A stretch of DNA of 31,332 nt from positions 1 through 31,332 of IMG/VR virus record IMGVR_UViG_3300032287_004284; one strand, 5' to 3'. The DNA is from a virus. Positions within the stretch are counted from its first letter, which is position 1, and each line of letters starts with the position of its first letter. The notes beneath the pieces were generated by a model that did not search any database, was not told the DNA's origin, and was given only the letters and a program-made list of their open reading frames with translations. The position numbers were made by a program, and so were the translations under genes. Below are positions 1-31,332 of the stretch, one piece after another.

Positions 1-11
1 ACAAAAAAATT

Positions 12-815
12 ATGACTACAAAGACAATGGCTAACAACAATACTCTTAAAACTAACAAGACAACCGGATTCAAAGCTACTGCAGGGATTATTTCTGGCGT
101 AAAGCACGAAAAAGTCTATGGAGAAAATATTCGTGCTGTTAAACTGAACAACAAAAAATATTTGTTTGTCAGTGACCTTTGCGAAAAGTTTGGAACAGGT
201 TTTATTGCAATGTTGGATGTACCTCCTATCAAGCAAAAAATTAATTATGGTGCAAACACCCAGAACAGGTACATTGTCACTGTGACTGATTTTAGGAATG
301 CCATGAACAAGAAGGCAGAACCTAAAGTTACAGAAAATGTGGAAGAACAAGAAGAGGTTGTAGAAAGGGCACTTAGGGCAATAACTGACCCAAGTGCACC
401 CAAGACAACCGTCGCTACAGCAGAAGAAGAAAGCAGAACTGACCTGTCGTACAGAAGCGATCTGGTAAAGTTAATACAGTCTGCATGCGATGCTTCCGCA
501 GAAGAGCTTGGGTATGTTCCAGGCACGGACATGTTTAAACATACGGCAGAAAATCTACGAGTCTCGACATATAAAGACTTGTACAAAAAATTCAGAACTC
601 AATTGTGCGCATATCTGACAGAATGTAACCTAACGCTGGAATCTATCGGCCTTGGTTATGTTGAGCCTGTGCCAGGTGTGAAGCAAAAAACATTCCTGCA
701 AAGAGTCTATGATGCTGGGTACATTAAAGACTTGTATCTCTTTGCACTCAATAATCTTTCGGTCAAGAACGAAAGTATTGACAAGGTAGGGACTGCAGAT
801 AACATCCCTATGTAA
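12..815 (+). CDS. hypothetical protein with Bro-N-like N-terminal domain
   Basis: This 267-aa protein has two parts. Residues about 35-100 (KLNNKKYLFVSDL... then NTQNRYIVTVTDF) match, position for position in spacing, the 95-aa product of the next gene. The pattern of a strand, 'YxxxSDL', a basic stretch and a final helix is reminiscent of Bro-N/antirepressor N-terminal domains, but this is a resemblance and not a firm assignment. Residues about 110-145 are acidic and probably a linker. The C-terminal part (about 145-267) is predicted to be mostly helical and I do not recognise it. The start is ATG after an A-rich leader. It may be a DNA-binding regulator. The Bro-N link is uncertain, but the gene itself is secure. 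Confidence 0.8.
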   Translation: MTTKTMANNNTLKTNKTTGFKATAGIISGVKHEKVYGENIRAVKLNNKKYLFVSDLCEKFGTGFIAMLDVPPIKQKINYGANTQNRYIVTVTDFRNAMNKKAEPKVTENVEEQEEVVERALRAITDPSAPKTTVATAEEESRTDLSYRSDLVKLIQSACDASAEELGYVPGTDMFKHTAENLRVSTYKDLYKKFRTQLCAYLTECNLTLESIGLGYVEPVPGVKQKTFLQRVYDAGYIKDLYLFALNNLSVKNESIDKVGTADNIPM

Positions 816-861
816 TTCCCCCGTCCCCTCAGAACAACAAAACAAAAAACACAGCAATAAT
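815..861 (+). repeat. C-rich/A-rich intergenic leader, copy 1
   Basis: The gap holds a C-rich patch (CCCCTCAGAACAA) followed by an unstructured run of CAAAACAAAAA and then CAATAAT before the ATG. The same arrangement recurs before the gene at 1233. It lacks a Shine-Dalgarno sequence and probably serves as an unstructured ribosome landing leader. Confidence 0.5.
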
Positions 862-1149
862 ATGCCTAAAAACAACAAAACAACAAAGTGCAAGTCCGCT
901 TGCAATTCAAAATGCAAAACCCCAACCCTTAACGTCTTCGTCGATAAGATTGAGGGCGTACAGTGCCGTTGGGTTAAGTTAGACAACAAGAAAACCTATT
1001 TTGCCTCCGACCTGGTTCAGGTGTACGGAAAGGGTTTCATGAGCAAGCTTGAGGTTGCTCCCAAGAAGATGCGCGTTGCCCATGAAGGCAACAGCCAGAC
1101 AAGACTCATGGTGCCTGTCGCAGAGCTCAAGATGGCTCTTCGTAAGTAA
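862..1149 (+). CDS. hypothetical protein, paralogue of the N-terminal domain of the preceding gene
   Basis: This 95-aa basic protein starts with a Lys/Asn/Cys-rich tail (residues 1-25, with Cys at CKSACNSKC). It continues with a domain aligning to residues 35-100 of the upstream 267-aa protein: KLDNKKTYFASDL versus KLNNKKYLFVSDL, followed by NSQTRLMVPVAEL versus NTQNRYIVTVTDF. It lacks the acidic linker and the C-terminal domain of its neighbour. The two genes look like a tandem duplication with later loss or gain of the C-terminal half. The four N-terminal cysteines could bind metal, but the spacing is not a standard zinc finger. Function is unknown; a small DNA-binding protein is plausible. 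Confidence 0.75.
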   Translation: MPKNNKTTKCKSACNSKCKTPTLNVFVDKIEGVQCRWVKLDNKKTYFASDLVQVYGKGFMSKLEVAPKKMRVAHEGNSQTRLMVPVAELKMALRK

Positions 1150-1172
1150 ACCAAAAAGACTAGAGCGAAACG

Positions 1173-1232
1173 TTCCCCCCAGAACAATTCGCAACAAAAC
1201 AAAAACAAAACAAACGCAGTACTATTAATATT
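1173..1232 (+). repeat. C-rich/A-rich intergenic leader, copy 2
   Basis: This is a second copy of the arrangement seen before 862: a CCCCCCAGAACAA patch, then CAAAACAAAAAC and an AT-rich end at the ATG. It differs by a short insertion. The shared layout suggests the leaders were duplicated along with the genes. Confidence 0.5.
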
Positions 1233-1493
1233 ATGAACACCTACAAAATCGAAATCGCTGACAAGACTGGCCACACGACCGTAGCTGACCTCACCCTGGA
1301 GCAGGCTGTAGATAACATTCTTCAGCATGCAGAAAACAACGCTCGTTGGGTATTTATCAACGGCGAAAAGTTTGAATTCCAAGGAACGAACTATCGCACA
1401 GAAGATAACGTGCAGAAGCTTCGCTCAAAACTGGAGCAGCAAGAAGATCCTGCCGTCATGCTGACCGGCATGCTGGTTGGCGGGACCAAGTAA
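1233..1493 (+). CDS. small protein ending in Gly-Gly-Thr-Lys; candidate ubiquitin-like modifier
   Basis: This 86-aa protein shows the order strand (YKIEIAD), strand (HTTVADL), helix (LEQAVDNILQHAE), strand pair (ARWVFINGEKFEF), helix, then a C-terminal LVGGTK. The beta-beta-alpha-beta-beta order and the near-terminal Gly-Gly are what a beta-grasp, ubiquitin-like protein would show. The final Thr-Lys could be a tail removed by a JAB peptidase. A JAB peptidase and an E1-like enzyme lie 2.2 kb downstream, although a terminator separates them. This is inference only. Many small phage proteins have a similar 'rWvfinGekF' hairpin, and the protein may have no link to the E1 and JAB genes. Confidence 0.75.
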   Translation: MNTYKIEIADKTGHTTVADLTLEQAVDNILQHAENNARWVFINGEKFEFQGTNYRTEDNVQKLRSKLEQQEDPAVMLTGMLVGGTK

Positions 1494-1512
1494 TCAAGCA
1501 TCCCCCATTAAT

Positions 1513-1550
1513 AAACCCTCTGGTGAGCAATTGCCAGAGGGTTTCTTTTT
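1513..1550 (+). terminator. rho-independent terminator
   Basis: An 11-bp perfect stem, AAACCCTCTGG (1513-1523) with CCAGAGGGTTT (1534-1544), is followed by TTTCTTTTT. It ends the transcript of the three small genes and separates them from the 698-aa protein gene. Confidence 0.92.
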
Positions 1551-1583
1551 GCCTTCGGGCGAGACCTACAATTAATAAACACT

Positions 1584-3680
1584 ATGGATCTACCCTATAA
1601 ATCTTTTTTAAAAATAGCTAAACAAGCACAAATATTAAGTAAGCACGTCAATATGATGGACGTGAGCATTGATAAGACTAATGAATATGTGGATGGTCAA
1701 TATGTGCCTACAGTAAAGGTAGCGTACACAAACTTACATTTTGATAGTGTGGCAGACATGCATGCCTACGCCAAGTATCTACCTATACCTACCCATAAAC
1801 TTAAAATAGGTAAGGACATCAGCCATCAAGATCTTGAAGCAAACATAGCTCAACGTGCAGGCTGGGACAATACCCACATTATGCGAGGGTTAGGGTACGA
1901 TACAGCTAAAGGCGAGACTTCTGTAAAGCTTATTCCTGAAGAAACACTCACTGTTTTTCGTCCTAACATAATTAAGCTGGATCCTGTTGAGTATACAGAA
2001 GGAGACTATACATACAGGATTCTCACAAGCCAGAGCACTAAAAACTACGCTGCACGCATTCGTGTTATAGCTAGAAACGACGAGCCTATTTACGATTACC
2101 TGGATAAAGGGTTTTTCGTAATGACTATTGCTGAAAAATCTGACGAATTAACTAGACCTGCCTTTGTTGTGTCAGACAGCTATGATGTGAATACTGCACA
2201 TATCTTTATGATGTGCAAGATGCAGCCTAACCTGGTGAGTATGCTCAAAGATGAGTGCTTTGCGAGCAAGTATGATGCAGAAATGACCAAGCTTAAAATG
2301 CTAAGGAAGCTGACTCCAGAAGCTAAAGTACGATATTTGAAGCAATCAAAAACCATTGATGAAGATTATCGCAAGAATACTACACTGGTAGTAGTCGGTA
2401 AGTTGATTGCTGGAGAAATTGAAAAAACTACTATTAGAGACGTAACGTTCTCAGCGACAACGGCAAAGTATGAAAATACCGAAATTGAAGCTGAGGATCT
2501 CATGACTGTGTTGTCAAGAAATCTTGATTTTAATAGCGAGTTTGACATCTATGCTGTGGTTCAGCTCTATACTAATTATGTGAAAACGTGCTTGGCTACG
2601 AAGAGCTGGAATTATAAAAAAATTGATGACATCAAAGCTGGTAACGATCCTAAACAAAAGAGTGTACCTACGTTTAAAATCAACGGAATCAGTATATCTG
2701 CAGCAGTTTCTTATACTGGACAAAGGTACGTAAACAATATCAGGATTAATCATGATGAGGTATCGACAGCCATGCATCGTGCGTCCTGCTATAGGTCAGC
2801 CGAAGATTATAGTCTGTTTCTCAAGAGCATCAGTCGTATGAGTCTCAAGAGACACGACATTATTGCAAATGGTCTGCAGGTAAAGATTCACGCAGGCATG
2901 AGTGGAGAAGAATACAGGGAAGCCACTCCTGGCGTAAATGCCCCTGCACTTAAGTTTGTAATTGATCCACAGGATAAACGTATCAAGCTGCACATTGACG
3001 AAAATAGGCAAGTACCTGTAGATATTAGCGGACTGATCAAAAAGGTACAAACGATCAACTCAAAAACAAATAATAGGTCGTTTTACGATAGGTCAGAAAA
3101 CATATACCAGTATGTCAGTAGAGATCATATCTGGGCAGCTAAAGAGCTCACGAAAGCATTGATTGAGTTCACCACCTTTCCTGTAAAGTTTAAAAACATG
3201 GAGGATGGTACAGAAGTAGAAAAAGATGTGGTCATGATCTCTAAAGAAGATGTGACTAAGCTATTGCGTGTTGTTGAAGAGCAAAACAAAGCCAAGATCG
3301 AAAGGTCTAAGCAGTTCTTGAGTACAGCTGTAAAGCTTACAGGAGCTGAAGAGATCGAATTCCTTGGGGAGAAGGCCTATAAAGTTAAAGGCAATCTTAG
3401 GGAGTATGCCGTGGTAATTAAAACTGCCAAGGTTTACGATTACGAAACAAAACAGTATCGTTGCATTGTTAATGACCGGCACTATAAGGGTGCAGGCTAT
3501 GACGATGTTGCGAGCAGGCTTTTGGCTCTCAAAAACGACTCTGTGATGCAAGATCAGATCGGCACACTCAGGGGAGCAGCACAACCTGGAGCAGAAAATG
3601 CACACAATGATTATAGGCCTGAGCGAGACGTACAGGATATCATTGCACCTATGGTAGATAAAGCATTCGAGAAAGTATAA
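1584..3680 (+). CDS. large protein of unknown function, first gene of the JAB/E1 cluster
   Basis: This 698-aa soluble protein has no signal peptide or membrane segment, and I do not recognise its family. Residues 1-200 are mixed alpha/beta; a Lys-rich helical stretch follows (about 215-260). The C-terminal end (about 665-698) is a charged tail rich in Arg, Asp and Glu. The gene stops 2 nt before the JAB peptidase gene and reads into it and the ThiF gene with gaps of 2-3 nt, so the three are probably co-transcribed. In this setting it could be a substrate, partner or E2-like carrier of the modification enzymes, but no E2 signature is visible to me. The ATG follows 'ttaataaacact', an A/T-rich leader without SD. 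It is the first gene after a strong terminator, so a promoter should lie in 1551-1583. Confidence 0.85.
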   Translation: MDLPYKSFLKIAKQAQILSKHVNMMDVSIDKTNEYVDGQYVPTVKVAYTNLHFDSVADMHAYAKYLPIPTHKLKIGKDISHQDLEANIAQRAGWDNTHIMRGLGYDTAKGETSVKLIPEETLTVFRPNIIKLDPVEYTEGDYTYRILTSQSTKNYAARIRVIARNDEPIYDYLDKGFFVMTIAEKSDELTRPAFVVSDSYDVNTAHIFMMCKMQPNLVSMLKDECFASKYDAEMTKLKMLRKLTPEAKVRYLKQSKTIDEDYRKNTTLVVVGKLIAGEIEKTTIRDVTFSATTAKYENTEIEAEDLMTVLSRNLDFNSEFDIYAVVQLYTNYVKTCLATKSWNYKKIDDIKAGNDPKQKSVPTFKINGISISAAVSYTGQRYVNNIRINHDEVSTAMHRASCYRSAEDYSLFLKSISRMSLKRHDIIANGLQVKIHAGMSGEEYREATPGVNAPALKFVIDPQDKRIKLHIDENRQVPVDISGLIKKVQTINSKTNNRSFYDRSENIYQYVSRDHIWAAKELTKALIEFTTFPVKFKNMEDGTEVEKDVVMISKEDVTKLLRVVEEQNKAKIERSKQFLSTAVKLTGAEEIEFLGEKAYKVKGNLREYAVVIKTAKVYDYETKQYRCIVNDRHYKGAGYDDVASRLLALKNDSVMQDQIGTLRGAAQPGAENAHNDYRPERDVQDIIAPMVDKAFEKV

Positions 3681-3682
3681 TT

Positions 3683-4117
3683 ATGTATATATTCAGATAC
3701 GGCATAGAATCGTTTGTTAAGGCGGTGCTTTCCGCTTCTCGAGAGTGTGCTAGTACTCTAGAGGAGGAGGGCGGTATTATCATGGAGAAAGAGGGCGTGT
3801 ACGAATTCGTGAGAATTAAAAATGTTCACGAAGGTACAGATAGAGCATCAGGATTATACGAAACAGATCAAGAAGAACTGTCTCAACTGGTGTTCTCTAG
3901 AGTCTGCAAAGGCTGGAAGATGCACGCCAGCTTCCATACTCATCCGTCATTTAGTCCTACTCCCAGCTGCCTCGATATAGACAAGCTGTTTGAAGGATTT
4001 AGGTACAACGTTATATGGTCTCCTACACATAGATCTTTTTCATATTCTATGTGGGTAGGAGAACTTACTTACGCATCATACTTCCCAGTAACAACATTCG
4101 AACAATTAATCAAGTAA
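3683..4117 (+). CDS. JAB/JAMM (MPN) metallopeptidase
   Basis: This 144-aa protein is a compact JAB domain. The zinc-binding motif is intact: HTH at residues 85-87, followed by Ser95-Cys-Leu-Asp98, matching HxH-x(7)-SxxD. The glutamate of GGIIMEKEG (about 35) is a candidate for the catalytic acid. JAMM enzymes cleave isopeptide or peptide bonds next to ubiquitin-like proteins. In bacteria they occur with E1-like proteins in PRTRC, CBASS type II and related operons, and in phages in tail-assembly genes. Here the domain stands alone and is followed 3 nt later by the E1-like gene. The length is close to the minimal domain. A role in maturing or removing a ubiquitin-like modifier follows from the family and the neighbour. 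Confidence 0.88.
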   Translation: MYIFRYGIESFVKAVLSASRECASTLEEEGGIIMEKEGVYEFVRIKNVHEGTDRASGLYETDQEELSQLVFSRVCKGWKMHASFHTHPSFSPTPSCLDIDKLFEGFRYNVIWSPTHRSFSYSMWVGELTYASYFPVTTFEQLIK

Positions 4118-4120
4118 CCT

Positions 4121-4717
4121 ATGAAATTGGACAAAATAGCTATTGCAGGTGCAGGAGGAATCGGATCTAATCTATTGAGCATACTATTTGATTATGGCTA
4201 CAATCGTAAACAATTCAGCTACATGGATGTAGAAGTCGACATCTACGACGACGATACTGTAGACATCAAAAACCTGCTTCATCAAAACTTCAAGATTGAT
4301 GATGTGGGAAAACATAAAGTCAAAGTACTGGAAGATAAGTACATCGCAAGCGGAATTACACGTAGAATGACTGAGGAAGACTTCCATAAATACAACGTTA
4401 TTTTCAGTTGTGTGGACAGTATGCCGTTTAGAAAGAGCCTGTACGAATATGGTTGGAGCGTAGGTAAGGATAGCCTTTTCTGGATTGACGGACGCTGCAC
4501 TAGCAGGCAGGGTGCGTTGTTCACATCTGATATGCTCAAGCCTGCTCTAGAACCATTCATCGACAGCTCGCAAGAAGAAGGAGGCTGTCTTCTGGCTTAC
4601 GAGAAAGAACAGAACATCAGTCACACGCTACCCACTATTGTTGCCGGAATGATGGTGCAAGCATATTTAAACAAATTAAGGGGACAACAGACATTTAAAT
4701 CTGTGTTTATGGTGTGA
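4121..4717 (+). CDS. ThiF/MoeB/E1-like adenylating enzyme
   Basis: This 198-aa protein begins with a Rossmann nucleotide loop, GAGGIG (residues 10-15). It continues with the E1 acidic motif DDDTVDIKN (43-51), the conserved lysine in GKHK (64-66) and CVDS with Asp99. These are hallmark E1 positions for ATP binding and acyl-adenylate formation on the C-terminal Gly of ubiquitin-like proteins. The usual NLxRQ motif reads NLLHQNF, so His54 sits where the conserved arginine is expected. The likely catalytic cysteine is Cys156 in GGCL. No CxxC zinc pair is seen. At 198 aa it is shorter than MoeB, leaving just the adenylation core. Gene order JAB-ThiF resembles the PRTRC and related clusters. Confidence 0.88.
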   Translation: MKLDKIAIAGAGGIGSNLLSILFDYGYNRKQFSYMDVEVDIYDDDTVDIKNLLHQNFKIDDVGKHKVKVLEDKYIASGITRRMTEEDFHKYNVIFSCVDSMPFRKSLYEYGWSVGKDSLFWIDGRCTSRQGALFTSDMLKPALEPFIDSSQEEGGCLLAYEKEQNISHTLPTIVAGMMVQAYLNKLRGQQTFKSVFMV

Positions 4718-5004
4718 TGACTAAACTGGATGAGAAAAAACTAAAAAAAGATGCAGAGAAATATCTTACAGCGTTACTTGACAAAGCCTGCCTATCTCTA
4801 GATATTCAACTTAAGGAATGGGATATTAACGAGGAGCTGTTTAAAGCTGTAATATCTTCGCCTAAAATAAAATACAGAACATGCCAAGAACAATTCGAAA
4901 CCTATAGCACATGTCACACACTAATCAAAAAGCTAAACATCAAAGTCTGTTCAAAATTTAAATGGTTCACAGACATCAAAAAACATACAACAAACAACAA
5001 ATAA
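4717..5004 (+). CDS. small Cys-containing helical protein, last gene of the JAB/E1 cluster
   Basis: This 95-aa, Lys-rich, mostly helical protein is not recognised. ATG at 4717 overlaps the stop of the E1-like gene in TGATG, which favours it over the GTG one codon upstream, and implies translational coupling. Four cysteines (in KACLS, RTCQE, STCHT and KVCSK) are present; one could be a thioester acceptor, but there is no E2-like pattern around any of them. The last residues are a low-complexity His/Thr/Asn/Lys tail. The tight coupling suggests that it acts with the JAB and E1 proteins. Confidence 0.75.
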   Translation: MTKLDEKKLKKDAEKYLTALLDKACLSLDIQLKEWDINEELFKAVISSPKIKYRTCQEQFETYSTCHTLIKKLNIKVCSKFKWFTDIKKHTTNNK

Positions 5005-5024
5005 CTAGTTAAAAAAATAATATT

Positions 5025-6056
5025 ATGGCTATCATTCAACCATCAATCACATTCGAAGGTGCAGCAACTGACCTCAACCCATCCGCAGCTACATCATATA
5101 TTCTAGACGGAGTCAGAAGAGCGCTGTTCAACAAGAGCACAAACAAGGAGGGAGCATATCTATACTTCCTGCCTGCGTATACCACAGACCGTGCAGGTAA
5201 CGGCGTATGGTATAAGAAGTTCAGTATCCGTGACTCTTTTGGAGTCAATTATAAAGAAAAATACTATGTGAAGAACAAGGCAGAGGACCCTGCTGAATAT
5301 TTTGGTCAAAACTTCATCAGAAAATATCCAGAAGAAGCCAAAGTGGGGGAAGTCGAAGTAGGCGGTAGGAAATTCAAGAAATATCCTAATCATGGTCGCG
5401 CTGCAGACAGGGTAGTGTTCAACGTTGCGTTTCTACAGAATCTAGAGCTTGGTTGCCATGTTCTAGATCTTCCGTTTCGTAATGGCGCAGACATCCTGCT
5501 AAACTGGCAGACTGGCAAGGATGTGTCGGGTAAGCCACGCAAGCCTGTAAATAGTCCTGATCGCTGTATCCCTGTGTTTGTAAAACTGAGAGAAAATTCA
5601 GCAAACCCCTGGATGATTCAGGTGGAAGCAAATGAACCTATTCGTTTGCCTGACGAACTTGCAGATAGTGAGTATCTGTATAATCTGGATGAAATCTTTG
5701 AGACTAAGTCAAAAGAAGAAATCATTGCTAAGCTGCGTGAAATGTACAGCTCTGATGTATTTGAAGACTGTATGTATGGATATCCAGGACTCACGCAGTC
5801 AAGCTCGGCCAGGAGAGCTCAGCCGGCAGTCAGTAGTCGTGAATACGATGAAGATGATCTGGATACCGAGCCTGTTGTTCCAAGCATTCCCAAAGCAACA
5901 ATTCCAAAAGCAAGCATCCCTAAAGCCACAATTACGGCTCCTGCGGTGCCAATGAATCCTCCGGCGGTAGCAGACATCTCGTCGCTTCCTCCAAATCCTA
6001 TGGCCGGAGGCAAAATGTCAAGAGAAGCAGCTATGCGGTATATTAATCAAGAATAA
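5025..6056 (+). CDS. single-stranded DNA-binding protein, gp32-like
   Basis: This 343-aa protein is placed directly before the UvsX-type recombinase. It has an aromatic/basic OB-fold-like core (residues about 40-230; note YLYFLPAY, GVWYKKFSIRD and KEKYYV) and a flexible tail. The tail begins near residue 255 and has an acidic stretch (YDEDDLDTE), then a short repeat IPKATIPKASIPKATI (about residues 288-303). T4 gp32 binds ssDNA cooperatively during replication and uses an acidic tail to recruit partners. The fold and tail agree with that role, but the sequence is divergent and lacks a gp32-type zinc-finger cluster. The context carries much of the assignment. The start follows an A-rich leader. 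Confidence 0.72.
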   Translation: MAIIQPSITFEGAATDLNPSAATSYILDGVRRALFNKSTNKEGAYLYFLPAYTTDRAGNGVWYKKFSIRDSFGVNYKEKYYVKNKAEDPAEYFGQNFIRKYPEEAKVGEVEVGGRKFKKYPNHGRAADRVVFNVAFLQNLELGCHVLDLPFRNGADILLNWQTGKDVSGKPRKPVNSPDRCIPVFVKLRENSANPWMIQVEANEPIRLPDELADSEYLYNLDEIFETKSKEEIIAKLREMYSSDVFEDCMYGYPGLTQSSSARRAQPAVSSREYDEDDLDTEPVVPSIPKATIPKASIPKATITAPAVPMNPPAVADISSLPPNPMAGGKMSREAAMRYINQE

Positions 6057-6063
6057 ATAAAAT

Positions 6064-7263
6064 ATGGATAATCTAGACTCATTCCTATCATCAATCAAAA
6101 AGAGTTTCGGTAAAACGTTTAAAAACGAAGCCGTTAACTTAGAACTAAATACAGCAGACAGAGAATTACCTCCTACAGGGATAGTTCTAGACAATCCATT
6201 GCTTGAGTATGCATTCGACCGTAGGTTTATGGCCTACGGTCGCTGCTATCTACTCTATGGTAAAAAGGGTTGCTCTAAGACTACACTGCTATTTGATCTT
6301 GCAAAAATATTTCAAAAAGCAGGAGGCAAGATGTTCTGGATCGAGACTGAGAACGCCCCAGACTTCAGGTATATGGAACTTCAGGGAGTTGACCCTAAAG
6401 GAGTAATCTATCATAATCCAAAAAGTTTGGAAGAAGCGCTTACACTGTGTAAAATCATTATTGAGAACTACTCAAAACACAGTGACGGTAAAACACCCAT
6501 ATTGGTTGCGCTAGACTCTATTGCTGGAGCCAGCACCGATTACGAGCGAGATCAGGACGTAATTGGTCAAACCAAGGTGGGTGAGCACGCAAAACTCATG
6601 TCAGCGTTCTATAGGAATATTATTCCATATCTAGAATGCGAGAATATGGTGTTTGTGGCTACCAATCAATTAAAAGACCAGATTGGAGGCATGACAGGCT
6701 TTGGCACAGAGAAGCCAGAAGCACTAATCGGCGGCGAGGCTCAACGCTTCAACTCTACATACCAATTCAAGGTTGCCCGTATCAAGGACAATCTTGAAGA
6801 AGATCATATGGGTGTCAAGCGCAAGGCAGGCTCAACGCACACGCTCACAGTCAAGCGTAATAAACTTGGCCGCGAGGGCAACAGTCAGAGAATTGAGTTT
6901 GACGTACATATCAATGGAGGCATCGATTGGTATTCTCCATTGGTGAGAATGCTTGGAGAAGAGTATACAGGAATTGTAGGTAAAACAGGAGGCTGGTATA
7001 CCTGGAAGATTCCTGATGTGGAATTCACACTGGATGTAGAAGGAGAACAGACTACATTTAAGATAGATACAGATAAAAAGTTCAGAGAACAAGATCTGGG
7101 TGTGGTTCTTTCCAACAGTCCTCAAGCAAAAGAAATCATCAGAAAAGCTTTTGGTATACCTGATATGCCTACTGCTGAGATCGAAGAAGAAATTAACAAG
7201 ATCAACAAGACCAAAAGAAAAAGAGCGTCAGAGCTTGAAACTTCGGTAGTTTACGATGAGTGA
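6064..7263 (+). CDS. UvsX/RecA-family recombinase
   Basis: This 399-aa strand-exchange ATPase has a P-loop GKKGCSKTT (residues 66-74), a Walker B strand ILVALDSIAG (Asp151), and a following VFVATNQLKDQIGG segment typical of RecA motif 4 with its DNA-binding loop. The P-loop has Ser in place of the last Gly of GxxxxGK(T/S), as UvsX proteins also deviate there. Length fits UvsX (about 390 aa) more than bacterial RecA. It lies 7 nt after the SSB gene, matching the working partnership of the two proteins in recombination-dependent replication and repair. The C-terminal region (about 350-399) is charged and Lys-rich. Confidence 0.92.
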   Translation: MDNLDSFLSSIKKSFGKTFKNEAVNLELNTADRELPPTGIVLDNPLLEYAFDRRFMAYGRCYLLYGKKGCSKTTLLFDLAKIFQKAGGKMFWIETENAPDFRYMELQGVDPKGVIYHNPKSLEEALTLCKIIIENYSKHSDGKTPILVALDSIAGASTDYERDQDVIGQTKVGEHAKLMSAFYRNIIPYLECENMVFVATNQLKDQIGGMTGFGTEKPEALIGGEAQRFNSTYQFKVARIKDNLEEDHMGVKRKAGSTHTLTVKRNKLGREGNSQRIEFDVHINGGIDWYSPLVRMLGEEYTGIVGKTGGWYTWKIPDVEFTLDVEGEQTTFKIDTDKKFREQDLGVVLSNSPQAKEIIRKAFGIPDMPTAEIEEEINKINKTKRKRASELETSVVYDE

Positions 7264-7441
7264 TTATCTTCAAAAATTAGCTGAGATAGAAAAGTTGATA
7301 GCCAAGATGGATCTTCCCAACTATAGGAAGAACGTAAAGCACAACGACGATGTTAGATGGTTGAAGAATAATCTAGCAGTTAGAAACAGCTCTCACAAAA
7401 ACTACACGCAAGCAATGCAGCTCATAAACGAGCTGGTCTAG
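7256..7441 (+). CDS. small hypothetical protein
   Basis: This is a 61-aa protein, mostly helical and charged, with an internal NYRKNVKHNDDVRWLKNN stretch. Its ATG lies 8 nt inside the end of the recombinase gene, implying coupled translation. I do not recognise it. A recombination accessory role is suggested by position only. Confidence 0.65.
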   Translation: MSDYLQKLAEIEKLIAKMDLPNYRKNVKHNDDVRWLKNNLAVRNSSHKNYTQAMQLINELV

Positions 7442-7456
7442 ATAATTGAATAATTG

Positions 7457-7486
7457 GCTTGCAGTAGGCTAATCCCTGCTGCAAGC
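7457..7486 (+). promoter_or_regulatory. 12-bp perfect hairpin before the resolvase gene
   Basis: GCTTGCAGTAGG (7457-7468) pairs with CCTGCTGCAAGC (7475-7486), including one T-G wobble, around the loop CTAATC. It lies between the small gene and the resolvase start at 7496. No T-run follows, so it is not a classical terminator. It could be an RNA-processing or translation-control hairpin, or a protein-binding site. Confidence 0.7.
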
Positions 7487-7495
7487 TTATCTATT

Positions 7496-7996
7496 ATGCT
7501 ATACATCGGCTTTGACAACGGAGTGACCAGTAACGGTATAGGTGTTATAGACGAGTCTCAGAAGGCTCAGCTAATAAAACTGCCTATCAAGAAAGAATTG
7601 AGCTATACAAAAGAAGCCAAGAATATCTCTAGAATAGACTTCGAGGCTCTGTGTACAGTGTTTGAATCTTTAAAAAATAGTTACTCTGAAGAAGTAATTA
7701 TCGTGGGACTAGAACGTCCTATGGTTAACAGTACCAGATTCAACGCATCTCTTTCAGCCGTTAGGGCGCTGGAAGCCACGCTTATTGCTATAGAGAAATA
7801 CTCGTTTAGATATGAGTACATCGACAGCAAAGAGTGGCAAAAGCTGTTGCTGCCTAAAAATATAAAAGGAAGCGACGAGCTTAAAAAAGCCAGTTTAGAT
7901 ATAGGTAAAAGGTTATTTCCAAATCTAGATATTAAAAAAGATGCAGATGGTCTCCTTATTGCAGAATACTTGAGACTCAAGTACACAAAAAAATAA
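7496..7996 (+). CDS. RuvC-like Holliday-junction resolvase
   Basis: This 166-aa protein has an RNase H-like/RuvC pattern: first strand IGFDNGVTSNGIGVID with Asp near residue 6, VGLERP with the second acidic residue, and the C-terminal DADGLLIAEY with the last two acids. These would form the metal site that cuts four-way junctions. The start at 7496 is chosen because MLYIGFDNG places the first strand at the N-terminus as in the family; the upstream in-frame ATG at 7454 would run through the hairpin. It lies in the recombination cluster, and its substrate would be replication and recombination intermediates before packaging. Confidence 0.82.
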   Translation: MLYIGFDNGVTSNGIGVIDESQKAQLIKLPIKKELSYTKEAKNISRIDFEALCTVFESLKNSYSEEVIIVGLERPMVNSTRFNASLSAVRALEATLIAIEKYSFRYEYIDSKEWQKLLLPKNIKGSDELKKASLDIGKRLFPNLDIKKDADGLLIAEYLRLKYTKK

Positions 7997-8751
7997 TGCA
8001 GCTTAATTTCCTAACAGGCTACGAATTATCAGAAGAAAATGTAAAAAAAGATCAGTTTGAACTGTGGGATGATAACTTTCGTCCTACTAAAAGAAAAGAC
8101 CTCAGGCTGCCCAGTTATAAAAAAATAGAAGATTACTTTGCCTCTCTGGATTATTCCAAGGTAGAAGATTACACCAAATACTGGGAAAAAATTTCCCCTA
8201 AAAACGACAGTGAAGTTTTTCAGAGATGGTTGTTTGCATTCATGAGTGTACACACCTCGTGGAAGTCAAACATAGTGGGCTATCTGGCAATTAAAGATTG
8301 GTGGAAATGGTTAAACAGGTGGGGAGACCTAGCAGACCTGATCCAGAACAGCCGTGTAGGTATGCACAATAACAGAGTAAAATATATCTCTGAATTTTGT
8401 GAGCGCTTCTGGGAAGATCCATCCTACTATTCAAAGGCAGAAGATGAGTCATGGACAGAATACAGAAACAGACTGGAAAGACTTACGCTGGGGCTCGGAC
8501 TAGCCAAAACAAGCTTTGCTATAGAGATGTGCTATCCTGTTACCGCCAAGGTGGTATGTATGGACACTCACATGTTTAAGTATTATGGGCTTGATCAAAC
8601 AGCAGATGCCAGACAATATCTGAGTATAGAACAGCATTGGACAGATATGTGTGCAATGTGGAATATTCCATCATACGTAGCCAGGTGTTTGTATTGGGAT
8701 GTCAAACAAGGACATACCGATAGCAGATATTGGAGTTATGTTTTGGAGTAG
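7996..8751 (+). CDS. HhH-GPD-type DNA glycosylase-like protein
   Basis: This 251-aa protein overlaps the resolvase stop by one base (TAATG). Residues about 165-200 read LGLGLAKTSFAIEM, then VVCMDTHMFKYYG. This matches the helix-hairpin-helix (LPGVGxKTA) followed by the strand with the conserved Asp and His (DTHV.R) of endonuclease III/MutY-type glycosylases. I see no [4Fe-4S] cysteine cluster and no clear Lys of the bifunctional enzymes, so a monofunctional or inactive glycosylase is possible. Many Trp and Tyr residues occur in the N-terminal half. It may remove damaged or modified bases from viral or host DNA. The fold assignment is moderate. Confidence 0.58.
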   Translation: MQLNFLTGYELSEENVKKDQFELWDDNFRPTKRKDLRLPSYKKIEDYFASLDYSKVEDYTKYWEKISPKNDSEVFQRWLFAFMSVHTSWKSNIVGYLAIKDWWKWLNRWGDLADLIQNSRVGMHNNRVKYISEFCERFWEDPSYYSKAEDESWTEYRNRLERLTLGLGLAKTSFAIEMCYPVTAKVVCMDTHMFKYYGLDQTADARQYLSIEQHWTDMCAMWNIPSYVARCLYWDVKQGHTDSRYWSYVLE

Positions 8752-8766
8752 TTTTTAAAAATTTGT

Positions 8767-8785
8767 CTTTACTTAAAGTGTAAAG
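8767..8785 (+). promoter_or_regulatory. inverted repeat abutting a start codon
   Basis: CTTTAC (8767-8772) and GTAAAG (8780-8785) form a short inverted repeat that ends on the base before the ATG at 8786. It could be an operator or a hairpin that hides the start codon. Short inverted repeats in AT-rich DNA arise easily by chance. Confidence 0.3.
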
Positions 8786-9055
8786 ATGGAAAAATACTCA
8801 AATATGCAAGAATACGACGATGAGTGGGAAGACGATGAAGAAGAATCTTCTGACCAGATCAATAAAAGAAAAAATCAAGAGATTCAGCAGATGCTCTCGG
8901 AACTGGAGAGATATGCTAAAAAGCAAATACAGTATTTGCTATTAGAAGGCTTTATTGAACCCACAGACGATCCTAAGGTATATAGTTATACACCTGAGGG
9001 TATAGTGTTAGCTCAACAGAAATATAAACAACTAAAAGACGAAGGATTAATCTAA
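8786..9055 (+). CDS. acidic small protein with winged-helix-like C-terminus
   Basis: This 89-aa protein has a very acidic N-terminus (EYDDEWEDDEEESSD, residues 9-23), a long helix, and then LLEGFIEPTDDPKVYSYTPEG. That last segment resembles the recognition helix and wing of winged-helix proteins. It is translationally coupled to the next gene by TAATG. It may be a small transcription regulator or DNA mimic; neither is proven. Confidence 0.65.
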   Translation: MEKYSNMQEYDDEWEDDEEESSDQINKRKNQEIQQMLSELERYAKKQIQYLLLEGFIEPTDDPKVYSYTPEGIVLAQQKYKQLKDEGLI

Positions 9056-9291
9056 TGTCAGAAAAAAATACACTACAAGAAACAAAACTTGCACTCCTGA
9101 AAATTGCTCATGATGATTTAATGACAAAGTTTCAGATTCAGTTGGGATTGCTTAATGATTTTGTCGGAGCATATACGAACGATAAAAAAGAAGCTTTAGA
9201 GATGGTGCTGGGTTTCATTGATAGTGATTACCCAGCAGTAGAAGCAATCAGGCAGCGTGCAGAAGAAATGGCTGCTTTTGTTTCAGAATAA
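9055..9291 (+). CDS. small hypothetical protein
   Basis: This 78-aa, mostly helical protein of mixed charge overlaps the preceding stop codon in TAATG. I recognise no domain. It is the last protein gene before the tmRNA/tRNA block. Confidence 0.65.
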   Translation: MSEKNTLQETKLALLKIAHDDLMTKFQIQLGLLNDFVGAYTNDKKEALEMVLGFIDSDYPAVEAIRQRAEEMAAFVSE

Positions 9292-9371
9292 TTTCTCAGT
9301 AACCACAAACCCAATGGTAGTAGGTTGGGCTGTAATTGGAATGTAGCAGCCTGTGAATCCTGCTGAGATTT
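9292..9371 (+). other. noncoding, probably structured region upstream of the tmRNA leader
   Basis: No gene fits here. Several stems can be drawn: CCCAA/TTGGG with a 10-nt loop, an alternative CCAAT/ATTGG, AGCAG/CTGCT, and an outer UCUCAGU/GCUGAGA. The outer stem and a T-loop-like segment suggest a decayed tRNA, but D, anticodon and T arms do not line up. It may be part of the tmRNA leader transcript. Confidence 0.35.
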
Positions 9372-9464
9372 GCGACACCTGCCCCCTGAACAATTCGGGG
9401 TGAATGGTCCGGGAGCTCTCGGACGACAAGTGGTGTGACACTGGGAGAGACTAGACAATTTTAA
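9372..9464 (+). ncRNA. repeated leader element, copy A (ahead of tmRNA)
   Basis: The element starts with GCGACACCTGC (9372-9382), has two local hairpins (CCCC/GGGG and GTCCG/CGGAC), then AGTGGTGTGAC (9429-9439), GGAGAG (9444-9449) and CAA followed by TTTTAA. It ends on the base before the tmRNA. Copy B at 9979-10051 has the same blocks in the same order and ends one base before tRNA-Tyr. The CACC and GGTG parts can pair. The blocks are nearly identical while the hairpin between them differs, suggesting a conserved RNA structure. A processing leader, ribozyme or unusual promoter are all possible. I know of no named family. Confidence 0.55.
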
Positions 9465-9857
9465 GGGGGTGATTTGGTTTCGACTAAGCATGAGCCCTTA
9501 TAGATGCATGTAGAGGAAGCCTGGTGGGCCTCTTGAAAATCTAGGCAAAATAAACGCAGAGTCATTAGACTACGCCCCTTCGGTGGCAGAAGCTGATGCA
9601 TTCCTTGAAGCTACTGGCTTCGTGGATGCAGAGCTCCTCGCCGCATAAGGTACAGACTGGATGCTATTAAAAGTCTGTAATCGTTAGTAGCTGGTGCTTG
9701 AAGTTAGAACTGTTATTCAAGCAGAACAAGAACAGTTCAAAAGAAATTATATAGTTTGATTGTTGACGCTATAATTTCTTGCAAAAAACAATCTAAGCAT
9801 GTAGATTCTATAAGATAAGTGTTTAGGACAGGGGTTCAACTCCCCTCACCTCCACCA
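9465..9857 (+). ncRNA. ssrA: tmRNA (transfer-messenger RNA)
   Basis: This 393-nt tmRNA rescues stalled ribosomes by adding a degradation tag. The 5' end GGGGGUG (9465-9471) pairs with CACCUCC near the 3' end. The third pair is G-U, the alanyl-tRNA synthetase identity element. GAUUUGGUUUCGAC matches the conserved tmRNA D-loop region, and the T arm is GGGG-UUCAACU-CCCC. The 3' CCA is encoded. The internal part holds hairpins expected of the tmRNA pseudoknot region: UACAGACU/AGUCUGUA after the tag, GAACUGUU/AACAGUUC, and the AAGAAAUUAUA/UAUAAUUUCUU stem. It begins the tRNA cluster and is read in the same direction. Phage tmRNAs are known but rare. Confidence 0.93.
9556..9648 (+). other. tmRNA tag reading frame (30 codons)
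   Basis: The likely resume codon is GCA at 9556, preceded by AAUAAAC, matching the A-rich segment before the E. coli resume codon. The frame runs to UAA at 9646-9648. The tag begins AESLDYAPSV and ends VDAELLAA. The LAA ending fits recognition by ClpXP-type proteases. Thirty residues is long compared with the common 8-15. The resume codon is inferred; one further downstream would give a shorter tag with the same end. Confidence 0.75.
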
Positions 9858-9864
9858 TTTAATC

Positions 9865-9933
9865 GCGGGATAGTGAAGTGGTAAAACAGGAGTCTCATAA
9901 GCTCCAGTCCCAGGTTCGATTCCTGGTCCCGCA
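9865..9933 (+). tRNA. tRNA-Met or tRNA-Ile2 (anticodon CAU)
   Basis: The acceptor GCGGGAU pairs with GUCCCGC. The anticodon arm is GGAGU-CUCAUAA-GCUCC with anticodon CAU, and the T arm CCAGG-UUCGAUU-CCUGG is intact. It lacks initiator features (no C1-A72 mismatch, no GGG/CCC anticodon stem). A CAU anticodon could be elongator Met, or Ile if the wobble C is modified to lysidine by the host. The base after the discriminator is A, then CCA follows, so a CCA end may be made by trimming or by addition. It lies 7 nt after the tmRNA. Confidence 0.93.
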
Positions 9934-9978
9934 ACCAATTTCGGAAAATACCCGTAACACGGTAGACTTCTGGAAAGC

Positions 9979-10051
9979 GCGACACCTGCGGGCTGGCCTT
10001 TAGGCTGCGTCGAATCAGTGGTGCGACTGTCAGGAGAGTACTGGCAAATTT
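9979..10051 (+). ncRNA. repeated leader element, copy B (ahead of tRNA-Tyr)
   Basis: The blocks GCGACACCTGC (9979-9989), AGTGGTGCGAC (10017-10027), GGAGAG (10033-10038) and CAAATTT lead directly to the tRNA-Tyr 5' end at 10052. The block order and the last spacings match copy A (15-16 nt between the second and third blocks, 19-21 nt from GGAGAG to the tRNA or tmRNA). The inner hairpin differs (GCC-TTTA-GGC). GTCAG/CTGGC can form a 5-bp arm around a 7-nt loop holding GAGAGTA. A separate small hairpin, CCGT-AAC-ACGG (near 9950-9960), lies upstream. Confidence 0.55.
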
Positions 10052-10133
10052 GGGTAGTTCGCATAGCGGCTATTGCAGGAGACTGTAAATCTCCCCTCTT
10101 CGGAGACCGATGGTTCGAGTCCATCACTGCCCA
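10052..10133 (+). tRNA. tRNA-Tyr (anticodon GUA)
   Basis: The acceptor GGGUAGU pairs with ACUGCCC. The anticodon arm is GGAGA-CUGUAAA-UCUCC with anticodon GUA. A long variable arm (CCUCUUCGGAGACC) marks a class II tRNA, as expected for bacterial tRNA-Tyr. The T arm is GAUGG-UUCGAGU-CCAUC. The discriminator is A and no CCA is encoded, so the host enzyme would add it. Confidence 0.95.
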
Positions 10134-10143
10134 CACTTTAAAT

Positions 10144-10215
10144 GCCTCGTTAGTTTTAATGGTAAAACGCAGAGCTTGTACCTCTGTCTTCTCAGTTCGA
10201 TTCTGAGACGAGGCT
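10144..10215 (+). tRNA. tRNA-Thr (anticodon UGU)
   Basis: The acceptor GCCUCGU pairs with ACGAGGC. The anticodon arm is CAGAG-CUUGUAC-CUCUG with anticodon UGU (Thr, ACA). The T arm is CUCAG-UUCGAUU-CUGAG. The discriminator is U and no CCA is encoded. A run of seven T follows, so the tRNA may itself act as the stem of a terminator for the cluster. Confidence 0.93.
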
Positions 10216-10223
10216 CTTTTTTT
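10208..10223 (+). terminator. possible terminator at the end of the tRNA cluster
   Basis: A T-run (10217-10223) follows the tRNA-Thr acceptor strand directly. The GC-rich acceptor stem could act as the terminator stem. No separate hairpin is present. Confidence 0.4.
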
Positions 10224-10260
10224 GTTGAGTTACTATATTGACGATGTTAAATTGTTGGAC

Positions 10261-10395
10261 ATGCCGAGTTCAATAAAAAACATTTGCAAAAATTGCGGAA
10301 AAAAAGTTAAAAAGGTGTTTTGTAATAATACCTGCCAAGCAGCATTGGGTGCTTTTTGTGGCACCTATGTGGGTATAAAGTTTAAAAGAAAATGA
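10261..10395 (+). CDS. 44-aa zinc-ribbon-like microprotein
   Basis: This is a short gene starting MPSSIKNICKNCGKKV. It has a CxxC (CKNC) followed 10 residues later by CNNTC, a C-x2-C/C-x3-C zinc knuckle, and then another Cys in FCGTY. It is basic. The stop overlaps the next start in ATGA, the usual coupling in this genome, which supports it as real. It may bind nucleic acid or an RNA polymerase subunit, but no partner is known. Confidence 0.65.
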   Translation: MPSSIKNICKNCGKKVKKVFCNNTCQAALGAFCGTYVGIKFKRK

Positions 10396-10616
10396 AACCT
10401 GCAATAGGCAAATATTATTATATAGATTACGAGGACAAAAAAGAACCTGAAGCAAACTTTATGGGGATTGCCAGGTGTGTAGGAAAATATGAAAGAGATG
10501 AAACAGGTAAAGACATATACCCTGTGCTGTATGAGTTTGAGCATACAGATAATAATGGAAAACTTACGTTGAGTTTATTTTACGAGAGAGAAATACTGAT
10601 GCCTGCTTCAAACTAA
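10392..10616 (+). CDS. hypothetical protein
   Basis: This 74-aa acidic protein is predicted to be mostly beta (KYYYIDYEDKK, then CVGKYERDE, TLSLFYEREIL). It looks like a small SH3-like or beta-barrel fold, but I recognise no family. Its start overlaps the zinc-knuckle microprotein. Confidence 0.7.
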   Translation: MKPAIGKYYYIDYEDKKEPEANFMGIARCVGKYERDETGKDIYPVLYEFEHTDNNGKLTLSLFYEREILMPASN

Positions 10617-10618
10617 AT

Positions 10619-10675
10619 ATGCTTATACTACTACTTCTATTCATGATGATGATGTTCCTATCCGAAAGAAAATGA
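10619..10675 (+). CDS. 18-aa hydrophobic micro-ORF
   Basis: The sequence MLILLLLFMMMMFLSERK is coded between the stop of the upstream gene and the dNMP kinase. Its stop overlaps the kinase start (ATGA), as for other coupled gene pairs here. It would be a bare membrane helix with a short charged tail. It may be a real membrane microprotein, or simply a device that brings ribosomes to the kinase start. Short length keeps confidence low. Confidence 0.4.
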   Translation: MLILLLLFMMMMFLSERK

Positions 10676-11202
10676 GCACTGAATTTAACATAGGCCTAAT
10701 AGGGCTGGCAGGCAGTGGCAAAGACACAGCTGCTGCGATCATATGCAAAACTTTAAGGCATAAACAATTGAGCTTTGCCACCAGACTGAAAGATATCTGT
10801 CTGTCTCTGGGTTGGGATGGGAAAAAAGACGAGAGAGGCAGAAAATTGCTGCAAGATATGGGTATGACCTTTAGAGATTATCATGCCTACACATGGATAA
10901 ACGAGATAGATAAAGCTATAGACAAATCCGGTTGTTACGTATTTGCAGATGTAAGATTCTCAAACGAGGCTGATTATATTAAAAATCAGCTAAACGGAGT
11001 GATCATCAGAGTGGTGCGTCCAGATCTGGAGATTACTAAAACTCACAAGCACATCAGCGAAGCCGGGCAAGACCAGATACCTGTAGACTATGACGTTTTA
11101 AATGACGGTAGTTTCGAGGATCTTGAAAAAGCCCTTGAGCTGGTGATAAACCAAGAAAAATCAAAACGTTATGCTAGTCGTTGTCAAAAATCAAAAAACT
11201 GA
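10672..11202 (+). CDS. deoxynucleoside monophosphate kinase (T4 gp1-like)
   Basis: This 176-aa P-loop kinase phosphorylates dNMPs to dNDPs, raising dNTP supply for phage DNA. The P-loop is GLAGSGKDTAA (residues 11-21), with Asp after Lys as in the T4 gene 1 family. DVRFSNEAD (about 96-104) matches the conserved strand with the nucleotide-contacting Arg. The C-terminus becomes Lys/Arg/Ser-rich. Length is shorter than T4 gp1 (241 aa) but typical for phage members. Confidence 0.85.
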   Translation: MSTEFNIGLIGLAGSGKDTAAAIICKTLRHKQLSFATRLKDICLSLGWDGKKDERGRKLLQDMGMTFRDYHAYTWINEIDKAIDKSGCYVFADVRFSNEADYIKNQLNGVIIRVVRPDLEITKTHKHISEAGQDQIPVDYDVLNDGSFEDLEKALELVINQEKSKRYASRCQKSKN

Positions 11203-11206
11203 AACC

Positions 11207-11449
11207 ATGAAAGAAAAATTAATTGATAATCTGATTGCACTGAAAGAGTATATCTATGAAAATCTACTCAAACTTACAAGTAAGCTTAAAATGCACTCTA
11301 AAGAACCTGTATTCAAGTATGCACTGCGGTCTTTCCTTTTGTTTCCTGTGGTCATTCTTTTTTCATTTGTTGTTTTTATTCTTATGCTTCTAGTGTGGCC
11401 TTTTGTGCCTATGATTGCATACAATATTTTTAACGAAGAAAAAATCTAA
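11207..11449 (+). CDS. small inner-membrane protein
   Basis: This 80-aa protein has an amphipathic, charged N-terminal helix (KEKLIDNLIALKEYIYE) and one long hydrophobic region (about residues 42-70: FLLFPVVILFSFVVF, then LMLLVWPF) that can span the membrane once or form a hairpin. I chose the ATG at 11207, 4 nt after the kinase stop, over 11171, which would overlap the kinase by 32 nt. Function is unknown; a superinfection or lysis-timing role is possible for such small proteins. Confidence 0.6.
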   Translation: MKEKLIDNLIALKEYIYENLLKLTSKLKMHSKEPVFKYALRSFLLFPVVILFSFVVFILMLLVWPFVPMIAYNIFNEEKI

Positions 11450-11451
11450 GC

Positions 11452-11868
11452 ATGCCTGCGACATATCAAGACATTACGATTACAGAAGAATTTTTAAACA
11501 AAGAGCAAAACGCTTTTTTTGTTTATGGAGACAACCTGCAAAGAAGAGGAACTGCAGGAGCAGCCAAACTTAGGCACCACCCTAGAGCAATCGGGTTTGT
11601 TACAAAGAAAGAACCTACGCATGACCAGAGCGCATGCTTTACTCCAGAAGAATATGCGAAACCCTTCTTCGAGCAGCTAGATCAGTTGTCTGCTCATGTT
11701 AAAAACAACCCTGGCAATAAATTCTATATATCCAAACTAGGTTCAGGGTTGGCAAACAGATACTGGATATGGGAAAAAGTGATAAGCCATAATCTGCAAG
11801 ATGAGCTGGGAGGATACGACAACGTGGTATTCTGCTGGAGTCTAGATGACGAAAACTTCAACAAATAA
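11452..11868 (+). CDS. macro-domain-like phage protein
   Basis: This 138-aa protein begins with a short strand region and then FFVYGDNLQRRGTAGAAKLR (start near residue 22). This resembles the VFGSNxxGxHGxGAAK segment of macro-like ADP-ribose-binding folds found in phage genomes. Later, FYISKLGSGLANRYWIWEKV (Gly-rich loop) and the end strand VVFCW fit the same layout. ADP-ribose or nucleotide binding is inferred from that pattern; the catalytic role is unknown. It lies 2 nt after the membrane protein gene and 4 nt before the RNA ligase, so NAD/ADP-ribose or RNA repair chemistry may be involved. Confidence 0.5.
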   Translation: MPATYQDITITEEFLNKEQNAFFVYGDNLQRRGTAGAAKLRHHPRAIGFVTKKEPTHDQSACFTPEEYAKPFFEQLDQLSAHVKNNPGNKFYISKLGSGLANRYWIWEKVISHNLQDELGGYDNVVFCWSLDDENFNK

Positions 11869-11872
11869 AATT

Positions 11873-12916
11873 ATGGAAAAACTAGCCGTAGTAGCCAAAA
11901 TATTAGAATTAACCCCTATTGTAGGAGCTGATAGAATTGAGACAGCTACCGTACTAGGTTGGCAGGTAGTTACACAGAAGCATCTGTATAGTATTGGAGA
12001 TCTAACTGTAATTATATTCCCGGATACTCTTGTACCTAAAAAGTTCCTAGATGGGGCATATCAAGGCGATGAAAAGGTAAGGTTAAAAACCATAAAGCTT
12101 AAAGGACAGTACAGTGCAGGGTTATTGTTACCTATGTCCGTTGTAGGTAATAGTTTTAAAGAAGGAGATGAAGTGAGCGAACTGTTGGGTGTAGAAAAGT
12201 GGGTTGCTCCAGTTTCAGCATCTATAGGAGGAGATGTTGCAGGCAATTTTTTGTCTGCTTTTATATCAAAAACTGACGAGTACAATATCAGGTCAGAGCC
12301 ACAAGCTTTACAGGAAGTTCACAATGACCCCATATTTAAGAATTCTGATTTTGTGGCTACACTTAAATGTGACGGATCTAGCGGTACATTTATAGCCCAC
12401 AAAAATACCTTTAGAGTATGCTCTAGAAATTTAGAGCTCAGAGAAACTGAAGGAAATGTTTTCTGGCAGGTGGCTAAAAAGTACAACTTGTCTGAAAAAC
12501 TTAAAACCTTTGGCGATAATGTAGCTATTCAAGGGGAAGTTTGTGGTCCAGGTATTCAGGGCAACCCTATGAGATTAGAGGAAATTACATTCTTTGCTTT
12601 TTTGATGAAAGACCTGCGAACACATAAATGGTTAAGCTGGGACAGTCTTGTGGATTTCTGCACTACAAACAACATACCTCATGTAAAAGAATTGCACAGG
12701 TTTAAAGCAAATGAAGAGAACTTGAGCTTAGCTAGATTGCAAGAACTTGCTAATAATGCAAAGTACGCCAACGATAAAACAAATGCCGAAGGAATCGTCA
12801 TTCGTCCAGTAAATCCTATTCCTTCTAGAGTATTACAAAAGGGATGGTGGAGTTTGAAGGTTATGAATCAACCGTACGATATGAAGAAAGGCGCAGATGA
12901 TACTAAAGCTAATTAA
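11873..12916 (+). CDS. RNA ligase, DraRnl (Rnl5)-like
   Basis: This 347-aa covalent nucleotidyltransferase has nucleotidyl motif I KCDG (Lys165), where AMP attaches, motif RNLEL, EGIVIRP (motif IV) and WSLKV (motif V). About 110 residues precede the ligase core. They hold the pattern RIETATVLGWQVVTQK, then VIIFPDTLVP, resembling the OB-like N-terminal domain of the Deinococcus enzyme. Rnl5-type ligases seal nicked RNA with a 3'-OH/5'-PO4. I chose the ATG at 11873 because the upstream in-frame ATG at 11846 lies inside the previous gene. With the polynucleotide kinase further on it makes an RNA-repair pair. Confidence 0.82.
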   Translation: MEKLAVVAKILELTPIVGADRIETATVLGWQVVTQKHLYSIGDLTVIIFPDTLVPKKFLDGAYQGDEKVRLKTIKLKGQYSAGLLLPMSVVGNSFKEGDEVSELLGVEKWVAPVSASIGGDVAGNFLSAFISKTDEYNIRSEPQALQEVHNDPIFKNSDFVATLKCDGSSGTFIAHKNTFRVCSRNLELRETEGNVFWQVAKKYNLSEKLKTFGDNVAIQGEVCGPGIQGNPMRLEEITFFAFLMKDLRTHKWLSWDSLVDFCTTNNIPHVKELHRFKANEENLSLARLQELANNAKYANDKTNAEGIVIRPVNPIPSRVLQKGWWSLKVMNQPYDMKKGADDTKAN

Positions 12917-13121
12917 ACATACCAGTAATCCCTCTAACGAAGATTACATATATCTTGCGTCTGACAAGATTTACACAATGGAAGAGATATTTACTGTAGA
13001 TAAGAAGACTGAGAGCTTTAAATTTTCTCATACAGTAATAGATATTGGTTTTGACGAGTATGTCGTAAAAGTCAAAAATCCTGCAGAAGAGATCTGCAAA
13101 ATGATCAGAGGGAAAAAATGA
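12897..13121 (+). CDS. hypothetical protein, first of two tandem paralogues
   Basis: This 74-aa protein shares a pattern with the next gene: YTMEEIFTVDKK, then SHTVIDIGFDEYVV, then NPAEEICKMI. It starts 20 nt inside the RNA ligase gene, in another frame. The fold looks like a small beta sheet with a final helix. No family is recognised. Confidence 0.65.
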   Translation: MILKLIKHTSNPSNEDYIYLASDKIYTMEEIFTVDKKTESFKFSHTVIDIGFDEYVVKVKNPAEEICKMIRGKK

Positions 13122-13291
13122 TCCAGATAACAAAAGACCTCTGGGTCAATATCATGAACGTCATATGGGTAGAAGACGTGTACGATAAAAACAAAGATTA
13201 TCTGCATACAAAAATTGTCACAATTGGGGGAGACCTGATTGTATTAAATACGTGTGCGGAAGAAATAAGCAAACTCTTAAAATTAGACTAA
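13118..13291 (+). CDS. hypothetical protein, second tandem paralogue (57 aa)
   Basis: The product reads MIQITKDLWVN, ..., VIWVEDVYDKNKD, TKIVTIGGDLIVL, CAEEISKLLKLD. The order and spacing match the preceding 74-aa protein (IFTVDKK/VYDKNK; VIDIGFDEYVV/IVTIGGDLIVL; NPAEEICKMI/TCAEEISKLL). Its start overlaps the preceding stop in ATGA. It is short, but the homology and coupling make it very likely real. Function is unknown. Confidence 0.7.
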   Translation: MIQITKDLWVNIMNVIWVEDVYDKNKDYLHTKIVTIGGDLIVLNTCAEEISKLLKLD

Positions 13292-13292
13292 T

Positions 13293-13511
13293 ATGATTAT
13301 TACAAGAAAATCCCCCGTCACCGGAGTCACTCACAGCCTGGACCTGCCTGTCACCGAACAGCAGATTCAGGCCTGGCAAGAGGGACAGCTCATTCAAAAT
13401 GTTTTTCCTGATCTTTCTCCTGGAGACAGGGAATTTATTAAAACAGGTATCACAAACGCAGAATGGAATGATATGTTTGGTATGCCTGAAGAATCTGAAG
13501 ACATCGAATAA
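13293..13511 (+). CDS. conserved phage small protein
   Basis: This 72-aa acidic protein has MIITRKSPVTG at the N-terminus, and IQAWQEGQLIQNVFPDL followed by REFIKTGITNAEWNDMFG. I know this layout as a widespread small phage protein without assigned function, usually in early or nucleotide-metabolism regions. It is the last gene before the terminator at 13535. Confidence 0.8.
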   Translation: MIITRKSPVTGVTHSLDLPVTEQQIQAWQEGQLIQNVFPDLSPGDREFIKTGITNAEWNDMFGMPEESEDIE

Positions 13512-13534
13512 ACACTAACACAAATCAATTAATC

Positions 13535-13566
13535 ACCCAGCACTCTAACAGGTGCTGGGTTTTTTT
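13535..13566 (+). terminator. rho-independent terminator
   Basis: A 9-bp stem, ACCCAGCAC (13535-13543) with GTGCTGGGT (13552-13560), is followed by T7. It closes the operon ending with the 72-aa gene. The next gene's ATG begins on the base after the T-run. Confidence 0.93.
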
Positions 13567-14106
13567 ATGTACTACTTTTGGAATAGTAACAAGACAGCGG
13601 AGGTTTGGTTTAGAAATAAGCGTAAACCTCCAGAGCAAAACCATAAGCTGGTGGCTGATACCTATTCGCCAACAGCTATTTTATTTGGGTCAAGTTTATG
13701 CAGAGAAATGTTTAATGCAGATGCGCCGACAGTAAATAAGTTCGCAATGCTTAGATTAGTAAGGTTGGACGGAGGTTATAGCGCTTCTGGAGGTATATTT
13801 GTGAATGACAGCCTGACAATCAGCAAAATAAAGCGCTATGACTATGTCGAGCGCAAAGAGATTGAAGGGCAGGGTATCTACAGAGTCGCGGATGTAAGCT
13901 TTTACACGTCGACCTGCACATATGAAGTAAAGCTATTGGGAAACTCGGAAGTTTCCAGATTAGCTAAAAATAAAGAAATGTTTCAAGCCATGAAATCAAA
14001 TCTAGATAGAGCTACATTAAACATATATGTAGAGCTGATGATGGACTTGCCTAATATGGCCGAAGAGCTTTTCCACGTAATACCGGAGGTTAAAAGAAAG
14101 AAATAA
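13567..14106 (+). CDS. hypothetical protein
   Basis: This 179-aa protein is mixed alpha/beta, with a central Gly-rich strand (GGYSASGGIFVND) and a helical C-terminus ending in VKRKK. It has no membrane segment and I recognise no family. ATG 13567 abuts the terminator T-run, so there is hardly any leader if transcription starts after it. Alternatively, read-through of the terminator feeds this gene and the start is correct but unusual. A later start cannot be excluded. Confidence 0.65.
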   Translation: MYYFWNSNKTAEVWFRNKRKPPEQNHKLVADTYSPTAILFGSSLCREMFNADAPTVNKFAMLRLVRLDGGYSASGGIFVNDSLTISKIKRYDYVERKEIEGQGIYRVADVSFYTSTCTYEVKLLGNSEVSRLAKNKEMFQAMKSNLDRATLNIYVELMMDLPNMAEELFHVIPEVKRKK

Positions 14107-14117
14107 ACGATATAGAT

Positions 14118-14750
14118 ATGAATAAAGAAGAATTTCACAAAGCATACGTTAAATATAATAAAACTGTTTTTGCGTATCTTGTAAATAAAATCAGAAATAC
14201 GCAAGACGCAGAAGACTTGACGCAAAAAACCTTTATGCGCTTTTTTAAATCAAAATTTGACGCATGGGACAATCAGGAGTATTTGAAGAAATACTTATTT
14301 ATTACCGCTAAAAACTGCTATAAAAGTCATGTGACATTTATGATCACTAATCCTGCGCGTGATTTTTTCTTGATTGAAGGAGAACAATTGCACTTTAAGT
14401 CGCTAGAAAAAAAGCTTACATATGCTAAACATTATGATCCTTTTACGTTGAGAGACCTTGCCGAGTTTGACAGTGACCCTGAAAGCAATCTTAGTAATCT
14501 GGAAATAGTTGCTGGCGGTTATGATTCGGACACTCCGACCTATCAATCAGAACTAAATTTAATGATTGAAAAACTGAGAGCAATCATAGAAAGCATGCCC
14601 CCTAAACAAAAGGAAGCCATGATTGAAGTGTATTTTAATGGGCTAAAACCAAGACAGGCTGCAATAAAACTTAAAAGTAACGCTAACCGAATAGCTTTTC
14701 TGACGCATAAAGGCAAACAACAAATTAAGAAAAAATTAACACATGTTTAA
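14118..14750 (+). CDS. ECF-like sigma-70 family factor
   Basis: This 210-aa protein has a sigma-2 region at the N-terminus (YNKTVFAYLVNKIRN, then DAEDLTQKTFMRFFK), which binds core RNA polymerase and the -10 element. A C-terminal sigma-4 region (about 150-205) reads AIIESMPPKQKEAMIEVYFN, then LKPRQAAIKL and a final helix, the usual -35-binding HTH. The linker (about 75-150) is long and acidic. ECF-type sigma factors have only regions 2 and 4, as here. Phage-encoded sigma factors typically switch host polymerase to middle or late promoters. No anti-sigma gene is next to it. The overlap with the next gene is 8 nt. Confidence 0.82.
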   Translation: MNKEEFHKAYVKYNKTVFAYLVNKIRNTQDAEDLTQKTFMRFFKSKFDAWDNQEYLKKYLFITAKNCYKSHVTFMITNPARDFFLIEGEQLHFKSLEKKLTYAKHYDPFTLRDLAEFDSDPESNLSNLEIVAGGYDSDTPTYQSELNLMIEKLRAIIESMPPKQKEAMIEVYFNGLKPRQAAIKLKSNANRIAFLTHKGKQQIKKKLTHV

Positions 14751-15198
14751 AATATATTTTCGAGACAAAGGTTGCACCAGAAAGCTTAATATGCCGAATA
14801 AGCTTAACTGTGAATACTATAAGCTAACTCCAGAATTTTGGAATGCTCAAGAAGATCAGTTGGTATGCCTGATAGATCCTATTCTTGAAGGCAAAATATA
14901 CTGGAAGGCCGATATGCAAATAGTAGACTCTGCCAAGGTTAGGTTTCACAGATATGGCATCCAAGAAGATGGACCAGTTCAAATAACCTGCTACTGGAAT
15001 CAGTCGGCGTATTTAGAATTAGACAAATTTGGCGGGGTTTTTACCCAGCGAACACAATGCGCTCTGCATGATGTATCAAACAGCTTCGAGGCACACAAGA
15101 CATGGGAGCACTTGTGCGCTATTCCTCATATATTTAGAGCGGCAATAGCTGAATTCCATGAATGGTTTCCAAACACAAACAACGTAAAAAAACAATGA
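14743..15198 (+). CDS. hypothetical protein
   Basis: This 151-aa protein is mixed alpha/beta, rich in aromatic residues (YYKLTPEFW, IYWKADM, CYWNQSAYLELD) and has several Cys and His. No known domain is recognised. It is coupled to the sigma factor gene by an 8-nt overlap, so it may act with it. Confidence 0.7.
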   Translation: MFKIYFRDKGCTRKLNMPNKLNCEYYKLTPEFWNAQEDQLVCLIDPILEGKIYWKADMQIVDSAKVRFHRYGIQEDGPVQITCYWNQSAYLELDKFGGVFTQRTQCALHDVSNSFEAHKTWEHLCAIPHIFRAAIAEFHEWFPNTNNVKKQ

Positions 15199-15419
15199 AT
15201 CAACTACAAGTAGGAGTAAGTATGAGTGTAGAAGACGCTACAGAATATCTTGAATCTGTTGGCGAATGGCATACAGTACGTAATGTCCCAAGAGAGGTAA
15301 TGGTCAAGTGGGCCGAATATTTAAAAAACGAAGAAAATGAAATATCTAGTAATACCCGACGTTCACCAAAAGCTAGACAAGCTGGAAAGAGTCTTCAAGA
15401 AAGTCCAGAAGTTCGATAA
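15195..15419 (+). CDS. small protein overlapping the phosphatase gene
   Basis: The start ATGA overlaps the preceding stop at 15195-15198, giving a 74-aa product. The N-terminal 50 residues are a helix-rich acidic domain (SVEDATEYLESVGEWHTVRNVPREVMVKWAEYL). The last 27 residues, rich in Ser, Arg and Pro, are coded by sequence also read in another frame as the start of the metallophosphatase gene. An 83-nt overlap is unusually long here. The C-terminus may be an unimportant extension. Confidence 0.6.
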   Translation: MNQLQVGVSMSVEDATEYLESVGEWHTVRNVPREVMVKWAEYLKNEENEISSNTRRSPKARQAGKSLQESPEVR

Positions 15420-16158
15420 ACTGATCTCTCTAGGAGACTGGTTTGACAACTTTCATGATTCTCCTGAAGACAGCATGCGTACAGCCATGTATATTTTGGA
15501 TTTGTACGAAGAGTTAGGAGACAATTTTATATGGCTCATGGGTAACCACGATATTCCATATTTGTTTCCTGAGACATACGATATACTCAGATGTAGCGGA
15601 AATACTTTCGATAAGCTTACAATTATTCAAAAGATATTTAAAGACAGGCTGCAACGGGCTAGATTGATGTTGGCTTACAGAATTAAATACGCTAAAAAGA
15701 AAGATATTATCCTTTCGCACGCAGGAGTGAGTAGATATCACTTCGCCACAAAGTCTGGTAATATTTCTTCTAAACGTGTTTTAGACCTGTGCCATGAAAC
15801 AACAGGAACCTTATTCCGCATGGAAGGAGATCCTATGGTTGAACAATACTTGCCCATCCTTAAGGCAGGCAGAGCCAGGAGAGGAGATATGCCTGTAGGA
15901 GGTATAACCTGGCTGGACTGGAACCTTGAGTTTCGACCTCACCCTCAGATAAGTCAGATTGTAGGACATACTCCTACGCAGAATCCTCAAATCATGGATG
16001 GTAATGACTCAGCCATAGCTCCTGACGCTGGAACTCTTGACACAGGTTTGGAGTATCATCTAGCTCCAGGCGTAAGCTATAACTTCAATATAGATACGCA
16101 TCTAAACCATTACATCATAATCGAAAACGGAAAAATAATAATTCACAGAAATGAATAA
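15337..16158 (+). CDS. calcineurin-like metallophosphoesterase
   Basis: This 273-aa protein has the full set of metal-site motifs: DVHQK (8-12), SLGDWFDN (D33), GNHDI (about 68-72), SHAG (about 127) and GHT (about 209). These bind two metals and hydrolyse phosphomonoester or diester bonds. Its small size suggests a protein phosphatase like lambda PP or a nucleotide phosphodiesterase. It starts within the previous gene and overlaps the DNA ligase by 8 nt. With the neighbouring DNA ligase and Pnkp, an end-processing role is also possible. Confidence 0.85.
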   Translation: MKYLVIPDVHQKLDKLERVFKKVQKFDKLISLGDWFDNFHDSPEDSMRTAMYILDLYEELGDNFIWLMGNHDIPYLFPETYDILRCSGNTFDKLTIIQKIFKDRLQRARLMLAYRIKYAKKKDIILSHAGVSRYHFATKSGNISSKRVLDLCHETTGTLFRMEGDPMVEQYLPILKAGRARRGDMPVGGITWLDWNLEFRPHPQISQIVGHTPTQNPQIMDGNDSAIAPDAGTLDTGLEYHLAPGVSYNFNIDTHLNHYIIIENGKIIIHRNE

Positions 16159-17281
16159 ACTCGCAACACTGTATAAGCTGACATCGACAGGGGCCACGCA
16201 AGAGTGGACTATCTTCTCTGAGGATGGCTCTTTCTGGACTGTAAGCGGCCAGACAGATGGCAAGAAAGTTACTAGCGCAAAAACAAATTGTGCTGGTAAA
16301 AACGTGGGCAGAAAGAATGCCACGACACCAAACGAGCAGGCATTAAGAGAGGCACAGGCTAGATGGCAAAAGAAGAAAGATGAAGGTTACGTAGAAGACA
16401 TCAAAGATATTGATGTGGTGGATGACAGGGTTGATCCTATGCTCGCGAAGAACTATGAAGATTATAGTTCAGAATTAGAGTTTCCTGTGTACTCTCAACC
16501 TAAGCTTGACGGCTTGCGTTGTATCGTCACAAGACAGGGAGCGTTTAGTCGTAAATGGAAGCCGTTCACAACGCTTCAACATATCAGAGACGCGTTACAA
16601 CCTATCTTTGATAAGTACCCAATGGTGCAAGCGTTTGACGGCGAAATGTACTCACATGAGCTAAAAGATAACTTTGAAGAGATTGTGAGTATCGTCAAGC
16701 AACCTAAAGCTACAGCTGAAGACATCGAGAAGTGTAAGCGAATGGTGCAGTATCATATCTATGACTATGTACCATCCAACGATCTTGCTGACCTCATATT
16801 TAAAACGAGAGATCTTGATCTGAGTGTGATGATTCCTAAAGATAGTGAACATCTGAAGCTAGTCAAAACCAAAATGATTTGGAATAAGGAAGAGTTGGAT
16901 GAGGAGTATCAATGGTATATGGTTGACGGATACGAAGGCCAGATGATCAGAGCAGATGCTCCATACCAACAGAAGAGAACAAAGTATCTGCTAAAGCGTA
17001 AAGACTTTGTAGACGAGGAGTTCTTGATTGTTGGCTATAAAGAAGGCAAAGGTAATAGAGAAGGCTGTATTACACTCAGATTGTGTACCAAAGATGGTAA
17101 AGAATTTGACTCTGTGCCTGTAGGTGGAGTTGAGTATTTGCAAGATTTATGGCAGAAGCGTCTACGGCTGCCTGGTCTTTATGCTACAGTTAAGTACCAA
17201 AACCTCAGTACTGATGGAATACCGAGGTTCAATAATACCATCAAATTCAGAAACATTCTAGGAGAAGACGTAGTAATATGA
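16151..17281 (+). CDS. ATP-dependent DNA ligase
   Basis: This 376-aa enzyme joins DNA nicks with ATP. Motif I is KLDG (Lys118), in the context SQPKLDGLRC. DGEMYSHEL, VDGYEGQMIR and YLLKRKD fit motifs III, IV and V, followed by an OB-fold segment (about 290-376). The N-terminal 85 residues look like a WGR-like module (YKLTSTGATQEWTIF, SGQTDGKKV), which may help DNA binding. The length fits compact phage ligases. Overlaps of 8 and 4 nt join it to its neighbours. Confidence 0.9.
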   Translation: MNKLATLYKLTSTGATQEWTIFSEDGSFWTVSGQTDGKKVTSAKTNCAGKNVGRKNATTPNEQALREAQARWQKKKDEGYVEDIKDIDVVDDRVDPMLAKNYEDYSSELEFPVYSQPKLDGLRCIVTRQGAFSRKWKPFTTLQHIRDALQPIFDKYPMVQAFDGEMYSHELKDNFEEIVSIVKQPKATAEDIEKCKRMVQYHIYDYVPSNDLADLIFKTRDLDLSVMIPKDSEHLKLVKTKMIWNKEELDEEYQWYMVDGYEGQMIRADAPYQQKRTKYLLKRKDFVDEEFLIVGYKEGKGNREGCITLRLCTKDGKEFDSVPVGGVEYLQDLWQKRLRLPGLYATVKYQNLSTDGIPRFNNTIKFRNILGEDVVI

Positions 17282-18138
17282 GTAAAATTATTGTATTGAG
17301 AGGTCTGCCGGCCTCAGGCAAAAGCACCTGGGCCAAAGACTATATCAGCAGAAACCCTAGGACCTCTAGGGTAAATAAAGATGACTTGCGTGCAATGCTC
17401 CATAACAGTCAGTGGAGTCAAGAAAACGAAGAGCTAGTACTAGATATTCGCGACAGTATCATCATATCGGCAATTAATCATAATTATGATGTTATCGTTG
17501 ATGATACGAACTTTGCCGCAAAACATGTAACCACTATCCAGGAAATCGCAGAGGATTGGAATGCAGAATTTGAGGTGAAAGACTTTGACGTTTCTCTTGA
17601 TGTATGTCTTGAGAGAAACAGAAAGAGAGATAGCAGCGTACCAGATAAAGTCATTATTGATATGTACGAAAAGTACGTACTGCCAAAGAAAGAAAAGGTA
17701 GTGCAGACACCTGGTAAAACAAAAGCTATCCTGGTAGATCTAGATGGTACATTAGCCATACACAATAGAGCTGCATTTGATATTGAGCGGTGCGATACTG
17801 ATACACCTAATCCTCCTGTGCTTAATGCTATAAAAGCACTAAGCCAGTTTGGCTATAGGCTGATCTTCCTTACAGGGAGAGAAGACTCTTTCAGACCGCA
17901 AACAGATAAGTGGCTTAAAGAAGTCTGCAACGTTGATGTTTTTGCTCCATGGTATATGCTGTATATGCGACCTACTGGAGACAACCGCAAAGACAGCCTG
18001 GTTAAAGAAGAAATTCTAAGAAATGAGATTCTTCCTAATTACTATGTTGAATTTGCACTTGACGATAGGCAGCAAGTAGTAGATCATTTGAGAGAAATGG
18101 GTTTAACTGTATTTCAGGTAGCTCCAGGTAATTATTAA
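17278..18138 (+). CDS. pseT: polynucleotide 5'-kinase/3'-phosphatase (T4 Pnkp-like)
   Basis: This 286-aa bifunctional enzyme has an N-terminal kinase with P-loop GLPASGKS (residues 9-16) and DDTNF (around 75-79). The C-terminal phosphatase has the DxDGT motif DLDGT (Asp154), TGRED and LDDR. T4 Pnkp heals RNA ends left by the host anticodon nuclease before RNA ligase seals them. Length and domain order match T4 Pnkp (301 aa). It overlaps the DNA ligase by 4 nt. With the RNA ligase at 11873 it forms the repair pair, though the two are 4 kb apart. Confidence 0.92.
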   Translation: MSKIIVLRGLPASGKSTWAKDYISRNPRTSRVNKDDLRAMLHNSQWSQENEELVLDIRDSIIISAINHNYDVIVDDTNFAAKHVTTIQEIAEDWNAEFEVKDFDVSLDVCLERNRKRDSSVPDKVIIDMYEKYVLPKKEKVVQTPGKTKAILVDLDGTLAIHNRAAFDIERCDTDTPNPPVLNAIKALSQFGYRLIFLTGREDSFRPQTDKWLKEVCNVDVFAPWYMLYMRPTGDNRKDSLVKEEILRNEILPNYYVEFALDDRQQVVDHLREMGLTVFQVAPGNY

Positions 18139-18278
18139 AAATTTGCTTAATTGTGAGTAAGCAAAAAAGTAAGTCGTGAGTGCTTTGTCGAAGCGAGGGA
18201 TATCGCTAATTGCAGTCTGTATGCTGTAGCAGATCGGCTAACCACGAAACAGCAATTTAATTTTCAATAACTTAAATT
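18139..18278 (+). other. noncoding region, possible structured RNA
   Basis: No coding gene fits the 140-nt gap. Stems can be drawn: GCTTA/TAAGC (18145-18149 with 18158-18162), and TCGTG (18174-18178) with CACGA (18243-18247) enclosing two hairpins, AGCGA/TCGCT (18192-18207) and GTCTG/CAGAT (18215-18234). A three-way junction would result. No tRNA signature is present. I cannot name a family. Confidence 0.4.
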
Positions 18279-18875
18279 ATGGGAATGTTCGACACATTGT
18301 TAGTACATAAAAGTATAATTTTTCCCTTGTTGGAGGGAGAAGAACTCTTGAAAGAAAATTGGCGTGCAGACACGGAAGAGTGTCTTCATTTTCAAACTAA
18401 AGATCTGGAAAACGTTATGTGGATATACAAGGTGGGAGAGGACCACAAAGTATGGCGAGAGGTGCATGAATATATTGAGGATCCAGAGTGCAAATTTGGT
18501 ATGCGCCATGAAAGGCTATCTGATGAGAGCTGCGAAAAACTAAGTGCTTACATCAATTTCTATGACATGGTGCGCCACATCGGTGAAGACGAGGTATGGA
18601 TTGAATTTGAAGGACACATATTAAATGGCATACTGGCTGAGGTTTCTTTAAAAAAGATAGAAAAAACAAATATGGCTCTTAAAGAACTAGAGATGCGGGC
18701 ACATCAGCGTCGATGGGATAAGATTAGAAGTACATATAGCTGGAAAACATTCTCAGCCATACGTGATGTTGAGTGGAAGTTGCGTAGAGTATTTAGACCT
18801 GTGTTTAATAAATACGAAAACTTTCTTAAAAAATTAAGAGATCACGCAGAAAGTCAATACCCGCCCGAAGAATGA
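18279..18875 (+). CDS. conserved phage hypothetical protein
   Basis: This 198-aa protein starts MGMFDTLLVHKSIIFPLLEG and has CLHFQTKDLENVMWIYKV shortly after. This MGMFD...FQTKDLE pattern is familiar from phage proteins of unknown function. The C-terminal half is a charged helix-rich region (about 120-198). It overlaps the next gene in ATGA. Confidence 0.75.
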   Translation: MGMFDTLLVHKSIIFPLLEGEELLKENWRADTEECLHFQTKDLENVMWIYKVGEDHKVWREVHEYIEDPECKFGMRHERLSDESCEKLSAYINFYDMVRHIGEDEVWIEFEGHILNGILAEVSLKKIEKTNMALKELEMRAHQRRWDKIRSTYSWKTFSAIRDVEWKLRRVFRPVFNKYENFLKKLRDHAESQYPPEE

Positions 18876-19300
18876 ATATAATTCAATCAAGAGTGTGTGA
18901 TGCTCTCGCCAGACATCACAAAATTAAAAGAGCTATTGTTTCAGACATGATTAAAGATAGCTTTAGTAATGTCGGAGAAAATCCTGTGCTAGACTTGGAG
19001 ATCACAAAGAATATAAGAATAGGTACAACCAAAGAAACAATTCCATTAGGGAAAATGTTTTTTTACAACCTGTTCATAAGATCTGCCTTGTATGTTGAAG
19101 CAATAAATCTTTTTGAAGCTTCCAGTGTAGACTGTGTTGCCTTTTATTCAGGAGGAGCAACAATGATGATATCGGAAGGTTACGAGTATAATGGTGTAGG
19201 AGGAATATTCTTGAGATCCTCCGATAAAAAGAATGGGTATATACTTGAACCCATAGCTCATTATCTTGAAAGAGAGTACCCAGTATATTCTGTAGAATAG
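18872..19300 (+). CDS. hypothetical protein
   Basis: This 142-aa protein is mixed alpha/beta with a Gly-rich stretch near the middle (FYSGGATMMISEGYEYNGVGG). There is no signal peptide or membrane segment. No family is recognised. It is coupled to the upstream gene by a 4-nt overlap. Confidence 0.7.
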   Translation: MNIIQSRVCDALARHHKIKRAIVSDMIKDSFSNVGENPVLDLEITKNIRIGTTKETIPLGKMFFYNLFIRSALYVEAINLFEASSVDCVAFYSGGATMMISEGYEYNGVGGIFLRSSDKKNGYILEPIAHYLEREYPVYSVE

Positions 19301-19301
19301 T

Positions 19302-19310
19302 TGGTATAAT
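19302..19310 (+). promoter_or_regulatory. extended -10 promoter motif
   Basis: TGGTATAAT is an extended -10 motif (TGnTATAAT). It begins directly after the stop of the upstream gene, and the start of transcription would be near 19317. There is no good -35 box. The related sequence TATAATATTGG is also seen at 26627. Confidence 0.5.
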
Positions 19311-19339
19311 ATATTGGTAGCTTATATCTATTAGAAATT

Positions 19340-19372
19340 GAGAGTGCAGCATGGTGTTTGCGCTCTCTTTTC
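19340..19372 (+). terminator. terminator/attenuator before the 249-aa gene
   Basis: GAGAGTGC (19340-19347) pairs with GCGCTCTC (19360-19367), followed by TTTTCTATTT. It lies only about 25 nt after the likely transcription start, so a short RNA of about 55 nt would result unless polymerase reads through. Confidence 0.75.
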
Positions 19373-19405
19373 TATTTAGAGGCTCCATAACGAAAAACCA
19401 ATAAA

Positions 19406-20155
19406 ATGAATACACTAACGTCAGAAGTAACGGCAGCAGAAGAAATCTCCATTATTCAGCCTCCAGCTGAAGACATGGAGATCAACAACGTGGCTCTTTT
19501 AAGGTTCCTTGCCAATGAGGTGTCGAGGAGGGAGAATGGGGGCAACAAAAGTCCCCAGAATTTTCCTTACGCTAAAAAAGCGAGGACGGATGTCTTTCTC
19601 TCAAAGAGGACAGCCAAGAATACACCGCTAACCAGCGTTGATGACCTGGCGTTTTTCTTCAACAGCATTGAGGAAATAGTACCGGTTAAATATGCAGGCA
19701 AGCACGACGACAAAGTGTTTTGCCTCAAATTGCGTATCCCTGCCGAGTATTCGGCTAGGGTAGGTGAAATGCGATACTGCGATCTACCTAAAAGGGCAAA
19801 AGACGCCCAAAATCCATGGGTAGGCAAGGCTGACGTAAAGCACGGGGCTCACTACAAGCCTCGGCTCATATGCTCTAAGATCTGCCCAATTTGGGTGGAT
19901 CAAGGGCTATTTGAGATCTCCGCAGAAAAAATCACCCAGACATATGGTTGGGTGACCATCAAGGTATGGAAGGAAACGCTGTCCTTGTACAGCTGGGACG
20001 TCGGCTTGGTGTACGGCACCACGGCGATGTCGTCAGACGAAGAGATGGTCATCCTGGGTCAGAGTGGATGGCAGCAGGAAGAAAAACCTGCAGTTATTCA
20101 CTCTCAAAAACAAGAAAAAGCCAAGGCGGTTGTGCGGCTCAGTGATCTTCTGTGA
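19406..20155 (+). CDS. hypothetical protein
   Basis: This 249-aa protein has Lys/Arg-rich patches (PYAKKARTDVFLSKRTAK), several Cys (CLKLR, YCDLP, ICSKICPIW) and a low-complexity C-terminus (QEEKPAVIHSQKQEK). No known domain is recognised. It is visibly more GC-rich than its neighbours, suggesting a different history. It sits behind a promoter-terminator pair that could attenuate it. Confidence 0.7.
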   Translation: MNTLTSEVTAAEEISIIQPPAEDMEINNVALLRFLANEVSRRENGGNKSPQNFPYAKKARTDVFLSKRTAKNTPLTSVDDLAFFFNSIEEIVPVKYAGKHDDKVFCLKLRIPAEYSARVGEMRYCDLPKRAKDAQNPWVGKADVKHGAHYKPRLICSKICPIWVDQGLFEISAEKITQTYGWVTIKVWKETLSLYSWDVGLVYGTTAMSSDEEMVILGQSGWQQEEKPAVIHSQKQEKAKAVVRLSDLL

Positions 20156-20156
20156 T

Positions 20157-20492
20157 ATGGTTAAAACACTAGCCTTTACTGGAGCCCTGACCATTTTAGC
20201 GGCGGTCGGGGTAATATCCTGCTGTGCTCAAATAGCGTTGCTGCAAAATATTTTTATTGCTGCAGCAACAACTGTGTTTTCGCTTCTTGGTGTGGGAGGT
20301 TTCATCTCCGCTACAAGGCAGGGAAACGTGGATCGCTGGGAGATCTACAAGGAGCAGATAGCAATGCTAAAGGACAAGGTTAATAGCCTTGAAGAGGAAA
20401 ACATTGAGTTAAAAAAACAGAATGCAGCAAGAACAACAGACCACCTCAGCAATGTCAGTGCTAGCAGTTTCGACAAGTTGTCGGAACACTAG
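20157..20492 (+). CDS. membrane protein with coiled coil
   Basis: This 111-aa protein has two hydrophobic segments (about 4-23 and 30-50), then a charged coiled coil (QIAMLKDKVNSLEEENIELKKQ, about 72-93). The start at 20157 directly follows the previous stop; 20064 would overlap it. The first segment could be a signal sequence and Cys20-Cys21 a lipid site, but the pattern is weak. Similar small membrane/coiled-coil proteins act in lysis or signalling; the role here is unknown. Confidence 0.65.
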   Translation: MVKTLAFTGALTILAAVGVISCCAQIALLQNIFIAAATTVFSLLGVGGFISATRQGNVDRWEIYKEQIAMLKDKVNSLEEENIELKKQNAARTTDHLSNVSASSFDKLSEH

Positions 20493-20892
20493 TACGGTGG
20501 CTGTGGCCTCGGCTTGGTTGAGGGTATTGGGTAACGAGTATGAAAACAACAAGAAGTTTTATGATAGCTTCATTGAGTTTAACTACTGCAACAGTATCCC
20601 AGACCAATCAAACAAGACTGAGGTAAAGTTCAGAAATCCACCTAAACAAGTCAGAAGACAGGTGGAAAAATTGTACTCTAATGAAGGGTACAACAAGGAG
20701 AGAGTCTATAGAAAACTAGGAATGCGGAAAACTAGTACAAATAGTTGCTCTCCTTTTGAGGCAGCATGGGCATATCGCTATTATAAGAAGTATGGTACAT
20801 GGGAATATACTCCAAGTAATCATATTTCCGACAGAGAGATAATGACTCCTCTGACTCAAGCTGAACAAGAGGAATGTTCAAAATTGTTCTAA
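20422..20892 (+). CDS. hypothetical protein overlapping the membrane protein gene
   Basis: This protein of up to 156 aa is predicted to have a helix-rich C-terminal part (KFRNPPKQVRRQVEKLY, WAYRYYKKYGTWEYT). The start is uncertain. ATG 20422 overlaps the preceding gene by 71 nt and 20452 by 41 nt, and the N-terminal 30 residues look unstructured. No family is recognised. Confidence 0.6.
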   Translation: MQQEQQTTSAMSVLAVSTSCRNTSTVAVASAWLRVLGNEYENNKKFYDSFIEFNYCNSIPDQSNKTEVKFRNPPKQVRRQVEKLYSNEGYNKERVYRKLGMRKTSTNSCSPFEAAWAYRYYKKYGTWEYTPSNHISDREIMTPLTQAEQEECSKLF

Positions 20893-20899
20893 AGCAAAG

Positions 20900-20954
20900 G
20901 CCCTCTGGAGGTAACTCTCCAGGGGGCTAAGCTTTATAGTTTTTCCTTTTTTTT
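20900..20954 (+). terminator. probable terminator
   Basis: GCCCTCTGGAG (20900-20910) pairs with CTCCAGGGGGC (20917-20927), with one T-G wobble, around GTAACT. The T-rich tail (20940-20954) begins about 12 nt after the stem, so termination may be weak or the hairpin may serve as a processing site. Confidence 0.6.
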
Positions 20955-20966
20955 AGCTATCAGAAT

Positions 20967-20975
20967 TGCTATAAT
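20967..20975 (+). promoter_or_regulatory. extended -10 promoter motif
   Basis: TGCTATAAT matches TGnTATAAT. The expected transcription start is near 20982, on or next to the ATG at 20983, suggesting a nearly leaderless message. Confidence 0.5.
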
Positions 20976-20982
20976 TTTATAT

Positions 20983-21273
20983 ATGGATGAATACGAAAAC
21001 TCGCAGGGATTCTCAATACCTAAAAGCTTCTTGCTTCAACTATCCGAATATACCAGAGGTTACATGTTGTTGGTATGCAACGATAAAGGAGACTTATATG
21101 CTCATGAAAGCTATGACAATCCTGTAGTTAAACTAGGATTGGCAAATTTTGCCGAGATGCACATTGCTGCTGTTCAAAAGCATATGCATAACATAGCTTT
21201 AAAAGAAGAGGAAAGACTGGAAAACAACAGTCCTGAATCAGATGAAGATGGAGAGGGTGAAGAAGGCTTTTAA
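20983..21273 (+). CDS. hypothetical acidic-tailed protein
   Basis: This 96-aa protein has a beta-rich middle (GYMLLVCNDKGDLYAHESYD), a helix and a very acidic C-terminal tail (SPESDEDGEGEEGF). It ends at TAA 21271-21273, overlapping the stop of the convergent lysozyme gene. No family is recognised. Confidence 0.7.
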   Translation: MDEYENSQGFSIPKSFLLQLSEYTRGYMLLVCNDKGDLYAHESYDNPVVKLGLANFAEMHIAAVQKHMHNIALKEEERLENNSPESDEDGEGEEGF

Positions 21274-21869
21274 CTTGTGAGCACAAGTTGAGCTTCTCTG
21301 TCTCTACGTCCAGCAAGACCGCTAGTTTTGTCCCATAATCTCTTCATGCTTTTAATTTGCGAGGCCATCTTATCATAATCTTTAGAAGACGATATGATGT
21401 TTTTAAGCTCTAGCATTTCAACTCTAGAAGCTCCTTTAAAAGATGTACCACGATTGAATACGAGAGATACAATTGCTGCTTGAGCGTTTGTATGTAGTTC
21501 TGTTACTCCAGGGAACGCTTTCTCTGTGAGTGCGGTAAATTTTGGAAGAATGAATTCTTTAAATGTTTGAATAGCTTCTTCCCAGGTAAACGTAATGCCT
21601 TTAAGTTTAACTGTGTATTCTTTTGCTAAAAAACCTTTCAACCCTCTTCCAGCACGAATTAAAGATAGCTCAGCACTATCTGTTAACGGCTTAAAGATCT
21701 TATCGATCTCTTCTTCAGTATAATAGCCGATATCAATACCCACCATGGCTGTTGGACCAGATGCTCCTCCTGGCCAGGTAAAAGTGCTCTTATATACCTT
21801 CTCATAATAGGCTCTCCCACCTGTTTCCTCATTAACAATAAACTCAATACCTTTTTCATTTAGTTTCAT
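21270..21869 (-). CDS. endolysin, T4-lysozyme/pesticin-like muramidase
   Basis: This 199-aa GH24-type enzyme cuts peptidoglycan at the end of infection. Residues 13-18 (NEETGG) hold the likely catalytic Glu. WPGGASGPTAMVGIDIGYYT (start near 32) matches the WPGGxSGxTxGxGxD pattern of this branch, with Asp46. The sequence NAQAAIVSLVFNRG fits the lysozyme core helix, and RRDREAQL the end. ATG 21869 is chosen because it overlaps the upstream stop (AAATGA), while the longer start would add 22 residues without matching the family. No signal peptide is visible, so export needs the holin. Confidence 0.85.
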   Translation of the reverse strand: MKLNEKGIEFIVNEETGGRAYYEKVYKSTFTWPGGASGPTAMVGIDIGYYTEEEIDKIFKPLTDSAELSLIRAGRGLKGFLAKEYTVKLKGITFTWEEAIQTFKEFILPKFTALTEKAFPGVTELHTNAQAAIVSLVFNRGTSFKGASRVEMLELKNIISSSKDYDKMASQIKSMKRLWDKTSGLAGRRDREAQLVLTS

Positions 21870-22296
21870 CTTCAATCTCCAGTGTATAGTCGCCTTCTTT
21901 TTCGTTTGTAATCTTACGCTCAGTAATATCAACAACCTCGACCTTAGCTTCTAGTGAAGCATTGCTGGTGCTATTATATTTCACGTCAACAATTGCTTGT
22001 CCTCCCAGATACACAGCCATAATGGCTGCAAACACCTCTACAGTTTTGGTGAATATGGTAGGGTATACAGCCAGCAATGCAGGGTTGTGATCTAGAAGAA
22101 ACAATAGCCCTATGCTAGAAATGTAGAATATGGCTAGAATGATAAATCCAGAAAAAGCTGCAAAAAACTTCTTGCTGGTTAGATGATTAGTGTTGGCGAT
22201 ATCCGGGTTCTTTTCCGGACATATTCCTGGAGGTGTAACACCATTCTGCAGAAAGGCTGCGGCGTTTTTAGCTATATTAAGTACAGATTTAAACAT
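21856..22296 (-). CDS. membrane protein, holin candidate
   Basis: This 146-aa protein has an N-terminal soluble stretch, one long hydrophobic segment (about 50-75: FIILAIFYISSIGLLFLL) and a second (about 85-105: VEVFAAIMAVYLGG). A charged cytoplasmic tail (EKEGDYTLEIEDETK) follows. Two membrane segments and a charged C-terminus, directly upstream of the endolysin, suggest a holin. The ATG at 22296 is chosen since the longer form lengthens the soluble part and overlaps the upstream gene. The holin assignment is by context. Confidence 0.68.
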   Translation of the reverse strand: MFKSVLNIAKNAAAFLQNGVTPPGICPEKNPDIANTNHLTSKKFFAAFSGFIILAIFYISSIGLLFLLDHNPALLAVYPTIFTKTVEVFAAIMAVYLGGQAIVDVKYNSTSNASLEAKVEVVDITERKITNEKEGDYTLEIEDETK

Positions 22297-22297
22297 A

Positions 22298-22816
22298 TTA
22301 AAAATAGAATTTGATGAACATATATCCAGCAGCAAATGCTCCTACAGGACCAAGCAATTGAATAATCGGTCCCCAAAGACCTGCAGCAGAAATTATAGAA
22401 GAGAAAATTGCTCCTCCTATGCGCATATATAACAACGCGGACAGTGCACCAGCAAGATAGCCCATAACACTTTTGACTGTGTGGTATTTATCAGCTGTTT
22501 TTTTATGCTCTACTTTTTCATTAACCACACGCTGTTCTGCACTGGATAAGAGATTTTTAACTTGCTGATTTTCTTCATAGACTTCAATTTTTTCTTTCTG
22601 CTGTTCAACTGCCCAGTCTTCCAGCCCTTTAAAAGATTGCTCTATGGCCTGTTTGTCTTTTCTGAGTTGAGCTATTCTTGAACTGGCCTGAGAAAGCTCT
22701 CCTCTCAATTCTAATAGCTGACTGGTTATTGAAGGTTTTTGATCTGTTTTATCAGTAGCGGAAGCCGACATGATTAAACTAAATAAAATAATAATTATAA
22801 AATATCTAGATCTCAT
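22298..22816 (-). CDS. exported coiled-coil membrane protein, inner-spanin candidate
   Basis: This 172-aa protein has a signal anchor or signal peptide (MRSRYFIIIILFSLIMSASA), a coiled coil (about 30-100: ELRGELSQASSRIAQLRKDK...), and two hydrophobic segments near the C-terminus (about 118-135 and 150-170). The first part and the neighbouring lipoprotein match an inner spanin, which reaches across the periplasm. The C-terminal hydrophobic pair is unusual for Rz-like spanins and may instead give a holin-like role. The stop lies one base before the next start. Confidence 0.62.
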   Translation of the reverse strand: MRSRYFIIIILFSLIMSASATDKTDQKPSITSQLLELRGELSQASSRIAQLRKDKQAIEQSFKGLEDWAVEQQKEKIEVYEENQQVKNLLSSAEQRVVNEKVEHKKTADKYHTVKSVMGYLAGALSALLYMRIGGAIFSSIISAAGLWGPIIQLLGPVGAFAAGYMFIKFYF

Positions 22817-23017
22817 TTATTTACCTCCTAGCTCAGCAATGAGTTTGTCTATTCTAGACAAAGATTTGTTCATCACACTGTCCAACTCATCAATATTTTT
22901 ACCTAAAGAACCAGATGACCCCTTGGGCGGAGTTTGTGCTACAGGTGCGGTTCTAGATTGAGGCAAACTAGAGCAACCCATTAAAAACAAAGATAGCACA
23001 AAATACATTTTGTTCAT
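22817..23017 (-). CDS. lipoprotein, outer-spanin candidate
   Basis: This 66-aa protein has a signal peptide with a lipobox (FVLSLFLMGC, Cys at about 14). A Ser/Pro-rich segment (SSLPQSRTAPVAQTPPKG) follows, then a helix. This is the layout of Rz1-like outer spanins: a small lipoprotein anchored in the outer membrane that meets the inner spanin. The ATG at 23017 is chosen because it gives the classical signal peptide; 23062 would add 15 residues before it. The gene ends one base before the coiled-coil gene. Confidence 0.75.
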   Translation of the reverse strand: MNKMYFVLSLFLMGCSSLPQSRTAPVAQTPPKGSSGSLGKNIDELDSVMNKSLSRIDKLIAELGGK

Positions 23018-23060
23018 TCCCGAAAGGTAACATAAAACTTTAATAATGTCCAGCAGATAC

Positions 23061-23092
23061 AAAAAAAGCCCGATCGGTAAGATCGAGCCTTT
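23061..23092 (-). terminator. terminator between membrane protein gene and lysis cassette
   Basis: On the minus strand, GGCTCGATC and GATCGGGC form the stem with a TTAC loop, followed by T7. It would end the portal-side transcript before the spanin genes. The stem on the plus strand has a weaker tail (CTTTCTT), so it may be partly bidirectional. Confidence 0.82.
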
Positions 23093-23115
23093 CTTGTGAG
23101 TCTATAATTTTTATA

Positions 23116-23628
23116 TTATTTAACTATTTTAGCCTGTTCTTGCTGCTTTTCTATATAGGCTAATACCTTATTCAAATCTGCTTTCAATGCTTCCTGCTGC
23201 TGGTGCTGTCCTGAAAAATACCAAATAGCTGCAGCAAACTGAAAAAACAAACCTACTGCAGCAGTGGCAAAAAACTTCAGAACTATGCTTTTCATTTCTA
23301 CATAGCTATGTGCTGTTTCTCTTAAAAAAGCAAATTCCTTAACTATTACATGAACTTGCTCAGATAGATTCACTATAGAACCTCTTAGTCCATTCTTGCC
23401 GTCAACACCTACACTTATATGCATTGCATCTCTTGCCATATCTCTTACCGAAGCAATGGACTGCTCCAGAGCTTTAATATTTTCGTGAGTATCTGCGTCT
23501 ATAATTGAAAGTTTTTGACGCATTCCTTCTATCTCGACATCTCTGAGTATTTTTTGATTTTGTAACTGCATAATTGCGGCTACTGTGTTGAATTCTGTAG
23601 GGCTAATTTCTTCAGTATAATCAGACAT
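23116..23628 (-). CDS. coiled-coil membrane protein
   Basis: This 170-aa protein has a soluble helical N-terminal part (about 20-105), one membrane segment (about 118-140: FFATAAVGLFFQFAAAIWYF) and a Gln-rich tail (HQQQEALKADLNKVLAYIEKQQEQ). This topology, near the lysis cassette, is seen in membrane-tail proteins such as XhlA-like factors, though no motif is decisive. Confidence 0.65.
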   Translation of the reverse strand: MSDYTEEISPTEFNTVAAIMQLQNQKILRDVEIEGMRQKLSIIDADTHENIKALEQSIASVRDMARDAMHISVGVDGKNGLRGSIVNLSEQVHVIVKEFAFLRETAHSYVEMKSIVLKFFATAAVGLFFQFAAAIWYFSGQHQQQEALKADLNKVLAYIEKQQEQAKIVK

Positions 23629-23654
23629 AAGGTTTATATCTATTATAATAAACC

Positions 23655-24032
23655 CTAAGGATTCTGTCGCTTAATTATTTCTATTTTTTCCTCAGGATCT
23701 ACCTGTTCTTCGTCCGAAATATAATAGCTGAGTTCTTTAGTGTTATATGTTTCTTTTTCGGCCAGCTCAGCATCCTCTTCTTCTATTTGTTGAGCTGCCT
23801 CTTTCTTGGCTCCTCTAAAAACAGAGCGAACAGAATCATCGTATACCTTATCTACCAGCAATAATTCGCTAGTACCCACCTCGCCAAGATATAACCCCTG
23901 CTTAGGTTTAGTGAGAGAGTGCTCTACACATGTCCATTGACTTTCTGGAGTTCCAAGCATTTTTAATGCCTCTACTCTGGCGGCAGGTATAGTCTTGCCG
24001 CTGACAACGCATTTATATGTTTTTTTAGCCAT
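23655..24032 (-). CDS. portal-adjacent protein with a possible zinc-binding N-terminus
   Basis: This 125-aa protein has CVVSGKTIPAARVEALKMLG, then QWTCVEH, at the N-terminus. One Cys, a Ser where a second Cys would be, and a Cys-x2-His resemble a DksA/TraR-like zinc finger (I-P-A-A-R is a typical linker), but one position has changed. The C-terminal half is acidic (EEEDAELAEKETYN). It lies one base after the portal gene stop and may be a head-assembly helper or regulator. Confidence 0.6.
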   Translation of the reverse strand: MAKKTYKCVVSGKTIPAARVEALKMLGTPESQWTCVEHSLTKPKQGLYLGEVGTSELLLVDKVYDDSVRSVFRGAKKEAAQQIEEEDAELAEKETYNTKELSYYISDEEQVDPEEKIEIIKRQNP

Positions 24033-24033
24033 A

Positions 24034-25803
24034 TTAACCCTGTTGTCCTCCTGCTGCTTGTTGCTTGGCTCCCTGTAATCCCTGCGATCTAGATTGAGAT
24101 GTCATCTGCTCTAGTTGAGCTTTTACTTGAGCATAAAGATCTTGATCCTGACTCTTGATCTGCTGTAGCTGTGCTCTTCTCTGTGCTCCATCCAGAGGGA
24201 ATAGCTGTTGAGCTATCTGCTGTGCCTGTTCTAGGGCGTCAGATGGAGTCATGCCCTGACCGCCACCGCCTCCTCCCTGAGCGCCTCCCTGCTGTTGCTG
24301 TCCCTGCAGAATCTGCATGAGACTTGTCTGGGTAGCCTGCATGAGTTCATCTTTTTCTTTTTCCTCTGTCTGAATCTCTTTGGTGACTCTGTCTTCTTCC
24401 ATCTTCTTCCTGATCTGATCACCGTAATCGAAGTTGTATAGCTTGAGCATTTCGCTTCTAGCGATGGCGTTAGCTGACACAAGCTGGCTAATAACTCCCT
24501 TGCGCTCCATATCGTCAGCAAACGTGATTGGGATAAGTGAGATTTTTGCTTTTGGTAGTCCCAGGATATGGCCGATAACCTCTCCAAGATGGTTTAAAAG
24601 CATGTTGTAATTGTTAGGAATTACGCTCCATGCATTCTCAAACATACGTAACATAGGCCCTGCGGCCTGTTGCTGGAAGGTCATCTGAAACATCTCTACA
24701 GGAACATCGAGAGAATTTAGAATAGAGTTTCTTGCATTCTCCATCATTTCCACAGGGGCCAGCTTGGTGCCGTCTCCTCCTAATTGCTGATAGTTTAATG
24801 GAAATGCAAATTTATGATAGGAACCTGGGTCCCGTCTATGCTCTTCAATCATCTCATCAACAGCGTTAGTCCATACTGCGCCGCTCTGGTTTAAGAGAGG
24901 GTTTGCTGCAGGATTGTTGCTGTCACCCATAGAGATAACCCTGAAAGGTGCAATATCTTCAAAGCAGATTACCTCATTATATCTCTTCAGAGTTTGAAGC
25001 ATGAAGAAATCTTCAAAGATAAACATGGCAGGAGGGATAGCCTTGCCGTCTGTTCTGATGGTACTAGGAGTATCCAGCTTTAGATGAATGAAATTCTTTG
25101 AATTGAAAGAGAGCATGGTCTTGTTAAAGACACAATCAAAGATAATCTTGGGTGTTTTCTTGCTATAAAACTTATTATTCTTTGTGGTGACTTTTTTGCC
25201 GTATTGCTGAGGAATATCCCAAAAATACTCTGCTTCTCCAGTAGTCTCCTCGTAACGAATCTTAATTTCTTTTGCGGGCCAATGCACTACATGGATCTTG
25301 TCCACGTCATTGGCAGGCTTGTCGGCACATTTATGCTCTCCTTTGTAGCCGCACTTGAGACACTGCATCGAATACTTGTTTTTATTAAATTCGTAATTCT
25401 GCAGCTTGTCTATGTTGGTGGACTTGCTGCACTCAGGACATACAAGATATCTATAGAAGCCTTGATTGACGGTTACAAACTCATTACCGTAAGCCAGTAG
25501 ATTTAAACCAGCCTTGCTGCAGATCTGCTTCCAGCGCAATTTATCTAATACTTCCTGATATGTCTTTTTTGCCTCTTCGTCGTCACATTCAATAGTGAGA
25601 GAAGTAATGAAATAGTTGGCAATCCTGTTTAATGCCTGCTTGTAGAATCCGTTTCTATATAAAAAGTGCTCAGCCCATAACAACATACCTTCGATGTTCA
25701 TCGGAAGATACTGTAATGGAATATTATAGAACGGATTGGAATACCTGTCTCTGCCGTTATCGCCTACTTTAAAAAAACTTTGAGGATCGTCAGGTGTGGT
25801 CAT
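24034..25803 (-). CDS. portal protein with inserted zinc ribbon
   Basis: This 589-aa protein is the ring through which DNA enters and leaves the capsid. The core, with FYKQALNRIANYFI at the start and ILNSLDVPVEMF, PMLRMFENAW and EVIGHILGLPKA further on, follows portal families. CPEC (122-125) and CLKC (148-151), 22 residues apart, form a zinc ribbon inside it. The C-terminus (about 490-589) is Gln/Gly-rich low complexity with a GGGGGG run, typical of flexible portal tails. Length is close to T4 gp20 (524 aa). Confidence 0.85.
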   Translation of the reverse strand: MTTPDDPQSFFKVGDNGRDRYSNPFYNIPLQYLPMNIEGMLLWAEHFLYRNGFYKQALNRIANYFITSLTIECDDEEAKKTYQEVLDKLRWKQICSKAGLNLLAYGNEFVTVNQGFYRYLVCPECSKSTNIDKLQNYEFNKNKYSMQCLKCGYKGEHKCADKPANDVDKIHVVHWPAKEIKIRYEETTGEAEYFWDIPQQYGKKVTTKNNKFYSKKTPKIIFDCVFNKTMLSFNSKNFIHLKLDTPSTIRTDGKAIPPAMFIFEDFFMLQTLKRYNEVICFEDIAPFRVISMGDSNNPAANPLLNQSGAVWTNAVDEMIEEHRRDPGSYHKFAFPLNYQQLGGDGTKLAPVEMMENARNSILNSLDVPVEMFQMTFQQQAAGPMLRMFENAWSVIPNNYNMLLNHLGEVIGHILGLPKAKISLIPITFADDMERKGVISQLVSANAIARSEMLKLYNFDYGDQIRKKMEEDRVTKEIQTEEKEKDELMQATQTSLMQILQGQQQQGGAQGGGGGGQGMTPSDALEQAQQIAQQLFPLDGAQRRAQLQQIKSQDQDLYAQVKAQLEQMTSQSRSQGLQGAKQQAAGGQQG

Positions 25804-25804
25804 G

Positions 25805-25972
25805 TTACTTGTTTTCTTCTGCTGTTAAATCTTTGATGTTTTTAGGAGACTTGAGTTTATCCTTATTGGCACTATCGGCTACAGTGTAGCCCTCCTCATC
25901 AAACCACTCAGCTTTCTTGGTGTTGTCATAGTCACTAATTGATTTATCTGTGAGCATTCCATTTTTTTCCAT
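25805..25972 (-). CDS. 55-aa acidic hypothetical protein
   Basis: The product reads MEKNGMLTDKSISDYDN, ..., AEWFDEEGYTVAD, ..., LTAEENK. It fills the gap between the upstream 205-aa gene and the portal gene with nearly no spare bases (1 and 3 nt), which supports it. No family is recognised. Confidence 0.62.
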   Translation of the reverse strand: MEKNGMLTDKSISDYDNTKKAEWFDEEGYTVADSANKDKLKSPKNIKDLTAEENK

Positions 25973-25975
25973 AAA

Positions 25976-26593
25976 TTATTCTTGATTTTCTGCAGGTACT
26001 TTAAATAAAATCATAAGCTTTTTAGTTGACTCTGGCGAGTTAAAAGTCACTCCAGGATAGTAAACGTCAAAAGTCTCATGCTGGCTTCTGATATGCAATT
26101 TTAGTGTTTCTCCAACCTTCGGCTCAAACACCACACTGTCATCATCTGAAAAAACAAGCATGAACGCCTGATCGTGCTCTACAACATGCTCGACCTTTGC
26201 CTTCATTTTGCCAAAGTCGTTTTCAAACTGAATAGTTTGCAGTTTAACCTGCACTGGGGGAGGAGTTTCTTCGATTGTTTCTTCTGCAAGCTGAGAGAAC
26301 GAAGAAAAACTGTTTGATGTTGAAAAAACTTGGTTACCTGCTGTATTTTTACCTCCTGTTTTTTTCTTAACTTTTTTAATTTGAGATGTTTGCATTATTT
26401 TACCTCCGTTCCTGGTTATAGAAGTCACCAGTTCTTTTTGTTTCTCTTGCAGATCTCCAGTGTTTCCATAAATTGATACACCGTCTTGTATAACCTTAGC
26501 TCCTGTAGAGGAATATACAGATTTTGAAGGATCGCTGCTACCTATTACAATGTCGCCTATTTTAAACATACCTGCGTCGTTATTTGTTGCCAT
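25976..26593 (-). CDS. hypothetical protein of the head gene block
   Basis: This 205-aa protein starts with a Gly/Ser-rich region (MFKIGDIVIGSSDPSKS), then a Ser-rich linker (about 85-110) and a Pro-rich patch (EETPPPVQVKL). The C-terminal half is beta-rich (FMLVFSDDDSVVFEPKVG, LKLHIRSQHETFDVYYPGVTF). It looks like a virion or head-associated protein. It is the first gene of the minus-strand block and lies next to the divergent promoter region. Confidence 0.68.
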   Translation of the reverse strand: MATNNDAGMFKIGDIVIGSSDPSKSVYSSTGAKVIQDGVSIYGNTGDLQEKQKELVTSITRNGGKIMQTSQIKKVKKKTGGKNTAGNQVFSTSNSFSSFSQLAEETIEETPPPVQVKLQTIQFENDFGKMKAKVEHVVEHDQAFMLVFSDDDSVVFEPKVGETLKLHIRSQHETFDVYYPGVTFNSPESTKKLMILFKVPAENQE

Positions 26594-26604
26594 ACTTTAT
26601 ACTG

Positions 26605-26632
26605 TTGTCGTTGAATTTGGTTAATGTATAAT
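26605..26632 (+). promoter_or_regulatory. sigma-70-type promoter
   Basis: TTGTCG (26605-26610) and TATAAT (26627-26632) are separated by 16 nt. Transcription would begin near 26639 and serve the FN3 protein gene. The region is the divergent boundary between minus- and plus-strand blocks. Confidence 0.6.
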
Positions 26633-26662
26633 ATTGGAATAGGATAGCAACTAATTTTTAAC

Positions 26663-28240
26663 ATGCCTAAAAGTATACAACTAGCTAAAAGAAGCACAAT
26701 TCCTGTTCCTGATATTTTCTCTTACAAATTGACTGTAGATGCGGTCAACGCGGAAGATATGCCAGACAAAATTTTTGTCAAGCAACGAATCAGAAATTTT
26801 GCGAGAGGAGTTTTTGAAGATGACTTTGTGGCAGTATGCACTCCTGTGCAACTTGAAGATTTTCCTGAAGATTCACCAGAAGAGGGAGGGTCCTCATATT
26901 ACAGAACGAACAGCATAGAATTGGTGATGCGTACTCCTGAAGAGTTGCAGAATGTGTTTGATTCACTGCTATGGGAAGTAAAAAAACTTGTTTCAGATTT
27001 GTCGGATATTGAACTGTTGAAAGAAGAAGAAATATTTAGTATAGTTTCAGGCTATCCGGTTACCACCATTCCTAATGCTCCTCAAGTTACCAGTATTCTC
27101 CCACTGGATTCTGAGCTGTGGGTATATTTTAATCCTCCTACAAGTGACGGAGGTACACCTATCATTAACTACCAGTACAGCTTGGATAACGGTGAAAGCT
27201 GGATCAGCAGAATCCCTACAAATGCTTCTTCTCCTCTTAAAATAAGAAATCTAGAAAACAATACAAACTACAGAGTCAGTATTAGAGCTGTAAATAACAA
27301 CGGAGTTGGTAATAGATCTGCCTCAATTTACGCATCTCCAACTATTATAAATGTACCCAGCTCACCTATCATTAATACACTATATTCTTCTGGAGACAAC
27401 TTGATAATAGATTTTTCAAGACCTTTATCTTTTGGAGGCAGCACAATTCAAACGTATCAGTATAGTCTTGATGCAGGATCTACATGGCAAAATGCTGCAA
27501 GTAATCCGCAAAACCTATATCAGATAATAGTCGAAAACATTGCCGCAAATGTGCTATATCTGGTCACTATTAGAGCAGTTACAACAACAGGAAGTTATGG
27601 CTATAAATCTAATCCTATAGAATATATCAGAGTAAACTATGGAATAGGGAGTATATTTACAGGAAGTGAAGATAGCTCATGGACCAATTTGGATAATTGG
27701 CTTACATCTACACGTGAGCCTGCTGAATTTCTTCCTGGAGCCGGCACAAGTGTAACTCTCGAAGAATCCTGCGTGGTCAATGTAGATGCTCAGGCATGGG
27801 TAGAACCTGCGGCAATATCTATTGGCGCACATAATCTGACTTTTAACTCTACAGAACAGCCTAATCCTATTGTGGTCTGTAACATCACGGGAACCACAGG
27901 AACTGTTACATTTAATGGAGTAAACTACGGAGCCCCCTCAGTAAGAGTAGGCAGTATATTCAAAGGAACCACAGATACTGATTGGTACAAGATATCAAAC
28001 TGGCTGAATAGCAACAGACTTCCAGCGACTACGCTGCCAACTAGTACTACCCAGGTGTCGTTAGAGCACAATTGTATTGTAAACGTAGATGATACAGATT
28101 GGGCGCAACCGCTAAGCATAAATATTACAAGTTACAATATAACATTTAACTCTACTGCAGTCATCAGACCTGCAATAACATGCAACATAACAGCCACAAC
28201 AGGAACAGCAATATTTAATGGAGTAGATTACGGAGTATAA
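26663..28240 (+). CDS. virion surface protein with two FN3 domains and two tandem C-terminal repeats
   Basis: This 525-aa protein has an N-terminal part (1-130), then two fibronectin type III domains (about 137-230 and 233-325; note YQYSLDNGESW and YQYSLDAGSTW). Two copies of a 96-residue repeat follow, starting GSIFTGSEDSSW (near 329) and GSIFKGTTDTDW (near 430). Each holds NWL, a Cys-Val-Asn-Val-Asp motif and FNGV near the end. Such domains mediate weak carbohydrate binding on phage heads and tails. No signal peptide is present. It could be a fibre, a head decoration or a tail-associated adhesin. Confidence 0.75.
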   Translation: MPKSIQLAKRSTIPVPDIFSYKLTVDAVNAEDMPDKIFVKQRIRNFARGVFEDDFVAVCTPVQLEDFPEDSPEEGGSSYYRTNSIELVMRTPEELQNVFDSLLWEVKKLVSDLSDIELLKEEEIFSIVSGYPVTTIPNAPQVTSILPLDSELWVYFNPPTSDGGTPIINYQYSLDNGESWISRIPTNASSPLKIRNLENNTNYRVSIRAVNNNGVGNRSASIYASPTIINVPSSPIINTLYSSGDNLIIDFSRPLSFGGSTIQTYQYSLDAGSTWQNAASNPQNLYQIIVENIAANVLYLVTIRAVTTTGSYGYKSNPIEYIRVNYGIGSIFTGSEDSSWTNLDNWLTSTREPAEFLPGAGTSVTLEESCVVNVDAQAWVEPAAISIGAHNLTFNSTEQPNPIVVCNITGTTGTVTFNGVNYGAPSVRVGSIFKGTTDTDWYKISNWLNSNRLPATTLPTSTTQVSLEHNCIVNVDDTDWAQPLSINITSYNITFNSTAVIRPAITCNITATTGTAIFNGVDYGV

Positions 28241-28256
28241 ACTAAATAAAAATAAT

Positions 28257-29480
28257 ATGAGTACAATATCAGGACAAGCAGAGTTTAATGATAGCGACAA
28301 TAACGGCACCGTAAACGGCGCGGCTGTTTTCACAGGAGACAGCTCAAATACTGGAACGGTAGACGGGAATGCTACCTTTACAGATAACTCACAAAACAAC
28401 GGCACAGTGGACGGAAATGCTGCGTTTTATGACAACACTGTAAACAATGGAGAAATTACAGAGATGGGTGCATTTGCAGAATCAGCGCAAAACAATGGGG
28501 ACGTAAGTACGCTAGTTACAGAACCTCCATCAATAGCAACTCAGCCTATAGGTTTATGCGCGACCGGCGGTAATGTTACATTGACTGCCTCGGCTTCCGG
28601 TTATTTTGTAAACCATAAATGGGTAGTAGACAATGTGGAGAGAGAAGAAAACGAAGGCGGAGGAGTGGCAGCTGACGGCACAAGCGCTACATTAAATTTG
28701 TCAATTAACCAAGGGCAACAGTATAAAACAAATGTAAAATGTAGATTTTACAACCCTATAGGAAGTGTAGACACAGCTGTAGCTGTAGTAAACGTAGGTA
28801 CACCTGCGATTGTGCAAGATCCTCATGTAGCTGTTGGACCTGGACAGGAGACATATAACAGATTAGACACTTTAAAAGTTTCTGTTGAGGGTTTCAGTTA
28901 TGCAGATAAAGTTTATCTACAATTTCAGGTAAACTCAGGGCCTTACGAAGCGTTTGTTAACTATGGAAATATCTCGGAGTTAGCAACATCTGGATCAGCA
29001 ACGACCAATTTTTCAGGGCTATTAGATTCTGGTATTACACTTTTAGGTGCAACATTTACGAGAGCTAGAGTAAGAGTATATGATTGTTTTGGGAACGGAA
29101 ATATCACAAATTCTTGGTGGACTTATTTCAACGAGCTGAATATAGATCCGCCGACTATAATAGTGCAGCCCATTTCAGGCTCCGCTTATGCTGGAGAGTA
29201 TGTGACATTTACTGTTGAAGCTGACGATAACCTTCCAGGAGAAAATAATAGTCTTATGTACCAGTGGAAATTTGGCCAAACACCTATAGCAGGCGCAACC
29301 GGCAGCACTTTAAATATTCAAATACCTTTTGGGGCATCAGAGGGTTCGTCGATGGGTGCAGAATACACATGCATAATAACGAGCCCATATAACGCATACC
29401 CTACTATTACAACTCCTGTGACGGCGACATCTTTGGGTCAGCGTCCTCCGCCGCCTGAAAATTCTCAGCCTCCCGAATAA
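28257..29480 (+). CDS. virion surface protein with short beta repeats and Ig-like domains
   Basis: This 407-aa protein starts with five 15-16-residue repeats (residues 8-86) with Ala-x-Phe, Asn-Asn/Thr-Gly and Thr-Val-Asp-Gly spacing; these would stack as a beta solenoid. Ig-like domains follow (first from about residue 90, last from about 298 with TIIVQPISGSAYAGE and YQWKFGQ). The C-terminus is Pro-rich (QRPPPPENSQPPE). It lies 16 nt after the FN3 gene, so the two probably form one surface structure. Confidence 0.72.
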   Translation: MSTISGQAEFNDSDNNGTVNGAAVFTGDSSNTGTVDGNATFTDNSQNNGTVDGNAAFYDNTVNNGEITEMGAFAESAQNNGDVSTLVTEPPSIATQPIGLCATGGNVTLTASASGYFVNHKWVVDNVEREENEGGGVAADGTSATLNLSINQGQQYKTNVKCRFYNPIGSVDTAVAVVNVGTPAIVQDPHVAVGPGQETYNRLDTLKVSVEGFSYADKVYLQFQVNSGPYEAFVNYGNISELATSGSATTNFSGLLDSGITLLGATFTRARVRVYDCFGNGNITNSWWTYFNELNIDPPTIIVQPISGSAYAGEYVTFTVEADDNLPGENNSLMYQWKFGQTPIAGATGSTLNIQIPFGASEGSSMGAEYTCIITSPYNAYPTITTPVTATSLGQRPPPPENSQPPE

Positions 29481-29633
29481 AAGTTCTTTGCACAATGACT
29501 GCTGTTGGTTATATTTCTGGTTACAGCGAGCACAGTAGCAAGTTGTACGGGGGTTGTACGAGTTGTACACTTCTGCAAATCAAATAATTACGCAAATTTC
29601 TGAAAAAAATCGGTTGTTTGCAAAAATAAAAAA
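29481..29633 (+). promoter_or_regulatory. intergenic region with three TTGTAC repeats
   Basis: TTGTAC occurs at 29543-29548, 29554-29559 and 29563-29568 (11- and 9-nt steps), about 70 nt before the next gene. It may be an operator cluster. A 30-codon frame (29495-29587) also covers the region, so the repeat could reflect coding use. No strong promoter is seen. Confidence 0.4.
29495..29587 (+). CDS. possible 30-aa Cys-containing micro-ORF
   Basis: The frame encodes MTAVGYISGYSEHSSK, then LYGGCTSC and TLLQIK. The CxxC is of interest, but the reading frame may be accidental because the TTGTAC repeats have their own possible role. No coupling with neighbours is present. Confidence 0.25.
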   Translation: MTAVGYISGYSEHSSKLYGGCTSCTLLQIK

Positions 29634-31130
29634 ATGACCAGAACAGCACTAATCAAGCATTGTCTAAAGCTACAAAAGCAGAAGAAAGGCGTAGCTTCAT
29701 ATCTTAAAAAAGAAGGTTACAGCAATAGAGAAATTGCTGATATTCAACAAGATATACAATCAAAGCGTAAAGAAGTAAAAGCAAAACCTGCAAAAGCAGA
29801 GCTGCTTGACGATAAAGATTGGAAGACAGGACTAAAGTTCACAAAAAAGTACGTCTACAACAAAGAAGACGATAAATATGTGATGTATCTTAAGGCTGCA
29901 AACGGCAACATTGTGTTGTCTGGAGATACGGTACGAGGAATTGTTAAAAACTATTCTAACTGGTGCGGAGAAGAACACAGCGTTAACGAGCTGTGTCGTA
30001 ACTATAAAATTCCAAGAACTTACTTCAACGAGCTCAGAGATGTTCTGGGAATTACCCACGATTCTGAGCCTGTCACTCAAGAAGAGCTGATGGAAAAAGA
30101 TGTGGATGAAATTGCCGAAGATCTTCTGCAGCAGAAAAGATTTCAACTGCATCAGGAGTTTCAAAAGCGCAGCTGGGAACAGACAGAAGAAGCAGCTTCA
30201 AAATGGTTTAAAATGCAAGAGGGAGTATATAACCCTTTTACAAATTTTCTAAACTCTTGGAAGCCTCAGAAATACATTCCAGTTAAATATTCTGGTCCAG
30301 TTAAGAAGAACAAAAGCAGCAAGAAAGCTCTGATTGTAGGGCTTAGCGATGTGCACTTCGGAGCAAAATCAAATCCTAAAGACTCTTATAGAAACAAAGG
30401 GTATAGCACACAAGAGGCCTCAGAGTGTCTTGAGATTTACGCAAACGGAATCAAAGAAGTTGTAGAAGAAAGAAACTACACTTTTGATGAGTGCGTACTC
30501 ACGTCTCTGGGAGACATTTTACACACAACAGGTTCTGGTTTTACAACCAAGGGAACAATGCTCGTGCATGACTGTGTGAAAGAAGAACAGTTTAATGCTG
30601 CGTTTGAGAGTATATCCAAACTGATCATGGATTTGTTGAGCCTGTTTCCAAAAGTACATGTAAAAAGCGTCAAAGGCAACCACAATGACTTTGGAGATTA
30701 TGTATTGTTCAAAGCTCTAGAGTATTATTTCAGAACAGAAAAACGTATCACTTTCGACGTGTTTCAATCAGACCATGGGCTGTTCAAGATTAACAGATGC
30801 TTGTTCATCATCTCTCATGGTTATAGTGCTGAATATAAAGGCAGAATTCCAGCACAAGGAAAAGCCAGAGAAAGCTATATCGCCAATCTATTCTTGAGCA
30901 AGCCTGAGACACTGTTAGATGTAAGTCAAAAGGTATTGCTTACAGCAGATCAGCATCACCTGGAAATGCGTGAGTATAGTGAATTTGAGCACTATATGCT
31001 TTCTACCACAGTAAGAGGAGACAAGCATAGCGAGGCTATGGGACTAAATAATAAGCCAAGACAATCGTGTTTTGTTGTAGACAATGACGGTATTAAAGAA
31101 ATAGTCTACTGCTATGGTAAAAGTGTTTAA
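29634..31130 (+). CDS. Mre11/SbcD-like metallophosphoesterase
   Basis: This 498-aa protein has an N-terminal Lys-rich helical/HTH-like part (1-225) and a calcineurin-like phosphodiesterase domain (233-498). The motifs are DVHFG (239-243), SLGD (D294), GNHND (348-352), SHGY and ADQHHLE, in the order seen in Mre11/SbcD nucleases. The N-terminal region (REIADIQQDI near residue 32; YKIPRTYFNEL near 124) may bind DNA. It could process DNA ends or act on nucleotides. It is much larger than the 273-aa phosphatase at 15337 and not closely alike. Confidence 0.82.
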   Translation: MTRTALIKHCLKLQKQKKGVASYLKKEGYSNREIADIQQDIQSKRKEVKAKPAKAELLDDKDWKTGLKFTKKYVYNKEDDKYVMYLKAANGNIVLSGDTVRGIVKNYSNWCGEEHSVNELCRNYKIPRTYFNELRDVLGITHDSEPVTQEELMEKDVDEIAEDLLQQKRFQLHQEFQKRSWEQTEEAASKWFKMQEGVYNPFTNFLNSWKPQKYIPVKYSGPVKKNKSSKKALIVGLSDVHFGAKSNPKDSYRNKGYSTQEASECLEIYANGIKEVVEERNYTFDECVLTSLGDILHTTGSGFTTKGTMLVHDCVKEEQFNAAFESISKLIMDLLSLFPKVHVKSVKGNHNDFGDYVLFKALEYYFRTEKRITFDVFQSDHGLFKINRCLFIISHGYSAEYKGRIPAQGKARESYIANLFLSKPETLLDVSQKVLLTADQHHLEMREYSEFEHYMLSTTVRGDKHSEAMGLNNKPRQSCFVVDNDGIKEIVYCYGKSV

Positions 31131-31332
31131 GTTTGCTATAGTAGTCATGGGTTTGTTATCCATGGCTTTAAGTTTAGATCAAGAGTATCATATCACAGAC
31201 TCTCACGGTGTAGTTATACCAGGGCAGCTGGTGTATGCTAAAACAGGAGCAACTGTGAGTATCAAGAGAACAGATGGTTTTGTGTATGTAGGCAAAATCA
31301 CAGATATTCAAGAAGAAGAAGGTTCTTTCAAG
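31114..31332 (+). CDS. secreted protein, truncated by window end
   Basis: The first 73 codons are visible. A signal peptide (VKVFKFAIVVMGLLSMALS) is followed by LDQEYHITDSHGVVIPGQLV, then TVSIKRTDGFVYVGKI. The spacing of strand, Gly, 'RTDG' and strand looks like the SHD1-like repeat of secreted Planctomycetes and Verrucomicrobia proteins. Its start overlaps the end of the phosphoesterase gene by 17 nt. Confidence 0.62.
   Translation, partial: MVKVFKFAIVVMGLLSMALSLDQEYHITDSHGVVIPGQLVYAKTGATVSIKRTDGFVYVGKITDIQEEEGSFK

Follow-up and report, generated by a model that had tools for sequence, protein, structure and literature searches.

A probable virus-borne ubiquitin-like modification system with a large cysteine-containing partner protein

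Introduction

In prokaryotes, ubiquitin-like conjugation has until now been described chiefly as a host trait, as in SAMP, CBASS Cap2/Cap3 and Bil, or as a trait of plasmids and similar elements, as in PRTRC. The PRTRC set, which we take to be class 6d of Iyer 2006, combines a ThiF protein with a JAB protein (A), an E2-like protein (B) and a ubiquitin-like protein (C). Bil (BilA-D) and CBASS Cap2/Cap3 carry out E1/E2 conjugation together with a JAB-family protease, and in Bil it is BilC that trims BilA to expose a glycine (PMC11354881). The archaeal SAMP/UbaA/HvJAMM1 system joins a minimal E1 to a Gly-Gly modifier and a JAMM protease. Among phages, the lambdoid TAPI/TAPK pair likewise unites a ubiquitin-like protein bearing a conserved C-terminal glycine with a JAB domain, but it has no E1, its JAB is joined with NlpC/P60 and it lies in a tail gene context (PMC1779556). 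Our literature search, whose coverage was incomplete, returned no report of a phage set of ubiquitin-like protein, E1, JAB and E2, nor of microbial viruses bringing such a system of their own, and an overview of jumbo phages is silent on JAB, ThiF and E1-like proteins (PMC7824862). Here we analyse a 31,332-base virus record with phage genes (the whole stretch is referred to below as the window) that carries a candidate for such a system.

Results

A sequence-only reading of the window had described a possible ubiquitin-like conjugation module, and its genes all proved to be open, on the plus strand and where that reading had placed them. They encode an 86-aa candidate ubiquitin-like modifier whose pro-form ends LVGG-TK (1233-1493, with the Gly-Gly codons at 1479-1484), a 698-aa partner protein (1584-3680), a 144-aa JAB/JAMM peptidase (3683-4117), a minimal 198-aa E1/ThiF-like enzyme (4121-4717) and an accessory Cys-containing small protein of 95/96 aa. 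This last gene overlaps the E1 stop and begins either with a GTG (4714-5004) or with an ATG at 4717, which would give 95 aa. Gaps of only 2-3 nt separate the 698-aa, JAB and E1 genes from one another. The terminator said to divide the modifier from the enzymes is indeed found as an intrinsic terminator with a 14-bp stem (1513-1544, plus strand), and relatives carry a similar hairpin and T run 3' of their modifier-gene homologue, an arrangement that fits separate expression of the modifier and, judging from the terminator, perhaps higher expression than that of the enzymes. In family-profile searches the modifier, the 698-aa protein and the small downstream gene matched no accepted family; Pfam matches to Binary_toxB_3 (modifier) and DUF7737 (698-aa partner) lay below cut-off and were regarded as chance.

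Elsewhere in the window are genes for a RecA-like protein (6064-7263), an RNA ligase, a sigma-70-like protein, a DNA ligase and PNKP, as well as one tmRNA and three tRNAs. The tmRNA precedes the three tRNA genes at 9465-10216, and its predicted 30-aa tag is unusually long, so the tag call may be off. The RNA ligase, DNA ligase and PNKP-type kinase/phosphatase genes fall inside about 6 kb (11846-18138), which can be compared with T4-like tRNA repair. Upstream of the modifier, two genes (12-815 and 862-1149) have a common domain, and related copies occupy the same side of the modifier in many relatives.

Both enzymes named in the sequence-only reading, a free-standing JAB peptidase and a minimal E1-like enzyme, were recovered by Pfam above cut-off (Prok-JAB, 29.3 bits against 25; ThiF, 64.8 bits against 28.1). 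Among 24 E1s drawn from the window type, a second virus group described below and PRTRC, the residues that never vary are G10, G12, G13, G15, S16, D43, D45, V47, N51, Q55, K66, D99, R104, D123, C156 and A175, and these include the P-loop G10-x-G-G-x-G15. C156 is the sole invariant cysteine across 44 viral E1s and aligns with the invariant cysteine of PRTRC ThiF, which makes it the candidate catalytic cysteine. In the JAB peptidase, the residues of the metal motif E...HTHx7SxxD (E27/E28, H85, H87, S95 and D98) are invariant in 13 homologues. With their catalytic residues kept, both enzymes look active. A pattern scan of GTDB contigs found no relatives of the E1. In one related locus (L032 8682-10456) an insert of about 1.1 kb interrupts the E1 gene near its NLLHQNF motif. 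The insert contains a 323-aa ORF resembling a homing endonuclease of the LAGLIDADG type, as an intron or intein might, and has no Rfam match.

We compared these proteins with each of the described systems. PRTRC likewise has a stand-alone E1, a JAB protein and a small beta-grasp protein, within NCBIfam the window E1 matches its ThiF family best, and the invariant E1 residues, C156 among them, are common to both. Nevertheless, this match reaches 46.8 bits against a TIGR03736 cut-off of 144.75, NCBIfam models of PRTRC A, B, C, E and F matched none of the window proteins, and HHalign gave 9% for PRTRC-C against the modifier and below 1% for PRTRC-B against the 698-aa protein. The C-termini differ as well, since the modifier ends in Gly-Gly plus a tail whereas the PRTRC-C ends observed were GAKGCHA, GAKGGDA, DSNG and KTNG. 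The module sits in a replication block, not among tail genes. By these tests it is neither PRTRC nor a phage tail module, in line with the earlier judgement that neither context is a good fit.

Unlike in Bil and CBASS, the window E1 is a single ThiF domain without an inactive half or an inserted Cys domain, and the module has no recognisable E2, is virus-borne and lies in replication blocks. Assignment to a catalogued defence system of the CBASS or Bil kind was rejected, as PADLOC-DB returned weak generic matches only (JAB, 1e-4; E1-E2, 2e-5) and none of its models of ubiquitin-like or E2 proteins matched the modifier or the 698-aa protein. The SAMP system is similar in its parts, and the window JAB has a weak match to desampylase (20 of 130 bits), but sequence comparison did not link SAMP to the window modifier, and in the window type a conserved large Cys-containing partner accompanies the set.

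The sequence-only reading had also given the 86-aa protein the element order of a beta-grasp fold, and its AF2 model agrees, with the order b-b-a-b-b-(a)-b (b1 4-10, b2 13-20, a 22-35, b3 39-42, b4 45-47, a 57-68, b5 74-78), a pLDDT of 82 and a pTM of 0.74; the last residues are floppy and modelled with low confidence. In Foldseek comparisons with the PDB, the neighbours of this model were mostly ubiquitin, SUMO, ISG15 and FAT10, with probabilities of up to 0.92 and weak E-values (best 7e-3, none below 1e-3). VIA placed it at Z 4-5 to ubiquitin, ISG15 and MoaD and at the same level to protein G/L and PB1 domains. The protein is thus predicted to adopt a beta-grasp fold, whose subfamily the structure leaves undecided because Z scores of 5 or less are equal for ubiquitin and other beta-grasp proteins.

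In an alignment of 26 diverse homologues of the modifier (A5), G13, G83 and G84 are the only invariant columns. The Gly-Gly is present in 26/26, while the 0-9 residues that follow it vary freely and have no shared sequence, two fusions excepted. Nothing follows the Gly-Gly in L005, L012, L037 and L058; the short tails of one or two residues are C, TK, HK, LK, RK, EI, NE, VK, SK, AK and TH, and the longer ones are TKA, ASL, AAQE, GLLN, DKQSL, LGIAE, QAVLFDIE and LLQELLSLE. The two fusions (L039 6644-7375 and L040 6922-7407) are natural and carry a related, domain-sized C-terminal extension after the Gly-Gly, of which we found no separate relative among the loci; they are reminiscent of natural ubiquitin fusions. 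At the level of sequence, a diglycine that never changes, followed by a tail that changes freely, marks a processed ubiquitin-like precursor, and JAB trimming of a pro-modifier would lead one to expect this pattern; LVGG-TK had been read in this way before any homologue was aligned.

An E1-based IMG/VR alignment scan yielded 28 contigs with E1 identity down to about 51%. Homologues of the 86-aa and 698-aa proteins were present in all 26 E1 loci that reach far enough upstream, each with the gene order modifier-698-JAB-E1, and a JAB gene lay near the E1 in 28/28. Because the whole region is syntenic in these relatives, neighbouring genes (343-aa, RecA-like and others) included, this co-occurrence is not independent and is weak evidence of function on its own; all parts do recur in one order across independent contigs, with an invariant Gly-Gly and a variable tail in 26 modifiers, and the module therefore goes beyond chance. 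As for membership, the sequence-only reading was right to include the 698-aa protein, which is a conserved partner and no bystander, whereas the small downstream gene has no detectable copy in about half of the closer relatives and so is not a core part. In many relatives (L006 8932-9570, L030 8855-9514 and others), unlike in the window, the 698-aa gene and JAB are separated by a gene of the RNase H-like 3'-5' exonuclease type. Across 50,697 GenBank phages we found no homologue of the modifier or of the 698-aa partner, and the only E1s there were distant ones in Flavobacterium and crAss-like phages.

A search with the modifier (A1) brought in a second virus group, starting from two loci (L058 and L059) with a 66-aa protein ending ..LTPAIVGG. 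The modifier of this group, 66-68 aa long and ending ..PAIVGG plus 0-2 residues, aligns with that of the window type at an HHalign probability of 96.8% (E 2.8e-10); five column-shuffled controls reached no more than 1.4%. It is encoded in at least 95 IMG/VR stretches, of which 80 loci and L058 were analysed, and in all 81 of these it ends in Gly-Gly plus 0-2 residues; among 58 distinct sequences the tail is absent in 11, one residue long in 6 and two in 41. A 415-aa-type protein (p415) is encoded in each of the 80 loci, an E1 in 78 and a JAB in 77, and where E1 or JAB is missing the gap lies near contig ends. HHalign did not join the JAB proteins of one group with those of the other, which differ too much (9%) although both have the motif.

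In the 64 second-group loci that extend 9.9 kb or further downstream, modifier, p415, E1 and JAB are all present without exception, a count that for the modifier itself holds by construction because it was the search bait. The four genes are scattered among others at distances of -7 to 3,643 bp, and five genes between them, including those for ribonucleotide reductase and pyrimidine-dimer glycosylase, are kept in 35-57 of the 64; the same 64/64 retention holds for a TFIIB-like and an 83-aa gene. The four therefore stay together even though they do not form one operon and intervening genes come and go, and no other observation argues as strongly for a functional unit. Wherever relatives have enough sequence, the modifier thus occurs with JAB and E1, and the second virus group repeats this association; together with the predicted fold and the conserved diglycine, it supports the modifier interpretation as a whole on each of the three points set beforehand as tests of it. 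The TFIIB-like zinc-ribbon protein, a weak Pfam match (L058 12266-13174), hints at a possible archaeal host for the second group, and in GTDB the second-type modifier is confined to two short contigs from a single MAG, too weak a basis for a host call.

The 698-aa partner, or its smaller relative p415 in the second group, accompanies modifier, E1 and JAB in all loci of both groups with enough sequence and is therefore a core part. C402 and C627 are invariant in the 26 rows of its alignment, p415 included. The best-kept part of the protein surrounds C627 (CIVN...G.D..A.RLLALKND....I.TL), and p415 has a counterpart of this motif (GPICIDNM...GDQFAARALALLND) whose cysteine is invariant in 40 sequences. 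With no shared rows, HHalign joined the two families at 57% over the full length, 94% from residue 355 and 93% from residue 545, and at 36% when only the 13 closest rows (A4) were used. By profile comparison, then, the C-terminal half of the 698-aa protein is related to the smaller p415 of the second group.

In the C-terminal part (about 545-698) of the AF2 model, the elements H562-586, E589-593, E596-602, E607-611, E617-619, the C627 loop and H640-650 follow one another in the order of the UBC fold (a1, four-strand meander, Cys loop, a2). VIA gave residues 558-655 some low-scoring matches to Mcm21, CENP-P and KNL1, which are RWD-type kinetochore proteins, at a Z of about 3 that is within noise; the whole 698-aa model had no significant fold-search match, and VIA Z was 3.3 or less. 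Sequence searches for an E2 retrieved no PDB sequence at E-values up to 10 (A7), no E2 family in Pfam and no HHalign match to a 5-sequence PRTRC-B profile. We put the chance that the 698-aa protein acts in an E2-like role, with the C627-bearing C-terminal domain as its candidate carrier, only just short of even.

A different phage cassette also places a ThiF E1 beside a JAB-motif protein. In crAss-like and Flavobacterium phages (L061 11247-16469, crAss001 gp79-gp75; L062; L063; L060, FpV4 11532-16634), it comprises the E1, a protein with the JAB motif HSHx7SxxD, a small protein ending KKIKSG plus an extension, and a protein with a conserved MHSH...C motif; in cr106_1 the small protein stands alone at 92 aa. 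In a BFVD fold search the window modifier matches a 92-aa cr106_1 protein, probably this same one and probably the small beta-grasp component of the crAss cassette. Unlike the window module, however, this set has other companions and a KIKSG end, and its proteins cannot be aligned with the window modifier or partner (HHalign below 1%); it looks like a second, unrelated phage ubiquitin-like cassette.

Discussion

The best reading of this region, and in our judgement a likely one, is that it encodes a virus-borne ubiquitin-like modification or conjugation system in which the 698-aa protein may serve as an E2-like relay. Its computational support consists of the predicted fold, the Gly-Gly/tail pattern, the conserved catalytic residues and the four-part association in two groups of uncultivated viruses.

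Because a minimal E1, a JAB peptidase and a beta-grasp protein also serve sulfur transfer, the main rival is a sulfur carrier of the ThiS/MoaD/TtuB/CysO kind, in which JAB would trim, the E1 would adenylate and the resulting Gly-Gly thiocarboxylate would give its sulfur to a tRNA or metabolite, with no conjugation. Minimal ThiF-type E1s and JABs do accompany sulfur carriers (PMC1779556), the fold comparison scores MoaD chains equally with ubiquitin, and the window has tRNA and tmRNA genes. Yet neither the module nor the scanned window genes include a sulfurtransferase, a cysteine desulfurase or a cofactor gene, and the large Cys-bearing partner kept in both groups would be superfluous to a sulfur carrier, which leaves this explanation unlikely.

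We regard as quite improbable the proposal that the module is a counter-defence decoy, its JAB and a mimic modifier or E1 undoing or competing with a host ubiquitin-like defence such as CBASS Cap2/Cap3 or Bil. Such host defences exist (PMC10097602; PMC11354881), and de-modifying proteases of Borg elements have been read in a similar way (PMC12660748), but a decoy would need neither an E1 with its full catalytic residues nor a conserved large partner, and the PADLOC matches are weak and point to generic JAB and E1-E2 domains. Least probable of all is an assembly role in which JAB processes the small protein for structural use, as has been proposed for lambda TAPI/TAPK, and the E1 has another substrate: the best PHROG match of the window JAB is a tail protein family (2.2e-7), but the module sits in a replication/recombination block away from tail genes, and TAPI/TAPK sets lack an E1 (PMC1779556).

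For a modification system, we infer a cycle of trimming, adenylation, thioester relay, isopeptide conjugation and modifier removal, with an E2 role for the large partner. The 86-aa protein would be produced as a pro-modifier from its own transcript, and the JAB peptidase would remove the few residues that follow Gly-Gly and probably strip the modifier from its targets as well. The E1-like enzyme would adenylate the exposed C-terminal glycine and then form a thioester on C156, from which the C627 domain of the 698-aa protein would most likely receive the modifier and pass it to a target, in the manner of an E2 or E2/E3. Since the genes lie among replication, recombination, repair and transcription genes in both groups, our guess is that the target is a viral or host protein of one of these processes.

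More tentatively, and at somewhat less than even chance, these modules may make up a complete and widespread virus-encoded ubiquitin-like cycle that tags proteins in viral replication, is common to large tailed phages and a second virus group whose hosts may be archaea, and uses a new type of E2 or E2/E3 carrier with no detectable kinship to known E2s. If this is true, viruses would carry a complete system whose modifier family is new and whose E2-like enzyme may be new as well, and the usual picture of such systems would be reversed. Its parts are small and testable, with a modifier of 66-86 aa and an E1 of 198 aa, and it would bear on the origin of ubiquitin-like systems.
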